Assembly (NCBI RefSeq): GCF_000337215.1
Contig: NZ_AOHZ01000043.1
Span: 11,377-73,190, forward strand
Length of the DNA stretch: 61,814 bases
Direction of reading: 5' to 3'
Source: Natronolimnohabitans innermongolicus JCM 12255
GTDB taxonomy: Archaea; Halobacteriota; Halobacteria; Halobacteriales; Natrialbaceae
The translations under genes and the position numbers were made by a program. Position 1 is the stretch's first letter. Each line of letters starts with the position of its first letter. This document shows positions 1-61,814 of this stretch, piece after piece. The notes beneath the pieces were generated by a model. It was not told the DNA's origin and did no database searches. It worked only from the letters and a program-made list of their open reading frames with translations.

Positions 1-306
1 GAGGATCGGGCGACTCGTCGCAACGAGATCTACGACTTCACGCGCAGCCTGAAAGACGCCGGCGTCACCGCGCTGGTGACCAGCGAGGCGGCCGAGGAGA
101 CGGCTTACGCGTCTCGGTACGGCATCGTCGAGTACCTCACGGACGCGGTCTTCGTCCTGCAGTACGTCCGGCCGGCCGACTTCCGCGAGACGCGGCTGGC
201 GATCGAGATCCAGAAGATCCGGGACGCGAACCACTCCCGCGAAAAGAAGCCCTACGAGATCACCGGGGAGGGGATCTCGGTGTATCAGCAGGCGAACCTC
301 TTCTGA
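1..306 (+). CDS. KaiC/RecA-superfamily ATPase, C-terminal fragment (5' end outside window)
   Basis: The reading frame is open from base 1 to the stop at 304-306, so this is the last ~101 residues of a longer gene. The visible part runs through a TALVTSEA strand, a YLTDAVFVLQYV strand and a C-terminal EIQKIRDANHSREKKPYEI segment. This is typical of the end of KaiC-like (RadA-related) ATPase domains in haloarchaeal signalling proteins, where the conserved KxR and H..KKPYEIT residues close the nucleotide site. The Walker motifs lie outside the window, so the exact subfamily (KaiC, HTR-like, GvpD-like) cannot be fixed. Confidence 0.75.
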   Translation, partial: EDRATRRNEIYDFTRSLKDAGVTALVTSEAAEETAYASRYGIVEYLTDAVFVLQYVRPADFRETRLAIEIQKIRDANHSREKKPYEITGEGISVYQQANLF

Positions 307-444
307 GCGCTGGTCGGTCGAACCGTCGCCGAACCCCCGCAGGGGGCTCGAGTCGGAACCGAGAGACAATTTCACGCCGGTAAAACCGCGTTGGGACGCC
401 GTTCGCTCTCCATACTTTTGCGGCTCTCGCCGCGAGTTCGTTGC

Positions 445-684
445 ATGGCTCAACGAACGACGAGCGACGAGAGGCTGCCGCGGTCGGAACTCGCCGCGTA
501 CCTCGCCGCGCTCGCCGAGGAGTTCGATGGCGAAAGCGAGGAGATCAGCGTCGACGTCGGGAACAAATCGGTCTCGCTCAGTCCGCCCGAGGAAGTCGAC
601 GTCTCCGTCGACGTGATCGAGCGATCCTCGATGCTGCGCGGGAGTCGCGAGACGATCGAACTCGAACTCAGCTGGAAGCCCTGA
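445..684 (+). CDS. amphi-Trp domain protein
   Basis: A 79-residue acidic protein. The ATG at 445 is preferred over the longer frame from 391, whose extra residues are arginine-rich and look non-coding. The second half has the alternating pattern of the amphi-Trp domain: EEISVDVGNKSVSLSPPEEV, a short turn, then a strand ending IELELSWKP with the conserved tryptophan near the C-terminus. The family is small and its function unknown. It lies 12 bp before the next membrane protein gene, so the two may be co-transcribed. Confidence 0.75.
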   Translation: MAQRTTSDERLPRSELAAYLAALAEEFDGESEEISVDVGNKSVSLSPPEEVDVSVDVIERSSMLRGSRETIELELSWKP

Positions 685-696
685 TCGCACCGAACG

Positions 697-1059
697 ATGT
701 CTGCTATCGACGCCGCCGTTATCTTCGTGCTCAGCCTCCTGATCGGCACCGTCGCGATTCTGGCCGGCGTCCGGGTCGTGCTGGATCGAGACGCCGGCGT
801 TCCCAACGCGGCGCTGACCGCCCTGATCGGCGCGGCCGTCTGGGCGGTGACGAGCTACTTCGTCGGCTGGCTACCGCTCGTCGGCGCCCTGATCATGCTC
901 GTCGCCTGGGTCGGCGTGATCAACTGGCGCTACCCCGGCGGCTGGCCGACGGCCGCGGGCATCGGCATCGTCGCCTGGGTCGTCGCCGTCGCGGTCGTCT
1001 ACGCGGCCTCGCTGCTCGGGATCGTCGCGCCGGACGCGCTGGGGATTCCGGGCGTCTGA
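697..1059 (+). CDS. small integral membrane protein
   Basis: A 120-residue hydrophobic protein with about four membrane segments: roughly residues 5-25, 38-55, 58-76 and 86-110. Between the third and fourth is a conserved-looking WRYPGGWPTAAGIG loop. There is no signal peptide cleavage site or catalytic motif that I recognise. It follows the amphi-Trp gene by 12 bp on the same strand. Function unknown; a small haloarchaeal membrane protein. Confidence 0.7.
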   Translation: MSAIDAAVIFVLSLLIGTVAILAGVRVVLDRDAGVPNAALTALIGAAVWAVTSYFVGWLPLVGALIMLVAWVGVINWRYPGGWPTAAGIGIVAWVVAVAVVYAASLLGIVAPDALGIPGV

Positions 1060-1232
1060 GCGCCGGCGGCCTCGTCGTCTCCGCGGCTGCCGGTGTGCGG
1101 TCGATGCAATGATAGCGGTGGGTATCGACTCGAGTCGGCGCCGGACCGTGTCGGTCCCGCGCGACGTCGAGATTCCCACGCGGGAGGAACGACGATAACG
1201 GCTTTGTCCCCGCACCCGCGTTCTTCGAGTAG

Positions 1233-1667
1233 ATGTACGATACAGTTCTCGTGCCCACCGACGGCACCGACCGGGCGACGGCGGCCGCGACGCACGCGAT
1301 TGACATCGCGTCGACGCGCTCGGCGACGGTGCAGGTACTTTCGATCGTCGACGACCGAGCGTTTCTGGTTCTCGAGGACGAACGCGTCGAAGCGGTTCGG
1401 GAGGATCTGCGCGCGAACGCCCGCGACGCGGTCGAAACGGTCGCGAGCGAGGCCGAAGCGAATGGGCTCACCGTCGAGACGATCGTCGAGACGGGCCACC
1501 CCGCCGAACGGATCGTCGAGTTCGCCGCCGAGAACGGGACCGACCTGATCGTGATGGGAACGAGCGGCGACGAGTACGAGCGAAACGTCGTCGGGAGCGT
1601 CTCCCAGCGCGTCGTCCGCGAGGCGTCCGTTCCGGTGTTGACCGTCGGGCCGACCGTCGACGACTGA
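1233..1667 (+). CDS. universal stress protein, UspA family
   Basis: 144 residues, the usual size of a single Usp domain. It begins MYDTVLVPTDGT, the first beta strand of the fold. Near the C-terminus is the ATP-binding pattern G-x2-G-x9-G-S (GTSG at residues 109-112, GS at 121-122), followed by the closing strand VPVLTVGP. ATP-binding Usp proteins are linked to stress survival, but the target of this one cannot be told. It appears to be a single-gene unit; the next gene starts about 190 bp later. Confidence 0.92.
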   Translation: MYDTVLVPTDGTDRATAAATHAIDIASTRSATVQVLSIVDDRAFLVLEDERVEAVREDLRANARDAVETVASEAEANGLTVETIVETGHPAERIVEFAAENGTDLIVMGTSGDEYERNVVGSVSQRVVREASVPVLTVGPTVDD

Positions 1668-1860
1668 GACGGATCGGTGCGCCGGCATTCCCGAGCGTTT
1701 GCGTTCGTCCTCGAGTCGCGGATACGTCGGCGTCGACGAACTGGGACCACACGACGTGTGAGCGCCACATCAATTCCGCCGTGAATTGTTACGTCAGTGC
1801 CGAGACCGGCCGATCAGTGACCTATGGTTTGATAACCGAGCCGTTAGTAAGACGTAAGAT

Positions 1861-3243
1861 ATGCGTCGTTCGATCGTGGTCGCACTCGCGTTGCTCGCGC
1901 TCTCCCTTCTCTTCGTCGGCGGCCCATCGCTGCTGTTCTCACCGACGACGGACGAAATCGCGCCCGAGGAACAGGAGGAGACGCCCGAACTGGTCGCGAT
2001 GGAAGACTCCGAAAGCGAGTTCTGGAAGTACCTCAGTCCCCAGGAACAGTTTCAGGAGCGGAGTCCGCTCAACGTGATCGTCAGGGGTGACACCGACGAC
2101 ATTCTGTATGCGATGACCGAGGAGAGCGACGGCGAGTGGGAAGAGATCGAAGAGGTCGAAGAGGAGTACGAGGGCAACGAGACGCCCATCGCCAACGAAA
2201 CGCCCGTCGGAAACGGGACGTTCCTCGAGGAGGAGAGCCGCCACGCGACGGGGATCGAGTGGGGCGAGGCCCACGGGACGACCCGCTACTTCTGGGTCGA
2301 TCCCGGGGCGGGCGAGGACGGCTACTGGACCACCGAGTCGGGCCAGCTCGAGGAGGGCGACTACTACGGACAGCGCTATCACATCCGACTCTACGAGAGC
2401 CCGAACGGCGACGATCAGTGGGTCGCTATGCAGGCCCACACCGAGCACTTCGACTGGTTCACGCTCCGCCATCGTGTCGACGGCGTCGAGGCCGCTCAGA
2501 CGAAGGTCGAACAGGACTTCATGGATCACACGCGGATCGACGTCGAGGAGGACGTCCGGCGGATCTACCTCGGCAACACCAACTCCTCGGACTCCGACGG
2601 GTGGGCCACGGTCGTCGACCTCACCGGTATGATCCTCTTGCCGATCGGCGTCGGTCTGGCGGCGAAACGGCGTACCGGCGCTAACAGCGCGAGCGCCGGC
2701 CAGCAGACGGATCCACAGCACGTCTCCGAACGCACGCCCGAGGCGATCGACGACCGCCTGACCGACGTCGACCGCCGTCGGATCGCGGCCGCCTACGACC
2801 GCCTCGAGGCCGGACACCTCATCCTCGTCTTTACGATCCTGGCGCTGTTGCTCGGCGTCCGGCTGGCGGGGGTCGCCCTCGAGCGCAACGTCGGGTTCCT
2901 GACGCCGCACATGATCGCCGCGTTGCTGTATCCGGTGATCGGCCTCGGCATTCCGATCGCGACCTACCTGATCGCCGGGACGTTGCGGAGCCGACTCGAC
3001 GCCGCGGTCGTCGCGAGCGGCTCCCTCGCCGTCGCGATCTGGCTCGACTACGGTCTGCTCGGCGTCGATTCGCTGCCCGTCGACGTCGTCGTCCAGCGGA
3101 TGCTCGTCGTCATCGCGCTCGGACTGATCGCCGCCGGCGCCGCAAAGCGGGCGACCAGAGACACTCGGGTCAACGACATGTTGCTCGCCGGCGCCGCGAT
3201 GTGGGTCGTCGTCCTCGGTGGGACGCTCCTGGGATACTTCTGA
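1861..3243 (+). CDS. haloarchaeal membrane-anchored protein with large extracytoplasmic domain
   Basis: 460 residues. An N-terminal hydrophobic segment (residues 4-26) is followed by an acidic ~220-residue domain, presumably outside the cell, containing GIEWGEAHGTTRYFWVDPG and HTEHFDWFTLRHRVDGV. A membrane span near 250-265 comes next, then a linker, then about four to five membrane segments from residue 315 to the end. No catalytic motif is evident. The architecture looks conserved among haloarchaea, but I know no function. Start chosen at the first ATG before the signal-like segment. Confidence 0.75.
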   Translation: MRRSIVVALALLALSLLFVGGPSLLFSPTTDEIAPEEQEETPELVAMEDSESEFWKYLSPQEQFQERSPLNVIVRGDTDDILYAMTEESDGEWEEIEEVEEEYEGNETPIANETPVGNGTFLEEESRHATGIEWGEAHGTTRYFWVDPGAGEDGYWTTESGQLEEGDYYGQRYHIRLYESPNGDDQWVAMQAHTEHFDWFTLRHRVDGVEAAQTKVEQDFMDHTRIDVEEDVRRIYLGNTNSSDSDGWATVVDLTGMILLPIGVGLAAKRRTGANSASAGQQTDPQHVSERTPEAIDDRLTDVDRRRIAAAYDRLEAGHLILVFTILALLLGVRLAGVALERNVGFLTPHMIAALLYPVIGLGIPIATYLIAGTLRSRLDAAVVASGSLAVAIWLDYGLLGVDSLPVDVVVQRMLVVIALGLIAAGAAKRATRDTRVNDMLLAGAAMWVVVLGGTLLGYF

Positions 3244-3306
3244 GCGATATTTTTCTCCGATAGTCGACACGATCGTACCGGTCTCGGACCGAATCGAGGG
3301 CGAGAG

Positions 3307-3313
3307 CTAAAAG
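3307..3313 (+). promoter_or_regulatory. TATA-like box of the tfb gene
   Basis: CTAAAAG lies about 26-32 bases before the tfb ATG, the distance expected if transcription starts at or a few bases before the start codon (leaderless mRNA). Confidence 0.5.
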
Positions 3314-3338
3314 GCTCGAGCCCCAGACTCTAGTCGAA

Positions 3339-4310
3339 ATGACGAGTCCAGCCCGCCAACGCCAGCGTGATCTCGAGTCGACCGAATCAACGGAGCAAGA
3401 CCAATCGACACACGAGCGGGCGTGTGAAGAGTGCGAGAGCGGAACGCTGGTCAAGAGTCAGGATCAGGGCGAACTCGTCTGCGACGAGTGTGGGCTGATC
3501 GTCGAGGGATCGAACATCGACCGCGGCCCCGAGTGGCGCGCGTTCAACCACTCCGAGCGCCAGAACAAGTCCCGCGTCGGCGCGCCGACGACCCAGACGA
3601 TGCACGACAAGGGGCTGACGACTTCCATCGACTGGAAGAACCAGGACGCCTACGGGCGCTCGATTTCGTCCGACAAACGCAGCCAGATGCGCCGCCTGCG
3701 CAAGTGGCAAGAGCGCATCCGGACCAAAGACGCCGGCGAGCGAAACCTCCAGTTCGCGCTCTCCGAGATCGACCGGATGGCCTCCTCGCTGGCGATTCCC
3801 CGCTCCGTTCGAGAGGTCGCCTGCGTCATCTACCGACGCGCATTAGACGAGGACCTCATCCGCGGCCGATCGATCGAGGGCGTGGCCACCAGCACCCTCT
3901 ACGCCGCCTGTCGGATGGAAGGCATTCCGCGGTCGCTCGAGGAGGTCGCGACCGTCTCACGCGTCGAGCGAAAGGAGATCGGCCGCACCTATCGGTACGT
4001 CGCCCAGGAACTCGGCCTCGAGATGGCCCCCGTCGACCCGAAGAAGTACGTCCCGCGGTTCTGTTCGGACCTCGAACTCTCCGAAGAGGTGACGGCGAAA
4101 GCCAACGAGATCATCGACACGACGACCGAGAAGGGGCTCCTGTCCGGAAAGTCACCGACGGGCTACGCCGCGGCCGCGATCTACGCCGCGTCGCTGCTCT
4201 GTAACGAGAAGAAGACCCAGCGCGAGGTCGCCGACGTCGCCCAGGTGACCGAAGTCACCATCCGGAACCGGTACCAAGAGCAGATCGAAGCGATGGGCAT
4301 TCACGGCTAG
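3339..4310 (+). CDS. tfb: transcription initiation factor IIB (TFB)
   Basis: 323 residues, normal for archaeal TFB. The N-terminal zinc ribbon uses C29/C32 and C48/C51. A B-finger segment follows (GPEWRAF, then RVGAPTT.TMHDKGL), and then two cyclin-like repeats (about 110-210 and 210-320), the second ending in the DNA-recognition helix ([19 protein letters not shown]). TFB bridges TBP at the TATA box with RNA polymerase. Haloarchaea carry several TFB paralogues with different promoter preferences; which paralogue this is cannot be decided here. Confidence 0.97.
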
Positions 4311-4373
4311 GACGCCGAGCGCGGCGCTCTCGAGCGCGTCCTGAATCGCAAGCTCGCAACGACGATCGCTGTT

Positions 4374-5093
4374 TCACTGGACGGTCGATTCCGACTCGGC
4401 TCCGAAGACCATCGAGAGGACCTTCGCTTCGGCCTTGCGCAGGTGCTCCGAGAACGTCGCGTGCGTGACGTCGAGTTCGGCCGCGAGTTCCTCACCGGTT
4501 TTCCCTCGCGGCCAGTCGTAGTAGCCGTTCGCGTAGGCGAACAGGAGCACCTCCCGCTGACGCGGGGTGAGCAACGTTTCGACCGCGTCCGAGAGGTCCC
4601 GCCGCTGGAAGAGCGGGCCTGGGTACTCCTTCTGTCGTCGAGCGATGATCTCCATCGTCGGATACTCGTCCTGGAACCGCTCGATGACCTCGGATGCAGA
4701 GTAGGCCGCGGGGATCTCGGCGACGATGCGGGCGACGCCGTCCTCGCTCGCTAGCTGGGTCGGGATCGCGCCGGCGTCGGTCAGACAGATGGTGAAGAAC
4801 TTGCCGTCGCCGCTGATTCGGAATTCGACGACCGCGCTCTCCGCGCCGTCGCTGACTACTCGAGCCTCGACGCCGTCGTAAGAGCGAGCGAAGTCGGCGA
4901 TTCGCTCCGGTGACGCGCCGCTGATTCGGTGAAACACCGTATACGTGTCTTCGCTCCGGGGCAGTATCTGGACGAGCTCCGCCGTACAGCCGGTTTCGGA
5001 CGAGAGGGCGACCAACGGATACGCCTCGTTTGTCACCACGAACTCGACCTCGACGACCGACGGTTCGGCTGCGGTATCCGTTGGTGCGGTCAC
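4374..5093 (-). CDS. Bat-type helix-turn-helix regulator
   Basis: About 239 residues from a GTG at 5093; the longer ATG start at 5147 adds a proline/arginine stretch unlike the family. The N-terminal ~150 residues form the sensing half seen in haloarchaeal Bat-like regulators. The C-terminal domain begins LTPRQREVLLFAYANGYYDWPRGKTGEELA and ends with the recognition helix THATFSEHLRKAEAKVL, the HTH-10/bacterio-opsin-activator type. There is no PAS or GAF domain, so it is a short family member. It converges on tfb, with 63 bp between the ends. Target unknown. Confidence 0.85.
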   Translation of the reverse strand: MTAPTDTAAEPSVVEVEFVVTNEAYPLVALSSETGCTAELVQILPRSEDTYTVFHRISGASPERIADFARSYDGVEARVVSDGAESAVVEFRISGDGKFFTICLTDAGAIPTQLASEDGVARIVAEIPAAYSASEVIERFQDEYPTMEIIARRQKEYPGPLFQRRDLSDAVETLLTPRQREVLLFAYANGYYDWPRGKTGEELAAELDVTHATFSEHLRKAEAKVLSMVFGAESESTVQ

Positions 5094-5275
5094 GACTAGA
5101 CGAACCGGGGGCCGAGGGATACGAATTCCCGTGGCAGTTGTAAGCACTTATCATGGCTATCAGTAATCAGTAGACGGGCGGACGGAACGGTGTCGGTTTC
5201 GATCCAGAGTGCACGAAAATACCCTGTTTCACTCGGCTCAACACCCGCTTCGCGACGTGAAGGCGACCAGAAGGA

Positions 5276-5346
5276 TGCGCCGACCGGGAATTGAACCCGG
5301 GCCGCGAGCTTGGGAAGCTCGAGTCCTACCACTGGACCATCGGCGC
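5276..5346 (-). tRNA. tRNA-Gly (anticodon CCC)
   Basis: On the minus strand it folds as a 71-nt tRNA. The acceptor is GCGCCGA/TCGGCGC, the anticodon stem CGAGC/GCTCG with loop TTCCCAA (CCC), and the T arm CCGGG-TTCAATT-CCCGG. CCA is not encoded. Unlike the His, Phe and Val tRNA genes in this window, I see no copies of its 3' end downstream. Confidence 0.95.
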
Positions 5347-5479
5347 GCACCCGAACGTACCGACCGGTCACACTTCAACGTAGCGCTCCCCCGCCAGCCG
5401 GTGCAATCGGAACCTGACGCGCGTCCACTTTTCGGCTGCGAGGGGAGTCTATTAGGATCGTCCGCCCGTACTGCGATCC

Positions 5480-6280
5480 ATGTCCACGCTCGACCTTCGC
5501 TTCTCGGAGGCGGAACTGGAACAGCGACGCGAACACATCACCGCGTTCATTCGCGATCAGGTCGACGCCGCTGGGGTCGACGGCGTCGTCCTCGGGCTCT
5601 CGGGTGGGATCGATAGCACGATCACGGCCTACCTCTGTGTCGACGCTCTCGGCGCCGAGAACGTCCACGGGCTCGTCCTTCCGGCGACAGTCAGCAGCGA
5701 CGAGAACATGAGCGACGCCGAACGCGTCGCACGTGACCTCGAGATCGGCTACGACGTTATCGAAGTCGAGCCCGTTGTCAACGCCTTGCTCTCGGCCTAC
5801 CCCGAGGCGGAGGGCGACCGCGAGGCCGTCGGTAACGCCCGCGCTCGAGTCCGCGGCGTGTTGAACTACCTCGTCGCGAACCACGAGAGCCGACTGGTCG
5901 TCGGCACGGGCAACCGCAGCGAGGCCGCCGTCGGCTACTTCACGAAGTACGGCGACGGCGCCGTCGACTGCCACCCGATCGGGAACCTCTACAAGGCACA
6001 GGTGCGCCAGCTCGCCCGCCACATCGGCGTTCCGGACGATCTGGCTGACAAAACGCCGACGGCGGAGCTGTGGGACGACCAGACCGACGAGGACGAGATG
6101 GGAATGACCTACGAGACGCTCGACTCGATTCTCGCGAGTCACGTCGACGGCCCGCTGTCGACGGCCGCGACCGCGCGCGAACTCGGCGTCGACGAGGAGA
6201 CGGTCGAGACGGTCCGTCGGATGTACGAGCGCAGCGAGCACAAACGTCGCGTGCCGCCGGGCCCGGATCCGTTGAATTGA
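5480..6280 (+). CDS. nadE: NAD+ synthetase, ammonia-dependent type
   Basis: 266 residues. It catalyses the last step of NAD synthesis, amidating deamido-NAD+ with ATP. The PP-loop SGGIDST is at 41-47, in LGLSGGIDSTITAYLC. Further matches are GTGNRSEAAVGYFTKYGDG.VD and PTAELWDDQTDEDEMG, the substrate-binding and closing-lid segments of NadE. There is no N-terminal nitrilase-type glutaminase domain, so it should use free ammonia. It ends 3 bp from the convergent methyltransferase gene. Confidence 0.96.
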   Translation: MSTLDLRFSEAELEQRREHITAFIRDQVDAAGVDGVVLGLSGGIDSTITAYLCVDALGAENVHGLVLPATVSSDENMSDAERVARDLEIGYDVIEVEPVVNALLSAYPEAEGDREAVGNARARVRGVLNYLVANHESRLVVGTGNRSEAAVGYFTKYGDGAVDCHPIGNLYKAQVRQLARHIGVPDDLADKTPTAELWDDQTDEDEMGMTYETLDSILASHVDGPLSTAATARELGVDEETVETVRRMYERSEHKRRVPPGPDPLN

Positions 6281-6283
6281 GTT

Positions 6284-7102
6284 TCACACGGTCTCGTCCG
6301 ACCCGTTCACGCTCGGGATCACCGCGACGACCCGCAGCCGTCTGTAGTCTGCAGTCCACGTTCCGTCGTCGAACAGTTTCTCCCGGAGCCGATCCTCGAC
6401 CGCCTCGACGACCGCTTCGCGTTCGTCCTCGGGAACCGATGCGAACAGTTCCTCCCCGAACAGCTCGAGCCAGGCCGCCAGCCCGTTCTCGCCGTCCTCG
6501 AGTTCCGTCGGCCGGTCGAACAGTCGGGCATACCGGACCTCGAAGCCACAGGACTCGAGGCGGCTCGCGTACTCGCCGACGCTCGGGAAGTACCACGGGA
6601 CGTCGACCGCGTAGCCGCGAGCCGCCAGTTCGGCGCGGACCGCGGCGACGATGGCGTCGACGTTGCCGGTCCCGCCGAGTTCGGCGACGAGTCGGCCGCC
6701 GGGTTCCAGGGCGTCGGCGATCGACTCGAGGGCTGCGTCCTGGTCGCGGTCACGAATCCAGTGGAGGGCGGCGTTCGAGAACACCGCGTCGAACGAGTCC
6801 ACGAGTGCGAGCGTTCGCGCGTCCGCGCGAACGAACTCGCGTTCCGGATAGGTCGCCCGGGCTCGCTCGAGCATCGCCGCGGATCGATCGACGCCGACCA
6901 CGTCGGCGCCGCGCTCGGCGATCTGCTGGGTCAGGTGCCCGGTACCGCAGCCGAGGTCGAGGATCCGCTCGCCGGCCTCGGGATCGAGGAGGTCGAGGAC
7001 GTCGGCGCCGTACTCGTAGACGAACGAGTGGCTCCCGTCGTAGCTGTCGGAGTCCCACTCGGTAGTGTCGGTATCGATATCGGGAATTTCCGCGTCGGTC
7101 AT
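6284..7102 (-). CDS. class I SAM-dependent methyltransferase
   Basis: 272 residues from the ATG at 7102 (MTDAEIPDID). The ORF extends further upstream but without family-like sequence. Motif I is ILDLGCGTGHLTQQIAERGADVVGVD, followed by FDAVFSNAALHWIRDRD and LEPGGRLVAELGG. This pattern resembles trans-aconitate 2-methyltransferase and other Tam-like enzymes acting on small carboxylic acids. The substrate is not deducible. Confidence 0.85.
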   Translation of the reverse strand: MTDAEIPDIDTDTTEWDSDSYDGSHSFVYEYGADVLDLLDPEAGERILDLGCGTGHLTQQIAERGADVVGVDRSAAMLERARATYPEREFVRADARTLALVDSFDAVFSNAALHWIRDRDQDAALESIADALEPGGRLVAELGGTGNVDAIVAAVRAELAARGYAVDVPWYFPSVGEYASRLESCGFEVRYARLFDRPTELEDGENGLAAWLELFGEELFASVPEDEREAVVEAVEDRLREKLFDDGTWTADYRRLRVVAVIPSVNGSDETV

Positions 7103-7225
7103 TGAGACGTGGTACAGCCGCACACAATTGAATGACGGGGAAAACACCGCGTCGTCCGAGACCGATTGCAGGTCCTCCTTTCGTTCCCATTCTCGAGTCA
7201 CTCCCATCGACGCGTCGACGGCCGC

Positions 7226-7936
7226 TCACTCGAGGACGGTATCGACGTCGTCGGCGTGGGCCTCGACGAGCCGGCCGAAGGCCTGTGCCTCGCGGCGCTC
7301 TTTCGTCGCGCGGTCGCCGTCGTCGCGGATCCGCGCCTTCAGGGCCGCGAGCGCGTCGGGGGCGTTGGCGGCGATCTCCTCGGCGACCGTCCGCGGTTCG
7401 TCCTCGAGCCGGGAGATGAGCCCCATCCGCAGCGCCTCCTCGGCGCCGACGGTCCGCCCCGAGAGCGCGAGTTCGAGGGCGTCCCCCTCGCCCAGCACGC
7501 GCGGCAGCCGAACGGTCCCGCCCCAGGCGCCGAACAGCCCGAACGTGACGCCGGGCTCGCCGTACGTCGAGTCGGGCGTCCCGACGCGGACGTCACAGGC
7601 CAGCGCGAGCTCGAGGCCGCCGCCGCGTGCGGGGCCGTCGATGCCGGCGACGACCACCGCCGACGAGTCCTCGATCGTTCGCGCGACCCCCTGGCCCAGC
7701 CGGGCGAACTCGGCGGCCCGTTCCCGGTCGCCGTCGAGGTCGCCGACCGCCTCGAGATCCGCGCCCGCGGAGAAGGCGCCGCCGCTGCCCCGGAGGTAGA
7801 TCACCGGTTCGTCGGCGTCGTCGATGGCGGTCTCGAGGGCCTCGAGGCCGTCGACGGTCAGCGCGTTTCGGGCGTCGGGGCGGTCGAGCGTCACGGTGCG
7901 AATCGGGGCGTCGGCTGCGACGGTCACATCGATCAT
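7226..7936 (-). CDS. enoyl-CoA hydratase/isomerase family protein
   Basis: 236 residues with the crotonase fold. FSAGADLEAVGD forms the first half of the CoA oxyanion hole and GPARGGGLELALACDVRV the second; EPGVTFGLFGAWGGTVRLPRVLG follows. One of the two glutamates used by true hydratases is not obvious: the position after the GG..EL segment has E in TYGEPGVTFGL, but the first acidic residue is less clear. Isomerase or thioesterase activity is therefore also possible. Slightly shorter than typical (~255). Start ATG at 7936. Confidence 0.85.
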   Translation of the reverse strand: MIDVTVAADAPIRTVTLDRPDARNALTVDGLEALETAIDDADEPVIYLRGSGGAFSAGADLEAVGDLDGDRERAAEFARLGQGVARTIEDSSAVVVAGIDGPARGGGLELALACDVRVGTPDSTYGEPGVTFGLFGAWGGTVRLPRVLGEGDALELALSGRTVGAEEALRMGLISRLEDEPRTVAEEIAANAPDALAALKARIRDDGDRATKERREAQAFGRLVEAHADDVDTVLE

Positions 7937-7997
7937 GTTACCGAGTCTACCCGACGTTTCCAAAGGTCTTTGGCTCCGCCGTCGTAAGGCTCTCCCA

Positions 7998-8765
7998 ATG
8001 GATCGAGCCGACAGCTGTCGGCGTGCCGCCGCCGAGGCCGTTGCGGACGTGGAGCCCGCCGAACTACACGATCGCATCGAGGCCACCCTCGCGGACGCGT
8101 CAATGGTCCCCGGCGTCCTGACCCTCGAGAGCGCTGCTGCGACGGCGACCGACGGTCGGGTCGGTCTCGAGACCGAAGCCGACGAACTCGCCACGCAGGC
8201 AGCCGGCGTACAGCTTATCTACGAAGGACTCCGACTGACTCGCTCGCTGGCCCACGACGAGCCCTGGACGAGCGCCGACGACGTCGACGCCGAACTCGGC
8301 GATCTCGAGATCCTCGCTGCGGATATCCTGGTTGCGCGCGGCTTCTACCTGCTCGCCCGGACCGACGCCGCCGGCAAAGCGGTGCGAACGGTACAGGCGT
8401 TCGGGCGCAACCAGACCCACCGAGACGAACTGAGCGAGGATGCCGTCTCGGGTGGAGTCGGCGACGGCGACAACCGTAGTGCGATCGACCGACCGGAAGA
8501 CGCCGACGGCGACCCGACCGATCCCGACGCGCTCGACGCGACGCTCGAACACCACATCCTCGAGCTCGCCGTCCTCACCGGCGCCGCCGCCGTCGACGAG
8601 ACGCCGACCCAGCGGTTGCTCACGACCGCCGACGACCTCGCCGACCGCGTCGGCACCTCGTTCCCGCCGGCCGCGGACTGTCTCGGCGACCTCGAGCCGA
8701 CGCCGACCGAGCAATCACTCGACGACCCGACGACCGATCGAGCCACGTCGGCGACCGATTCCTGA
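7998..8765 (+). CDS. conserved haloarchaeal protein, possibly prenyl-synthetase-related
   Basis: 255 residues, mostly helical and acidic, starting at the ATG at 7998. The central part (LEILAADILVARGFYLLARTDAAGKAVRTVQAFGRNQ) vaguely recalls the helical core of polyprenyl synthetase relatives. The DDxxD metal motifs of active prenyltransferases are absent, so I do not assign that activity. It is transcribed divergently from the crotonase-family gene, 61 bp apart. Function unknown. Confidence 0.7.
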   Translation: MDRADSCRRAAAEAVADVEPAELHDRIEATLADASMVPGVLTLESAAATATDGRVGLETEADELATQAAGVQLIYEGLRLTRSLAHDEPWTSADDVDAELGDLEILAADILVARGFYLLARTDAAGKAVRTVQAFGRNQTHRDELSEDAVSGGVGDGDNRSAIDRPEDADGDPTDPDALDATLEHHILELAVLTGAAAVDETPTQRLLTTADDLADRVGTSFPPAADCLGDLEPTPTEQSLDDPTTDRATSATDS

Positions 8766-8863
8766 CCCGATTCGGTGCGCTACTCGGTGGTCCGACAGAC
8801 CACCCCACGCCCGCCGGCGAATCGAAAGCCCTAAAGACGACTCGAGACAACGAACAAGTGCGC

Positions 8864-8935
8864 GCCTGGGTAGCTTAGCGGTAAAGCGCGTCCTTGGTAA
8901 GGACGAGAGCCCGGGTTCAAATCCCGGCCTAGGCT
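8864..8935 (+). tRNA. tRNA-Thr (anticodon GGT)
   Basis: A 72-nt cloverleaf. The acceptor is GCCTGGG/CCTAGGC, the anticodon stem CGTCC/GGACG with loop TTGGTAA (GGT), and the T arm CCGGG-TTCAAAT-CCCGG. CCA is not encoded. A T-run (CTTTTTG) 6-12 bases downstream may terminate transcription. Its last 16 bases plus one are repeated, with two mismatches, at 10088-10104, bounding a small insert. Confidence 0.95.
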
Positions 8936-9194
8936 TGCTTTTTGCTGCAGACTGTAATTCCTGTGCAGCGCCGCTCCATCATAGTTTTCAGGCCATTTCC
9001 AGTGAGAAGGACATCCGTTTCAAGGGCAATTTTACCGGAGATGCAGATGCCGAAGGATACCCGCGCGAGCGACCACTTCACGCCGGGAAGCATTTTTAAA
9101 TGATCTTCAGCCGACTAGATTGTGATACGCGGGAAGTCCGTGCTTTGTCAATGTGGAATGAAAGCAGTAGTCTGATCACAATTGTTATAGCCGT

Positions 9195-9211
9195 TCCCAC
9201 CAAAAGTGGGA
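9195..9211 (+). promoter_or_regulatory. palindromic operator candidate in front of the TA operon
   Basis: TCCCACCAAAAGTGGGA has 6-bp perfect arms and a 5-base centre. It ends two bases before the antitoxin ATG, and a TATA-like GTTATAG lies at 9184-9190. AbrB-type antitoxins usually repress their own promoter, so this is a natural binding site candidate. Confidence 0.5.
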
Positions 9212-9213
9212 CC

Positions 9214-9498
9214 ATGGTGAAAGTGGATTCAAAAGGGCGAGTCGTTCTCCCGCAGGAGGTCCGAGAGCGTCTCGGAATCACACCCGGGACGGAAGTAGAG
9301 ATCCATGAAGAGGGCGGAAAGGCGGTCGTTGAACCTGAAGACAGCCCCGAACAGATTATCGAACGGATGGACCATCTCGTTGCGGAAACGGCTTCAAACC
9401 GCGGGGAGACGACCCCGGTTAACGGAGAAGTCGATCCGATTGCCCAGAAACACCGGGCTGCTGTTCGAAGAGGAGCAAAGAAAGACAGCGATGAGTGA
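9214..9498 (+). CDS. AbrB/MazE-type antitoxin
   Basis: 94 residues. The first 45 form a swapped-hairpin AbrB DNA-binding domain: VDSKGRVVLPQEVRERLGITPGTEVEI, with the typical GR.VLP and LG..PG.E motifs. The remainder is a charged tail that presumably binds and neutralises the toxin. The frame continues upstream to 9100, but the family begins at MVKVDSKGRV and the palindrome at 9195-9211 sits just before it, so ATG 9214 is chosen. Its end overlaps the PIN toxin gene by 8 bp, indicating translational coupling. Confidence 0.9.
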   Translation: MVKVDSKGRVVLPQEVRERLGITPGTEVEIHEEGGKAVVEPEDSPEQIIERMDHLVAETASNRGETTPVNGEVDPIAQKHRAAVRRGAKKDSDE

Positions 9499-9958
9499 CG
9501 CTAGCGGTCCATATCTTTTCGACGTTGGGGTAATTGCTCTCGCACATACGGAAACGCCGGTTCGTGATGCCGCACTCTCCTACGTCCGAGATGCCATTGC
9601 TGGTGAGATCGATGCCGTTGTGCCATATCCTGCGCTATTCGGCGCACATACTGTTCTGACGACGTACTACGGACAGTCAAACACAGATGCGTCCAGGTTG
9701 CTGCAAAATTTCATGGACGCAAAACGCATCCATTGGTACGACAGAATGCCCGACGACGTCGTTCGAGGTGGGTTTTCACGGTCGAGTGAAGCAAATGTTA
9801 ACGGATGGGACGGGTACTACGCTCAGGTAGCAATCGACGAAAGAGTGAACACTGTGTTGACGATCGACGACGACTTCGAACGGTTTGACGAGTTCGACAC
9901 CGAGGTTATTCTCTCACCCGACGAATTTAGCGAACTGAACCGGTTTCTTGGAAACTGA
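9491..9958 (+). CDS. PIN-domain toxin (VapC-like ribonuclease)
   Basis: 155 residues with the PIN fold. The first acidic residue is in the opening strand (YLFDVGVIALAH), then comes a central acidic region. WDGYYAQVAIDERVNTVLTIDDDFERFD is the usual C-terminal half with the metal-binding aspartates. PIN toxins cleave RNA with Mg2+. It overlaps the AbrB gene (ATGAGTGA), making a standard toxin-antitoxin pair. The target RNA is unknown. Confidence 0.88.
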   Translation: MSDASGPYLFDVGVIALAHTETPVRDAALSYVRDAIAGEIDAVVPYPALFGAHTVLTTYYGQSNTDASRLLQNFMDAKRIHWYDRMPDDVVRGGFSRSSEANVNGWDGYYAQVAIDERVNTVLTIDDDFERFDEFDTEVILSPDEFSELNRFLGN

Positions 9959-10087
9959 TCTCGCTCGCCATACTGGATAACGAAACCGAATCACCAACTA
10001 CTGGTAAGCTCCGTTCTTTCTCTCCTGCCAGATCTTACTACTTGGACAGTCGGTGGTCCTGACACAGCTCTCACAAAATCGATACGC

Positions 10088-10104
10088 AATCCCGATCTAG
10101 GCTT
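10088..10104 (+). repeat. degenerate copy of tRNA-Thr 3' end (attR-like)
   Basis: AATCCCGATCTAGGCTT matches the tRNA-Thr 3' terminus at 8920-8936 (AATCCCGGCCTAGGCTT), differing at two neighbouring bases. It marks the far end of the insert that carries the TA pair. Confidence 0.65.
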
Positions 10105-10307
10105 CTTCGATTTTTCGTCTCGAGACGTTTCACCGGTGAGCGACGCCACAGGTCCCGATCACGCGTTCAGTGTCGACGAGAACGCGGCAGCGACTCGAGA
10201 CGATCCCTCGCGCCGACCGATCCGAATGGTGGCAGTAGCGTGGTAGGGATTCAACCGTGACGGACGAAAATCCCGGACGAAGCCAAAGCGGATAGCGAGT
10301 GATCACG

Positions 10308-10994
10308 ATGACTTCCAAGGACACGACTCAGACCGGCCGCGAAGCGATGTCCAGAGCCGACGATCGGACTCGAGAGACGTCGCGTTCGATCCCGTCGACC
10401 GTCGCCGAGTTCGCTCGCGGTGGAACGCTGGCGACGATCGCCGGCGCCGCTTTACTGTTGGATGCGGTTCGAACGGCGCGTCGCGACCGCGCTCGAGCCG
10501 GCTTCGACGCCGTCGCCGGAGCCGCGCTGCTCGCGTTCGGTCGCCGACAGCGGCGGATGGATCCGGACTCGAGTTCGAACGTCCCGCACGGCGAGGTGGA
10601 GACGGCGGGGAGCAAGGACGAAAGCGCCGGGTCGGCGATCGAGTTCGTCGGGACGGACGACGCGTCGAGCGAGGGCGACGTTCGGTTCACAACTGACCGG
10701 GAGGAGAGCACGGCGGCGACCGCACCGCTCGAGGGGACGGACGCGGACGATCCGCGCCGCTCAGACTCGAGTCCGCGGGCGGACGAGGAGTCCGTTACGG
10801 TCGATCTCTCGGAAGCCGCAACGGCCGACGAAACCGGCGAGGCGACGGGACCGGATCCGACGCAGGCGTATCCGGCCAGCGAGGGAACCGATCCCGAACC
10901 GATGGCCGAAGAGGCACCGCCTCGAGGCGACAGTGGAAACGTCGCCGGGGGCACCGACTCGGACGAGGAGTCGTCGACGAAAACCGAAAACTGA
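10308..10994 (+). CDS. haloarchaeal hypothetical protein with acidic disordered tail
   Basis: 228 residues. Residues ~30-80 contain two short hydrophobic helices (TLATIAGAALLLDAVR and GFDAVAGAALLAFGRR), probably membrane-associated. The remaining ~150 residues are low-complexity and rich in D, E, S and T, as in disordered halophilic tails. No enzymatic motif. The ATG at 10308 is preferred to a GTG three codons earlier. Function unknown. Confidence 0.6.
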   Translation: MTSKDTTQTGREAMSRADDRTRETSRSIPSTVAEFARGGTLATIAGAALLLDAVRTARRDRARAGFDAVAGAALLAFGRRQRRMDPDSSSNVPHGEVETAGSKDESAGSAIEFVGTDDASSEGDVRFTTDREESTAATAPLEGTDADDPRRSDSSPRADEESVTVDLSEAATADETGEATGPDPTQAYPASEGTDPEPMAEEAPPRGDSGNVAGGTDSDEESSTKTEN

Positions 10995-11043
10995 CCGAAC
11001 TGCGAGAACTGCGAGGCGACAGCACTGGCGGCCCGCGGAGGGG

Positions 11044-11691
11044 TTACGGCCCGTCGAGGTCCGAGCGCGCGAGTTCGGGTCGCCACCGAGAACTGTCCCG
11101 TTCGTTCCGTGCCAGTAACCCCACGCGGGGTTCGCCGTCCACCCGCCGCTCGGTGTAGTGGATGACCGTCAGTTCCGAACACGCCGCCAGCAGTTCGTTC
11201 GGCTCGAGTCGAAACCGATCGGCCGGGACGGATTCGTCGGCCGGCGACTCGAGGTAGTGTTCGACCCAGAGACAGCCGCCGGGAGCGAGCGCGTCGATCA
11301 GCGCCGACAGACAGTTTCGAGCGTCGAAGAAACTCACCGTCACGAGGTCGTACTGCCGTTCGGGAACGCAGTACCTGTCGGCGTCGGCGAGGATCCAGTT
11401 GCAGGTGCCAGTGTCGGTGTCGGCGTTGATATCGGTGCCGGGAGCGCCCGCAGCTCGATCGGCCGTCGACTGCACGCGATTGCGTTCGCGCGCTCGAGCG
11501 CGCTCGAGTTGGGCCCGCGAAATGTCGACGGCGTCGACGGTCCAGCCCCGGGCGGCCAGCGCGAGGGCGTTTCGGCCGGTGCCGGTCGCGACGTCGAGGG
11601 CGCGGCCGGGCGGGCACTCGTCGACGAGCGTCTGCAAAACCGGGGCGAGGCCGTCCGCCAGACCTCGAACTCGAGGGGAGTCGCCAGTCAT
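11044..11691 (-). CDS. class I SAM methyltransferase (TehB-like)
   Basis: 215 residues. Motif I is ALDVATGTGRNALALAARGWTVDAVDIS, and the acidic end of strand 2 (VDIS) is present. The post-motif is YDLVTVSFFDARN, with LAPGGCLWVEHYL after it. The spacing resembles TehB/tellurite-type small methyltransferases. The middle contains an Asp/Thr-rich insertion (around residues 85-100) that looks lineage-specific. Substrate unknown. Confidence 0.85.
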   Translation of the reverse strand: MTGDSPRVRGLADGLAPVLQTLVDECPPGRALDVATGTGRNALALAARGWTVDAVDISRAQLERARARERNRVQSTADRAAGAPGTDINADTDTGTCNWILADADRYCVPERQYDLVTVSFFDARNCLSALIDALAPGGCLWVEHYLESPADESVPADRFRLEPNELLAACSELTVIHYTERRVDGEPRVGLLARNERDSSRWRPELARSDLDGP

Positions 11692-11747
11692 CGCGTACCG
11701 GTTCGTTCGGGGACCAGTCGCTTAGTCCCCCAGCCTGGCCCGCTACC

Positions 11748-12041
11748 TCAGGTCACGTACAGCGAGTACGCGATGATGATGAAGCCGACGAGCATGAGGA
11801 CGCTCTCGAGTAGAACACCCATCATCAACGAGACGTTTAGCAGTTCGTAGAGCAGACCGGCGAGGACGAGTCCGAGCGTGACGAGGCCGAAGCCGAGCGC
11901 GAGCAACCCGAGCGCGCGCTGGCGCGTCCGCCGGTAGGCCTTGAACGCGAAGTACGTGATGAGGCTGCCCACGAGCAGGATGAGCGTCTTGACGACGGCG
12001 AGTGCAATCGCGATCGAGGCCCCTGCGTCGTGGAAAGTCAT
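11748..12041 (-). CDS. small three-TM membrane protein (DUF7521-like)
   Basis: 97 residues with three hydrophobic helices (about 10-30, 45-65, 70-95) separated by a basic loop, AYRRTRQRALG. This is the pattern of a haloarchaeal small membrane family (DUF7521 by memory, not verified) that often sits next to winged-helix regulators; no such regulator is adjacent here. ATG at 12041 chosen because the extension upstream lacks a hydrophobic or conserved pattern. Confidence 0.7.
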   Translation of the reverse strand: MTFHDAGASIAIALAVVKTLILLVGSLITYFAFKAYRRTRQRALGLLALGFGLVTLGLVLAGLLYELLNVSLMMGVLLESVLMLVGFIIIAYSLYVT

Positions 12042-12215
12042 GCTGGTTCGTACATCGAAATTACGAACAGCAGTCAAGTAGCTTGCGTTCACGACGAAAT
12101 CGGCCACCAAGGGCGAATTACCACCACGCCGAAAACCCGCACTGAATCGGTGGAACCGGTAGTGTCTGGGGATTTGGCCAGTAGATTTACTGAACCGACG
12201 TTCGGTTTCAGCGGT

Positions 12216-12779
12216 ATGGCAACTCGAGGCGAGTCAACGGGTGTACTGGACGCAATCGATCCCGTACGAGGAGCGCTTTACGGCGGCGTTGCATTCGTAG
12301 CCGGATACGTGCTGACGTTCGTTCTCTTACTGGTCGATTCGGCGATCGAACTCGAGGGGGAGGACTACCTGCTCGAGACGGTCGGAATGGTCTTTTATAA
12401 CGCACAGTTCGTGGATACGGAGCTCTCGGACGGGAGTACGACGGAAACCATCACGATGCTCTCGGAGATGGGGCCGGATTTCCCCGAACTCGCGTATACG
12501 CTCGTCCCGGTTTGCCTGCTCGTCGGCGCCGGCTACCTCGTCGCCCGAGGCGCGAGCGACAACGAGACGACCGCCGAAGACGGGCTGAAAGTCGGCGCCT
12601 CGGTCGTCGTCGGATATCTCCCGCTCGTCCTCGTCGGCACCACGCTGTTCGAGGTGAGCGAGGACGTGTTCGACGCCACGTTCACGGCCGGACCGGCCAC
12701 CGGAAGCGCCGTGCTTCTTGCCGGTCTCGCGTTCCCGATCGTGCTGGGAGCGATCGGCGGCTACCTGAGCCAGCGCTAA
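12216..12779 (+). CDS. haloarchaeal membrane protein
   Basis: 187 residues with four to five predicted membrane segments: about 20-42, 95-112, 125-145 and 160-182. A hydrophilic, presumably external loop at ~45-90 contains VFYNAQFVDTELSDG. This layout occurs in conserved haloarchaeal transporter-like proteins of unknown function. The start at ATG 12216 follows an AT-rich stretch that could hold the promoter. Confidence 0.7.
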   Translation: MATRGESTGVLDAIDPVRGALYGGVAFVAGYVLTFVLLLVDSAIELEGEDYLLETVGMVFYNAQFVDTELSDGSTTETITMLSEMGPDFPELAYTLVPVCLLVGAGYLVARGASDNETTAEDGLKVGASVVVGYLPLVLVGTTLFEVSEDVFDATFTAGPATGSAVLLAGLAFPIVLGAIGGYLSQR

Positions 12780-12841
12780 CCGATCGCATCGCGATCGAAC
12801 CGAACGGACGCTTTTTCCGCGGCCACGTCGAACCGACGCCA

Positions 12842-13072
12842 ATGACGCGACTGGTCGAACTCGAGGAGAGGGGGCCGCGAAAACTGGACCCGTCGGATAT
12901 CGACGACGAGAAAGGCGACGTGGCCGTCTGTCAGTGCGGGCTCTCCGAGTCGTTTCCGTTCTGTGACGGCAGTCACCGACGGACTCGAGACGAAGACGCG
13001 GAGACCACCTACGTGTACGAAGACGGCGAACGGCGGGTGGTCGATCAGGTGGAGACTCGCGACGAGGAGTGA
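12842..13072 (+). CDS. CDGSH-type iron-sulfur protein
   Basis: 76 residues. The motif CQCGLSESFPFCDGSH gives the three cysteines and one histidine that ligate a [2Fe-2S] cluster in CDGSH (mitoNEET-like) proteins. The single motif and small size match archaeal members. Proposed roles are electron transfer or cluster storage; the partner is unknown. It is convergent with the Cu-ATPase gene downstream, about 40 bp apart. Confidence 0.9.
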   Translation: MTRLVELEERGPRKLDPSDIDDEKGDVAVCQCGLSESFPFCDGSHRRTRDEDAETTYVYEDGERRVVDQVETRDEE

Positions 13073-13112
13073 GGCGGGCGTCGTGTCTCGGGGCCGGGTT
13101 CAGCGACCGAAT

Positions 13113-15653
13113 TCAGAGCGACCGCGAGGAGTTGACCACGACGAGGAAGCTACTGGCCGCCATCGCGACGGCCGCGAACAGCGGATTCAACAGCCCGGTG
13201 ATCGCCAGCGGGATCGCGACCGCGTTGTAGACGAACGCCCAGCCGAGATTCTGGCGGATCCGCCGGTGAGTCGCGGTCGCGACGTCGAACGTCTCGGCGA
13301 CCGACTCGAGGTCGTCGCCGACGATCACGGCGTCGGCGGCGTCGGTCGCAAGTTCGGTGCCGCTTCCGAGTGCGACGCCGACGTCGGCGGCGGCGAGCGC
13401 CGGCGCGTCGTTGCTCCCGTCGCCGACCATCGCGACGGTGCCGCGAGCGCGGAGCCGACGAACGGTCTCGGCTTTCGCCTCTGGCGGGACGCCCGCGAAG
13501 ACCTCGCTGACACCGTCGACGGCGCGGAAGCGATCCGCCGCCGCTCCCTCGTCGCCGGTCAGGACGACGACCTCGCGGCCGTCGGCGAGCGACGCGACGG
13601 CGTCGTGCCACCCCTCGCGGGGAGCGTCGCCGACGACGATCACGCCCCTGGCGCGGCCGCCCCAGCCGACGACGACCGGGACGTCGCCGGCGTCGCGAAC
13701 GCGCTCGATTCGTGACTCGAGCACCGGCGGAATCGCACAGCCCTGTTCACGACACAGTTCGGGATGGCCGACGACGACGCGCTGACCGTCGACGACGCCG
13801 CTGACGCCCCGGACGTGGCGCTCGAAGCTGTCGGTGTCAGCGGTGACGGGGAGTTCGAATCCGTCGGTGCGATCGCGGTCCTCGTCGTCATCGCCGTCGA
13901 TGTGTTCGCGGTCGCCGTCGGCCGACGCCGACCCGGCGGCCGCATCGACGATCGCGGCACCGATCGGGTGCTCGGAGAGCGATTCGACGGCCGCGGCGCG
14001 CTCGAGGAGTCGCCGCTCGTCGTCCGCGTCCGTTTCGGAGTCGTCGGAGAGGTGGATCGCTTCGACCGACATGGTCCCCTCGGTCAGCGTCCCCGTCTTG
14101 TCGAGGACGACGATATCGACGTCCGGCGCGTCCTCGAAGATCGTCTCCGCGGCGACGACGATGCCGCGTTTGGCCGCGCTCTGGACGCCCGAGGCGATCG
14201 CCAGCGGCGTCGCCAGGCCGAGCGCGCAGGGACAGGAGACGATCACGACGGTTAGCCCGACCAGAAACGCCGACGAGAGGCTCGAGCCCGTCGCGATCAT
14301 GATCGCGGTTACGGCCGCGGCGAGTACGACGACCAGCGGGACGAAGACCGTCGCAAGCTTGTCGGCGAGGCGCTGGACGCCCGGACGAGCGCTCTGGATC
14401 GACCAGAGGAGGGAGACGAGCCGGTCGTGCGTGCTTTCGGCGTCCTCGCCGACGGTGACGACCAGCGGGGCGTCGGTGACGACGGTGCCACCTCGGACGG
14501 GATCGTCCGGTCCTTTCTGGACAGGCAGGGATTCCCCGGTGATCAGCGATTCGTCGACGGCCGCCCGGCCGTCGCTGACCGTCCCATCGAGCGGCACGCG
14601 CTCGCCCGGACGAACGAGCAACTCGTCGCCCGGGTCGACCGACTCGAGGGGGACCGTCTCGCCGCCGTTTGCGAGGCGCGCCTCGTCGACCTGCGACTCC
14701 GTGAGATCGGAGAGCAGGCCGGCGGCGCGACGCTTGATCAGCCCCTCGTAGTACGTCCCCGCCGTGACCGCGAGGATGATCGCAACCGACACGTCGAAGT
14801 AGAGGTCCGTCCGGCCGAGGACCATCGCGAGCGTACTGTAGGCGTACGCGCCGAGCGCGGCGAGCGAGACGAGTAGATCCATGTTCGGCATCCCCGCTCT
14901 GAGGCTGACGAACGCGCCCCGCAGGATGGGCCACCCGGTGTAAAAAAGAACGAACGACGTCATCAGCCAGATGTTGACGGCCAGATAGTAGCCGTCGTAG
15001 CTACCGAAATCCGCGAGCGGCTCGTAGCCGAAGTACGTCGGGTACAGAAAGACCGCGTACCACACCATCACCATCATCCCGAACAGGCCGCCACCGATCA
15101 GAAACTTCACGAGCGCGTTGTCGCGGTGGTCCTCGCCGCGACCGGTATCCCGGTCGCGGGCCTGGTATCCGTAGCCCGAGACGATGTCGGGGAGTTCGTC
15201 GTCGTCGACCATCTCCGGATCGTAGGCCACTCGAAGCGTATCGGTCGCGTAGCTCGCTTCCGCGCCGTAGACGCCGTCGGTGGCCGTCGCTCGCGTCTCG
15301 AGGAACGCCTCGCAAGTCGCACAGTGCATTCCGTCGACGGCGAGAAACGCGTCGTCGCCGTCGTGGTCGTCGAGCGTCGACGACTCGCGCTCGTCGGTCA
15401 GCCGATCCCTGACGGCGTCGGTGTCCGCGTCGTCGACGTCCTCGAGGGCTCGAGACACTTGCAAACAGCCGAGACAGCAGAACGTCCCGTCGGTATCCGG
15501 ATCGGTGACGGGATCGGCCGGCGTCGGCAGCGAACAGAGGGTACACTCGTCGGCAGCTGACGCGTTTTCGGTCCCGCTCCCGAGCCCAGTTTCGCTCGGA
15601 CGGTCGGAACCGGTTGATACGCCGGAGTCAGAAGGAGGTGGAAATCCGCTCAT
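13113..15653 (-). CDS. copper-transporting P1B-type ATPase (CcoI/FixI-like)
   Basis: 846 residues. N-terminal CTLCSLP and FCCLGC form the extra cysteine cluster seen in CcoI/FixI-type pumps. An HMA domain with GMHCATCEAF (~115) follows, then eight TM helices with CPC in VSCPCALGLATPLA, the phosphorylation site DKTGT, the HP motif (SLSEHPIGAAI) and the GDGSNDAPAL hinge. An acidic insert (~585-605) interrupts the nucleotide domain. FixI-type ATPases export Cu(I) for oxidase metallation, which suits the cytochrome oxidase operon on the opposite strand. Its ATG overlaps the stop of the preceding small gene (ATGA). Confidence 0.93.
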   Translation of the reverse strand: MSGFPPPSDSGVSTGSDRPSETGLGSGTENASAADECTLCSLPTPADPVTDPDTDGTFCCLGCLQVSRALEDVDDADTDAVRDRLTDERESSTLDDHDGDDAFLAVDGMHCATCEAFLETRATATDGVYGAEASYATDTLRVAYDPEMVDDDELPDIVSGYGYQARDRDTGRGEDHRDNALVKFLIGGGLFGMMVMVWYAVFLYPTYFGYEPLADFGSYDGYYLAVNIWLMTSFVLFYTGWPILRGAFVSLRAGMPNMDLLVSLAALGAYAYSTLAMVLGRTDLYFDVSVAIILAVTAGTYYEGLIKRRAAGLLSDLTESQVDEARLANGGETVPLESVDPGDELLVRPGERVPLDGTVSDGRAAVDESLITGESLPVQKGPDDPVRGGTVVTDAPLVVTVGEDAESTHDRLVSLLWSIQSARPGVQRLADKLATVFVPLVVVLAAAVTAIMIATGSSLSSAFLVGLTVVIVSCPCALGLATPLAIASGVQSAAKRGIVVAAETIFEDAPDVDIVVLDKTGTLTEGTMSVEAIHLSDDSETDADDERRLLERAAAVESLSEHPIGAAIVDAAAGSASADGDREHIDGDDDEDRDRTDGFELPVTADTDSFERHVRGVSGVVDGQRVVVGHPELCREQGCAIPPVLESRIERVRDAGDVPVVVGWGGRARGVIVVGDAPREGWHDAVASLADGREVVVLTGDEGAAADRFRAVDGVSEVFAGVPPEAKAETVRRLRARGTVAMVGDGSNDAPALAAADVGVALGSGTELATDAADAVIVGDDLESVAETFDVATATHRRIRQNLGWAFVYNAVAIPLAITGLLNPLFAAVAMAASSFLVVVNSSRSL

Positions 15654-15832
15654 GTGTTCGAGTCACGATCGTGGTCGTGGTGTGGCTGCGCCTGGTCGCT
15701 CGAACCCCCCGAGGGACTGTCCGAGCCGGTGTCGAGGCGCTCTGTGCGGGGTTCCGTTTCAGATCGGCCAGCGGTGGGTACCCTGAATTCGTCGTGGCGG
15801 TCGGTGCCGTCGTCAGTGGTGCCGTTCGTCAC
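15650..15832 (-). CDS. small hydrophilic protein with His/Asp tail, coupled to Cu-ATPase
   Basis: A 60-residue ORF read from a GTG at 15832. Its GTG overlaps the stop of the upstream membrane-protein gene (GTGA) and its own TGA overlaps the Cu-ATPase ATG (ATGA). This double coupling is the main evidence that it is translated. The C-terminus QPHHDHDRDSNT is rich in potential metal ligands. No homologue recognised; a copper-handling role is inference from position and composition. Confidence 0.6.
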   Translation of the reverse strand: MTNGTTDDGTDRHDEFRVPTAGRSETEPRTERLDTGSDSPSGGSSDQAQPHHDHDRDSNT

Positions 15833-16041
15833 GACGTTTCGTGGCCGCGATCGTGTTCGTGGTCGCGGGCGTTCGCTATCGGTCCGAACGCAACGTAGAG
15901 ACTGGCGAGGATGATGAAAACGTTGATTGCGGAGACGACGCCGGCCGACAGCGAACTCCCGAGTCCGTACCACGTCACCGGCAGCAACGCGAACAAGCCG
16001 ACGATGAGCGCGTGCCGTGGCGAGAGGTCCTCCAGTTCCAT
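15829..16041 (-). CDS. small two-TM membrane protein, oxidase-associated
   Basis: 70 residues starting MELEDLSPRHALIVGLFALLPVTWYGLG, with a second hydrophobic helix AINVFIILASLYVAFG and a short His-rich tail (DHEHDRGHE). It resembles small haloarchaeal proteins annotated as cytochrome-ba3 oxidase subunits. A TATA-like GTTATAG on the minus strand lies about 26 bases before the ATG at 16041, so the mRNA is probably leaderless. First gene of a three-gene overlapping operon ending with the Cu-ATPase. Confidence 0.7.
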   Translation of the reverse strand: MELEDLSPRHALIVGLFALLPVTWYGLGSSLSAGVVSAINVFIILASLYVAFGPIANARDHEHDRGHETS

Positions 16042-16083
16042 ACGGGAATGTTGACAGCCGGCCACCTATAACTATCTCCATCG

Positions 16084-16127
16084 TTCCTACGAGGTAGGAA
16101 TCTGTTACCCCCACTAAGCAGGGGGTA
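16084..16127. promoter_or_regulatory. two adjacent palindromes in the divergent oxidase/Cu-ATPase promoter
   Basis: TTCCTACGAGGTAGGAA (16084-16100) has 7-bp perfect arms. Five bases later TACCCCC (16106-16112) and GGGGGTA (16121-16127) form a second inverted repeat with an 8-base centre. Both lie between the divergent starts at 16041 and 16143. They are candidate operators coordinating copper supply with oxidase synthesis; the regulator is not in the window as far as I can tell. Confidence 0.5.
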
Positions 16128-16142
16128 TCCTAAGGGGCCCAC

Positions 16143-16337
16143 ATGGGTCAGGCGACAGATACGGTGGAACGAACAGAGATCGGTCACGACGAATTCGACC
16201 CAATCGGAACGCTCGCGTTGATCATGGTGTACTTCGCAATCCTGGTCGCGCTGTGGCTATTCATGTACTTCGTCGAATTCCTCGGTAACGATCCGACCGT
16301 GACTGGAGCGGTCGTCCCGGTGGTGGGACTCATATGA
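16143..16337 (+). CDS. small oxidase subunit, CbaD/subunit IIa-like
   Basis: 64 residues with a single long hydrophobic helix (GTLALIMVYFAILVALWLFMYFVEFLG), matching in size and position the small single-TM subunits of ba3/cba3 oxidases that precede subunit II. Its stop overlaps the subunit II start (ATATGA), so expression is coupled. In ba3 oxidases such a helix substitutes for the first helix missing from subunit II. Confidence 0.72.
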   Translation: MGQATDTVERTEIGHDEFDPIGTLALIMVYFAILVALWLFMYFVEFLGNDPTVTGAVVPVVGLI

Positions 16338-17137
16338 ACATACACACGTACGAGAAGCTGTGGTTAATCGCGGCGATGGTGTTGATCGTCGGCTTCATCG
16401 CGACGATCACGTACGGCTCGGTCGCACTGGGCATCACGATGGTCGGCGATCAGGAAGACACCATCGAGCCCCGCGAACTCAGCGAGGACGATCGCTTCGG
16501 CGAGCCACGCGTCGAGCAGGTCGGCGAGAACGAGTACGAAGCGTACGTCGTCGCTCGGACGTTCATGTTCCAGCCCGATCCCATCGAAATTCCCGAAAAC
16601 AGCGAGGTCACGTTTTACGTGACCGCTCGAGACGTGATACACAGCTTCAGCGTCGCTGGAACGAACATCAACACGATGGCGATCCCCGGCGAGATCGCAA
16701 CGATGACCGCCGAGTTCGACGAACCCGGCGAGTACGGCATCGTCTGTAACGAGTACTGCGGCTCCGGCCACCACAACATGGAAGGCGAACTCCACGTGCT
16801 TCCCGAAGACGAGTTCGATCTCACCGAACTCTCCGTCGAAGCCGACGACGAGGTCGCACTCGAGGACGACGACGAGGTTACCCTCGAGATCGCCGTCGAA
16901 AACGGCCAACTCGAGGACCTCGAGACGACGATCGAGGCCGAGATCGGCGACGAGACGTTCACGGAGGACGTTACGGTCGAGGGTGACAGCACCTACGAGA
17001 CGACGGTCAGCGTCGACGCCGCCGACCTCGGCGAGGGCGACCACGACTGGTCGGTCACCGTCGACGACTACGAGGAAAGCGGTACCGTGACCGTCGTCGA
17101 CCAACTCGAAGACGACGGAGGTGACGACGATGAGTGA
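16334..17137 (+). CDS. cbaB: cytochrome c oxidase subunit II (ba3-type) with C-terminal Ig-like extension
   Basis: 267 residues. One N-terminal membrane helix (12-36) precedes the CuA cupredoxin domain, with its ligands in DVIHSF (~102) and CNEYCGSGHHNM (~137-148). After the cupredoxin domain, residues ~168-262 form an acidic beta-rich domain (DEVTLEIAVENGQLEDLETT.. to ..SGTVTVVD) like CARDB/Ig-like surface modules. Short ba3-type subunit II proteins normally end near residue 165, so this is an extension. The end overlaps the subunit I start by 8 bp. Confidence 0.9.
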   Translation: MNIHTYEKLWLIAAMVLIVGFIATITYGSVALGITMVGDQEDTIEPRELSEDDRFGEPRVEQVGENEYEAYVVARTFMFQPDPIEIPENSEVTFYVTARDVIHSFSVAGTNINTMAIPGEIATMTAEFDEPGEYGIVCNEYCGSGHHNMEGELHVLPEDEFDLTELSVEADDEVALEDDDEVTLEIAVENGQLEDLETTIEAEIGDETFTEDVTVEGDSTYETTVSVDAADLGEGDHDWSVTVDDYEESGTVTVVDQLEDDGGDDDE

Positions 17138-18926
17138 GTCGCGTAACGCCTACATCGATGCCTTCCCCGCCGAGGCGAAGGTAGTTCGAGCGGCGTTTTA
17201 CAGTTCATTCCTCGCGCTCGCACTCGGTGGCGTGTTCGGGATCATCCAGACGTTACACCGAACCGACGTCTTCCGGTTTATCGACTCGACGGACTACTAC
17301 ACCGTCCTTACCGCCCACGGCGTCTTCCTCGTGATCTCGTTTACGATCTTCTTCCTCGTCGGGATCTTCACCTGGGCGATAACGACCAGTCTCGACCGGA
17401 GCGTCAAAGACATTCGATTCACCTGGGGCTGGTACTCGCTGATGGCGATCGGGATAACGCTGACCGGCGTTGCGATTCTGGCCGGCTTCACCGACTCGAT
17501 CGATATGAGCGCGGACGTGCTCTTTACGTTCTACGCGCCGCTACAGGGGCACCCGCTCTTTTACATCGGGCTCGTCCTGTTCATCGTCGGTACCTGGCTC
17601 GCCGGCGCCGACTGGTTCCGGACCTGGTGGGCCTGGAAGCAGGAGAATCCAGACGAGCGTATCCCGCTGCCGACGTTTATGGTGCTGACGACGATGCTGA
17701 TGTGGTACATCGCCACGCTGGGCGTCGCCGCGTCGGTCCTGCTGTTCTTGCTGCCGTGGTCGCTCGGACTCATCGAGACCGTCAACCCGCTGCTGACCAG
17801 AACGCTGTTCTGGTTCTTCGGTCACCCGATCGTCTACTTCTGGCTGATGCCGGCGTACATGATGTGGTACATCATGCTGCCGAAGGTCTCCGGCGGGAAG
17901 CTGTTCAGCGATCCGCTCGCGCGGGTCGTCTTCGTCCTCTTCCTGATCCTCTCGGTGCCGACGGGGATACACCACCAGTACTTAGACCCCGGTATCGCCG
18001 AAGGGTTCAAATTCATCGCGATGACGAATACGATGTTCCTGCTGTTGCCGAGCCTGCTGACGGCGTTTACCGTCGTCGCCAGTATGGAACACGGCGCCCG
18101 CCAGCGCGGCGGTGAGGGCTACTTCGGCTGGCTGAAGGCCCTCCCGTGGCGCGATCCGGTCTTCACCGGGATGGCGCTGGCCGGACTGATGTTCGCCGCC
18201 GCCGGCTTCTCGGGGATGATCAACGCCGGGATGAACATCAACTACCTCGTCCACAACACGTTCTGGGTCGTCGGCCACTTCCACCTCACCGTGGGCACGG
18301 CCGTCGCCCTGACGTTCATGGCCGTCACCTACTGGTTCCTCCCGCAGGTGACCGGCAAGGCCCTCTGGAACCGGTCGGTCGCGCTCGGACAGGTCGTCCT
18401 CTGGTTCCTCGGGATGACGTTCATGTCCAACGCGATGCACCGCGGCGGCTTGCTCGGCATTCCGCGCCGCACCGCCGAACCGCAGTACGACGGCTTCGAG
18501 TTCGAAGCGAGCGTCGGCAGCGTCGCGGAACTCGACGCACAGATCGCACTGGGCGGTATCCTGCTGACGCTCTCGCTCGTGTTGTTCTTCGCCAACGTCA
18601 TCGGGACGGCGCTGAACGGACGCAGCGACACGCTTCCGGACAACAGCTACGCCGAAACGCTCTCCGGGCCCGAAGACGCGCCGAAGGTCCTCGACAACCT
18701 CAAGCTCTGGACGATCATCGCGATCATCCTCGTGATCTTCGCGTACACGTTCCCGCTTCTGAGCATCATCGACCGCGGCGGCCTGTTCGGCCCCGACATC
18801 AACCCGTTCCCGGTGAGCATCGAGACGATCCCGATGCTCGCGATGGCACTCGAGGGGTACACGACGGCCGCGGTTGCAAGCGCCGGTGAGTTCGCACAGG
18901 CGACGCTGCTGGGGGTGATCCGGTAG
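17130..18926 (+). CDS. cbaA: haem-copper oxidase subunit I (B-type, ba3/cba3-like)
   Basis: 598 residues with about 13-14 TM helices. Low-spin haem ligand H is in LTAHGVFLV. The active-site helix GHPIVYFWLMPAYMMWY carries the CuB histidine and the cross-linked tyrosine, in the B-family HPIVYFW form rather than HPEVY. IHHQY supplies the other CuB ligands, and HNTFWVVGHFHLTVG holds the a3 and b haem ligands. It reduces O2 to water and pumps protons; the donor in haloarchaea is probably halocyanin. ATG 17130 overlaps the end of subunit II. Confidence 0.95.
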   Translation: MSESRNAYIDAFPAEAKVVRAAFYSSFLALALGGVFGIIQTLHRTDVFRFIDSTDYYTVLTAHGVFLVISFTIFFLVGIFTWAITTSLDRSVKDIRFTWGWYSLMAIGITLTGVAILAGFTDSIDMSADVLFTFYAPLQGHPLFYIGLVLFIVGTWLAGADWFRTWWAWKQENPDERIPLPTFMVLTTMLMWYIATLGVAASVLLFLLPWSLGLIETVNPLLTRTLFWFFGHPIVYFWLMPAYMMWYIMLPKVSGGKLFSDPLARVVFVLFLILSVPTGIHHQYLDPGIAEGFKFIAMTNTMFLLLPSLLTAFTVVASMEHGARQRGGEGYFGWLKALPWRDPVFTGMALAGLMFAAAGFSGMINAGMNINYLVHNTFWVVGHFHLTVGTAVALTFMAVTYWFLPQVTGKALWNRSVALGQVVLWFLGMTFMSNAMHRGGLLGIPRRTAEPQYDGFEFEASVGSVAELDAQIALGGILLTLSLVLFFANVIGTALNGRSDTLPDNSYAETLSGPEDAPKVLDNLKLWTIIAIILVIFAYTFPLLSIIDRGGLFGPDINPFPVSIETIPMLAMALEGYTTAAVASAGEFAQATLLGVIR

Positions 18927-19144
18927 TGCGAATCTCGAAGGGAGCGTTGCTCGTCGTCCTCGCGTTCGTCGCCCCGGTGATCGTCGAACTCCGGACGGTC
19001 CTCGCCTGGTTCGGCGTCGATCTGGCGGTCTTCGAGTCGATCGTGCTGTCGCTGGTGATCGTCGCGATCATCGTCGGCTGGGCGATCTGGCCCGAAAAGG
19101 ACGGGGGAGAATCGACCGATACACGCGCTTCGAACGGAAACTGA
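18926..19144 (+). CDS. small two-TM oxidase-linked membrane protein (CbaC-like)
   Basis: 72 residues from a GTG that shares one base with the subunit I stop (TAGTG). Two hydrophobic helices (GALLVVLAFVAPVIVEL and VFESIVLSLVIVAIIVGWAIW) and a short acidic tail. Size, hydropathy and position match the fourth small gene of haloarchaeal cba operons. Sequence alone would not identify it; the assignment rests on context. Confidence 0.68.
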   Translation: MRISKGALLVVLAFVAPVIVELRTVLAWFGVDLAVFESIVLSLVIVAIIVGWAIWPEKDGGESTDTRASNGN

Positions 19145-19164
19145 CTCCGAGTCGGGACCGGGGA

Positions 19165-19482
19165 CTACGCTTCCCAGGTCTCGATCCGGCCCTCGCGAAC
19201 GTCTTCTGCACAGCCCTCACAATCGGGATGGCCCGCCTCGAAACAGGCCGGTCGGTACTCGTCGTCGAGTTTCGCCGCCCGCTGTTCGGCGTGGCGCCGG
19301 CAGACGATCTGTGCCCGACCCGCCTCGTCCGACGGAAGACTCCGGGCGTTTTTCGCCACCCGGTAGGCGTCGCGGGCCTCCTCGAGCTGGTTGCCCGTCG
19401 AGCCGCGAACCTGTTCGTACTGCTCGCCAGCCTCCTGAAGCTTCGAGCGCAGGAACCGCTCGAGCCGACGACGGTCCGGCAT
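19165..19482 (-). CDS. haloarchaeal Cys-containing protein (DUF7091-like)
   Basis: 105 residues, basic/acidic helical N-terminus (RRRLERFLRSKLQEAGEQYEQV), then VCRRHAEQR and a C-terminal ACFEAGHPDCEGCAEDV. The Cys/His spacing (C..H.....C....H..C..C) suggests metal binding. I recall this as a conserved halobacterial family (DUF7091, unverified). It converges with the oxidase operon, 20 bp away. Function unknown. Confidence 0.72.
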   Translation of the reverse strand: MPDRRRLERFLRSKLQEAGEQYEQVRGSTGNQLEEARDAYRVAKNARSLPSDEAGRAQIVCRRHAEQRAAKLDDEYRPACFEAGHPDCEGCAEDVREGRIETWEA

Positions 19483-19573
19483 TGGGGACCTGTTGGATCG
19501 CGTGGCACATAGTCCCGTCGCTGCGTTTCGCTACCGGTGGCGGAACCGACCACGCCGCCGATGGGAACGGCGA

Positions 19574-20413
19574 TCACTTCGCCCGCTCGGACTCGGCCAT
19601 CGCTCGAACGTCCGTCGCCGGCGAAATCGCCAGGACGTACGTCACGGCCAGTGCCGTGACCGCGACCAGCGGGAGGACGGTGAACGCGATCGCGACGGGC
19701 GAGACCGTGAGTTCGCCGACTGCGAGGATCACGACCGTCATACCGACGATCGTCGGAGTGAGAATCGCGCCGAACACGACGGCGATGCCGGCGAGGACGT
19801 ACCCCCACGGTCGGGCCCGCCAGAGCCAGACGCCCGAAACGAGCAACGACGGGACGACGACGCCAAGATCGATGAAGTGAGTGACCAGCGCCTCCGGGCC
19901 CTGTTCGGCGACGAGCGTCGGCGGCGTTCCGGTCAGCGTCGCGGGAACGAGTTCCGCGAGCCAGAGCACCGCGAGACCCACCGCGACGAGGACGAGGAAC
20001 CCGCCGTAGAGCCGTTCGGAGACCGCGTCGGCCTGCGTCCGTCGAACGGCGCGCGCGTCGACGGTGATCGTCCCCCCGATAAGCGTGAACAGCGAGAGAG
20101 CGAACAGCGCGACGTATCCCAGATAGAAGCGGTTAAACCCCGCCTGAATCCCGACGTGTGCCCACGTGTAGGCCATGTAGGCGAGCGCGCCGAGCCAGAC
20201 GATGCGACCGCGAAACGAGCCGCGGCGCGCGTGCCAGAGGGCCGCAGCCAGTAACGGGACGCCGACAACGAGCATCGTGGCGTCCTGTACGTAGTACTGC
20301 GGCAGCAGCGAGTTCGGATAGTGGCCGGGTCGAAACAGACCGAGCAGGGACGCGACGATCGACAGGGCGAGTATCGCGAGCGTCGTCCCGACCTCCCATC
20401 GACGGAGATGCAT
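19574..20413 (-). CDS. polytopic membrane protein of unknown function
   Basis: 279 residues with about eight hydrophobic helices spread along the whole length. Notable loops are RPGHYPNSLLPQYYVQD after helix 1, WHARRGSFRGRIVWLGALAYMAYTWAHVGIQ, and an HFIDLGVVVPSLL segment near residue 185. No transporter signature I recognise. It is divergent from the RPA operon. Confidence 0.72.
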   Translation of the reverse strand: MHLRRWEVGTTLAILALSIVASLLGLFRPGHYPNSLLPQYYVQDATMLVVGVPLLAAALWHARRGSFRGRIVWLGALAYMAYTWAHVGIQAGFNRFYLGYVALFALSLFTLIGGTITVDARAVRRTQADAVSERLYGGFLVLVAVGLAVLWLAELVPATLTGTPPTLVAEQGPEALVTHFIDLGVVVPSLLVSGVWLWRARPWGYVLAGIAVVFGAILTPTIVGMTVVILAVGELTVSPVAIAFTVLPLVAVTALAVTYVLAISPATDVRAMAESERAK

Positions 20414-20491
20414 CGAGCGCCTTCCACGACACCGATCCGCAAAGAGATACGGCTTGCACCGTCGCGTTCACTTTCACTCCGGCCCCGGTAC

Positions 20492-20547
20492 TTTAAATAC
20501 TATCCGGCGCGAAACGAGGTATGCCTCCCAGTGAAACCAAAGAGGAG
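20492..20547 (+). promoter_or_regulatory. TATA box and Shine-Dalgarno of the rpa operon
   Basis: TTTAAATA (20492-20499) is a good haloarchaeal TATA element, predicting a start of transcription near 20518-20523. GAGGAGG around 20541-20547 lies about 10 bases before the rpa ATG at 20558, an unusually strong ribosome binding site for a haloarchaeon. The expected transcript start falls on or next to another ATG at 20521, which is out of frame with rpa. Confidence 0.55.
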
Positions 20548-20557
20548 GCGAGACACT

Positions 20558-21487
20558 ATGAGCGACGTACGACAGCACGCGGACGACATACACGACCAGT
20601 TCTCGGACCACATCGACGTGAGCGTCGACGACGTCGAGGAGCGCCTGACCACGCTCGTCGACGAGTACAAGGTACCGATCGACGAGGCGCGCCGCAGCGT
20701 CACCAACCACTACTTAGAGGAGGCCGGCCTCGAGCGAGAGGACATCTCGCGGGGCGGCAGCGAGGCGGCCAACGTCGAGGACGTCGACGAGCCGGAGCAG
20801 TGGATCGACCTCACCGCGAAGGTCATCGAACTCTGGGACCCCCGGAGCGACTCCGTTGCCCAGGTCGGCCTGCTCGGCGATCCGACGGGCACGATCAAGT
20901 TCACCAAGTGGGCCAAATCCGACCTCCCCGCGCTCGAGGAAGGCGGCGTCTACGAACTTCGCAACGTCGTCACCGACGAGTACCAGGGCCGGTACTCGGT
21001 GAAGCTCAACTCGACGACGGTGATCGAGGAACTCGACGAAGAGCTCGAAGTCGGCGACGACACCAGCGAGATCGAGGGCGCACTCGTCGACATGCAAAGC
21101 GGCAGCGGACTCATCAAGCGCTGTCCGAAGGAGGACTGTACGCGCGTCCTCCAGAACGGCCGCTGTAACGAACACGGCGAGGTCGAAGGCGAGTTCGATC
21201 TCCGCATCAAGGCCGTCGTCGACGACGGCATCGACGCCCACGAGGTCATCTTCGACAAGGAAGCCACCGAGAATCTCACCGGCATGAGTCTCGAGGAAGC
21301 CAAGGACATGGCGATGGACGCCCTGGACACGACCATCGTCGCCGACGAGATTGCAGCCGACATCGTCGGCACCTACTACCGCATCGAGGGGCCGACGTTC
21401 GGCCGCTACGTCCTGGCCGACGACGTCTCCGAACTCGACGGGCCCGCCGACGCCGAACAGCTGCTGATCAAAGCGAGGTCGATGTAA
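20558..21487 (+). CDS. rpa3: replication protein A, single-OB/zinc-finger (RPA3-like)
   Basis: 309 residues. The N-terminal helical part (MSDVRQHADDIHDQFSD..) is followed by an OB fold at ~85-165 (DLTAKVIELWDPRSDSVAQVGLLGDPTGTIKFTKW) and a zinc finger, CPKEDC....NGRCNEH, at ~188-206, then another OB-like beta region. It binds single-stranded DNA in replication and repair. One clear OB fold plus a zinc finger and ~310 residues matches Haloferax RPA3 rather than the three-OB RPA1/2. Followed after 1 bp by its partner gene. Symbol assigned by architecture. Confidence 0.88.
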   Translation: MSDVRQHADDIHDQFSDHIDVSVDDVEERLTTLVDEYKVPIDEARRSVTNHYLEEAGLEREDISRGGSEAANVEDVDEPEQWIDLTAKVIELWDPRSDSVAQVGLLGDPTGTIKFTKWAKSDLPALEEGGVYELRNVVTDEYQGRYSVKLNSTTVIEELDEELEVGDDTSEIEGALVDMQSGSGLIKRCPKEDCTRVLQNGRCNEHGEVEGEFDLRIKAVVDDGIDAHEVIFDKEATENLTGMSLEEAKDMAMDALDTTIVADEIAADIVGTYYRIEGPTFGRYVLADDVSELDGPADAEQLLIKARSM

Positions 21488-21488
21488 C

Positions 21489-22130
21489 ATGTCCCAGGCA
21501 GAACTCACCCGCGAAGTCGCACGTCGCGTCTTCGCCTCCGAATTCAACGATTCGACGTACACCTTCAAAGAGAGCGACGACGAGCGCGCGCCAAACTACG
21601 CGTTGCTCCCGACCGGCGACCGCGCCAACCGCGTGTTCATCGTCGGCACGCTGACCGAGACCGAAGACGTCGGCGAGGACAGCGAGTACTGGCGCGGCCG
21701 CGTCGTCGATCCGACGGGAACCTTCTTCGTCTACGCCGGCCAGTACCAGCCCGAAGCGGCCTCCGTCCTGCGGGACACCGAGCCACCGGCGTACGTCTCC
21801 ATCGTTGGCAAACCGCGGACCTACGAGACCGACGACGGCACCGTCAACGTCTCCGTCCGTCCCGAGTCGATCGCAGTCGTCGACGACGCCACGCGCGATC
21901 GCTGGGTCGTCGAAACCGCCGAGCGCACGCTCGACCGCATCGAGGCCTTCGAGGAGTGGGAAGCAGAACAGGAGGCCCCCGAAAGCGGCTCGACGGCGCC
22001 GACCAACGAGTACGCCCAGATGGCCCGCGAGCGCTATGACTCGCCGGTCGTCAACTACCGCAACGACGTCATTCAGGCGCTCGAGAGCTTAGACGACCTC
22101 GAGGCCGACGACGCCGAAGCGACGGTCTGA
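21489..22130 (+). CDS. rpap3: RPA-associated protein (RPAP3-like)
   Basis: 213 residues. The N-terminal half is an OB-like fold: FIVGTLTETEDV.....YWRGRVVDPTGTFFVYAGQYQPEA, with AYVSIVGKPRTY. A charged C-terminal region ends in the conserved-looking NEYAQMARERYDSPVVNYRNDVIQALE. In Haloferax, rpa3 and rpap3 form one operon and the proteins bind each other. Here the start follows the rpa stop by one base. No calcineurin-type phosphoesterase gene, typical of the rpa1 operon, follows. Confidence 0.88.
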   Translation: MSQAELTREVARRVFASEFNDSTYTFKESDDERAPNYALLPTGDRANRVFIVGTLTETEDVGEDSEYWRGRVVDPTGTFFVYAGQYQPEAASVLRDTEPPAYVSIVGKPRTYETDDGTVNVSVRPESIAVVDDATRDRWVVETAERTLDRIEAFEEWEAEQEAPESGSTAPTNEYAQMARERYDSPVVNYRNDVIQALESLDDLEADDAEATV

Positions 22131-22234
22131 TCGCGACCGACGGCGGTCGTCCCGATCTTTTCGATCGTATTCCGGTAACGAGCGGAACGTGCCGGCACAG
22201 CGGTTACCCGAGAGAAGACGGAGTATCACGGACG

Positions 22235-22708
22235 ATGAGCGATTCAGACGACGACCGCGCACGACTCGTCGGAACCAACCACGTCGCCCTCGAGGTCGGC
22301 GATATCGACGACGCACTCGAGTTCTACGACTCGCTGTTCGCGTTCGATCTCCGGAGTCGCGGCGAGACGAAGGCGTTTATCGATATGGGCGATCAGTTCG
22401 TCGCGCTCGCCGAAACCGACGGTGCCGGCGAGACCGACGACGACGCCCGCCACTTCGGGCTCGTCGTCGACGACGCCGACCGGGTCGAACGACGGCTCGA
22501 GGAACTCGGGATCGACCGGCTCGACGTTCCGGGGCTCGAGTTCCGGGATCCGTGGGGAAACCGGTTCCAGATCGTCGACTACGAGGAGATCCAGTTTACG
22601 AAGGCCGACCACGTCCTCGAGGGGATGGGACTCGACGACCTCGAGAAGACCGACGGCGCGCTCGAGGAACTCGGGGAGAAGGGATTGGGGCCCGACGACG
22701 CGTCCTGA
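22235..22708 (+). CDS. VOC (glyoxalase/bleomycin-resistance) family protein
   Basis: 157 residues. One VOC repeat pair: TNHVALEVGDIDDALEFYDSLFAFDL, DMGDQFVALAET, DDARHFGLVVDDADRVERRLEELGI and FRDPWGNRFQIVDYEEI. The usual metal ligands H/Q..E are present as H in NHVALEV, E near ALAET, H in HFGLVV and Q/E in the last strand. The charged C-terminal helix (VLEGMGLDDLEKTDGALEELGEKGL) is a haloarchaeal addition. Substrate unknown. Confidence 0.87.
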   Translation: MSDSDDDRARLVGTNHVALEVGDIDDALEFYDSLFAFDLRSRGETKAFIDMGDQFVALAETDGAGETDDDARHFGLVVDDADRVERRLEELGIDRLDVPGLEFRDPWGNRFQIVDYEEIQFTKADHVLEGMGLDDLEKTDGALEELGEKGLGPDDAS

Positions 22709-22728
22709 TCGGGTGGGACTGAACGCCG

Positions 22729-23418
22729 TCAGTCCCCGCCCTCGAGAGCGGTCTCGAGCATCGACCCGATCGCGTCGAACTCGTCGTCGGTTACCACGTG
22801 ACCGGTTTCGGGGTAGCATCGATCGTCGACCGCGGCGTCGGCGTCCGAGAAGACGCGGGCCGTTTCGGCTGCGTGTTCGGGGTCGACGTGCGGGTCGTCC
22901 TCGCCGTAGCCGATGAGCACCGGCGTCCCGGCGAGGGGTCCGTCGATCGTCGCCGACTCGAGTTCGTCGATCGATCCGGGAAGCGTCGCCGAGAGGATGG
23001 CCAGCCCGCCGTAGCGGACGGGATTCCGACGGACGAACTCCGCGGCGACGCAGGCGCCCTGCGAGAAACCGGTGACGACGGTCCGTTCCGGGGGGACGCC
23101 GATCGCGTCGGCTCGCTCGAGGGCGGCGCGGACGCAGTCGACGCTCGAGGAGAGCCACGGCTCGTTCGTCGACCGGGGCTCGCTCGCGCGCCGCGGGTAC
23201 CAGCGACTGCGCTCGGCCTGGGGTGCGAGAACGGCGACGCCGTGGCGGGAGACCGGATTCAGGAGGTTAATGACGCCCTGTGCCGTCGCGCCGCGGCCGT
23301 GACAGCAGACGAGTGCGGCCTCCGCGGCGAGTGCGGGGGCGCCGGCGGTGACCAGCGGCTGGTGGGCGTGCGGTCCCGAGACGCCGGTCAATCGTTCGCC
23401 TGAGTCCGATCCGGTCAT
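22729..23418 (-). CDS. carboxylesterase/phospholipase family hydrolase (MhqD-like)
   Basis: 229 residues with an alpha/beta hydrolase fold. LVCCHGRGATAQGVI is the oxyanion segment, GFSQGACVAAEF the nucleophile elbow (Ser), GYGEDDPHVDPEH supplies the aspartate, and PETGHVV the histidine. Its ATG overlaps the stop of the upstream dioxygenase by 4 bp (ATGA). Ring-cleaving dioxygenase plus this hydrolase is the arrangement of bacterial mhqO-mhqD, which detoxify methylhydroquinone and other quinones. Confidence 0.87.
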   Translation of the reverse strand: MTGSDSGERLTGVSGPHAHQPLVTAGAPALAAEAALVCCHGRGATAQGVINLLNPVSRHGVAVLAPQAERSRWYPRRASEPRSTNEPWLSSSVDCVRAALERADAIGVPPERTVVTGFSQGACVAAEFVRRNPVRYGGLAILSATLPGSIDELESATIDGPLAGTPVLIGYGEDDPHVDPEHAAETARVFSDADAAVDDRCYPETGHVVTDDEFDAIGSMLETALEGGD

Positions 23419-24419
23419 CGATCCTGATCCAGTTCTTCGCTCTCGGTTTCGGTCGGAACGGTCAGTTCCGGAAGCTGGCTCTCGACCAGTTCGCGGTCGC
23501 GTTCGAACCAGTCGGGGAGGTACAGCGACTCGCCGGGCCCCCCGTCGGGTCCGCTCGCGGCGACGCCGCTGGTTTCGGTCGCCAACTCGAACAAGACGCC
23601 GCCCGGTTCGCGGACGTACAGCGAGTGGAAGAAGTGTCGATCCGTGACTCGAGAGACGTCGTATCCCCGGTCGTCGAAGGGTTCGCGCCACTCGTAGAGG
23701 TCGTCCTCGCTCTCGACGCGGACTGCGACGTGGTGGAGCGTTCCGGGTCCCTCACGGCCGAACTCGGCGTCCCGAACGAGGACGTCGACGACCGCCGCCC
23801 GATCGCCCCCCGCGCGATATCGGACCCGGTCGTCGCGTTCGGCCGCCCGCTCGAATCCCAGCGTCTCGAGGGTGCCGGCCGTCGAGAAGGGGTTGACCGA
23901 CAGCGCGGAGACGCCGTGGAGCCCGCGGATCGCGTGGGCGCTCGGAACCGGCCCGTCGATCCACGGCTCGAGCGCCGTCGACGGAGCGCGGTCGTCGGTG
24001 ATCGCGTCGACGGACGGGTCGGTGACGAGTTCCAGTTGCGTTCCGACGGGGTCCTCGAACCGAAGGACGCGTTCGTCGAAGCGGTTCAAGGGACCGTCGA
24101 CCGCGATGCCGCGGTCCTCGAGGCGAGTACGCCAGTACTCGAGTGCGTCGTCGGTATCGGGCACGGCGAATCCGACCGAGGCGACCTGCGGGGCGCCGAC
24201 GCGTCCCGGTTCGGCGTGGGGATCCGGAAACTGGGTCAGGACGGTCCCGGGCGTCCCGCTCGCGTCGCCGAAGTAGAGGTGGTGTTGCAGGAGGTCCTCG
24301 AAGTTCACCGTCTGCGCGACGACTCGCAGGCCGAGGACACCCGCGTAGAAATCGATCGCCTCCTGGGCGTCCCCGACGATTCCCGTCACGTGGTGGAGCC
24401 CCGGCGTGTCGGTGAGCAT
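23415..24419 (-). CDS. VOC ring-cleaving dioxygenase (MhqO-like)
   Basis: 334 residues with two VOC modules. The first opens with PGLHHVTGIVGDAQEAIDFYAGVLGLRVV (metal His) and the second with IRGLHGVSALSVNPFSTAGTLETLGF. GTLHHVAVRVES and GGVLFELATE complete the metal site. This matches extradiol-type, PcpA/MhqO-like dioxygenases that open hydroquinone rings. It is first in a two-gene overlapping operon with the MhqD-like hydrolase. A divergent RHH-type gene starts 108 bp away. Start ATG 24419; the 36-residue extension upstream is not family-like. Confidence 0.9.
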   Translation of the reverse strand: MLTDTPGLHHVTGIVGDAQEAIDFYAGVLGLRVVAQTVNFEDLLQHHLYFGDASGTPGTVLTQFPDPHAEPGRVGAPQVASVGFAVPDTDDALEYWRTRLEDRGIAVDGPLNRFDERVLRFEDPVGTQLELVTDPSVDAITDDRAPSTALEPWIDGPVPSAHAIRGLHGVSALSVNPFSTAGTLETLGFERAAERDDRVRYRAGGDRAAVVDVLVRDAEFGREGPGTLHHVAVRVESEDDLYEWREPFDDRGYDVSRVTDRHFFHSLYVREPGGVLFELATETSGVAASGPDGGPGESLYLPDWFERDRELVESQLPELTVPTETESEELDQDR

Positions 24420-24526
24420 ATCTCGAGTTCGGGTTCGAGGCGGATATCCCGTCCGGTCGGGAGCGACGTCGCTTCTCGCGGCCGTCTGACGAAGCGTTAA
24501 GTAACGTGAACGACGAATGGATGCCA

Positions 24527-24955
24527 ATGGGCAACAAGAACAAGACGATCTCGTTTCGGGTGAACGAGGACGCGTTCGCGGCGCTGCAGGATATCGCCGA
24601 GGAGCGCGACATCTCGTTGTCCGCGGTCTTCCGGGACTACGTCGACCAGCTCGTCGAACACGACGGACAGGTCGAGGTCGTCCCTGAGAGCGAACTGGCG
24701 ACGATGCGAGCCGGCGGCGACGCCAGCGAGGCGAGCGCCGACGCGGAACGGACCTTTCCGCCGAGCGTCGCGGTCCCCAAGAGCTTCATCCGCGAACACG
24801 AACGCCTCGAACTCGAGGCCGACCACCTCCGGGAACAGCTCGACGAGTACAAATCCTACGTCAACGAGTTGCAAGACCGACTCGAGGACGAGGAAGACGA
24901 GGTGCTGTTGCTCGACGATTTAGACGACGAGGACGAGTCCTACCAGTTGCGATAG
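24527..24955 (+). CDS. ribbon-helix-helix-like protein with coiled coil
   Basis: 142 residues from MGNKNKTISFRVNEDAF, a CopG/Arc-type beta strand followed by two helices (AALQDIAEERDISLSAVFRDYVDQLV). The second half is a predicted coiled coil (about 95-125, HERLELEADHLREQLDEYKSYVNELQDRL) and a poly-acidic tail. RHH proteins bind DNA as dimers. It is divergent from the MhqO-like gene and could regulate it (inference). Alternative starts at 24506 (GTG) and 24521. Confidence 0.72.
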   Translation: MGNKNKTISFRVNEDAFAALQDIAEERDISLSAVFRDYVDQLVEHDGQVEVVPESELATMRAGGDASEASADAERTFPPSVAVPKSFIREHERLELEADHLREQLDEYKSYVNELQDRLEDEEDEVLLLDDLDDEDESYQLR

Positions 24956-24995
24956 CACGGCCAGCGATTCTATCGGGATGCCCGTCCAACGGCGA

Positions 24996-25451
24996 CTAGC
25001 GAGCCAGATTCTGCTTCTCGCGACGAATCGCGTCGTAGGCCTCGTCTTCGCCCTCGACGCGCGCTAACCCTTCGGCCGCCTCGAGCGTTCGCACCGCGCT
25101 ATCCAGAAACGAGAGCACGTCGCCCGGATAGGCGTAAACCATGTAGTCGTCGGTCATCACGTCGACGATAGCGTCCGGGCCCAGCCCCTGGGCGCGCAAC
25201 TCGAGGAGGTACTGGACGAACTTCCGCTCCGGACAGCCACAGTAGGGGTTGTTGTCGCAGTCGCAGTCGAGGAAGTCCTCCGTGAAATCGAGGACGCGAT
25301 CCCGGGTCGCGTCGTCGAGTTTCTCGAGGCCCTGTCCCTGAAAGAGCATGTCGAGCGTCGCCCCTTTGAACGCGCCCTTCGGGATGTTCGTCTCGAGCTG
25401 GGAGCTCAACTGCCGGTGGTTCTTGACGTAGATTTTGTCGGTGATGGCCAC
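24996..25451 (-). CDS. haloarchaeal Cys-cluster protein (DUF5814-like)
   Basis: 151 residues. Starts MAITDKIYVKNHRQLSSQLETNIPKG; the middle carries the tight cluster CDCDNNPYCGCPERKF (four cysteines), followed by helical segments RKFVQYLLELRAQGLGPDAIVDVMTDDYMVYAYPGDVLSFLD. The same N-terminal region is found, from memory, fused to helicases (DUF5814), so a nucleic-acid role is plausible. The cysteine cluster suggests a metal centre. Confidence 0.72.
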   Translation of the reverse strand: MAITDKIYVKNHRQLSSQLETNIPKGAFKGATLDMLFQGQGLEKLDDATRDRVLDFTEDFLDCDCDNNPYCGCPERKFVQYLLELRAQGLGPDAIVDVMTDDYMVYAYPGDVLSFLDSAVRTLEAAEGLARVEGEDEAYDAIRREKQNLAR

Positions 25452-25632
25452 GCGTTGGTGGCGAATAACGGCGCTGGGCCGAAAAGCGTCTCGGTCGCCG
25501 ACAGCCGCCGTCGTCTCGGCGGTCCGCTCGAGTTTCCGTGCACTGAAATCACGCGGTATACTCTCACACGGGGCGTACTCGAGTCGTAACGTATTTCAGT
25601 CCAACCGCTCCTATCACAGGATGTAAGCGCGT

Positions 25633-25705
25633 GTCCGGGTTGGGGTAGTGGTTATCCTTCAGCCTTGTGGAGGCTGAGACGCGGGTTCGATTCTCGCACC
25701 CGGAC
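25633..25705 (+). tRNA. tRNA-His (anticodon GTG)
   Basis: A 73-nt cloverleaf with encoded G-1 (25633) opposite C73 (25705), the identity feature of tRNA-His. Acceptor TCCGGGT/ACCCGGA, anticodon stem CAGCC/GGCTG with loop TTGTGGA (GTG), T arm GCGGG-TTCGATT-CTCGC. CCA is not encoded. Its 3' end is partly repeated 115 bp downstream. Confidence 0.95.
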
Positions 25706-25817
25706 TATTCTGCGACGAACGGACGTGAGGAGCGAATAGTCACGGGAGAGATCGAACCAGACGAGTCGCGCGCAGCGCCAGCGAGCACGTCTCGGCGTGG
25801 TTCGATTCTCGCACCCG
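25684..25817 (+). repeat. tRNA-His 3'-end duplication with hairpin element between
   Basis: The 19 bases at 25684-25702 (T arm and start of acceptor) recur exactly at 25799-25817. Between them are two inverted repeats. ACTATTC (25704-25710) pairs with GAATAGT (25734-25740). The second hairpin has outer stem GAACC (25754-25758)/GGTTC (25799-25803), inner stem AGACG/CGTCT and a one-sided bulge CGGCGT (25793-25798). The outer stem uses the GTTC of the repeated T loop. A weaker third match (TCTCGCACCCG) occurs near 25896. Confidence 0.75.
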
Positions 25818-25934
25818 TAGTTTTTGACCGTGATACCTCCTCGAGCAGCGCAACTCCGATACAAACAGAATCGCGTGAAACGATCACCGGCGAGTCTCGC
25901 ACCCGATTCCTCGACTCGCCACCGGGAAATCGCG

Positions 25935-28217
25935 TCACTCGAGCGTCGCGTAAATCGGCGAACTCCAGGCCATTTCGCCGTCGGTCTGTACAACCCGGAC
26001 GTAGTAGGCGTGGTCGCCGCTGTCGGTCGCAGAGAGATCGAACTCGAGGGTGACGTCACGCGCGGTCGCCTCGCCCACGCGGCGAATCGCCAGTTGCCGG
26101 TCGACGCCGCCCGCGTCGATAATCGTCTCGTCGCCGAGACTACCGAGTGCGACGGTCTCGCTGAGAAACGGAACACTGTAGGTGACTTTCGCATCCTCGG
26201 GAGCCTCGAGGGCGAGCCTGACGCCCTGGTAGTTACCCGAGATCGTGCTGTCCCACTCGAGCGTAGTAGCCGTCTGTCCGGTGAGTCCCTGTTCGGGGTG
26301 ATCGAAACCGAACGCGGTCGCGTCGACGATTCGACCTGCAGACAGCGAGAGGCCGCCGGAGGCGTCCTGTACCTTGTGGCGGTTCTTCGATCGCGCGCCG
26401 CTCCAGGTGAATTCCAGCAGGTGCTCGCCGTCGGTCAGGTCGGTTGTATCGACGCGTTCGGAGCCGTCGAAGAGGTTGACGCGTGCGATCGGGGCCGTCC
26501 CGTGTACCTCGACGCCGAACGAGAGCGCCGTCGTACCGGCGTCGATCGTCGTCGATTCGCCCATCGAGGCGTCCTCGAGGGCAGTTTCGAGGAGGATCCG
26601 TTCGCCCGTCGTGCCGTAGACCCGTCGTTCGGTCATAGCATCCCAGAGTTCGTCGCGGGAGAGATCAGAGAGCGACGCCGCCATCAGTCCGCCCGAGACG
26701 TTGAAGTCGGCCGCCTGCAGACTCGCCGTCTCGTCGACTTCGAAGTGGTTCGTCGGGCGAGCCGCACCCAGTCGGCCGGTGTGATCGTCGCTGCTGCAGA
26801 CGAAGCCAACCCGGTAGCCGCGCTCGATCGCTTCTTGGCCGAACCACTCGAAGACGCCCCAGATCGAGTTGATCTCGACGAGCGTCGTACGGTCGGCGTC
26901 GATCGCGTCTCGATCGGGATCGCGCAGTCGAGCGGGGCGGCCGCCCTGGTGCGGAACGATCAGGACGTCGTCGCGGCCCTCGTAGCGGTCGTAGAGGGCT
27001 TCGATAGGGTAGGTCCCCTCGTGTTTTCGAAAGCCGTCGCCGTCCTGCCAGCTACCGCTGGCGACGAGCGGTTCGTCGGTGTGGCGGTAGTAGACGTTGT
27101 GGTCGCCGCCGGAGACGGTGTTCGCCGACCACTCGTTGGCGAGCAGCGTGACGTGTTCGCCGGGCTCGTGGTAGCGCTCGACCGCGTCCTTGATCTCCCG
27201 CCAGTAGAATTCGTCGACCTGGAAATCGTTCGCGCAGTGCGAGGAAAAGTCGAGCAGCGCGTCCTCCCGCGCGAACCGGAAGTACTCGTCGATGCTTCCG
27301 GTGCCGACGGTCTTGCCGGACTGACCGTGAATGTCGCCCCAGTAGAGCCGCCGGCGCGCGTCGGGATCGCAGCGGACGGGATTCGACGTCGCTTCCCATC
27401 CCCTGTCCGGATCGGTAACGGTGACGCGGAAGATCCCCGGCGAATCGAACGCGACTGGTATACTCGAGACGGACTCGTCGACGTCGACCGGTGACGATAC
27501 CGTCGCGTCGACGCCGTCACCTCCGTCGTTGTCACCCTCGCGCTCGCCTGCGCCGGTGACCGAAACTTCGAGTCGCCCCTCGTACTCGCTTGCCGTGTTA
27601 CCGTAGTAATCGACGGCGCGGAGTCCGACGTCTATCGACTCGCCCGGGTCGGCGTCCGAGGGCGCACGCGCCTCGAGTGCGGTCGGATCGCCGGCGACGA
27701 CCTCGTAGTCGAGGGCCTCGAGCAGGAGGTAGTCTCCGGTCCCTTGCATGTCGACCTGAAAGAGGAAGTTGAACGCGGCTTCGGGAAACGACTGGATTCG
27801 GTGGCCCAGACTGCCGCCCGACGTGTCTCCGAACGTAATCGTGATCGTTTCCCCTTCGCCGAGGTAGCCGTCGTAGATATCGACGATCACGTTGTCGTTC
27901 CACGGGCGCGGGTTCTGATACCGCCGGTCGAACCGCCCCTCGACGATCGCGTCGCCGTCCGTCGCAACCGAACAGTAGTTCGCCGAGCGGGGGTCCTCGA
28001 ACTGCGGGCGTCCCCAATCGCTGGTCTGGTTGGTCGACACTTTGAGCTTCGCGCCGTCGTCGAGGCCGAACTGACCGACGGTGTACGTGATCGTCCACGT
28101 GCCGTACGTTCCCGCGGTGACCTCGTCGGCCGATATCGTCACGGTTCCGTAGTGGCGGTCGATCTCGGCTCTCTCCGGGTCTCGGTCGCCGAATACGTCC
28201 TGAATGTTTCCACTCAT
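25935..28217 (-). CDS. DUF3604 family protein (PHP-like putative metallohydrolase)
   Basis: About 760 residues. The N-terminal ~280 residues are beta-rich. The DUF3604 core starts near residue 290 with RLYWGDIHGQSGKT, where WGDIHGQS supplies metal ligands. DFSSHCANDF, IVPHQGGRPARL and VCSSDDHTGRLG complete the pattern of His/Asp residues typical of PHP-type hydrolases. The C-terminal ~200 residues are again beta-sandwich-like. No signal peptide is visible. Family activity is poorly characterised; substrate unknown. ATG 28217 chosen (MSGNIQDVFG), six codons inside the longest frame. Confidence 0.85.
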   Translation of the reverse strand: MSGNIQDVFGDRDPERAEIDRHYGTVTISADEVTAGTYGTWTITYTVGQFGLDDGAKLKVSTNQTSDWGRPQFEDPRSANYCSVATDGDAIVEGRFDRRYQNPRPWNDNVIVDIYDGYLGEGETITITFGDTSGGSLGHRIQSFPEAAFNFLFQVDMQGTGDYLLLEALDYEVVAGDPTALEARAPSDADPGESIDVGLRAVDYYGNTASEYEGRLEVSVTGAGEREGDNDGGDGVDATVSSPVDVDESVSSIPVAFDSPGIFRVTVTDPDRGWEATSNPVRCDPDARRRLYWGDIHGQSGKTVGTGSIDEYFRFAREDALLDFSSHCANDFQVDEFYWREIKDAVERYHEPGEHVTLLANEWSANTVSGGDHNVYYRHTDEPLVASGSWQDGDGFRKHEGTYPIEALYDRYEGRDDVLIVPHQGGRPARLRDPDRDAIDADRTTLVEINSIWGVFEWFGQEAIERGYRVGFVCSSDDHTGRLGAARPTNHFEVDETASLQAADFNVSGGLMAASLSDLSRDELWDAMTERRVYGTTGERILLETALEDASMGESTTIDAGTTALSFGVEVHGTAPIARVNLFDGSERVDTTDLTDGEHLLEFTWSGARSKNRHKVQDASGGLSLSAGRIVDATAFGFDHPEQGLTGQTATTLEWDSTISGNYQGVRLALEAPEDAKVTYSVPFLSETVALGSLGDETIIDAGGVDRQLAIRRVGEATARDVTLEFDLSATDSGDHAYYVRVVQTDGEMAWSSPIYATLE

Positions 28218-28480
28218 ACTCGGTAGATTCACCATTCACGGCCGGTGTGCCGCGTTCGTTCGACCGACGAACGCGAAGTTATAGCTTTTCGGCCACATTC
28301 GAACCGTTCGGACGCGACGAGAGACCGCTCGTCGAGACCGTCTCGGCACCCATCTCGTGATTCGACAGTCGAACGAGCGCGGATCGACCACCGCACGTCT
28401 CCGACAGCCGAGACTCGAGAACAGCGCCCGAACGGTCGACCGACCGCAGACTGAATACGGTCCCGTTCGTGGCTTCGAGT

Positions 28481-28648
28481 ATGGCAGCAGACGACGGCCC
28501 CTTCGACTGTGACTCCTGCGAGACCGCGGTCCCCCTCGACGACGCCCGACGAACGGAAACGATGGGCGGACTCGACGCGACGAAGTGGCAGACGCTGTGC
28601 TGTCCACACTGTGGCGCGCGGCTGAAAACGGTCTACGTTGGCGACTGA
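28481..28648 (+). CDS. small zinc-ribbon-like protein
   Basis: 55 residues. Two CxxC pairs, FDCDSCETAV near the start and LCCPHCGARLK near the end, would hold one zinc as in rubredoxin-like knuckles. Such 50-60-residue zinc proteins are numerous in haloarchaea. It lies alone between two minus-strand genes. Function unknown. Confidence 0.65.
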   Translation: MAADDGPFDCDSCETAVPLDDARRTETMGGLDATKWQTLCCPHCGARLKTVYVGD

Positions 28649-28707
28649 TGGCGTCGCTCGCCGCGTTGTGATCACCGTCGCGTCGTTCGATTGCCGCGTC
28701 GCCGCAG

Positions 28708-29568
28708 TCACCGCCCCGCGTCGGTAATCCGCTGAACCTCGTCGTCGTCCAGCGACAACTGCGACGCCGCGACGTTCGACTCGAGGTGGTCCGGATCCGA
28801 GGTTCCCGGAATCGGGAGGATCACGTCCGAGCGCTCGAGGAGCCAGGCCAGCGCGACCTGCCGTCGGCTCGCGTCGTGTTCGTCGCCGATTTCGTCTAAC
28901 AGGTCGCCGTGGGCGTCGACGTCGTCGCCGTTTATCGGCGCCCAGGGGATGAAGCCGATCCCATTTTCGGCACAGGCCTCGAGAACGTCCCGATTTTCCC
29001 GGTCGTCGACGTTGTAGCGGTTCTGGACGGTCGCGACGTCGACGTGTTCGCGGGCCGTCTCGAGTTGTTCGACGGAGACGTTACTGACGCCGACCTGATC
29101 GACGAGGCCGTCGTCCTGCAGTTCGGCGAACGTCTGGATCGAGTCCTCGAACGGCGTGTCGGGATCGGGGCGGTGGAACTGGTAGAGATCGATGGTCTCG
29201 GTCCGAAGGCGGTCGAGCGAGGCCAGCACCTGATTGCGGATGTAATCGGGGTCGCCGTGGGCGAGCCACTCCCCCTCCCGGTTGCGCAGGAGGCCGGCCT
29301 TGGTCGCGACCAGCACGTCGTCGCGGTCGCCGAGCGCCTCGCCGATCAGCCGTTCGCTGACGCCGGGCCCGTAGGAGTCAGCCGTATCGACGAAATCGAC
29401 GCCGAGTTCGACCGCATACTCGAGAACGTCGCGGGCGCGCGATTCGTCGTTCGGGGGACCGATGATCTCCTCGCCACAGAGACGCATCGCGCCGAACCCG
29501 AGCCGGTGGACGGTCGTATCGCCGATTTCGAACGTGTCGCTCTCGTTCGTCGGGGTATCGCTGCTCAC
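28708..29568 (-). CDS. aldo/keto reductase
   Basis: 286 residues from a GTG at 29568 (the ATG-led longer frame has no family match). The AKR tetrad is present: D and Y in FVDTADSYGPGVSE, K in VATKAGL, H in YQFHRPDPDTP. The NADPH-binding end is PIPGTSDPDHLESNVAA. NAD(P)H-dependent reduction of an aldehyde or ketone; substrate unknown. A second, distinct AKR is at 46311-47282. Confidence 0.9.
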   Translation of the reverse strand: MSSDTPTNESDTFEIGDTTVHRLGFGAMRLCGEEIIGPPNDESRARDVLEYAVELGVDFVDTADSYGPGVSERLIGEALGDRDDVLVATKAGLLRNREGEWLAHGDPDYIRNQVLASLDRLRTETIDLYQFHRPDPDTPFEDSIQTFAELQDDGLVDQVGVSNVSVEQLETAREHVDVATVQNRYNVDDRENRDVLEACAENGIGFIPWAPINGDDVDAHGDLLDEIGDEHDASRRQVALAWLLERSDVILPIPGTSDPDHLESNVAASQLSLDDDEVQRITDAGR

Positions 29569-29772
29569 GACCCACGTAACGGGGAACGCTCGGATAATCG
29601 TTGGGCGCTCACCCGCCGACAAGCGGCCCGGCGTCGGCAGTCACCGGCCGTCGGCAACCGCCTCGAGGTCGAGGGGCGTCGAAATCGTCGCTGCTATCGC
29701 CGTCCTCGAGACAGTCCGAAACCGTCTCGACGGGCTCGATTCCGCGTCCGACCGCGTCGACGGGACCAGAAA

Positions 29773-29815
29773 ACGGAGAGCGGGGAACGGGGAGCGGGAA
29801 GCGGGAAACGAGGGA
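29773..29815 (+). repeat. purine-rich imperfect tandem repeat
   Basis: The stretch repeats a GCGGGAA/GCGGGGAAC-like 7-8-base unit about six times, all purines except single C bases. It sits between the aldo/keto reductase and the secreted protein gene. Function unknown; it may be slippage-prone or able to adopt an unusual G-rich structure. Confidence 0.4.
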
Positions 29816-29829
29816 CTGCGGCCGAACGC

Positions 29830-30795
29830 TTACTGCGAGACGCGCCGGCGAAACGCGTACAGCCCGCCGACCGTCAGCCCGACGGCACCGACGCCCCCGG
29901 CGAAACCGGGACCGGGCATCTCCTCGGCCGAATCGCCCCCGTATGGGAGCGCCAACGTGCCGTCATCGGAGTGCAACGAGAGCAGGTACGACCCGTCGTC
30001 GTCGGCCTCGTAGAACTCGAGATCCCAGTCGTACCGGCCGTTCTCGAGATCGAGATCGAACTGCGAAAGGTCGATTACGAACTCATCGCCGGCGTTTTCC
30101 ACCGCGGTCTCGGCCAGTTCGTCGCTCGGCCGGTCCCCGCGTTCGTAAATGGACCACTCGACGGAGAGGTCGTCCGGCGTCCCCGGATCGCGAGCGATTC
30201 GGAGCGTCTCGTCGGACTGCTCGAGATCCCACTCGTATCGCGTCGCGACGCGGGTCGGCGGCGACTCGATCAGGGCGGACCCGTTCCCGTCGAGCAGCGC
30301 GACGCGGTAGTCGGCGAACGGTTCCCGATCGAAGATATCGAGGTCGCCGACGAACCGACCGTCGACGTAACTGAGACCGCCGGTCCCCTCGGCCGTCACC
30401 GACACCGAGACCGACTCGTCCATCGATTCCGTCGGATCGTACCCCGTCTCGAAGGAGATCGAACTGATTTCGTGCGTCGCGGAGTCGTCGTCGGGGACGA
30501 ACCGCAACTCGTCGTCGCTTCCCGCCCGCGTGATCCGGAATCGGTAGTCTGCATCCCCGCCGAACGGGACGGTACGGTCTCCTGCAAGCCCGTCGGCCGC
30601 CGTTAGCCGCGGCCGCAGGGACGAACTGGTGACGTTCGGATCGCGAAACAGCGTCACCTGCCCCAGCGTCGAAATCTCGAGGGCGACCTCGTCGTCGAGT
30701 TCGGGGGCGGCCGTCGCCGTAGTCGCCCCCAGAACACCGGTCGCGACGGCGCCCGCAGCGGTGCCGAGAACGGATCGTCTCGTGGACGGCGGCAT
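29830..30795 (-). CDS. Tat-exported, PGF-CTERM-anchored surface protein
   Basis: 321 residues. The N-terminus STRRSVLGTAAGAVATGVLGATTATAA is a twin-arginine (Tat) signal peptide. A ~250-residue beta-rich acidic domain follows. The C-terminus has PGPGF, a hydrophobic helix (AGGVGAVGLTVGGLYAF) and the basic end RRRVSQ, the tripartite PGF-CTERM signal that archaeosortase A processes for lipid anchoring. Binding function unknown. An AT-rich TATA-like stretch (ATAGTAAATAG) lies ~25 bases upstream of the start. Confidence 0.82.
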   Translation of the reverse strand: MPPSTRRSVLGTAAGAVATGVLGATTATAAPELDDEVALEISTLGQVTLFRDPNVTSSSLRPRLTAADGLAGDRTVPFGGDADYRFRITRAGSDDELRFVPDDDSATHEISSISFETGYDPTESMDESVSVSVTAEGTGGLSYVDGRFVGDLDIFDREPFADYRVALLDGNGSALIESPPTRVATRYEWDLEQSDETLRIARDPGTPDDLSVEWSIYERGDRPSDELAETAVENAGDEFVIDLSQFDLDLENGRYDWDLEFYEADDDGSYLLSLHSDDGTLALPYGGDSAEEMPGPGFAGGVGAVGLTVGGLYAFRRRVSQ

Positions 30796-31133
30796 TCGGT
30801 TAACCGAACCAATCTCAATAGTAAATAGCTATTGACTTCTCGACACCATGGCGACGGAAGCGACCGTCTGAAACGTGTCACCGACACCGAAGCGGGTCGA
30901 TGTCACGGCTTAAGGTGCCCCCGTTCAGTGAGTGCTCCCCGACCGAACCGTATCCACTTCGTTCGCGGAGTCGGTCACGAGAGACGCGTCGCCTTCCGGA
31001 TGTGAACCGAAGAACAACGTCACCCCGCTTGCGAGCGTTGTTCGGCGTCCAGTCCCGGTGAACCGACCGCCTCACGAAGCGTTCAATTCCGGTTCGGAGC
31101 AAGACCTATTCACGTTCCTCCCCAGGTCTTCGC
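30796..31133. other. intergenic region without a gene
   Basis: 338 bases between divergently transcribed genes. It contains the AT-rich promoter of the PGF-CTERM gene at ~30810-30830. I see no ORF with haloarchaeal protein character and no RNA gene. Confidence 0.6.
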
Positions 31134-31820
31134 ATGGTTCGAAACGCCACTATCGTCGCGGGCGTGGCCGGGGGCGCGCTGGCGGCCACGGGTATCTGGA
31201 GCCTCTACCAACGGTACACGACCGAAACCGTCCCCTACACCGTCGTCGCTCACGCCGATGACGTCGAACTTCGACGCTACCCCGAACAGGTCCTCGTCGA
31301 GACGTTCGCCCCCTCGAAGAACACGGCGTTCGGTCGGCTGTTCCGGTATCTCAGCGGTGCGAACGACGGCGGTGAGGAACTCTCGATGACCGCCCCAGTC
31401 GAGGTGGACGACCCCGGAACGTCGATCGAAATGACTGCACCCGTCGAACTCGAGCGCATCGGGCGGGCGACTCCGATGACTGCACCCGTCGAGCCCGACC
31501 GGAGCCGCGGTGCTGACGAGGTCCGGATGGCGTTCTACCTCCCTCCGGAGTACGACGCGGAATCGGCACCACGACCCGCAGCCGACGACGTGAGGATTCT
31601 CGAAGTACCCGAGCGAACGCTCGCCGTCAGGCGGTTTACGTGGCGGCCTACGGACGCCCGCATTGCTCGCGAAACCGAGGCGTTGCTGGAGACGCTCGAG
31701 ACGGCCGGCGTCTCCCTCGCCGGCGAGCCGTTCTTCATGGGGTATGACGCCCCCTGGACGCTGCCGTTCCTCCGACGAAACGAAATCGCGGTAGAAGTCG
31801 AAGCAAACACCGGGTCCTGA
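31134..31820 (+). CDS. SOUL-family haem-binding protein
   Basis: 228 residues. An N-terminal hydrophobic segment (5-24) could anchor it. The SOUL/HBP domain follows: YTVVAHADDVELRRYPEQVLVET, then repeated MTAPVE motifs, MAFYLPPEY, TLAVRRFTWRPTDARI and PFFMGYDAPWTLPFLRRNEIAVEV. The MTAPVE unit occurs three times (about 85, 99 and 115), where many family members have two. SOUL proteins bind haem or tetrapyrroles; the role in archaea is unclear. Confidence 0.9.
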   Translation: MVRNATIVAGVAGGALAATGIWSLYQRYTTETVPYTVVAHADDVELRRYPEQVLVETFAPSKNTAFGRLFRYLSGANDGGEELSMTAPVEVDDPGTSIEMTAPVELERIGRATPMTAPVEPDRSRGADEVRMAFYLPPEYDAESAPRPAADDVRILEVPERTLAVRRFTWRPTDARIARETEALLETLETAGVSLAGEPFFMGYDAPWTLPFLRRNEIAVEVEANTGS

Positions 31821-31922
31821 TCGATTACTGGCATTTTTGTCAGTGGAGCTACTGCTCATCGAGAGATGTGTCGGATTCTGATAGCACACTCGCCGTGCTC
31901 GGTCGTGATTCCCAGTGGAAAC
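31821..31922. other. non-coding spacer before the tRNA-Phe tail array
   Basis: About 100 bases after the SOUL gene with no gene visible; the tRNA-derived repeats begin at 31923. Confidence 0.5.
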
Positions 31923-32442
31923 GCCGTCTCTCGGATTGTGAACGACGCCTGAGAACCTGCTCGCTTCGCTCGCAGAACCTCAGTCTCGTTCACGTCCGAT
32001 CAGAATGCATTCTGACCGCTCACGAAAGTGTTCGCGGTAAGAAGTGCTCCCTCCCGAATTTGAACCACGCGAACCCCTCGCTCAGTGTTCTCTACTTCAG
32101 ATCCGGTCGTTGACAGTTTTGTGGCCGACAACGCGAACGAGCGACGCGAGTGAGCTGTCAGCCACAGAAACATGGCGTCTCCCGGATTATGAACTACGCC
32201 GAGACGCTCCGCTCGCTTCGCTTGCGGCTGCGACTCGTCTAGTTCAAAATCCGCTCGGTTCTCATTTCTGCTGCTCGTGGTGTTGCTCGCAGCAGAAATG
32301 CCGCCTCCCGGATTTGAACTTCCGAAAGACTCGCTGGCGCTCGTCTTTCGACTTCCCGCTCGCTTCGCTCGCAGGAACGGGGACAGCTCGATCTTCAGTC
32401 GAGTCCGATGACTTCTCGAGTGAGAATCGCGTAAAATCGGGA
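31923..32442 (-). repeat. array of five tRNA-Phe 3'-end units (with the gene itself) separated by hairpins
   Basis: Read on the minus strand downstream of tRNA-Phe, copies of its 3' terminus occur at 32298-32319 (22 bases exact), 32172-32194, 32045-32065 and 31923-31943, the last three degenerate. Counting the real end at 32444, the steps are 144, 126, 128 and 123 bp. The nearest copy also includes 27 exact bases of the anticodon and variable region (32378-32404), split from its 3' part by a ~58-base insertion at the T-loop GTTC. Hairpins lie between copies, for example 12-bp arms at 32263-32274/32289-32300. Confidence 0.8.
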
Positions 32443-32516
32443 TGCCGCCTCCCGGATTTGAACCGGGGACAGCTCGATCTTCAGTCGAGTGCTCTCCCAG
32501 TCTGAGCTAAGGCGGC
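32443..32516 (-). tRNA. tRNA-Phe (anticodon GAA)
   Basis: A 74-nt cloverleaf on the minus strand. Acceptor GCCGCCT/AGGCGGC, anticodon stem CTCGA/TCGAG with loop CTGAAGA (GAA), T arm CCCGG-TTCAAAT-CCGGG. CCA is not encoded. Its 3' end is followed by four decayed copies of itself. Confidence 0.96.
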
Positions 32517-32536
32517 GCATCTCTAACTCCGTGCAT

Positions 32537-32549
32537 GGTATAAAAAAGG
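32537..32549 (-). promoter_or_regulatory. TATA box of tRNA-Phe
   Basis: CTTTTTTATACC on the minus strand lies about 21-33 bases upstream of the tRNA 5' end, the expected archaeal box A position. Confidence 0.5.
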
Positions 32550-32740
32550 ATTTCGAATCGGATCCAGTGTGTGAATCGACCGTGTAGAATCCTCGTTCGT
32601 GAGTAATTCACAGCCGTTAGGAAAACACATCGAGTAGTAACGTCGCATATACGAGCGAGTGTATCGATGATTGCCGCGCGTGTGTTGGATTTTCAGATAT
32701 TCAAGACACCCTTTTCCGGGCTGGCGAGTAACATCGTGTT

Positions 32741-33187
32741 ATGGAAGCCCTTACCTCGAGTCAGGACGGTACCGAGCTCTCGGCAGACACTATTCTGGAG
32801 CTGTTGGCCAACCGCCGACGACGGTACCTCCTCTACGCGCTGCGCGGGCACGAGGACCCGATCGAACTCTCGACGCTCGCCGAACAGGTCGCCGGCTGGG
32901 AGCACGACGTGCCACCAGAGGAGGTCGCGAAAAACGAATACAAGAGCGTCTACGTCTCCTCCGTGCAGTGTCACGTGCCGAAGCTGGCCGACGCGGGCGT
33001 CGTCGACCACGACGAAGACAACCACACCGTCGTCCTCGGCAGTAATTTCGACCAACTCGAGCCCTACCTCCGGGTCGTCGTCAAAGACGAACCCGAGAAC
33101 TCGACGCTTCACGCCGCCCTCGAGCGGGAGTCCGGCGACGGCCTGCTGGGGCGCGTCCGGGAGAACGTGGCGCGACTCAAACACTGA
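32741..33187 (+). CDS. winged-helix domain protein (DUF7344-like)
   Basis: 148 residues. The core SADTILELLANRRRRYLLYALRGHEDPIELSTLAEQVAGWE is the start of the haloarchaeal winged-helix family (DUF7344 by memory). SVYVSSVQCHVPKLADAGVVDHDEDNHTVVLG forms the recognition helix and wing. These are putative DNA-binding regulators, very numerous in haloarchaea. No partner gene is adjacent. Target unknown. Confidence 0.85.
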   Translation: MEALTSSQDGTELSADTILELLANRRRRYLLYALRGHEDPIELSTLAEQVAGWEHDVPPEEVAKNEYKSVYVSSVQCHVPKLADAGVVDHDEDNHTVVLGSNFDQLEPYLRVVVKDEPENSTLHAALERESGDGLLGRVRENVARLKH

Positions 33188-33797
33188 GTCGACGCCCGGC
33201 GCACAGGACGACGACCGCGACTGATTCGGCTCGAGGGATGGGAGTCGGTCGCGACTGCGGATACTCCCGCGGATTCGGTTTTCGGTAGACCCGGAGCAGA
33301 CCAGCAGGATTCGCGGCTTCGGTACGCTGAGACGGTTTCCTGTCCGTCAGGTCCGGCGCACCCGCGACCCGGGCGGCGGGTGCGCCGGGACATCCGTACG
33401 ACAATCCGTATAAAACGGAGCAGGCCGACGTAGCGAGACGGCATTGACGGGTTTCGGGTGCGTCCGAACGAACGGCCACTCGGGCGTCGAGAGAACCGAT
33501 ACCGGAGACCGGGAACGGAGTGTCTGCGCTCGGTGGCACCGTAGCGTCGAATTACTCCCCACCTACGATACCAGTAATAGCCATTTGGAACAATTAGTTA
33601 CCACCTGAGTGACTGTTTCACTACATCGAATCCTCCAGCAGCGGGTTACCTCGACTGACAGAAGACAGAGAGCACGGTATCCGAGGGTAAACGGACCAGT
33701 GAAGCGGATTCGAGCGGCGTAGCGAACGTCGGAACGGACTCCGTACCGATCTGTCGCTGCCAGTATCTTCATGAGAGGGTTCGAAATAGCCTCGCCA
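33188..33797. other. intergenic region with palindromic element
   Basis: About 610 bases without a convincing gene. It contains copy 1 of the 82-bp palindromic repeat (33330-33411) and AT-rich stretches at ~33550-33640 that may hold promoters for the following gene. Confidence 0.55.
33330..33411 (+). repeat. 82-bp palindromic repeat element, copy 1
   Basis: The centre is an inverted repeat with arms CCGGCGCACCCGC and GCGGGTGCGCCGG around GACCCGGGCG. The ends are imperfect inverted repeats (AGACGGTTTCCTGT at the left, ATACGGATTGTCGT read inward from the right). Copy 2, also 82 bp, is at 49566-49647. The arms differ by one matched pair (CACCC/GGGTG here, CAACC/GGTTG there). Confidence 0.75.
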
Positions 33798-34694
33798 ATG
33801 AGCCGAGCACCGAGCACACTGGATCTCGTCGGGCGCGCCGTCGCAACCGTTCGATCCGACGGACTCGCCAAGGTGATCCGTCGAAGTATCCCGGTAGTCG
33901 ACCGACGGCGCAAGCGACTCGTTCGACGAGCGCTGGCTCGCGCGGGCGGCGTCTCCGCCGGTCGGCGCTATCTACACCTTCGTCGGCAGGTCAGGCCGGC
34001 GACGGTCACCGACGCGGATCCGTTCGTCCGACACTGGATCGATCCGTCGCGGATCGAGCGCCAGGTCCGCGGCGCCTCGAAGCGATGGGGGCGCGTCGAG
34101 GACGGCGCGTGGGATCAGGCGACCGTGCCGTTCGACGAGACGCCGGCCTCCGAGAGCGTCGTCGCACACTTCGAACGGGGCGTCCCCTGGACCGACACCG
34201 TGGAGTTCGAGGCGTATCTCGAGCGCCTCGAGGCCGGCGAACAGCCGAAGGGCTGTACCACCGTCGAAGAACTCGAGGCACGCTTCGAAGCCTTCGATAC
34301 GATCTACGAACGGATCGAACGCGACGGCTACCGGTCGCAGCCGGAGCTGTGGAACGAACGGCCGGCGTACCAACGAGAGATCTTCTACAAGTGGGACCGC
34401 TCGCTCGATCCGCGACTCGACGAGATCACCGTTAGTATCGGCCGCGACGGCGCGCTGTTACACAGCGACCGCGGCGACCATCGGTTGGCGATCGCGAAAC
34501 TGCTCGACCTGGAGGCGATTCCCGTGCTGGTGCGACGACGACACGCGCAGTGGCAGTCGGTTCGCGACGAACTGTCGGCGGCAACTGAGCGCGCCGAGCT
34601 GACAGAACGGAGTAAACAGCACCTCGAGCATCCCGACGTTCGCGACCTACACGCGTTCGACGCGTCGACGGACGGAACCGGAACGCCTCTCTGA
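33798..34694 (+). CDS. ParB-like domain protein, paralogue 1
   Basis: 298 residues from ATG 33798 (an ATG at 33771 adds nine residues). N-terminal ~60 residues are very basic (RRSIPVVDRRRKRLVRRAL). The C-terminal half has IYERIERDGYRSQPEL, then DEITVSIGRDGALLHSDRGDHRLAIAKLLDLEAIPVLVRRRHAQW, a ParB/Srx-like nucleotide-binding pattern (HRLAIAKLL). Homologues occur in haloarchaeal surface-glycan gene clusters. It converges on a paralogue (34745-35536), and an ABC exporter follows. Activity unknown. Confidence 0.75.
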   Translation: MSRAPSTLDLVGRAVATVRSDGLAKVIRRSIPVVDRRRKRLVRRALARAGGVSAGRRYLHLRRQVRPATVTDADPFVRHWIDPSRIERQVRGASKRWGRVEDGAWDQATVPFDETPASESVVAHFERGVPWTDTVEFEAYLERLEAGEQPKGCTTVEELEARFEAFDTIYERIERDGYRSQPELWNERPAYQREIFYKWDRSLDPRLDEITVSIGRDGALLHSDRGDHRLAIAKLLDLEAIPVLVRRRHAQWQSVRDELSAATERAELTERSKQHLEHPDVRDLHAFDASTDGTGTPL

Positions 34695-34744
34695 ACATCG
34701 GACTCGTAGCGCGGTTGGACGGCCAGATACGTCGGTTCCACCCG

Positions 34745-35536
34745 TTAGCTGGTCAGATCCCGGAGATCCGGATGGTCAACGACGGATGTCGCTCGAGCGC
34801 AGCGGTCGCGGTGGCGCATCCACTCGCGGTGGCGAACGAGGACGCCGACCGGCACCGTCTCGAGCCCGAGTAGTTTAGCGATCGCGAGCCGGTGGCGGCC
34901 GTTGACGAACAGGAGTTCGCCGTCGCGCCCGATGTCGACGAGGATCTCTTCGGTCACGCCGAGTACGGAGCCGTATCCGAGCGCCCGCTGGGATCGGTAG
35001 CCGTTGCGTTCGATCCGCTCGTAGAGTTCGTCGATCCGGTCGCACCGCTCCAGAATGGCTTCCTGACTCGTGAGACTCCGCCACGACGGTTCCCCGTCCT
35101 CGGCCAGCTCGAGACACCGCCGAACGAACGGCGTTTCGGGCCACGCGACGCCGTCCTCGAAGCGCATCCGCATGGACTCGAAGAAGACGCTCTCAGAGAA
35201 GCGATCGGCCCGGTAGAGCTCGTACCGATGGCGGTAGTCCTCGTCGATGATCGTGACGTCGTCGGTCCGGTCCCAGTCGCCGCCGCGAACCGTGCCGAGC
35301 TGCGCTGCCTTCTCGTGATACGGCGGATACGCTCGCCCGGTAAACGACTGCACGTCGCTCGGATCGATCGAACGCGTCGCAAACGGATCCGGGGGGTGAT
35401 CGAACGGAGCGAAGTCGTCCGCCGTCGTCCGCCGGATGTACGCGTTCTTGACGGCCGTCGGAATCTCGAGCGGGAGTTCGGCGTAAACTCGCTCGAGGGT
35501 CCGAAACGGCGCCGACGACTGGTCTGCCAGGGACAT
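34745..35536 (-). CDS. ParB-like domain protein, paralogue 2
   Basis: 263 residues from ATG 35536. It shares with paralogue 1 the segments LYERIERNGYRSQ, EILVDIGRDGELLFVNGRHRLAIAKLLGLETVPVGVLVRHREW and the end HPDLRDL. The N-terminal half is different and acidic, with SIDPSDVQSFTGRAYPPYHEKAAQLGTVRGGDWDRT. The two genes face each other with 50 bp between their stops. Probably a diverged duplicate; function unknown but likely tied to the adjacent exporter locus. Confidence 0.75.
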   Translation of the reverse strand: MSLADQSSAPFRTLERVYAELPLEIPTAVKNAYIRRTTADDFAPFDHPPDPFATRSIDPSDVQSFTGRAYPPYHEKAAQLGTVRGGDWDRTDDVTIIDEDYRHRYELYRADRFSESVFFESMRMRFEDGVAWPETPFVRRCLELAEDGEPSWRSLTSQEAILERCDRIDELYERIERNGYRSQRALGYGSVLGVTEEILVDIGRDGELLFVNGRHRLAIAKLLGLETVPVGVLVRHREWMRHRDRCARATSVVDHPDLRDLTS

Positions 35537-35681
35537 ATCGAACGACGGGCTAAGGAACGCCAAAAAGTTCCAGAACCGTTCACGGTCGCTAACCGTGGAC
35601 TACCACTTCTCACTGATAGTCATCAATCGGATAACGTTCCCATAACAATACCGTTCGGTCTTCTCATACGGAGTACGCTCA

Positions 35682-37469
35682 ATGTCTACCGAGGATCTCA
35701 CCCGCCGCGAAAAGTTACGGGGGCTGTATCTGGTGGCGACCTACCGGCCAGCACTGACGGTTTCGCTCATCCTGTTCAGCGGACTCGTCGCGCTGCTCGA
35801 GGGGATCGGCGTGAGCTTCATCGTTCCGATCATCGAGATCGCCCAGGGATCGGCCGAAACAGCGGGCGACGACGAGATGGTCGGCGCCTTCGTGACCGCC
35901 TTCGAGACGGCCGGCATTCCGTTCACGCTCGGCTACATCATCCTCGCGGTCGGCGCAATCCTGACGGTCCGGTACGTCGCAGCGTTCGCCGTCGGCTGGA
36001 TGCGCGTCTGGCTTCGCACGCACTACGTCCGGGACCTCCAGTCGCGTGCGTTCGAGAACGCACTCAACGCCCGCGTCGCCTACTTCGATAAGGAGGGCTC
36101 CGACGACGTCCTCAACGCCATCGTTACCCAGGCGGAGTACGCCGGAAAGGTGATCCGGGACTTCGTTCGCTTCTTCGAGCAGGTCCTCTTGATCGGGATG
36201 TACCTTGCGATCGCGTTCTATATCTCCCCGCTGATGACAGTCGTCGCCGGCGTCGCGATCGCCGCCATCACGTTCTTCATCCGGAACGTCCTCGAGAGCG
36301 GCTACGACGTCGGCGATCAGGTCGCCGACGCGAACGAGGGGATCCAGCAGAACGTTCAAACGGGGACCCAGGGGATCCGCGACGTCAAACTCATCGGGAT
36401 GACCGACGAGCTTTACGACAAATTCTCGACGCACCTCGATCGCTTCACCAATTCCTCGATCACGCTCGGCCGCAACGAGGCCGCGATCGGCTGTGCGTAC
36501 AACCTCTCCATCGCGCTGCTCGTCTTCGGATTGATCTACGTCTCGATCACGTTCGCGGACATGTCCCTGGGCGCGCTGGCCGCGTTCCTCTTCATCATGT
36601 TCCAGCTCGGTCCGCGCGTTAGCAACGCCAACGAGTACTTCTACAAGGTCGAGGGCCGCCTCCCGCACCTGGTTCGTACCCAGCAGTTCATCGAGGAACT
36701 CGAGGCGAGCAGCGACTTCGAGGGCGGCGACCGATCCGTTCCGGAGCCGCCGACGCCGATCGAGTTCGACGACGTTTCCTTCTCCTACGAGGAGGACGAA
36801 CAGGTCCTCGAGAACGTCTCCTTTACCGTCGACAACGGCGAGTTCGTCGCGTTCGTCGGCCAATCGGGCGAAGGGAAGTCGACGATCGCAGCGCTGCTCG
36901 CGCGTCTCTACGAACCCGACGACGGGGCGATCACCGCCGACGGCGTCCCGATCGACGAGTTCGACACCGCCGACTGGCGCGACCGCATCGCGTTCGTCCG
37001 CCAGGACCCCTACATCTTCAACAAGACGCTCCTCGAGAACGTCACCGCCGGCAACGACGACGCCACCCGTACGGCGGTCGAGGAGGCCTGCGAGATCGCG
37101 CAGGTGACCGAGTTCCTCGACGAACTCCCCGAAGGCTACGACACCGAACTGGGCGACAACGGCGTCCGCCTCTCCGGTGGGCAACGCCAGCGCGTCGCCC
37201 TCGCCCGCGCCCTCCTCGAGGACGCCGACATCCTCGTCCTGGACGAGGCGACCAGCGACCTCGACGCCAACATCGAACGCCGCGTCCAGGAGGGCATCGA
37301 GGAGATGTCCCAGGAGTACACGATCCTCGCGATCGCCCATCGGCTGTCGACCGTCCGCGAGGCCGACCAGATCTACGCCCTCGAGAACGGAACGATCGCC
37401 GAACGCGGCGAACACGGCCAGTTGCTCGAGAAAGAGGGCGCCTACGCGAACCTCTACGCCTCGCAGTGA
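35682..37469 (+). CDS. ABC exporter, fused permease-ATPase (MsbA-like)
   Basis: 595 residues. Six TM helices occupy residues ~20-320 and the nucleotide-binding domain ~360-595. Walker A is GQSGEGKST, the signature LSGGQRQR, Walker B ILVLDEAT, and the H-loop is in AIAHRLS. Half-size exporter, works as a dimer; substrates of relatives are lipids, glycolipids or peptides. It follows the ParB-like gene (divergent, 145 bp) and a second exporter of the same type lies 1.6 kb downstream. Export of a glycan-linked lipid is possible but unproven. Confidence 0.92.
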   Translation: MSTEDLTRREKLRGLYLVATYRPALTVSLILFSGLVALLEGIGVSFIVPIIEIAQGSAETAGDDEMVGAFVTAFETAGIPFTLGYIILAVGAILTVRYVAAFAVGWMRVWLRTHYVRDLQSRAFENALNARVAYFDKEGSDDVLNAIVTQAEYAGKVIRDFVRFFEQVLLIGMYLAIAFYISPLMTVVAGVAIAAITFFIRNVLESGYDVGDQVADANEGIQQNVQTGTQGIRDVKLIGMTDELYDKFSTHLDRFTNSSITLGRNEAAIGCAYNLSIALLVFGLIYVSITFADMSLGALAAFLFIMFQLGPRVSNANEYFYKVEGRLPHLVRTQQFIEELEASSDFEGGDRSVPEPPTPIEFDDVSFSYEEDEQVLENVSFTVDNGEFVAFVGQSGEGKSTIAALLARLYEPDDGAITADGVPIDEFDTADWRDRIAFVRQDPYIFNKTLLENVTAGNDDATRTAVEEACEIAQVTEFLDELPEGYDTELGDNGVRLSGGQRQRVALARALLEDADILVLDEATSDLDANIERRVQEGIEEMSQEYTILAIAHRLSTVREADQIYALENGTIAERGEHGQLLEKEGAYANLYASQ

Positions 37470-37773
37470 GCCTGTGAGTCGAGATCCGATACCAGTCGAG
37501 CGGGTCTCTATATCGCACCCGGCTGACTCGAGTGGGTCTCGATTCCAGCCCAGCCTGCTTTTCGTGGTGGTTTGACGGTAGAACGTGGGCTCGAGGGGGT
37601 GGGCGTGTGGGCCCACTTTCTGCAGCCTCAACGCGCACGAGGAATTGTATCGGTTCGCGGATAGTTGACTGTCAATTGAGCACCACCATCTACGATCACG
37701 AATCACTCGAAATACCCAATGAGGACTCTCCTATCGTCAGCCACTTGTTTATCAATTCTGTTGGTGTGCGTGT
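37470..37773. other. intergenic region without a gene
   Basis: 304 bases. A TATA-like TTGTTTATCAA at ~37746-37756 is the likely promoter of the small zinc protein gene that follows; nothing else recognised. Confidence 0.5.
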
Positions 37774-37971
37774 ATGCCAGATTACCGATACACCGAAGTT
37801 GTCTTCTGCAAATCTTGCGGCTACGTCTCGTCGCGGGACCCGCAGTTCAAGGGCTTCATGGACCGTATCGACACCGATATCCTCACGGCCGAGTGCGAGG
37901 AGTGCGGCGAGGTCAACTGGGGGAAGCGCCACGAGCAGGATGCTCATCTCCGGGATCAGCGCCACCCCTAA
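37774..37971 (+). CDS. small zinc-finger protein
   Basis: 65 residues with VFCKSCGYVSSRD and ECEECGEVNWGKRHEQDAH. Two CxxC pairs form a probable zinc knuckle and the end is His-rich (HEQDAHLRDQRHP). It belongs to the large set of haloarchaeal micro-proteins with zinc ribbons. ATG 37774 lies ~20-25 bases after a TATA-like element, suggesting leaderless expression. Function unknown. Confidence 0.75.
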   Translation: MPDYRYTEVVFCKSCGYVSSRDPQFKGFMDRIDTDILTAECEECGEVNWGKRHEQDAHLRDQRHP

Positions 37972-37973
37972 CC

Positions 37974-38042
37974 ATGACCGACGGCGAAATCACTGAACGG
38001 TTCGGGAAACTCGAGCGTCTCTCTGTCTCGAAATCGGAGTGA
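37974..38042 (+). CDS. possible 22-residue microprotein
   Basis: An ATG two bases after the stop of the zinc protein opens a 22-codon frame (MTDGEITERFGKLERLSVSKSE) with halophile-like acidic composition. Only position and composition support it; it may be chance. Confidence 0.25.
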   Translation: MTDGEITERFGKLERLSVSKSE

Positions 38043-38195
38043 CGGCAGACGAAAGGCGATAGCGATGTCAGGTGAGTTCGCTATCAGCAGTCGTGATAGT
38101 CGCGGTCGAATGGGCTCTCGCAGAACGACAATCGGCGACTTCGTCCGAGTCGCCGTGTTATCGCTATGCACAGTCCGTCTGCGGTAACCGTCTCG

Positions 38196-38395
38196 TCGGT
38201 TCTTTTGAAGACAAAACTGTGGGCTCGAGCGGGTTCGAACCGAAATCAGACGTGCTCGCTACGCTGCGCGCGACTGATAGGGTTCGAACCGCCCTCGTTC
38301 CACGTACCTGCTGCTCGCGAGTTTGCTCACAGCTAAGCGGAGCGAAGCTCCGCGAGGTCCAAAAGAGCGCTTCGGCTCTTTTGAAGACAGAAATA
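38196..38395 (-). repeat. tRNA-Val 3'-end duplication with hairpin elements
   Basis: Downstream of tRNA-Val on the minus strand, 46 bases spanning the tRNA 3' end and its flank (38372-38417) recur at 38196-38241, with an exact 12-base block from the flank (TCTTTTGAAGAC). A partial copy sits at 38281-38297. Between copies a hairpin has outer stem GAACC (38237-38241)/GGTTC (38281-38285) and inner stem ATCAG/CTGAT. Two further hairpins lie near the tRNA: 9-bp arms CAAAAGAGC/GCTCTTTTG, and GCGGAGC/GCTCCGC. Confidence 0.75.
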
Positions 38396-38469
38396 TGGGC
38401 TCGGGCGGGTTCGAACCACCGACCTCGGCCTTGTAAAGGCCGCGTCATGACCAGCTAGACCACGAGCCC
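38396..38469 (-). tRNA. tRNA-Val (anticodon TAC)
   Basis: A 74-nt cloverleaf on the minus strand. Acceptor GGGCTCG/CGAGCCC, anticodon stem CGGCC/GGCCG with loop TTTACAA (TAC), T arm GGTGG-TTCGAAC-CCGCC. CCA is not encoded. Confidence 0.95.
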
Positions 38470-38530
38470 GCATCCGAACCAAATCCCCGCGTCCGAATAA
38501 CCTTTACTTTCTCACGCCGCAGGGACGGCC

Positions 38531-39025
38531 ATGGTCGACGACCGCGTCTGGAAGGCACTCCTGACCCTCGCAGCCGTCGGCGCGGTCGTTTTTCTCGTCT
38601 TCCAGCTCGGATTCATCACCCCGCCGTGGGCCGAGGACCGCGCCGACGTCCGCGTCGTCGACGGCGACACCGGCGAGGAACTCGCGGTCGTCGACGCCGA
38701 AGTCGCCGACACCTACTCCGATCGCTACACCGGGCTGAGCGACCACGACGACCTCCCGGAGGGTGAGGGAATGCTGTTCGTCCACTCGAGCGAGGGCGAG
38801 CGAACGTACGTTATGCGCGACATGGACTTCGACATCGACATCGTCTTCGTCGACGCCGACCGCGAGATCACGACCATCGAACACGCCCGCGCGCCCGAAC
38901 CCGACGAGGACGGAAACGACCTCGAGCATACCGGGCGAGCGCAGTACGTCCTCGAGGTGCCCCGCGGGTACGCCAACGAGACGGGGATGCGCGTCGGCGA
39001 CGAACTCGAGATCGAGTACCGGTGA
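38531..39025 (+). CDS. DUF192 family membrane-anchored protein
   Basis: 164 residues. N-terminal membrane helix (residues 8-25), then a DUF192 domain: EVADTYSDRYTGLSDHDDLPEGEGMLFVHSSEGERTYVMRDMDFDIDIVFVDADREITTIEHA and YVLEVPRGYANETGMRVGDELEI. The family is a small beta-barrel found in bacteria and archaea, usually exported; its function is not known. Start at ATG 38531 directly in front of the membrane helix. Confidence 0.9.
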   Translation: MVDDRVWKALLTLAAVGAVVFLVFQLGFITPPWAEDRADVRVVDGDTGEELAVVDAEVADTYSDRYTGLSDHDDLPEGEGMLFVHSSEGERTYVMRDMDFDIDIVFVDADREITTIEHARAPEPDEDGNDLEHTGRAQYVLEVPRGYANETGMRVGDELEIEYR

Positions 39026-39090
39026 GCAGGGCTCTCGCGTATTTCGATACGTAACAACCCTTATTGGCGGCGGACCCGGAATCGAATTCA

Positions 39091-41052
39091 ATGAGTGGGA
39101 GCGGCGGCGTCGACTGGGACGACGACGATCCGTTCGAGGAGCAACGGGATCAGGTCGAGAGCCCGATGCGACGGCTGCTTTTCGAGTACGGCCGCCCGTA
39201 CTGGTTTTCCGTAACGGTCGGACTGATCGCGAGCGTGCTCGCACGCGCGCTGGATTTGCTCCCCGCGCTCCTGTTAGCGGTTGCGATCGACGCGATCTTC
39301 GGCGACGCGGCGTTCGCCGAGCAGGTCCCGCTAGTCGTTCTTCCGGAGGCGTGGCTCCCGGCGACGCAAGAAGCGCAGTTCTGGCTCGTGGTCGCCGCCA
39401 TCGCCGGGTCGTTCGTCCTCGGCGCCGTCTTCCACTGGCTGCGCAACTGGGGGTTCAACGCCTTCTCCCAGGGCGTCCAACACGACGTGCGGACGGCGAC
39501 CTACGACAAGATGCAGCGCCTGGACATGGAGTTCTTCGCGAACAAGCAGACCGGCGAGATGATGTCCGTCCTCTCGAACGACGTCAACCAACTCGAGCGC
39601 TTCCTGAACGAGGGGATGAACTCCGCGACGCGGCTGATCGTGATGGTCGTCGGCATCACGTTCCTGCTGTTCTGGCTGAATCCGCAACTGGCGCTGGTCT
39701 CGCTTGCCCCCGTGCCGCTGATCGCGATCTTCACGTACGTCTTCGTCAAGAAGATCCAGCCGAAGTACGCCGCCGTCCGCTCCTCCGTCGGGAAGGTCAA
39801 CTCCCGCCTCGAGAACAACCTCGGCGGGATCAACGTGATCAAGTCCTCGAACACCGAGCCCTACGAGTCCGACCGCGTCGAGGACGTCTCCCGAAAGTAC
39901 TACGACACGAACTGGGAGGCCATCTGGCTACGAATCAAATTCTTCCCCACCCTGCAGGTCATCTCGGGAGTCGGGTTCGTCCTCACGTTCCTCGTCGGCG
40001 GCTACTGGGTGTTCACGGGCTCGGGCCCCGGACCGTTCACCGGGACGCTCGAGACCGGCGTCTTCGTCGCCTTCATCATGTACACCCAGCAACTCGTCTG
40101 GCCGATGGCCCAGTTCGGACAGGTCATCAACATGTATCAGCGAGCGGCGGCCTCGAGCGAGCGCATCTTCGGCCTGATGGACGAGGAGGGGCGCATCGAG
40201 CGCGACGAAGAGGCCGAGGACCTCGAGGTTCGAGCCGGTCGCGTCGAGTACGATCACGTCGGCTTCGGTTACGACACGGACGACGACCGGGTCATCGACG
40301 ACGTCTCCTTCGACGTCGAGGGCGGCGAGACGGTCGCGCTGGTCGGCCCGACGGGCGCCGGCAAGTCGACCGTGCTGAAACTCCTCTTGCGGCTCTACGA
40401 CGTCGACGAGGGTTCGATCCGGGTCGACGGCCAGGACGTTCGCGAGGTCTCGCTCTCGAGCCTGCGTCGATCGATGGGCTACGTCGGCCAGGAGTCGTTT
40501 CTCTTCTACGGCACCGTCGAGGAGAACATCGCCTACGGATCGTTCGACGCCGATCGCGAGGAGATCGTCGCGGCCGCGAAGGCCGCCGAAGCCCACGAGT
40601 TCATCCAGAACCTGCCCGACGGCTACGACACGATGGTCGGCGAGCGCGGCGTCAAACTCTCCGGCGGGCAGCGCCAGCGCGTCGCGATCGCCCGCGCGGT
40701 GCTCAAAGACCCCGATATCCTCGTCCTGGACGAGGCGACCAGCGACGTCGACACCGAGACGGAGATGCTCATCCAGCGCTCGATCGACGATCTCACCGAG
40801 AACCGGACCACGTTCGCCATCGCTCACCGCCTCTCGACGATCAAGGACGCCGACCAGATCCTCGTCCTAGAGGGCGGCGAGATCGTCGAGCGCGGGACCC
40901 ACGGCGAGTTGCTCGCAAACGACGGCCTCTACGCCCACCTCTGGGGCGTCCAGGCCGGCGAGATCGACGAACTCCCCCAGGAGTTCATCGAGCGCGCCCA
41001 GCGCCGACAGGCGCGGACGGAGGTCGACGTCGACGCCGACGACGACGACTGA
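39091..41052 (+). CDS. ABC exporter, fused permease-ATPase (second copy)
   Basis: 653 residues. An acidic N-terminal ~35 residues, six TM helices (~45-330) and an NBD (~385-620). Walker A GPTGAGKST, signature LSGGQRQR, Walker B ILVLDEAT, H-loop AIAHRLST. The C-terminal ~35 residues are an acidic tail (RTEVDVDADDDD). The linker VKKIQPKYAAVRSSVGKVNSRLENNLGGINVIKS is typical of MsbA/BmrA-like exporters. Substrate unknown; paralogous in architecture to the exporter at 35682-37469. ATG 39091 chosen; the upstream frame starts with TTG. Confidence 0.93.
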   Translation: MSGSGGVDWDDDDPFEEQRDQVESPMRRLLFEYGRPYWFSVTVGLIASVLARALDLLPALLLAVAIDAIFGDAAFAEQVPLVVLPEAWLPATQEAQFWLVVAAIAGSFVLGAVFHWLRNWGFNAFSQGVQHDVRTATYDKMQRLDMEFFANKQTGEMMSVLSNDVNQLERFLNEGMNSATRLIVMVVGITFLLFWLNPQLALVSLAPVPLIAIFTYVFVKKIQPKYAAVRSSVGKVNSRLENNLGGINVIKSSNTEPYESDRVEDVSRKYYDTNWEAIWLRIKFFPTLQVISGVGFVLTFLVGGYWVFTGSGPGPFTGTLETGVFVAFIMYTQQLVWPMAQFGQVINMYQRAAASSERIFGLMDEEGRIERDEEAEDLEVRAGRVEYDHVGFGYDTDDDRVIDDVSFDVEGGETVALVGPTGAGKSTVLKLLLRLYDVDEGSIRVDGQDVREVSLSSLRRSMGYVGQESFLFYGTVEENIAYGSFDADREEIVAAAKAAEAHEFIQNLPDGYDTMVGERGVKLSGGQRQRVAIARAVLKDPDILVLDEATSDVDTETEMLIQRSIDDLTENRTTFAIAHRLSTIKDADQILVLEGGEIVERGTHGELLANDGLYAHLWGVQAGEIDELPQEFIERAQRRQARTEVDVDADDDD

Positions 41053-41106
41053 CAAGGGGTCCACAAACCGCGATCACGCGAACAAGAAGAAATCGGTCGC
41101 GAGCGG

Positions 41107-41451
41107 TCAGAACGACTCCTGTCCTTCCTGGTCCTCTTGGTCGGGCGCACCCTCCTCCTGGCGCTGCTCGCCCGCCGCCGGCGGCGTCCGGTCGCTGTAG
41201 TTCTTCCGTCCGATGGCCTCGTCGCCGACCATGTTCATGATCGCCTGCTCGACCTCGCCGGAGTCGCGGTACTCGTCTTCGTTCAGCGGCCCGATGAGTT
41301 CCTCGAGGGTCGCCGTCTCGCCCTCCATGTCGATCTCTTCGTCGCCGTAGCGCTCGAGGAGTTCGTCCTCGCTCAGCGGGTAGTCCGCGGACTCGAGTTC
41401 GTCGCCCAGGTCGCCGAGCTCGACGCCGAGTTGACGGTTGTCGTCGGTCAT
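41107..41451 (-). CDS. haloarchaeal acidic protein (DUF5789-like)
   Basis: 114 residues. The core LGDELESADYPLSEDELLERYGDEEIDMEGETATLEELI is shared by a haloarchaeal family (DUF5789 by memory): a YP-LS-DELLERYGD helix pair and a beta turn. The C-terminus is low-complexity Glu/Gln/Asp. No catalytic motif. It converges with the ABC exporter, 54 bp apart. Confidence 0.75.
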   Translation of the reverse strand: MTDDNRQLGVELGDLGDELESADYPLSEDELLERYGDEEIDMEGETATLEELIGPLNEDEYRDSGEVEQAIMNMVGDEAIGRKNYSDRTPPAAGEQRQEEGAPDQEDQEGQESF

Positions 41452-41503
41452 AGTCGACCTTGACCGAGGCGTCGGAAACCGGTTGGCCCTGCGTTCGCCA
41501 CTC

Positions 41504-42547
41504 TCACGTCGACCGCGTCTCGCGACCCGCCCACACCGCCGGAGCGACGACGAGACCCCCGAGGACGGCCGCCGGCGCGACCGCAGCGGGGTCGCTCTCG
41601 AGTGCGACGAGCGCGGCGACGAGACCCAGCGCCACGGTCGCGGATTCGGCGTGGTACGACGACCGTCCGGACGACGAGGGCGACGGTGACAATTGTCGCT
41701 GGCCGAGCGTCCAGACGACGAGGCCGCCGGCCGCCAGCGCGGCGTACGTGACCGAGCGTCCGCCGGCGCCGCTAACCGCGATCGCGACGACGGCGAGCCC
41801 CAGTGCGAGGCCGAAGGCGGTCGTCGTCCGATCGAGCGGCGACCGCTCGAGGAGCCACCAGACGCCGGCGAGGTACGCGACGCCGAGGGCGACGCCAGCG
41901 ACGACGTCGCCGGGGTAGTGAACGGTCAGGAGAACGCGCGAGAGGCTCACCGAGAGCGCGACGGCGCCGGCGACCGCGAATCGCTGTCGGCGGGAACCGA
42001 AGGGGACGACGAGGGCCAGCAGGCCGTAGGCGACGGTCGCGCCGACGGCGTGGCCGCTCGGAAACCCGTACCCGCCGAGCGTTACCGAAGAGACGTAGGC
42101 GGACTCGAGTGCGCCCGAGAGCAGGCCGGGCGTGGCGACGACCTGTTCGGGCCGCGGTAACGCGAAGGCGTACTTCAGCGCGGTCATCGCGGCGAGTCCG
42201 CCGACGAGCGCGGCGACGATCCAGACGGCCGGCTCGGCCCTTGATTCGCGTGCTTCGCTCGGCGTTGGTGACGTGAGCGCGCGCGTCCGTTCGTCCCGCT
42301 GGCGATGCCACGTCACCAGCCACGACCCCACGATCGTGATCGAAATGACGACCCAGACGTCGCCGAGGCGCGTTACGAGCGCGGCCAACAGGAGCAGCCA
42401 CTCGGGGAGCGAGCCGTGGATCGCCTCGAGGAGATCGCCGCCACGGTACACGATACCACTATTCAATATCGGATCCGGTGTCCGACGGCCTTGCCACTGC
42501 AAGGATCTTATCAGGCGTCGCACGACGCCCGGCATCGGGAGTTTCAT
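41504..42547 (-). CDS. PAP2-family membrane phosphatase
   Basis: 347 residues. The phosphatase signature is complete: KYAFALPRP (motif 1), PSGHA (motif 2) and SRVLLTVHYPGD (motif 3), each between TM helices. Beyond motif 3 come about five more helices, longer than a minimal PAP2 protein. It likely hydrolyses lipid phosphates or polyprenyl pyrophosphate at the membrane. ATG 42547 (MKLPMPGVV) chosen; an ATG at 42574 would overlap the start of the divergent gene. Confidence 0.88.
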   Translation of the reverse strand: MKLPMPGVVRRLIRSLQWQGRRTPDPILNSGIVYRGGDLLEAIHGSLPEWLLLLAALVTRLGDVWVVISITIVGSWLVTWHRQRDERTRALTSPTPSEARESRAEPAVWIVAALVGGLAAMTALKYAFALPRPEQVVATPGLLSGALESAYVSSVTLGGYGFPSGHAVGATVAYGLLALVVPFGSRRQRFAVAGAVALSVSLSRVLLTVHYPGDVVAGVALGVAYLAGVWWLLERSPLDRTTTAFGLALGLAVVAIAVSGAGGRSVTYAALAAGGLVVWTLGQRQLSPSPSSSGRSSYHAESATVALGLVAALVALESDPAAVAPAAVLGGLVVAPAVWAGRETRST

Positions 42548-42572
42548 GGCCGCGCCGCCGAAGTAGTCGGGC

Positions 42573-43310
42573 ATGGACCTCACCGAGGCGACGTGGACGG
42601 ACGTCAGGGACTGCGAGACGGACCTGGCGGTCGTTCCCGTCGGGAGCACGGAGCAACACGGCCCGCACGCGCCGCTGGGAACGGACGTGCTGGCGGCCGA
42701 GACGGTCGCGGACGCGGGCCTCGAGCGCGTCGACCGCGAGGTCGTCCGCGCGCCGGCGATTCCGGTCGGCATCGCCGAGGAACACCGCCAGTTCCCGGGC
42801 ACGATGTGGGTTTCCGAAGAGACCTTCCGAAGCTACGTTCGCGAGGCCGTCGAAAGCCTCGCGTACCACGGCTTCGACCGAGTCGTCATCGTCAACGGCC
42901 ACGGCGGGAACGTCGACGCTCTGCGAGAAGTCGGCGCGAGCGTGACCCGAAGCGGCGAGACGTACGCCGTCCCGTTCACGTGGTTCGAAGCCGTCGGCGA
43001 GCACACCGCAGAGATGGGCCACGGCGGCCCCCTCGAGACGGCGCTGCTCCGTCACTGCGAACCCGAACTGATCCGCGAAGATCGGATCGAGGAGGCTCGA
43101 GAGGGCCGCGCCGAAGGCTGGGGTGACTGGCTGAGCTATACGAACCTGGCCTACGACGCGGCGGAGTTTACGGAAAACGGAGTCGTCGGCGATCCCGCGG
43201 CGGGCGACGAACGGCGGGGCGAAGAACTGCTCGAACTCGCGGCGGACGCGCTGGCACGGCTGCTCGAGGCCGTCGCCGAGCGAGACGTCTCGCGGCCCGC
43301 GGATCGGTAG
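42573..43310 (+). CDS. creatininase-family amidohydrolase (possible ArfB)
   Basis: 245 residues. Metal-binding motifs are VVPVGSTEQHGPHAPLGTDVL (E, H, D), IVNGHGGNVD and EMGHGGPLETAL. Creatininase-fold enzymes cut C-N bonds with two divalent metals. In archaea the family includes ArfB, the deformylase acting after archaeal GTP cyclohydrolase III in riboflavin/F420 synthesis, as well as MftE-like peptidases. Which applies cannot be told from sequence alone. Divergent from PAP2 with overlapping promoter space. Confidence 0.87.
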   Translation: MDLTEATWTDVRDCETDLAVVPVGSTEQHGPHAPLGTDVLAAETVADAGLERVDREVVRAPAIPVGIAEEHRQFPGTMWVSEETFRSYVREAVESLAYHGFDRVVIVNGHGGNVDALREVGASVTRSGETYAVPFTWFEAVGEHTAEMGHGGPLETALLRHCEPELIREDRIEEAREGRAEGWGDWLSYTNLAYDAAEFTENGVVGDPAAGDERRGEELLELAADALARLLEAVAERDVSRPADR

Positions 43311-43367
43311 GGAGGCGAGACGAGAACGTGAGCGGGCGCGATCTCCGAGCGGTGGGCGGAGCCGCGA

Positions 43368-43874
43368 TTACTCGTCGTCTTCGGCGTCTTCGGCGTCGTC
43401 GTCCGCGTCGGCCTCAGCGTCGCCGTCCGCATCTGCAGTTTCCGCTGCCTCTTCCTCGTCGTCTCCATCTTCGTCTTCGGCGGGGCCGGCGCTCTCGAGC
43501 GTTCCGCGGAGTCCCGGAATCGTCGAGGTGAGGTCGCCGACCTGCTCGCCGGCCTCGGCGATGTCCGCGATCGCATCCTCGAGGTCGGCGATTTCGTCCT
43601 CGAGGTCCTCGGCATCCTCGAAGGCGTCGGCGCGCTGGCCCATCGTGTACCACTTCTTGGCGTCGCGGAGGTGGTCCTCTGCGTCGCCGGCGTCGAGTGC
43701 GGTTTTGAGGCCGTTGAGCACGCCGAGAACGTTGTCGGCGTCGGTCTCCCAGATCTCGTTGGCGTCGGGCAGGGCCGCCCATCCGTCCTCGAGGGAGGAC
43801 TCGACGTCCGCGCGCATCTCGGAGGCCGCTTCGCCGAACAGTTCGTCGTCGTCGCCGAAGGTCGCTTGACTCAT
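43368..43874 (-). CDS. haloarchaeal acidic helical protein (DUF5790-like)
   Basis: 168 residues. N-terminal MSQATFGDDDELFGEAASEMRADVESSLEDGWAALP is characteristic of a haloarchaeal family (DUF5790 by memory). Residues ~75-120 are a predicted long helix (coiled coil likely). The last ~45 residues are almost only Asp, Glu and Ala. No enzymatic motif. ATG 43874 chosen because the extension upstream is not conserved in character. Confidence 0.78.
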   Translation of the reverse strand: MSQATFGDDDELFGEAASEMRADVESSLEDGWAALPDANEIWETDADNVLGVLNGLKTALDAGDAEDHLRDAKKWYTMGQRADAFEDAEDLEDEIADLEDAIADIAEAGEQVGDLTSTIPGLRGTLESAGPAEDEDGDDEEEAAETADADGDAEADADDDAEDAEDDE

Positions 43875-44033
43875 GTCACTCTCTTCACCGGGACTGGGTT
43901 TAAAAGGTAGCCCGAAAGTGAAAGTGAAAACAGGCGCTGGAACGGCCAGATCACCCGAATAAGCCGGGATGTCGACCGACCGAGCGCCGCGTTCCGCGTG
44001 TGCACGGTCCACAGCCCGCACTAGGCGTCGACG

Positions 44034-44798
44034 CTACCGTCGACTGAGTGCGGCCGTTGTTCCGAGAAGTCCCGCGATCGCGAGGATCGGTCCGAAGCCG
44101 GGGATGCCGTCGTCAGCGTCGTCGTCACCGCCCGTATCGTCGCTCGTCGGCGTTCCGTCCGTGCCGGACTCGACGAACAGTTCGTCGGCGGGTTCGTCGG
44201 CGAGGTCCCAGGTCGCGACGGTACCGTCCGCAGTGTCGGCGTTCGAATCGGTGATCGTTCCCGGCATCTCGGCCGTTACCGTATACTCGCTGTAGGCTGC
44301 CATCGCAGGGACATCGTCCCGTTCGCCGGCGCCCGTCTGGAACTGTTCGTCGAAGCCGATCAGTTCGAGCGTGACGGCGTCGTCGGTCGCGTCGACGGTC
44401 ATATCCTCGGTCTCGCTCGCATCGATTTCGTCGAAGACGAACGTCATGACGTACGCGTCCTCACGCTCGTCCTCTCGTGCCGTCTCGTAGCCGTCGATAC
44501 CGTTGTCGTCTTCGACGGTCATCTCGGCCGTCATTTCCGCGAGACTGTCGTATTCGCCGAACTCACCGACCATGCCCATTCCGTCTGCCATCTCGGGAGG
44601 CAGTTCCTGTTCGATCTCGAACGTCGCGATCTCGCCGTCTTCGGTCACCGTTACCGTGGCGTCAGCCGTGAGCTCGTGTTCCTGTGCCGTCGCTTCGGTC
44701 GGAGACTGGGCCGCCACGGGTGCGACGGCCGCTCCGAGGAGTACTGACGCGACGATCAGGCAAGCGACCGATGCAGTTCGTATCGATGTCCATCTCAT
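44034..44798 (-). CDS. secreted PGF-CTERM surface protein
   Basis: 254 residues. Sec-type signal peptide (TASVACLIVASVLLGAAVAPVAAQ, cleavage after ~31), then an acidic beta-rich ectodomain, a Thr/Asp-rich linker, and C-terminal IPGFGPILAIAGLLGTTAALSRR, the PGF-CTERM signal for archaeosortase processing. Promoter region is AT-rich (44815-44835). Ligand or role unknown. Confidence 0.85.
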   Translation of the reverse strand: MRWTSIRTASVACLIVASVLLGAAVAPVAAQSPTEATAQEHELTADATVTVTEDGEIATFEIEQELPPEMADGMGMVGEFGEYDSLAEMTAEMTVEDDNGIDGYETAREDEREDAYVMTFVFDEIDASETEDMTVDATDDAVTLELIGFDEQFQTGAGERDDVPAMAAYSEYTVTAEMPGTITDSNADTADGTVATWDLADEPADELFVESGTDGTPTSDDTGGDDDADDGIPGFGPILAIAGLLGTTAALSRR

Positions 44799-44927
44799 GT
44801 CTCAGTAGTGGAAACTATGGTTATTTAATACTTTATAGAACTCGTTGGACGGATGAATCGAACACGGATGGACACCACCGCCACCGTTCGGTGTCGTCGA
44901 CGGGACGAATTCGACTTCCGACGGCGG

Positions 44928-45326
44928 TTAGGCTTCCGGATTCCGCTTGCGGATCGATTCGACGCGCATCAGTGGATAGCCGTCCTCCATCGCCATTCGC
45001 GTCACGACCTCGGCCCCCTCGTAGTCGACGACGATTTCAACCTCGAGGAACCGGCCCGTCAACTCGGTGTAGTCGGCCGCCGAGTCGGCGAGTTCGGCCT
45101 CGAGTTCGTCGGTGCGCACGTCGACGGTGACGTCGGAGCAGTGGGGCTGGTTTTCGATCGACGCTTCCATCGCTCGCTCGAGGCTCGCGGCGCTGTCGGG
45201 GGAGACCGGCGTACCGGCGAACTGGTGGTAGAGCGTGCCGAACTTGATGCCGGCCTCGAAGCAGGCTTCCTCGGCGATCGTCGGCTCCGCGTCGGTATCG
45301 GGGTCGCGTTCGCTGTCGGTCGACAT
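44928..45326 (-). CDS. mptD: archaeal dihydroneopterin aldolase
   Basis: 132 residues. EEACFEAGIKFGTLYHQFAGTPVS, SLERAMEASIENQPHCSDVTVDV, YTELTGRFLEVEIVVDYEGAEVVTRMAMEDGYPLMRVESI match the archaeal MptD-type aldolase, unrelated to bacterial FolB. It cleaves 7,8-dihydroneopterin to 6-hydroxymethyl-dihydropterin, a precursor of pterin coenzymes (folate in haloarchaea). The N-terminal ~14 residues are an acidic leader. Confidence 0.87.
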   Translation of the reverse strand: MSTDSERDPDTDAEPTIAEEACFEAGIKFGTLYHQFAGTPVSPDSAASLERAMEASIENQPHCSDVTVDVRTDELEAELADSAADYTELTGRFLEVEIVVDYEGAEVVTRMAMEDGYPLMRVESIRKRNPEA

Positions 45327-45457
45327 ACCAGATTCCTCGCGTGCGTCGGGGAAGGGGGTTCCGGTCGCACATTCGGAGACAGTCGCGACGCTCGAGTCGC
45401 ATCGCGGCGATGCGGAATCGCATGGTACTTATCGGCGCTTTCCCTTCCACCGAACGA

Positions 45458-46204
45458 ATGGCACAGTCAGTCCTGCTCACGGGGGCTGCGGGGCGGGTCG
45501 GAGACGCTATCCTCGGCGGCCTCGCAGCGGAGTACGAGTGGCGATTTCTTGACCGAGACCCGCCGACGGAGGACTACCCGGGGGAGTTCGTCGTCGCGGA
45601 CATTACCGAGGAGGAGGCCGTCCGCGAGGCGATGGAGGGGATCGACGTCGTGCTCCACCTCGCGGGCGACCCCCGAAAGACCGCGCCCTGGGACAGCGTC
45701 CTGACGAACAACATCGACGGCACCCAGACGGTCTACGAGGCCGCCGTCGACGCCGGCGTCGAGAAGGTCGCTTTCGCCTCCTCGAACCACGCCGTCGGCG
45801 CCTTCGAGACCGACGAACGAACGCCCGAGATGTACCGCGCCGACGACGACTACCTGCTCGACGGCACGGAACTACCCCGGCCGGGCAACCTCTACGGCGT
45901 CTCGAAAGTCACGGGCGAGGCCCTCGGCCGCTACTACCACGACGAGTACGGCATCTCCGTCGTCAACGTTCGCATCGGCAACCTCACCGAGGGCCACCCG
46001 CCGATCGACTACGAGCGCGGACAGGCGATGTGGCTCTCCTACCGCGACTGTGCACACCTCTTCGAGCGCTGTATCGAGGCCGACTACGGGTACGAGATCG
46101 TCTACGGTATCTCCGACAACGACCGCAAGTACTACTCGATCGAGCGCGCGAAGGAAGCGCTCGGCTACGATCCGCAGGACAACTCCGCGAAACACGACGA
46201 CTGA
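45458..46204 (+). CDS. azf: NAD+-dependent glucose-6-phosphate dehydrogenase (Azf-type SDR)
   Basis: 248 residues, extended SDR fold. The glycine-rich motif is LLTGAAGRVGDAIL and the active-site Tyr/Lys are in NLYGVSKVTGEAL. HLAGDPRKTAPWDSVLTNNIDG, FASSNHAVGAFETDERTPEMYR, ERGQAMWLSYRDCAHLFERCIEADY and EIVYGISDNDRKYYSI closely follow, from memory, the Haloferax volcanii Azf enzyme. Azf opens an oxidative pentose phosphate branch in haloarchaea, using NAD+. Slightly shorter than the Haloferax protein at the C-terminus. Confidence 0.9.
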   Translation: MAQSVLLTGAAGRVGDAILGGLAAEYEWRFLDRDPPTEDYPGEFVVADITEEEAVREAMEGIDVVLHLAGDPRKTAPWDSVLTNNIDGTQTVYEAAVDAGVEKVAFASSNHAVGAFETDERTPEMYRADDDYLLDGTELPRPGNLYGVSKVTGEALGRYYHDEYGISVVNVRIGNLTEGHPPIDYERGQAMWLSYRDCAHLFERCIEADYGYEIVYGISDNDRKYYSIERAKEALGYDPQDNSAKHDD

Positions 46205-46310
46205 CCGCACGAACTCGCGGCTGACCGGTTTTCGTCGTCGAGAACGGTCCGAAACCCCTGGTTGTGGGCCCGGAACTTTTGTGAGCGTCCGAAGAGATGT
46301 CCGTCAGCGT

Positions 46311-47282
46311 ATGGAGTATACGACTCTCGGTTCGACGGGGATGACCGTCAGCCGTCTCTGTCTGGGCGGAATGAGCTTCGGGAGCGAGCGCGAGTGGATG
46401 CTAGATCGCGACGAGAGCGTCGAACTGATCGAACGGGCGATCGACCTCGGGATCAACTTCTTCGATACGGCAAACGTCTACTCGACGGGCGAGTCCGAAG
46501 AGATCCTCGGCGACGCCCTCGAGGGCTACGACCGCGACGCCCAGGTCATCGCGACGAAAGTGTACGCCGAGATGGATCCGACGAATCCGAACTCGAGTGG
46601 GCTCTCGCGGAAGACGATCGAACAGGAACTCGCGGCGAGTCTGGACCGTCTCGGGGTCGACACGATTGATCTCTACCAGACGCACCGCTGGGATTACGAC
46701 ACGCCGATCGAAGAGACCCTTCGCGCGCTCGACGACGCAGTTCGACGCGGAACCGTACGGTACGTCGGTACTTCCTCGATGTGGGCCCACCAGTTCGCCG
46801 AGGCCCTGCAGACGAGCGACGAGGGTGGTCTCGAGCGGTTCGCGACGATGCAAAACCACTACAACCTCTTCTATCGGGAAGAGGAACGAGAGATGTTGCC
46901 CCTCTGTGCGAAAGAGGATATCGGCGTCATCCCGTGGTCACCGCTGGCCCGCGGTGTGGGCACCCGACCCCACGACGAACTCGAGGCGACCATGCGGGGT
47001 CGAACCGACCAGTATCTCGAACAGATCCCCTACCTGCAGGGCGGCGGCGAGGAGATCAACGAACGCATTCAGGAACTGGCCGCGGAGAAGGGCGTGACGA
47101 TGGCGCAAATCTCGCTCGCCTGGCTCCTGCACAAAGACTGGGTCGACGCGCCAATCGTGGGAACGACCAGCGTCGAACACCTGGAAGAGGCCGTCGAGGC
47201 CCTCGAGATCGATCTTGCGGCGTCCGATATCGCCTACCTCGAGGAGCCCTACGAGCCCCTGCCGATCGCCGGCCACGAGTGA
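46311..47282 (+). CDS. aldo/keto reductase (long-chain, PdxI/YajO-like)
   Basis: 323 residues. AKR tetrad: D and Y in FFDTANVYSTGESE, K in IATKVYAEMD, H in YQTHRWDYDTP. NADP-binding end IVGTTSVEHLEEAVEAL. The segments RRGTVRYVGTSSMWAHQF and EEREMLPLCAKEDIGVIPWSPLARG fit the AKR12/YajO-type group. Substrate unknown. It follows azf by ~105 bp on the same strand. Confidence 0.92.
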   Translation: MEYTTLGSTGMTVSRLCLGGMSFGSEREWMLDRDESVELIERAIDLGINFFDTANVYSTGESEEILGDALEGYDRDAQVIATKVYAEMDPTNPNSSGLSRKTIEQELAASLDRLGVDTIDLYQTHRWDYDTPIEETLRALDDAVRRGTVRYVGTSSMWAHQFAEALQTSDEGGLERFATMQNHYNLFYREEEREMLPLCAKEDIGVIPWSPLARGVGTRPHDELEATMRGRTDQYLEQIPYLQGGGEEINERIQELAAEKGVTMAQISLAWLLHKDWVDAPIVGTTSVEHLEEAVEALEIDLAASDIAYLEEPYEPLPIAGHE

Positions 47283-47317
47283 GACGGCATCGGGCGACCG
47301 AGTCTCCGTCGCTCCCG

Positions 47318-47932
47318 TCAGAACAGATCCTCGACGTCCGACTCCCTCGCCGCTCGTCGCTCGACGTGGCCGGTCAGCCGTCGATAGACGATCCCGCGGT
47401 GCTCGTCCTCGCGAACGAAATCGAACAGCAGCGAGATGAATCGGCTGTCGTCCGCGCCCGTTTCGAGGTCGTCTCGCGCGTACGCTGCGGCCTGTTCGAC
47501 CGGCTCCGCGTCGTATCCGAGTTCGTCGGCGAGAACGACGGCCGCGCTCATCGTCGGCTCGAGTCCGAGCGACGCGAGAGTCGGCACGTCGCCCTCGTGG
47601 CGCAGCCGTGTCGGGGATCGGCGCTCGATCACCTCGGGATCGGACGCGAGCGCGACGAGGAACGATCGAACCGGCTCGAGGCGAAGCCCGCGGTAATCGG
47701 CGGGAAGCGCCTCGAGATAGTCCAGTCCGCTCTCGGCCAGTCCGACGGCGCCCGCCCAGTTTCGCTCGCGGGCGTGGAAGACGGCGGCTGTGAACTGAAT
47801 CAATCCGTGGAGCAGCCGCTCGTCGTCCGTCTCCGCCTCGAGGTCGAGCCAGCGGTCCTCCCAGGCGTCGTGGGCGGCGTGATAGTAGCCGGCGTTGTAG
47901 ATCGCGGCTCCGGCGCGGAGCTGATCGCGCAT
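47318..47932 (-). CDS. DUF309 family protein
   Basis: 204 residues. The family hallmark is near the start: IYNAGYYHAAHDAWEDRWLD (H..HE-type metal-like helix), then LHGLIQFTAAVFHARERNWAGAVGLAESGLDYLEALP. All helical. DUF309 proteins are widespread and uncharacterised. The C-terminal ~80 residues (DDSRFISLLFDFVREDEHRGIVYRRLTGHVERR) are a haloarchaeal addition. Convergent with the aldo/keto reductase. ATG 47932. Confidence 0.85.
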   Translation of the reverse strand: MRDQLRAGAAIYNAGYYHAAHDAWEDRWLDLEAETDDERLLHGLIQFTAAVFHARERNWAGAVGLAESGLDYLEALPADYRGLRLEPVRSFLVALASDPEVIERRSPTRLRHEGDVPTLASLGLEPTMSAAVVLADELGYDAEPVEQAAAYARDDLETGADDSRFISLLFDFVREDEHRGIVYRRLTGHVERRAARESDVEDLF

Positions 47933-48302
47933 AGCTTTCGTACGGACTCGAGGCTCGAGAGAGTGTCGAAGCCGTCGCGAAAACCGATCGCCGGACACGT
48001 ACCGCCTCCGGCGGGGCGGGCAGACAACTGTGGACAGGGTATCCGATCGCCGTGCCGCACCCGGCCAGCGATCGGCGTGTGGGACGAGCAGCGAGTCCCC
48101 CGACCGGTTACTGTGCCGCCACCGGTCACGGCGGTACTCGACGAAACGACAGTGCAGTACATTATTATGCGGCGGCTTCACCGTAGTTGGATGTCGTTAC
48201 CGCCAATAACAACCGATTAACCACCGGATAGGACGGTTTCGAGTGCGCTATCTCGCCGCTGCAGAGCCGTTCCGGAAGCCGCCCGTCGATCGCCCGCTGG
48301 CG
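47933..48302. other. intergenic region without a gene
   Basis: 370 bases upstream of DUF309 (minus) and downstream of the aminopeptidase (minus). AT-rich patches around 48155-48230 could hold promoter elements. No ORF or RNA gene recognised. Confidence 0.5.
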
Positions 48303-49400
48303 TTACTCCTCGAACCCGTCCTCCCACCGGAACGTCCCGTTGCGCTGGACGACGTCGCCGTCGATCTCGAGGCGCGAGTCCTCGCTGACGTCGGTGATGA
48401 GATCGACGTGGACCGCGGAGTCGTTGCCGGACGCCCCCTCGGGAAGGTTCGCGTCGTAGGCCCGGCCGAGCGCGAGGTGGACCGTCTCGCCCATCTTTTC
48501 GTCGAACAGAATGTTGTCCGTGTAGCGGTCGATGCCGCGGTTCATCCCGATTCCGAGCTCACCGAGTCGACGGGCACCCTCGTCCGTCTCGAGGATCTCG
48601 CCGACGACGGACTCGCCCTGCTCGGCGTCGTACTCGACGACCTCGCCGTCGTCGAACTCGAGTCGGACGTTCCGGACGGCCTCGCCGTGGAGCGTCATCG
48701 GAACGTCAAACGCGACCGTCCCCTCGGTAGCGAAAGGGGCAGTGAAAACCTCTCCGCTGGGGAGGTTGTGCGAGTCGTACGCGACCGAGGCCGCGCTGTT
48801 GACCGCCGTGCGCCCCTCGATTTCCATCGTGAGGTCGGTGTCGCTCGAGACGAGTCGGACCGCCGATCCCTCGTCCAGCAGTTCCTTCAGACGACCCATT
48901 TCGTCGGCCAGCGACTCCCAGTCCCGGAGGATTGCATCGTACGCAAAGTCACGATACGCTTCGTAAGCCATGTTCGCCTGCTGTGCGAGCGATCGGGTCG
49001 GATGAACCGTCGAGACCCACCGGCTGTCGAGACGTGCCTCTCGGATTTCGCCGTTGGCGCTGCTGTACGCCTGGCGCGTCTCGCCGTCGACGTCGGCCGT
49101 CGCGCTCGTATTGCGTCCGCCGCCGAGCGAGAGATAGACGTCCGCGTTTTCGTAGAGCGCAAGTTCGTGTGCGGGGTCGTCCTCGAAGTCGCCGTCGTGG
49201 GCCCGGAGGTAGGCTCGAGTGAGCTCGCCCGAACTGTACGTTGCGAGCAGGTTCGCCCCCCGCTCACCGAGTTTTTCGGCGACTGCAACGGCGAGTTCGT
49301 GGGCGTCGGGCCCGACCGAGACCACGACGTCGTCGCCGGCTTCGACGCGAGCGCTCCAGTCGACCAGTACCGCGGCGTGTTCGCGGACGCGTTCGTCCAT
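48303..49400 (-). CDS. M29-family aminopeptidase
   Basis: 365 residues from ATG 49400 (the frame extends 12 codons upstream). Motifs of thermophilic aminopeptidases (AmpS/PepS/AmpT) are visible: LPSGEVFTAP (metal Glu), GEILETDEGARRLGELGIGMNRGI (second Glu), MGETVHLALGRAY (His) and HVDLI (His, Asp). It removes N-terminal residues from peptides using two metal ions. Its downstream neighbour is the DUF309 gene. Confidence 0.9.
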   Translation of the reverse strand: MDERVREHAAVLVDWSARVEAGDDVVVSVGPDAHELAVAVAEKLGERGANLLATYSSGELTRAYLRAHDGDFEDDPAHELALYENADVYLSLGGGRNTSATADVDGETRQAYSSANGEIREARLDSRWVSTVHPTRSLAQQANMAYEAYRDFAYDAILRDWESLADEMGRLKELLDEGSAVRLVSSDTDLTMEIEGRTAVNSAASVAYDSHNLPSGEVFTAPFATEGTVAFDVPMTLHGEAVRNVRLEFDDGEVVEYDAEQGESVVGEILETDEGARRLGELGIGMNRGIDRYTDNILFDEKMGETVHLALGRAYDANLPEGASGNDSAVHVDLITDVSEDSRLEIDGDVVQRNGTFRWEDGFEE

Positions 49401-49565
49401 ACCGACTCCTCTCGAGCGGGCCACTATAGTAGCCACCGAACGTCGCTGCAGTCTCGATCGCGAAACGGCGTTGCGATCGACGTCTCACTCGGTTCGTGAC
49501 GGCGAAAAACGTTCTCCGTTCGACGCGGGGACTCGGAACTGGGATTCGAGGACTCGAGGCCGCTC

Positions 49566-49647
49566 ATACGGGTTACTGTCCGTCAGTTCCGGCGCAACCG
49601 CCGCCCGGGTCGCGGTTGCGCCGGGAAATTGGTACAGCAATCCGTAT
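49566..49647 (-). repeat. 82-bp palindromic repeat element, copy 2
   Basis: Arms CCGGCGCAACCGC/GCGGTTGCGCCGG flank CGCCCGGGTC, the reverse complement of the copy 1 loop. The ends are inverted repeats, ATACGGGTTACTGT and, read inward from the other end, ATACGGATTGCTGT (12 of 14 identical). On the minus strand its first base is the A of the TGA stop of the YhhQ gene, so the element abuts that gene exactly and could act as its terminator. Confidence 0.75.
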
Positions 49648-50435
49648 CAGGCGGTCGTCGACTCGTCCGCCGGCGTTCCCTCTCGGGAGCGGACGATCGA
49701 GACGATCGCGTAGACGAACGGCGTATCGAGGACGGCGATGGCGAGTTTCAGCAGGTACTGACCGACCATCAACGCGAGCAGTTCGCCGACGCCGAGGACG
49801 GGCCCGACGCCGAGGGCTGCTGGCGCGAGCGCGAACGCGATTCCAACGAAGATGACGGTATCGATCGCCTGACTGCTGGCCGTCGAGGCGATGTTTCGCA
49901 GCCAGAGCCGATCCCGTCCGGTGTACGCTCGAATGCGGTGGAAGACGATCACGTCCCAGTTCTGGCTGACCAGGTACGCGAACAGACTTCCGAGCACGAT
50001 ATTCGTCGACGCACCGAGAACCGTCTCGAACTGTCCGGCGAGTTCGGGATCCGCCGCGGGCGCCGCGATCGTCGACCAGACCAGCACCAGCACGATGAAA
50101 TTCATCACGAAGCCAACGTTAACAACCACTTGCGCCGCCCGCCGACCGTACAGCTCAGCGTAACAGTCACTGGCGACGAACGTTAGCGCGTACGCCAGGG
50201 CCGCGCCGGGCATGACGAGTTCCGCCCCGGTAATCGGCAACGAGACCGGCAGCGAGAACGCGAGCACCTTCGCGGCCGTCACCTGTGCGGTCACCAGCGC
50301 CGTGACGAAGAGGCCGATCAGCGCCACCTGTGCGACCGTCGGCCCGCGAGGCGAACGCCCTCCCGACCGCGGTTCCGAGCCCGGCCCCGCGCTCGACCGT
50401 GAGGCAGACTCTCGATCCGGCTCCGAGTTGGTCAT
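49647..50435 (-). CDS. queuosine/archaeosine precursor transporter (YhhQ, VUT family)
   Basis: 262 residues. After a 30-residue Ser/Arg-rich leader come six TM helices. Family motifs are VTALVTAQVTAAKVLAFSLP, GAALAYALTFVASDCYAELYGRRAAQ (the FxxxDxYxExYG-type signature), NIVLGSLFAYLVSQNWDVIVFHRIR and RLWLRNIASTASSQAIDTVIFVGIAF. Family members import 7-deazaguanine precursors for modified tRNA; archaea use them for archaeosine. The stop codon overlaps the palindromic repeat by one base. Confidence 0.92.
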   Translation of the reverse strand: MTNSEPDRESASRSSAGPGSEPRSGGRSPRGPTVAQVALIGLFVTALVTAQVTAAKVLAFSLPVSLPITGAELVMPGAALAYALTFVASDCYAELYGRRAAQVVVNVGFVMNFIVLVLVWSTIAAPAADPELAGQFETVLGASTNIVLGSLFAYLVSQNWDVIVFHRIRAYTGRDRLWLRNIASTASSQAIDTVIFVGIAFALAPAALGVGPVLGVGELLALMVGQYLLKLAIAVLDTPFVYAIVSIVRSREGTPADESTTA

Positions 50436-50745
50436 GCGCGAGGACTATCCAACGTGTCCACCTAAACGATTCGAGATAGCCTCGAGACGCCCGATTTCCC
50501 CACTCCGAGCGAGTGCGGTAGTCGACCTGTCAACTGGCAGGGTTTGGAACCGTCGGCTACCGTCCTCGAGGCGTCGTTCTTTAGTAGACGAGTTGTTTCT
50601 AGTCAGATTTGAGAACGGTTTTCTCTTCGGATTTCGTTCCTCGAAAGACGCGTTCTCGAGCGTTTCGATATCCGGAGTATCCGTCTCTCGAGAGGACGAG
50701 TATAACACAACTGTTATCCGTGTCGCGCCATTCTCTCGAATCGCA
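50436..50745. other. intergenic region; cspA promoter
   Basis: 310 bases between divergent genes. AGTATAACA at ~50699-50707 is a plausible TATA element of the cold-shock gene, which would give a ~15-20-base leader. Nothing else recognised. Confidence 0.45.
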
Positions 50746-50940
50746 ATGGCGAAAGGCAACGTTGATTTCTTCAACGACACAGGCGGCTACGGTTTCATCG
50801 AGACGGACGACGCGGACGACGACGTATTCTTCCACATGGAAGACGTTGGCGGCCCGGACCTCGAAGAGGGACAGGAGATCGAATTCGACATCGAACAGGC
50901 CCCCAAGGGCCCCCGCGCCACCAACGTCACCCGCCTGTAA
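50746..50940 (+). CDS. cspA: cold-shock domain protein
   Basis: 64 residues, one CSD. RNP1 is GGYGFIE and RNP2 is DDVFFHMED; the start MAKGNVDFFNDTGGYGFI and the end GPRATNVTRL are typical. It binds single-stranded nucleic acid and can melt RNA structure. Small CspA paralogues are common and highly expressed in haloarchaea. ATG 50746 is chosen over the long upstream frame. Confidence 0.95.
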   Translation: MAKGNVDFFNDTGGYGFIETDDADDDVFFHMEDVGGPDLEEGQEIEFDIEQAPKGPRATNVTRL

Positions 50941-51339
50941 CACGGCCACTCACGTTCGGTAACGCGTTTCACAGTCTACTATCATTCTTCGGATCGCTAC
51001 CTCGATAGGGACACCGCCCACCGTCACACCGACTCGAAACGTCGCTCGTCGTCGACAGTGGGGAGACCCGATAGCGTCTCCTGTCGCGCGATCAGTCACA
51101 CTGGCGTCTACAGCACGGAATCACACCAGTGTGTGCAGACGAGTTCACGACGACTGGCGGTTCGAGACGAATCGAACGGCGAAAACGCCGATATCCGCCC
51201 CCTGTAACCGCCGCTTACCGTCGCTGTAGAAATTGACACTTGTCATTAGCACAGTTAGTCCGTGAAAACGGCCTAGAAACAGTTGATACGAGAACGATAA
51301 CAAATAGTCGAACAGTCGGTGTGTCCATGTGGTTGCAAA
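50941..51339. other. intergenic region with one inverted repeat
   Basis: 399 bases without a gene. CACACTGG (51097-51104) and CCAGTGTG (51126-51133) form an 8-bp inverted repeat with a 21-base spacer. AT-rich sequence near 51225-51310 is the probable promoter of the PadR gene. Confidence 0.45.
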
Positions 51340-51612
51340 ATGGACGATCTGACCGGATTTCAACGCGATCTTCTGTACGTGATCGCCGGCGCCGACCAGC
51401 CGTCGGGACAGGAAGTGAAAGACGAGGTCGAGAAGTACTACAACAGCGAGATCAACCACGGTCGGTTGTATCCCAATCTCGACACGCTCGTCAACAAAGA
51501 GTTAGTCGAGAAAGGCCAACTCGATCGTCGGACGAATTACTACGCCATCAGCGACACTGGCGTGGAGGCGATCGAACAGCGCCGCGAGTGGGAACAACAG
51601 TACATCGACTGA
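51340..51612 (+). CDS. PadR-family winged-helix regulator
   Basis: 90 residues from MDDLTGFQRDLLYVIAGADQPSGQEVKDEVEKYYNSEINHGRLYPNLDTLVNKELVEKGQLDRRTNYYAISDTG. This is the PadR/HTH_PadR fold: recognition helix with GRLYPNLD.L, then the wing DRRTNYYAISD. No C-terminal dimer helix beyond ~15 residues, as in the short haloarchaeal PadR group. An upstream in-frame ATG at 51319 gives a Cys-rich lead not typical of the family. Targets unknown. Confidence 0.9.
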   Translation: MDDLTGFQRDLLYVIAGADQPSGQEVKDEVEKYYNSEINHGRLYPNLDTLVNKELVEKGQLDRRTNYYAISDTGVEAIEQRREWEQQYID

Positions 51613-51971
51613 CGCCGACTCGAGTGGCGACGGTCGAGACGGGAACCGATCCCTCGGCTGCTCTCGGAGCGTCAGCCACGCCGGCGGACTGCCCACCGGC
51701 GTCGATCGGATCACCTCGAGCCGCTGTCGACCGTGTCCGTCCGACGCGGTCGGTCCCTCCTCTCGTGCGACCTCGTCTCTCGTAGCGACGGCTATCTTTG
51801 GACGGCAGAAGAATCTCCGCCGTTCACGACGAATCACCGAATCCGGTGCAAAGCGACCGCTACACGATGGGTTTGCTGGACAGGGAACACGAGACGTCGA
51901 GAAAAAGCGCCAGGCATCTGACGAAGGAGTGATCGGCGTCCATCCTTCCCACCCGACCGGAAATTTACGGA
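51613..51971. other. intergenic region without a recognisable gene
   Basis: 359 bases. Only short frames with non-halophilic composition are present. It could be decayed coding DNA, but I cannot identify a parent gene. Confidence 0.4.
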
Positions 51972-52289
51972 GTGGAATATCCCGCTGGGAAGCGTCTGTA
52001 CGATTGGCGACAGATAACTGATTTCTTCTCTCTCGCGCTGGCAGCTCGGGAAGACGAACCTCGCCGTTCGCGTTCAGCGTTCGCGCTGCTCACCCCGTCG
52101 ATCACGGGAACGATCGTTGTGCTGGTCCTGGAGGGTGAGATCACCGTCTCGGTGTGGGTAATTGTGTTCACGTTGCTTTCGCTCGTCATCGCGGCGGCAC
52201 TGGTCATCAACTACTTGCCGGCGTTTGATGGAAAGAACCCACCTCAACCAACCGACAGAACACAGGCGACTGATGAACCAGATGCGTAG
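51972..52289 (+). CDS. small two-TM membrane protein
   Basis: 105 residues from a GTG (no internal Met). Two hydrophobic segments: about 42-53 (ITGTIVVLVL) and 58-80 (VSVWVIVFTLLSLVIAAALVI), then a polar tail. No homologue recognised. The lower density of acidic residues and AT-richer sequence fit the accessory character of this end of the window. Confidence 0.45.
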   Translation: MEYPAGKRLYDWRQITDFFSLALAAREDEPRRSRSAFALLTPSITGTIVVLVLEGEITVSVWVIVFTLLSLVIAAALVINYLPAFDGKNPPQPTDRTQATDEPDA

Positions 52290-52411
52290 CCGTTCACCGT
52301 GGATCAGCATTTGCTGGAGTCGGTTCCCTCCCGGGATTCGTGGTGGACAGCGGAGGGAAGTGCTAAGAGATATCGATCCCGATATCCACCATCCCATTAT
52401 TGTGGTTGCGA

Positions 52412-52422
52412 GGGTAGTACCC
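52412..52422 (+). promoter_or_regulatory. palindrome just upstream of the flavodoxin gene
   Basis: GGGTAGTACCC is a perfect 5-bp palindrome around a single G (AGGGTAGTACCCT including one more pair), ending 11 bases before the ATG at 52434. A second inverted repeat, GATATCGATCCCGATATC, is at 52369-52386. Either could be an operator. Confidence 0.4.
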
Positions 52423-52433
52423 TGAGATTCTTC

Positions 52434-53027
52434 ATGGCAACATTCCTCGTGCTCTATGGAACCGGTGAGGGACAGACGGAGAAAGTTGCAACTCGCATCG
52501 GTGACGTGCTCATCGACCGCGGGCACGAAGTCACGACGGTGGACGCGAACGAGGTCTCCCCCGAGTTCGCCATCGACGACTTCGACGCGGTCCTCGTCGG
52601 CGCGTCCATTCACGCCGGCAAGCACCAGCCGTCCGTCCGTGAGTTCGTCACGGCGACCCGCGACTCGCTGGCGACGAAACCAACCGCCTTCTTCCAGGTA
52701 TCGCTGTCGTCCGCTGACGAGGGCGGGAAAGCCCAGGCGGCTGGCTACGTCGAGGAGTTCATCGAGGCCACTGACTGGAATCCCGATCGAATCGGCCTGT
52801 TCGGTGGTGCGTTGCGCTATACGGAATATGGGTTCCTGAAGCGATTGGTCATGAAACAGATCGCCAAGCGGAACGTGACCGAGATGCCCGACGCAGACTC
52901 GGCGGGAGACATCGAATTCACGGATTGGGACGAGGTCGAGGCGTTTGCCGCCGACGTTGCCGCGTTTGTCGAAGGCCGACTCGGAATTACACCTCCCGCT
53001 GCTGACGACCAGGCAGGGGTCGAATGA
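52434..53027 (+). CDS. flavodoxin-domain protein (HemG-like)
   Basis: 197 residues. The FMN phosphate loop is LVLYGTGEGQTEKVATRIG at the N-terminus; AVLVGASIHAGKHQPSVREFV and FQVSLSSADEG and GLFGGALRYTEYGFLKRLVMKQIAKR resemble menaquinone-dependent protoporphyrinogen dehydrogenase (HemG) and related flavodoxins. It overlaps the next, broken gene by 4 bp (ATGA), so the two were once translationally coupled. Confidence 0.87.
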   Translation: MATFLVLYGTGEGQTEKVATRIGDVLIDRGHEVTTVDANEVSPEFAIDDFDAVLVGASIHAGKHQPSVREFVTATRDSLATKPTAFFQVSLSSADEGGKAQAAGYVEEFIEATDWNPDRIGLFGGALRYTEYGFLKRLVMKQIAKRNVTEMPDADSAGDIEFTDWDEVEAFAADVAAFVEGRLGITPPAADDQAGVE

Positions 53028-53570
53028 GCGAGCGACGTGTCGCGATGCGAATAGCTGGCCGGCGAAGCGTCGTTCGCGGACTCGTCGAGTTCGAGTCACT
53101 GAAGTCAGCCAGCACATTCACGACCGAGAGTGGAGAACGGGCGAGGAACGCTCGTTCACCGCGTATCTCGTGTTTTGCCTGACTCGAGCCCTCGACGATC
53201 AGCGCCAGATCAACGCATACTGTGACTGGCGGGAGCGGCCCATCCGATTCGACGACGTTGACGTGATGATCATCATCGAGGGTGGAATCGTTGGTAACCG
53301 AACGGCGTTGCGCACGTCATCAGAGCGGCGACCCGGCGGTCACTGCGGTCAATTCACGATGGGATTCGGATAGTCCAGACCGGATCCAGGCAAACGACAG
53401 CAGCAAGGGTTGGCCTCCCTTGCCTTCCGCCTTCCCGGTCCAGTACGGCGACTGTTCTTTCGGCTCCCGCAGTGGTTTCATCGTTCCTGACAATTGACAG
53501 TAAGCAGCGACCGGAGGTACAATATGAAGGAAAGTCCAACAGTCACTTCACTCTGTGACTGCCGTTCGGT
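53024..53570 (+). pseudogene. frameshifted 2-oxoacid dehydrogenase E2-like acyltransferase
   Basis: Starting at ATG 53024 the first frame reads MSERRVAMRIAGRRSVVRGLVEFE and soon stops. A second frame continues with VTEVSQHIHDREWRTGEERSFTAYLVF and RQINAYCDWRERPIRFDDVDVMIIIE. A third carries HVIRAATRRSLRSIHDGIRIVQTG, and another LASLAFRLPGPVRRLFFRLP. In order these match the CAT/E2-like acyltransferase fold of haloarchaeal proteins often paired with a flavodoxin. At least three frame changes are needed and the expected C-terminal motif is not found, so the gene is broken and probably truncated. Confidence 0.75.
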
Positions 53571-53572
53571 AC

Positions 53573-54346
53573 CTACTGCGTGTTCGTCATTCCGCCGTCA
53601 ACGACGAGTGATTCACCGGTCACGTAGTCCGAGAGATCGCTTGCGAGATACAGCGCCGCGTCCGCAACGTCTTCGGGTTGGCCCGCCCGCCGGGACGGGA
53701 TCGCCTGCAAGAACTCCGCTTCGGCATCTGTGCCCATGATCGGGTAGTCGTCGGTCGTCATTGCCGTCTCGATCAGCCCCGGATGGATCGCGTTCACCCG
53801 AACGCCAGCGGGCCCCAACTTCGCCGCCATTGCGTACGTGAACAGTCGCACAGCACCTTTGGTGCCGCAGTAAGTGACGAACTCACCCGACCCCGCGAGA
53901 CCAGCAACTGACGCGAGATTGATGATCCGGCCACCATCGGCTTCGACCATCCGCTTTGCCGCCGCTTGCGCGCCGAAAAAGACACCTTTTACGTTGATGT
54001 CCAGCATTCGGTCGAACGCCTCCTCGTCGACTTCGAGGAATTCCTCGCCGTGGAAGATGCCCGCGTTGTTCACCATTACGGTGACGCCGCCGAACTCCTC
54101 GGCAGCCTCGACCGCCGCTTCGAGGTCAGCGACCTTCGTGACGTCACACTCAACGAACGTCGCCTTCGCGTCCGTTTCGGCTTCGATCAGTTCGTGCGTC
54201 GGTTCCCCACCCTCCCGGGGTGACTCCTGAATATCTGCGACGACGATGTCGGCCCCCTCCGAAGCGAACCGGCGGGCAATTGCCCGTCCGTTTCCGCTCG
54301 AACCACCCGTTACAACTGCTACCTCATCCATGAGTAGTGGAGACAT
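53573..54346 (-). CDS. short-chain dehydrogenase/reductase
   Basis: 257 residues, classical SDR. Cofactor motif TGGSSGNGRA, NNAG in VMVNNAGIF, catalytic Ser in INLASVAG and YxxxK as YCGTKGA. The aspartate after strand 2 (IVVADIQE) favours NAD(H). The end SDYVTGESLVVDGGMTNTQ is typical. Substrate unknown (glucose 1-dehydrogenase/3-oxoacyl reductase-like). ATG 54346 gives MSPLLMDEVAVVTGG; ATG 54331 is an alternative. Confidence 0.9.
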   Translation of the reverse strand: MSPLLMDEVAVVTGGSSGNGRAIARRFASEGADIVVADIQESPREGGEPTHELIEAETDAKATFVECDVTKVADLEAAVEAAEEFGGVTVMVNNAGIFHGEEFLEVDEEAFDRMLDINVKGVFFGAQAAAKRMVEADGGRIINLASVAGLAGSGEFVTYCGTKGAVRLFTYAMAAKLGPAGVRVNAIHPGLIETAMTTDDYPIMGTDAEAEFLQAIPSRRAGQPEDVADAALYLASDLSDYVTGESLVVDGGMTNTQ

Positions 54347-54446
54347 TGCACACATTCTAGGTCAGGAGTGGACATAACCTTCGCGGGAGACAAATATAAT
54401 TCAGAGAGATATTATTTTTGTGCGTTAGGAAGCATAAGAATCTATG

Positions 54447-54677
54447 CTAGTCTCTATCAGACCCTTCGATAGCGAATTTCCTCGCGTATCGATACAGAAC
54501 GATCACGACGAACGAGTTCATGGAAATGCTCGACAGCAGAAGACACCGGTTCCGTCTCATCGTCCACCTCGATCTCTCGTCTTCGTTACTCGGTCGGAGA
54601 CTCCGTACGTGTGCGACACCGGCGATCATCCACCCTGTCAGTGCGAACGTCACTAACGTGAGCGAGAGTCTCCGCAT
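54447..54677 (-). CDS. possible two-TM membrane protein
   Basis: 76 residues with two hydrophobic segments (LTLVTFALTGWMIAGVAHV and LLLSSISMNSFVVIVLY) separated by a charged loop. It begins 21 bp after the truncated PEP-synthase-like gene on the same strand. No family recognised and composition is not strongly halophilic; it may be real or a chance frame. Confidence 0.4.
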   Translation of the reverse strand: MRRLSLTLVTFALTGWMIAGVAHVRSLRPSNEDERSRWTMRRNRCLLLSSISMNSFVVIVLYRYARKFAIEGSDRD

Positions 54678-54698
54678 ACTGCGACAGATGTGGTGAGG

Positions 54699-56384
54699 TC
54701 ACATCATCATCGCTGTGGTGACGTTCTCGCGCAATCCGCGCTCGAGGGCCTCGAACTCGTCGTCGGCGTCGGGGCAGAGCCGTCGTAGGGCCGCCCTGTA
54801 GAAGTAGACGTTCCACAGCTTCAACGCCATCTCCATGGCTTCCCAGCTGAACTCGTCGTTTTTCTCGAGCGCGATCCGCAGGCGTTCCGCCTCCGAGTCT
54901 CCCGATCTGACCTCCCGAATCATCTCCTCCGCTGTAGCATCTGCCCACTGTCGTGCTCTGCGAGGGACGTCCTCGTAGGAGCGCCCCACCAACCCGCTGA
55001 GGATCGATCCAAGCGTCCGCCCGACGACGGGAACTACCGTTCCGAGTGTCAAAAGCGTCTTCGGGAGCGACGTACCCCGAAGCACGGATGTCTGTGCGAA
55101 CTCGTCACCGCGTCGCTCACGGATTTCCGCAAGGGGCGCGATCGCCTGCCTGTCGAAGTCGTTGAGTCCTTCTAGGAAGTACGGTGCGAGTCGGTCCGAT
55201 TGCAAGAGTGGTGTGACGTCGATGTACACCATCCCACCTGCGGTCGCACTCGACAGCCCGGTCTCGGGATCGGCTCCAAATCGGTCGAACAGTACGTCCA
55301 TCGTCCGCGACCAGTAATCGACCACGAGCGGCGGCATCACCTCGGTCATTCCCTGCCGATGATTCCAGCTGTAGTAGACGTACAGCGCATCGTCAACGAG
55401 GCGCGGTTCGGGGAGTGGAGAGAGCGTGGTGATCGGTCGCGTTTGCAGCCTCCAGAACTGCCCGTCGGCGATCGACCACTCGATGTCCTGTGGAGAATCG
55501 AACGAGCGTTCGATCCCCTCACCGTACGCGACGAGCGTCGTCACCTGCTCGTCGGTGAGCACTCGGTCCTCCTCGGCGTCCGGTACGTCTCCGTTCTCGA
55601 TGTCGACTGCCGGCTCGTTCGCGCCGACCGGATCGGCTTCAGCGTCGTCACTGACTCCGGCACGGTATTCGAGAACGTCGCCTGATTCTCGGTCTACTCG
55701 AACGTTCTCCGCTGTCACCGTTCCCGAAACGACCGCCTCACCCAGTCCGGTCGAGGCGTCGATAGAGGCGACAGTCCGCTTTCCAGTGAGCGGATCGGCC
55801 GTGAACAGCACGCCGGAGGCGTCGGCATCGATCATCTCCTGGACGACGACGCACATCGACACCTCGTCGTGTGGAATCTCGTTTCGTGCCCGATACGATA
55901 CCGCCCGATCGGTAAACAGACTCGCCATACACTCAAGAACCGCGTCCGTAACGTCCTCGAGGCTGCTCACGTCGAGCACCGTGCTATGTTGCCCGGCGAA
56001 CGAGGCCGTCGGGAGGTCCTCGGCCGTCGCGCTCGATCTGGCAACGTACGATTCGCCCGGTTCTAGCTGGGCCTCGATAGACGCCTGGACGTCTTCCGGG
56101 AGTTCTTTCGCACGGGTGATCTCCCGGAGTGCAGCGGCTTGCTCCCGCAATATCTCGGTATCGGTCGGATCCGTCGCCTCGAGATCGTCGATCATCGCGG
56201 AAATCTCCTCGTCGTCCGCGAGTTTTTCGTAGACAGCCGTCGTCACACAGAACCCGTCCGGAACGGGAAGCCCGGCCGAGACGAGTTTGGCGAGGTTTGC
56301 TCCCTTTCCGCCGGAGAGTTCAGTCTTCGTGGCCCGCGGGTCCGATAGGGAAAGTACAGCGGAGGAACGCTCGAGGATGGCCAT
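54699..56384 (-). CDS. PEP/pyruvate-binding ATP-grasp protein, C-terminally truncated
   Basis: 561 residues. The N-terminal ATP-grasp domain of PEP synthase/rifampicin phosphotransferase is intact: GGKGANLAKLVSAGLPVPDGF, YVARSSATAEDLPTASFAGQ, VVVQEMIDADASGVLFTADPLTG and DIEWSIADGQFWRLQTRPIT. The middle domain follows, but the frame ends at RENVTTAMMM. Relatives are ~850-900 residues and carry the mobile phosphohistidine domain at the C-terminus; it is missing, and the DNA after the stop does not encode it. Phosphotransfer should therefore be abolished unless another protein supplies it. Confidence 0.85.
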   Translation of the reverse strand: MAILERSSAVLSLSDPRATKTELSGGKGANLAKLVSAGLPVPDGFCVTTAVYEKLADDEEISAMIDDLEATDPTDTEILREQAAALREITRAKELPEDVQASIEAQLEPGESYVARSSATAEDLPTASFAGQHSTVLDVSSLEDVTDAVLECMASLFTDRAVSYRARNEIPHDEVSMCVVVQEMIDADASGVLFTADPLTGKRTVASIDASTGLGEAVVSGTVTAENVRVDRESGDVLEYRAGVSDDAEADPVGANEPAVDIENGDVPDAEEDRVLTDEQVTTLVAYGEGIERSFDSPQDIEWSIADGQFWRLQTRPITTLSPLPEPRLVDDALYVYYSWNHRQGMTEVMPPLVVDYWSRTMDVLFDRFGADPETGLSSATAGGMVYIDVTPLLQSDRLAPYFLEGLNDFDRQAIAPLAEIRERRGDEFAQTSVLRGTSLPKTLLTLGTVVPVVGRTLGSILSGLVGRSYEDVPRRARQWADATAEEMIREVRSGDSEAERLRIALEKNDEFSWEAMEMALKLWNVYFYRAALRRLCPDADDEFEALERGLRENVTTAMMM

Positions 56385-56560
56385 ACGCTTCTTTCGACCC
56401 GTTCCGTATTTTTACTTCCTCGGAGAAACGGCAGACAGTCTCATTCAGGGACGCTATCGAAGCAGGCCGCGGACGGTATCGATAGCCTGGGTGCTCTCGC
56501 TCGAGCGTTCTGGCCGGTGCGGAGGAAGTCTCCAAAAAACGAGAATCGCAAAAGCGGACT

Positions 56561-56935
56561 TCACGACCGTGACAGCGCGAACAGACCGATCAGAATCGCC
56601 AGGTTCGCCAGAACGCCCGCGGAAGCAACGGTCCAATCGAGCGCCGTGAGAACCAGTGAAAACACGGTAACTGCGAGCAGCAGTTCTCGCCAGTAGCGCC
56701 AGCCAGTCACTAACGCGACAGCCGAAGCAACGAACCCAACGCCGGCCACGGCAGTCAACCCGGCAAAAACCCGTATTCCGACATCTCCCACGTCGACAAC
56801 GCCGCCAAGCAACGTCGTTTTATACGGGAGGTCGGCCATCTCGAGGAGTTCGAAGTATACCCCGATCCCGAGGAAGTGAATGATGCCGTGGATCACGACT
56901 GCGATTGCTGCGAGGTACGTGAGGTTCCTGTCCAT
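56561..56935 (-). CDS. small four-TM membrane protein
   Basis: 124 residues with four hydrophobic helices (about 5-28, 52-75, 78-95, 100-122). MDRNLTYLAAIAVVIHGIIHFLGIGVYFELLEMADLPYKTTL at the start has a conserved-looking HGIIHFLG. Similar small proteins occur in haloarchaea and actinobacteria; no function known. Stands upstream of the PEP-synthase-like gene on the same strand. Confidence 0.65.
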   Translation of the reverse strand: MDRNLTYLAAIAVVIHGIIHFLGIGVYFELLEMADLPYKTTLLGGVVDVGDVGIRVFAGLTAVAGVGFVASAVALVTGWRYWRELLLAVTVFSLVLTALDWTVASAGVLANLAILIGLFALSRS

Positions 56936-57358
56936 CGGACTTCACCACGTTCGAACTGTTCGCTCCGTTTCGCGGCTCCGGGAGTCAGTGATCTACCCCG
57001 ATCACGTCTGGAACTGTAAAACAGCGGGTGAGAGACACCGCTCTCTCAGCGTTCTCTCAGCAGGTGTCCGGGCGTCTAGCGCACTACCCGACCGCCTGCG
57101 GTCAGCGCGGTCTCAGAAGCGTCTCGGCCAGCGACTGCCACTGGCTGAACCGCCCTGCCAGAACGTCCAATCGAGACACTGCCCTCAGCCGGTACTCGCC
57201 TCCCGTACCTGAAGAATCGACCCTCCCCTATATTGAATGTGGCACGTTACCTGTAGTATGGGCACGACAACCGAACGCCGATCTCGTCGAGGTCACCAAC
57301 GCAGACCGCAGAAAGGCTGGGACGATCGACGGAACTGCAACGGCTGGGGTCGGTCCGA
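56936..57358. other. intergenic region without a gene
   Basis: 423 bases between divergent genes. AT-rich CCTATATTGAATG at ~57228-57240 may be a promoter element. No RNA gene or halophile-like ORF recognised. Confidence 0.45.
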
Positions 57359-59218
57359 ATGAAGATTCTGGTATTCGGTGCAGGGCCGTTAGGCAGCTTG
57401 AAAGCGGCGCGGCTCCACGAGGCGGGACACGACGTCTCGCTGCTCGCCAGGGGGCAACGACTGGCGGATCTGAAAGAACACGGAATCGTTATTCAGCAAG
57501 AAGGCGCTGACGAGGAGGAAGTCGCTCACGTCGATGTGGTCGACTCTCTGGAGCCGGACGACGACTACGATCTCGTCCTGGTCGTCATGGGAGAACACCA
57601 AGCCGTACAGATTCTGGACACGTTGGCGGAAAACGAGCACGTCCCGACGTTCTGCTTCATGGGGAACGCCGTCAACGGGCCTGACGAAGTGGTCCGAGTA
57701 CTCGGGAAAGAGCGCGTGATGCTGGGCTTTCCGTACCCCGGTGGGAAACGAGACGGACACGTCATGCGCGTGCTCCCGATCAACGAGGACAGTGAATACA
57801 CCGTTCCGATCGGGGAGGTCGATGGAACGATTCGCCCCAGGACTCGAGCGGTGGCTGCAGTGCTTTCGGACATGCGAGGGTACGACGTCGAGATCCGAAC
57901 GGACATGGACGAGTGGCTGAAATACCACGTCGCGTTGCTCATGTCCGGTCTCGTCCCCGCGCTGTACGCCGCTGACACTCGCATGAAGCAACTGGGCGAA
58001 ACCAGAGATCTGCTGGTGCTTTCGGTTCGTGCGACGAAGGAGGCGCTTCGAGGATTACGTAAAGCGGGATACTCCCCCAGTCCGCCGGTCGTCAGGAGCC
58101 TCGAGTACGTTCCAGAACCGATCTGCGTCTGGGCCATCGGATGGCTCATGCGAAACGAGTACGCGAAGGTCTCGGTCGAAGGGCACGCCCGGGACGGCAG
58201 AGACGAAATGGCGTATCTGTTCGAGGAGTTGCGAGCCATCGTCGATCAGTCGACCGGAGACACGAACGCAATCGACCAGCTGGCACCGTACTACGATCCA
58301 GACACACCGTTGTATCCCGAAGGGAAACGGGAGCTATCCATGAACTGGGGCGGTCTCGTCGCCCCCGTGATTGGAACTGGGGCGCTCGCGCTCGCTCTTC
58401 GGCGGTTACGCTCGAAAGCGAGAGCCGCTCCCGCGGCCGAACGTGAATCTGATGGAATCTATTACGAGGTGAGCGGTCCCGAAGAGGCGACCGCCGTAGT
58501 GTTCACGCACGGATTCGCCCTCGACCGCGAGACGTGGCGAGAGCAGACCGCGACGCTGTCGGAGTCGTATCGGGTTCTCTCGTGGGACGTCCCCGGGTGT
58601 GGCGACTCCGCCGAGTCGAGTGAGCCCGTCCGGTTCGACGTCTCGGCTCGCAAGTTGCTCGACGTACTGGACAACGAAGGAATCGACCAGGCCGTTCTGG
58701 TCGGCCAGTCGATGGGGAGCCTGCTGAATCAGTACCTCGCGTCCCATCACCCCGACCGCGTTCGAGCGCTCGTTCACGTCGGGGGCTTCCCGTTACACGA
58801 TGGGTTCTCGGAACGCGCGATCAAACTGATGGGGATGCACGTAAAAGTACTCCAACTCTTGCCGGAGAAACTGATATACGACACGTTTGGACGGTTGGTC
58901 GCTCACACTCCTGATGCCCAGGAGTACGCAAAACAAGCGAGTGCACGTACCGGGAAGGAGAATATGGTTTCCCTCGAGCGAGAATTCCTCAAGGACTTAG
59001 AAGAGGGAATTCCCGAACTAACTGAGCATCCGCAAGTAATCGTGGTCGGTGAACACGAGTACGCTACGCTCCGAAAGAAATCGAAAGAGTGGAACGAAAA
59101 ACTCCCCGACAGCGTGTACACGACGGTCCCTGATGCGGGACACATTGCGAATCACGATAATCCGACGGCGTTCACCGAACTCCTCTCCTCGTTTCTGGAA
59201 CGACGAACGAAGAGATAG
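57359..59218 (+). CDS. fusion of ketopantoate-reductase-like and alpha/beta-hydrolase domains
   Basis: 619 residues. Residues 1-~300 are an ApbA/PanE-type dehydrogenase: dinucleotide motif VFGAGPLGSLKAARL, VLVVMGEHQAVQILDTL, and the helical C-domain with WLKYHVALL. A hydrophobic stretch (~328-346, GLVAPVIGTGALALALRRL) joins it to an alpha/beta hydrolase (~360-619): VFTHGFALDRETW, nucleophile elbow VGQSMGS (~449) and GHIANHD (~593). Both halves look intact. I do not know this fusion as a standard architecture; a linked reduction-hydrolysis of one substrate is possible. Confidence 0.88.
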   Translation: MKILVFGAGPLGSLKAARLHEAGHDVSLLARGQRLADLKEHGIVIQQEGADEEEVAHVDVVDSLEPDDDYDLVLVVMGEHQAVQILDTLAENEHVPTFCFMGNAVNGPDEVVRVLGKERVMLGFPYPGGKRDGHVMRVLPINEDSEYTVPIGEVDGTIRPRTRAVAAVLSDMRGYDVEIRTDMDEWLKYHVALLMSGLVPALYAADTRMKQLGETRDLLVLSVRATKEALRGLRKAGYSPSPPVVRSLEYVPEPICVWAIGWLMRNEYAKVSVEGHARDGRDEMAYLFEELRAIVDQSTGDTNAIDQLAPYYDPDTPLYPEGKRELSMNWGGLVAPVIGTGALALALRRLRSKARAAPAAERESDGIYYEVSGPEEATAVVFTHGFALDRETWREQTATLSESYRVLSWDVPGCGDSAESSEPVRFDVSARKLLDVLDNEGIDQAVLVGQSMGSLLNQYLASHHPDRVRALVHVGGFPLHDGFSERAIKLMGMHVKVLQLLPEKLIYDTFGRLVAHTPDAQEYAKQASARTGKENMVSLEREFLKDLEEGIPELTEHPQVIVVGEHEYATLRKKSKEWNEKLPDSVYTTVPDAGHIANHDNPTAFTELLSSFLERRTKR

Positions 59219-59242
59219 CGCCACTCCGACGGAACAGACGTT

Positions 59243-60913
59243 TCAGTCCAATGTGTAGGCCTCGAATCGGCGAACCGCATACACGCCACCCACAAACGGG
59301 AGCACCACGAGTGGCACCAGCGCGACGACCGAGGTTCCATAGAGCGTGCTACTCGAGACCACGAGTCCAAACGGGAGAATAGCGGAGAGGAGAGCCGCCA
59401 CTAGTTCACCGATCCCCTCGTCGTACACGACTGCACCGGCGACTGTCGTCAGGAGAAGGTACACGGTATAGAAGAGGAACGCCAGTTTGCTCGGCACGAC
59501 GGCCTTCGTCGATTGCGTGATGTTCACGCTGCTAAACCGTGGAAACGCCATCCCGAATCCGATTGCGACGACACTACCCAGGAGGATGATACCCGGACTG
59601 GCGACGACGAGAGCGAGCGACGTCGCCGTCGGTAAGGGACTGAAAGCCGCCGCCAGAGCCGTGACGACGATACCGACGGGCAATGCGATGGCGAGACTCG
59701 CGACTACGTGAGCTCCGACGAACTCACGGCCAGAGACGGTGGTGAGCAGCGTTGCCGGCAGGACGCTCCCCTGATCGCCGAGCGGATTCAATACGAACAG
59801 CATCCCCGCACCCCACACGATAGCAAGCAACAGGGGAACCACGAGGAACCGGGGTATTTCACCCAACTCGATGATGAGCGGGACGGTTCCCGAGAGCAAC
59901 AGGAGCGGCATCACTGCGTACAGCAGTTTCATCGGAGCCCGAGCGGTCCGCCGGTAGGCGAGCACGACCAGCGCGGCCGTCGGCCGCCCGAACAGTCGTT
60001 CGAGGACACCCTCGACTGGACCGGGTTCGGAGCCGACGACCGCCGCCGTCGGCTCGACGACGTGGTCGTCCGGTTCGGCGGAGACTGGATCGGTAAACCA
60101 GTGGATGCTGGCCAGCCACGTCGTCACGGCGAGGCCGATAGGAACGACCAGCACCGTCAGACCGACCGCCAGTATGGCGTTAGTCACACTCTCCTCGAGG
60201 TCCGGCGTCCCCAGAAGCGACAGGTCCGCAAGCCAGCCCATCGGCGAACGCGACATCGGATCGACTAACCATCCCATGAGTTCGTTCAGCTGGCCCGTCA
60301 TTATCGCGATCATGTAGCCGCCGATGATCAGGAGGATGAGCACGTTCTTGAACCGGGCAACGAAGGCGTACCGGCTAACGACGTGGCGAAGCGCGATTCC
60401 CACAGGCGTTCCGACGGTGACGGTACTCACGACGAACGCGATCGCGCCGAGAGGGACGAACGCGACTGCTGCCAGATTCCCCGTTCCAACTGCGAAGCCG
60501 ATGCCAATCGCCACGGCGGGTGGCCCGAACCAGACGAGCCCGTAGACGAAATCGGCGAGAACCAGCCCCACGACGACGGTCCGCGTCGAAGCCTCGGCGA
60601 GCAACCCGCCAGTGGCGTCGACCGAGCCCCGGAGACCGACGCTTCTGACGACGAACGCGCCGAGTACGATCACCAGCCAGAAAACGGCGACCAGTCCACG
60701 GAGATCGGGCATCGTCGCGATCTCGACGAAGGGACCGCCCGTTCGGAGTTCCGTCCCCGCGCGGTAGGCGAGGTAGCCACCCCCGAAGGTCGCGAGTCCG
60801 ACCATGGAGACGTAGACGACGATCGACCACAGTTGCGACCGGTCCAGCGTCTTGCGAGTGACGCGTGTAACGTCCAAATGGGCCACGACGAGACTGTGAC
60901 GTACCCAGCTCAT
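59243..60913 (-). CDS. ABC transporter permease (ABC-2-like)
   Basis: 556 residues, about 12 TM helices in two blocks (~30-300 and ~345-550) separated by a polar linker (DPVSAEPDDHVVEPTAAVVG). No ATPase motifs. It is the partner of the ATPase encoded immediately upstream: the ATG at 60913 overlaps that gene's stop (ATGA). The large size suggests two fused permease halves. Substrate unknown. Confidence 0.85.
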   Translation of the reverse strand: MSWVRHSLVVAHLDVTRVTRKTLDRSQLWSIVVYVSMVGLATFGGGYLAYRAGTELRTGGPFVEIATMPDLRGLVAVFWLVIVLGAFVVRSVGLRGSVDATGGLLAEASTRTVVVGLVLADFVYGLVWFGPPAVAIGIGFAVGTGNLAAVAFVPLGAIAFVVSTVTVGTPVGIALRHVVSRYAFVARFKNVLILLIIGGYMIAIMTGQLNELMGWLVDPMSRSPMGWLADLSLLGTPDLEESVTNAILAVGLTVLVVPIGLAVTTWLASIHWFTDPVSAEPDDHVVEPTAAVVGSEPGPVEGVLERLFGRPTAALVVLAYRRTARAPMKLLYAVMPLLLLSGTVPLIIELGEIPRFLVVPLLLAIVWGAGMLFVLNPLGDQGSVLPATLLTTVSGREFVGAHVVASLAIALPVGIVVTALAAAFSPLPTATSLALVVASPGIILLGSVVAIGFGMAFPRFSSVNITQSTKAVVPSKLAFLFYTVYLLLTTVAGAVVYDEGIGELVAALLSAILPFGLVVSSSTLYGTSVVALVPLVVLPFVGGVYAVRRFEAYTLD

Positions 60914-61692
60914 GGTTCGGCAGCGTCCGACACGTCGGTTTCCGTCCGCTCCCACTCGGAAGCGTGGTCTGCAGTCACGGAGAGGAACACCTCTTCGAGA
61001 GTCCGTTCGTCGCCGCTCTCTGCGCGCCGTTTGAGTCGTTCGATCGGACCTTCCGTTACCAGACGGCCGTTGTGGATGACGCCGACGGTGTCGGCGAGTT
61101 CGTCCACGACCGAGAGAATGTGGGTCGTGAGGAAAATCGTGGTGTCGCCGTCAGCCAGTTCCGCAATGATGTCTTTGACCGTCCGAGCAGCGCGTGGGTC
61201 CAGACCGCTCGTCGGTTCGTCGAGCAACAACACCGGTGGCTCCTTCAGCAGCGTCTGGATAATTCCGAGTTTCTGGCGCATCCCCTTCGAATAGGTTCCG
61301 ATGCGGTGATCCGCCTTCTCGACGAGATCGAACCGCTCAAGATACGCCTCGGCGCGCTCCGTCGCAACCGCACGCGGAATGTCGTTGAGCGCTGCGAGAT
61401 ACCCGAGTTGTTCCCGGGCAGTTAGCTCCTCGAAAAGCGGCAGTTTGTCCGGAAGATAGCCGATGTGTCGGATCACCTCGTTTCTGTTCGTGACGTCGGT
61501 TCCCATGATTCGAGCAGTTCCGGCTGTCGGCCGAACGAGCGTCGTCAACATTCCCATCGTGGTCGACTTTCCCGACCCGTTCGGCCCGAGAAAACCGTAC
61601 ACTTCCCCCTGTGGGACGGTCACGTCCAGGTTCTCTACCGCGACTACGTCCCCGTAGTGTTTCGTCAGCCCGATTGTCTCGATCGCCTTCGT
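60910..61692 (-). CDS. ABC transporter ATPase without a canonical start codon
   Basis: About 260 residues. AIETIGLTKHYGDVVAVENLDV gives the A-loop aromatic; Walker A GPNGSGKST, signature YSKGMRQK, Walker B LLLDEPT, H-loop TTHILS. From the in-frame stop further upstream to Walker A there is no ATG, and the only GTG (61623) would delete the A-loop strand. The codon where relatives begin (before KAIETIGL) is ACG at 61692; an ATT lies at 61719. A GGAGGGG and a TATA box precede it. Either a non-standard start is used or the start has mutated. Confidence 0.75.
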   Translation of the reverse strand, partial: TKAIETIGLTKHYGDVVAVENLDVTVPQGEVYGFLGPNGSGKSTTMGMLTTLVRPTAGTARIMGTDVTNRNEVIRHIGYLPDKLPLFEELTAREQLGYLAALNDIPRAVATERAEAYLERFDLVEKADHRIGTYSKGMRQKLGIIQTLLKEPPVLLLDEPTSGLDPRAARTVKDIIAELADGDTTIFLTTHILSVVDELADTVGVIHNGRLVTEGPIERLKRRAESGDERTLEEVFLSVTADHASEWERTETDVSDAAEP

Positions 61693-61725
61693 GGGTTCCC
61701 CGTTCCCCTCCGGTCTAATTTCCGT

Positions 61726-61734
61726 CTTATATAC
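61726..61734 (-). promoter_or_regulatory. TATA box of the ABC transporter operon
   Basis: GTATATAAG on the minus strand, predicting transcription from about 61705. The GGAGGGG at 61706-61712 would then lie at or before the transcript start, which weakens it as a ribosome binding site and leaves ~10-15 bases before the ACG codon. Confidence 0.5.
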
Positions 61735-61814
61735 TGAACAGGCGCAATACCACGTCGTTTACGGCGTGGATACGCGCCGTCACTTGGGAATCTATCCACG
61801 CAAGGCTGCCAATC

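Follow-up and report, generated by a model that had tools for sequence, protein, structure and literature searches.

Behind the genes for tRNA-His, tRNA-Phe and tRNA-Val of Natronolimnohabitans innermongolicus JCM 12255 lie short units that, on balance, we regard as non-coding, tRNA-specific integrative or mobile elements bearing an attC-shaped DNA hairpin. Mobility of the units is well supported. The three genes lie in the window, by which we mean the whole analyzed stretch of 61,814 nucleotides (contig NZ_AOHZ01000043.1, positions 11,377 to 73,190). A preliminary description of this DNA had noted a hairpin element common to the three tails; the observation is correct, but the element is far more widespread than these tails.

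In each unit a hairpin, H1, adjoins the tRNA end. There follow the T-loop in inverted copy, a core hairpin that is conserved, and the G53-to-base-73 part of the same tRNA repeated in direct orientation; the inverted T-loop arm, core and T-loop arm together form H2. The features of the window are as follows, with bit scores from the covariance model R1, which was built from 28 rows that include the His, Val and two stronger Phe units:

25633..25706, plus strand: tRNA-His(gtg), host of one unit, called by ARAGORN; Rfam match 25634-25705
25705..25739, plus strand: H1 hairpin immediately 3' of tRNA-His, CTATTC..GAATAG with GAAC..GTGA
25745..25809, plus strand: H2 unit of tRNA-His; inverted T-loop arm 25748-25758, core 25759-25798, then the T-loop; R1 74.1 bits
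25800..25817, plus strand: direct copy of the tRNA-His 3' end starting at G53, final bases diverged
32443..32516, minus strand: tRNA-Phe(gaa), host of a four-unit array, called by ARAGORN and Rfam
32299..32404, minus strand: Phe unit 1; tRNA 3'-half copy from the anticodon stem at 32378-32404, T-stem interrupted by two hairpins at 32320-32378, T-loop to 3' end at 32299-32319
32265..32298, minus strand: H1-type hairpin 3' of Phe copy 1
32173..32254, minus strand: Phe unit 2 (H2); inverted arm 32241-32252, core 32196-32240, 3'-end copy 32173-32194; R1 match 32185-32254, 60.8 bits
32045..32107, minus strand: Phe unit 3, a weak, short H2; 3'-end copy 32045-32065; R1 match 32056-32107, 25.0 bits
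31923..32000, minus strand: Phe unit 4 (H2, GAGGTTCTGC class); inverted arm 31987-31993, core 31945-31986, 3'-end copy 31923-31943; R1 match 31934-32000, 52.5 bits
38396..38469, minus strand: tRNA-Val(tac), host of one unit, called by ARAGORN and Rfam
38294..38395, minus strand: enlarged Val-tail H1 region containing several nested hairpins
38231..38294, minus strand: H2 unit of tRNA-Val; inverted arm 38281-38293, core 38242-38280; R1 74.2 bits
38220..38240, minus strand: direct copy of tRNA-Val, G53 to 3' end

ARAGORN and Rfam placed the three tRNA genes where the preliminary description had them, and R1 matched His, Val and Phe units. At the gathering score, Rfam matches in the window were confined to the tRNAs, and no known RNA family was found for the units. 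The letters agree with the outer-stem pairs previously listed, GAACC at 25754 with GGTTC at 25799 in the His tail and, on the minus strand of the Phe array, GAACT/AGTTC (32191/32245) and GAACG/CGTTC (31940/31991), as well as with the common inner stem AGACG/CGTCT, the CGGCGT bulge and the near-identical loop of His and Val. Phe unit 1 (32299-32404) is unlike the others in that it copies a longer 3' half, from the anticodon arm onward, and holds two other hairpins. We rejected the idea that the GAGCGAAGCGAGC loop is spread across the genome, as there were 23 occurrences versus 47 in a backward-read control and hence no enrichment.

R1 describes a structured family present in 19 of 21 genomes (the window genome and 20 relatives) and in 50 of 53 sampled Halobacteriales genomes; none of 242 genomes of the same phylum outside Halobacteriales gave a match. 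The proposed tie to tRNA genes held throughout the order: nearly all matches share the strand of a tRNA gene and closely follow its 3' end, usually after a gap of 35-48 nt. Units are roughly 95-160 bp, almost all non-coding, and often form tandem arrays that repeat about every 120 bp. The link between a unit and its own tRNA exceeds chance: in the window genome, 24 of 45 tRNA genes have their own G53-73 block recopied within 350 nt downstream, while foreign-tRNA blocks occurred in the same tails in 0 of 1304 comparisons. The corresponding figures in a congener were 20 of 45 genes and 2 of 1348 comparisons. We did not find the units described in the open-access literature.

The direct repeat is a 21-bp, target-derived segment that starts in the T-loop and covers the rest of the tRNA 3' end, and its boundaries are sharp. 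Across 121 tRNAs, copy identity rises at G53 from about 0.25-0.3 to 0.95-1.0 (the base just before G53 stands at 0.73) and drops past base 73; identity within the block is conditioned on the search, whereas the block edges are not. Between congeners, exact pairs of filled and empty sites were found for a 126-bp insert at Leu(cag) and a 94-bp insert at Leu(caa). At the tRNA-Leu(cag)-rpl18e locus the unit is present in 9 of 28 tree genomes, scattered without clustering (8 changes), with both states found within each of three genera. Since gains are unpolarised, some empty sites may be losses. Together, the repeat boundaries, exact empty sites and scattered presence at one locus are good evidence for insertion at the tRNA. 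A unit lies exactly behind its tRNA gene and brings its own G53-73 segment, so that on insertion at the T-loop an intact tRNA is regenerated and the old 3' end is displaced downstream. Units appear both to enter such sites and to exit them without a trace. The tandem arrays that we observed could then have arisen by repeated insertion or by unequal recombination. If the mobile-element reading is true, most haloarchaeal genomes hold several to tens of copies of a mobile non-coding element that has apparently not been described before and is matched one-to-one with tRNA genes, and the many partial tRNA repeats behind these genes are accounted for. It then also becomes testable whether recombination of folded single-stranded DNA, known from integrons, had a second origin in archaea.

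Alternatively, ancestral units might have been lost and homogenised by ordinary recombination, through exact deletion via the 21-bp repeats, unequal crossing-over and swaps with incoming DNA through tRNA homology, with no need for a dedicated recombinase. Trace-free, repeat-mediated deletion has already been described in Haloquadratum (PMC3119063). Copy number is variable, some tandem units are near-identical, and some units look vertically kept, being orthologous across genera at Leu(tag) and between congeners at Val(tac). A nearest-neighbour test gave a mixed picture of inheritance, the nearest unit belonging to the same tRNA in 19% of cases (4.5% expected) and to the same genome in 17% (8.5% expected). 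We nevertheless consider this explanation unlikely: it accounts neither for the origin of tRNA-matched units behind so many tRNAs nor for the sharp G53-73 edges. In addition, although absence is common, comparison between genera gives unit bodies a higher identity (0.79-0.98) than the third codon positions of rpl18e (0.63-0.83), with the unit ahead in 35 of 36 pairs; this high identity could come from constraint. Under plainer readings, too, the arrays are fast-evolving markers and likely causes of tRNA mis-annotation and integration hot spots.

Covariation was strong in two alignments, the observed score being reached by 0 of 500 shuffles in each. It extends beyond the tRNA-derived arm to the inner stem, which occurs in the matched forms CCAG/CTGG, CGAG/CTCG, GAAG/CTTC, GCAG/CTGC, TCAG/CTGA and CCCG/CGGG, while the apical part is conserved despite this variation. 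These results support the earlier proposal that selection on the structure, or copying through it, maintains the units. The box sequence is GTTC-RAA, with the C after GTT invariant (alignment A1). Among 197 cores the apical loop is a GNA triloop in 136 and a GNRA loop in one; GNA loops closed by two G-C pairs form exceptionally stable DNA mini-hairpins (PMC4686876). A strand-specific mismatch test counted 54 G.T against 27 A.C cells, a modest signal that folding appears to take place on the tRNA-sense strand. The lack of inner-stem wobble intermediates was dropped as proof of DNA copying, as tRNA acceptor stems are not clearly different.

The same covariation, together with a strand and distance that are fixed with respect to the tRNA and some excess of wobble pairing on the tRNA strand, would also suit hairpins that are co-transcribed with the tRNA, act in 3' processing or termination or as a small RNA, and covary under RNA selection. 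We judge such a trailer improbable. The same tRNA is filled in one congener and empty in another, so no tRNA seems to need its unit; the loops are GNA triloops and almost never GNRA; and a trailer would have no use for the target-derived direct repeat found in each unit. On these data, mobile DNA units are favoured over a fixed RNA.

Integron cassettes with attC sites are known from bacteria and from archaeal metagenome-assembled genomes (PMC9668308), and attC structure has been reviewed (PMC8946536). Like attC, the units are imperfect palindromes with outer and inner stems, an unpaired spacer and a variable end, as judged from the alignment, folds and pair counts, and their outer stem has AAC and GTT at its inner edge; like cassettes, they have a fixed insertion site and form arrays. 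There are also differences. The unit box is GTTC instead of GTTRRRY/RYYYAAC, the units are almost all non-coding and target the tRNA T-loop, they seem to fold on the tRNA-sense strand, opposite to attC, and IntI was not found in the 21 genomes, none of which reached the cut-off for the integron integrase model TIGR02249. From the shared layout we infer an attC-like mechanism, in which H2 would most likely be a folded single-strand recombination site. Units of about 95-160 bp leave no room for an integrase gene. The likeliest candidate enzyme is a tyrosine recombinase supplied in trans by the host or by an element; the distribution of tyrosine recombinases among the genomes was uninformative, as generic integrases are also present in unit-free genomes. 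A bolder and more tentative possibility is that Halobacteriales possess an independent integron-like system. The substrate of its recombinase would be a folded, single-stranded hairpin with the universal tRNA T-loop as outer box, every tRNA gene would be a potential attachment site, and non-coding cassettes would carry a tRNA 3' end that keeps the host tRNA working, occasionally capturing a cargo gene.

Integrative elements use several sublocations within tRNA genes, the T-loop among them. Those of archaea that rely on tyrosine recombinases have been reviewed (PMC8371274). The units resemble T-loop elements in their T-loop-to-3'-end repeat, restored tRNA and exact empty sites, and differ from them in their small size, lack of an integrase and conserved hairpin, one arm of which is an inverted T-loop. 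The same 3'-end repeat accompanies larger inserts at tRNA-Val(gac) (L165), where an EEP-nuclease ORF precedes H2, and at tRNA-Tyr (2.3 kb). By eye, displaced tRNA ends also lie beside apparent integrase C-termini (L229, L289). While these inserts and displaced ends are what attachment-site scars, the decayed remnants of viruses or plasmids once integrated at tRNA genes, might leave, such an origin is very improbable, as independent decay would not yield one H1-core layout, one 35-48 nt gap and one core family across many tRNAs in almost every genus, and the virus and phage records searched hold no convincing copy of the core. Phage records gave chance-level matches only. In IMG/VR the long core pattern had 0 matches; the short T-loop pattern had 62, taken as chance (8 were rechecked with R1 and none was positive), and 3 short-core contigs were all without an R1 match.

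The SMRs and PATEs of Haloquadratum are mobile, palindromic, non-coding and transposase-free; how the SMR-A families, of about 110 bp, move is not known (PMC3119063). By description, the units are likewise non-coding, palindromic haloarchaeal elements, but SMRs and PATEs lack a target duplication whereas the units have the 21-bp target-derived repeat, and SMRs target other mobile elements rather than tRNA genes (PMC3119063). By definition, PATEs and other elements derived from IS200/IS605 have no target duplication and carry near-terminal palindromes like IS605 ends (PMC3119063), and the 21-bp repeat of the units does not fit that definition. Arrays of the CRISPR and casposon type share with the units a target-derived direct repeat between inserts, although the inserts here belong to one structured family and are not unrelated spacers. 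Casposons likewise target tRNA 3' ends.

Reading every tRNA tail of the window genome (a haloarchaeal draft genome of 4.59 Mb; window C43:11377-73190) revealed one common layout 3' of many different tRNAs. The tRNA is followed by a hairpin, H1, an inverted copy of approximately 10-12 nt from the T-loop side of the tRNA, a core hairpin, and a direct copy of this tRNA's 3' end, G53 through the last base. H1 lies directly 3' of the tRNA and has its loop flanked by GAAC..GTGA or close variants; the spacer that contains it is 30-59 nt long (mostly 34-48). The inverted arm pairs with the direct copy across approximately T-loop positions 53-62, with pairing fading beyond; we refer to inverted arm, core and T-loop arm together as H2. 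Tandem units have a period of mostly 94-160 bp. Because own-tRNA blocks are frequent (24/45 tails in the window genome, 20/45 in its congener) while blocks from other tRNAs number 0/1304 and 2/1348, respectively, the direct copy is assigned to the tRNA immediately in front. Across 121 tRNAs, identity between gene and copy rises sharply at G53 and falls past base 73; as the copy search demanded GTTC and at least 17/20 matches within the block, the high identity inside it is partly by construction, and both edges are unaffected. At tRNA-Leu(gag) of the window genome (locus L049), a tandem duplication of ~300 bp includes the 3' end of the tRNA and flanking sequence downstream of it; this duplication is unlike the H1-H2 units and is missing from the congener.

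The preliminary description had placed a shared hairpin with a covarying stem in the tails of tRNA-His, tRNA-Phe and tRNA-Val. All three host genes are genuine, the stems lie where they had been placed, and an Rfam search of the window returned tRNAs only and no other RNA family. The covariation was likewise borne out. In alignment A2 (133 distinct rows, 500 shuffles), paired cells amounted to 92.0% versus 80.5% when shuffled, cells changed on both sides to 273 versus 66, and the covariation score to 0.339 versus 0.155; alignment A3, the pattern-found set, scored 0.304 versus 0.133. For each alignment 0/500 shuffles reached the observed score, although kinship among the sequences inflates these tests, and the model served to fit both alignments, which include a few antisense palindrome matches. 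When pairing partners are shifted by one column, the signal largely disappears. Many matched alternative pairs occur in the inner stem, which is not tRNA-derived; covariation is therefore not confined to the tRNA arm. Separately, Phe unit 1 (window 32299-32404) carries a longer tRNA 3' half that starts at the anticodon stem and has its T-stem interrupted by two unrelated hairpins, as if it were the product of a second insertion type.

A covariance model of the H2 family, R1, made from 28 units, matched 19 of 21 genomes (the window genome and 20 relatives) at 5-36 copies per genome. Across the phylum sample, 50/53 Halobacteriales and 0/242 non-Halobacteriales genomes were positive. An independent exact-pattern scan of ~85,000 species genomes gave only haloarchaeal titles among the matches listed, bar one MAG labelled Bacteroidetes bacterium QS_9_68_14; its 76-bit R1 match (L250) probably lies on a misplaced or misbinned haloarchaeal contig. 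The proposed tie to tRNA genes also held: ARAGORN places a same-strand tRNA directly upstream at 75/81 R1 loci, a tally in which the automatic count of 37 covers plus-strand matches only, because loci were not turned for minus matches, and the remainder was read from the ARAGORN positions. The other six mostly have an intron-bearing or remnant tRNA. Of the 82 members of the pattern-found set, 72 lie within 1 kb of a tRNA on the same strand, versus 13% of positions drawn at random from these loci; most of the remaining ten have tRNA pieces. Two plasmid matches likewise lie 3' of tRNA genes. One Haloarcula halophila plasmid locus (NZ_CP119561.1; L080 847-5662) has 23 tRNA genes, with a single H2 unit 3' of tRNA-Asn, near genes for a TROVE-domain (Ro60-like) protein and a type B DNA polymerase.

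Unit number differs at many tails between the window genome and its congener, all tails compared, and two exact filled/empty pairs occur, at Leu(cag) and Leu(caa). In the empty Leu(cag) site the flank (91% identity) resumes immediately 3' of the tRNA. We then extended the comparison of the tRNA-Leu(cag)-rpl18e locus to 30 genomes from the family. A single tRNA-specific unit occupies all filled sites. In most cases the sequence abutting either the tRNA or the unit is the flank TCACTTCT or TCCACTTCT. On a tree of 28 genomes, the nine filled genomes need eight changes and do not cluster; both states occur within each of three genera (g1, g5, g23). Between genera, unit bodies are 0.79-0.98 identical versus 0.63-0.83 for rpl18e third positions, and the unit body is the higher in 35/36 pairs. 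Sequence constraint could account for this identity, and some empty sites could be losses through the 21-bp repeat; movement of units between species fits the data best.

The open-access literature, to which our search was limited, yielded no description of tRNA-tail units. The nearest known systems are T-loop tRNA integration, Haloquadratum small mobile repeats (PMC3119063) and integron attC sites. The hairpin layout is that of attC, and an attC-like G|TT cut would coincide with the copy edge at G53/T54. However, the box sequence differs, the units are non-coding, unlike integron cassettes, and the integrase IntI is absent from the 21 genomes searched. The units thus resemble attC sites rather than belong to that class, and we leave open a more radical reading than a variation on these systems. 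What the sequences show directly is the covariation, the edges of the repeat, the empty sites and the patchy distribution of units; we infer a mechanism in which the hairpin would fold as a single strand, a recombinase would act on it and the cut would fall at G53.

Folded with RNA parameters, because the default DNA parameters give the GNA loop no bonus and yield different folds, 197 cores have predicted apical loops that include 136 GNA triloops and one GNRA. GNA loops with G-C closing pairs form exceptionally stable DNA mini-hairpins (PMC4686876). The complement would carry TNC loops, so folding would be expected on the tRNA-sense strand. GNA loops, together with gain or loss as DNA, hint that the unit acts as folded DNA. 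The outer stem shows a modest asymmetry of wobble pairs, and wobble pairing in the inner stem has no discriminating power.

Cargo is rare. Locus L165 (G003:C17, 2540-3992) is a unit array with cargo: a low-GC insert between tRNA-Val(gac) and H2 carries an EEP-type nuclease ORF (Exo_endo_phos-like, its Pfam match slightly under the cut-off), and two H2 units follow. At L282 (2918-5560), tRNA-Tyr is followed by two units and then by an insert of 2.3 kb, in which a histidine-kinase-like ORF was recognised by eye. Because this insert terminates in an exact 21/21 G53-73 copy of tRNA-Tyr, without H2, it suggests that larger elements share the insertion site with the units. At two further loci, L229 and L289, apparent integrase C-terminal ends (by eye) lie directly upstream of displaced, H2-bearing tRNA 3' ends.
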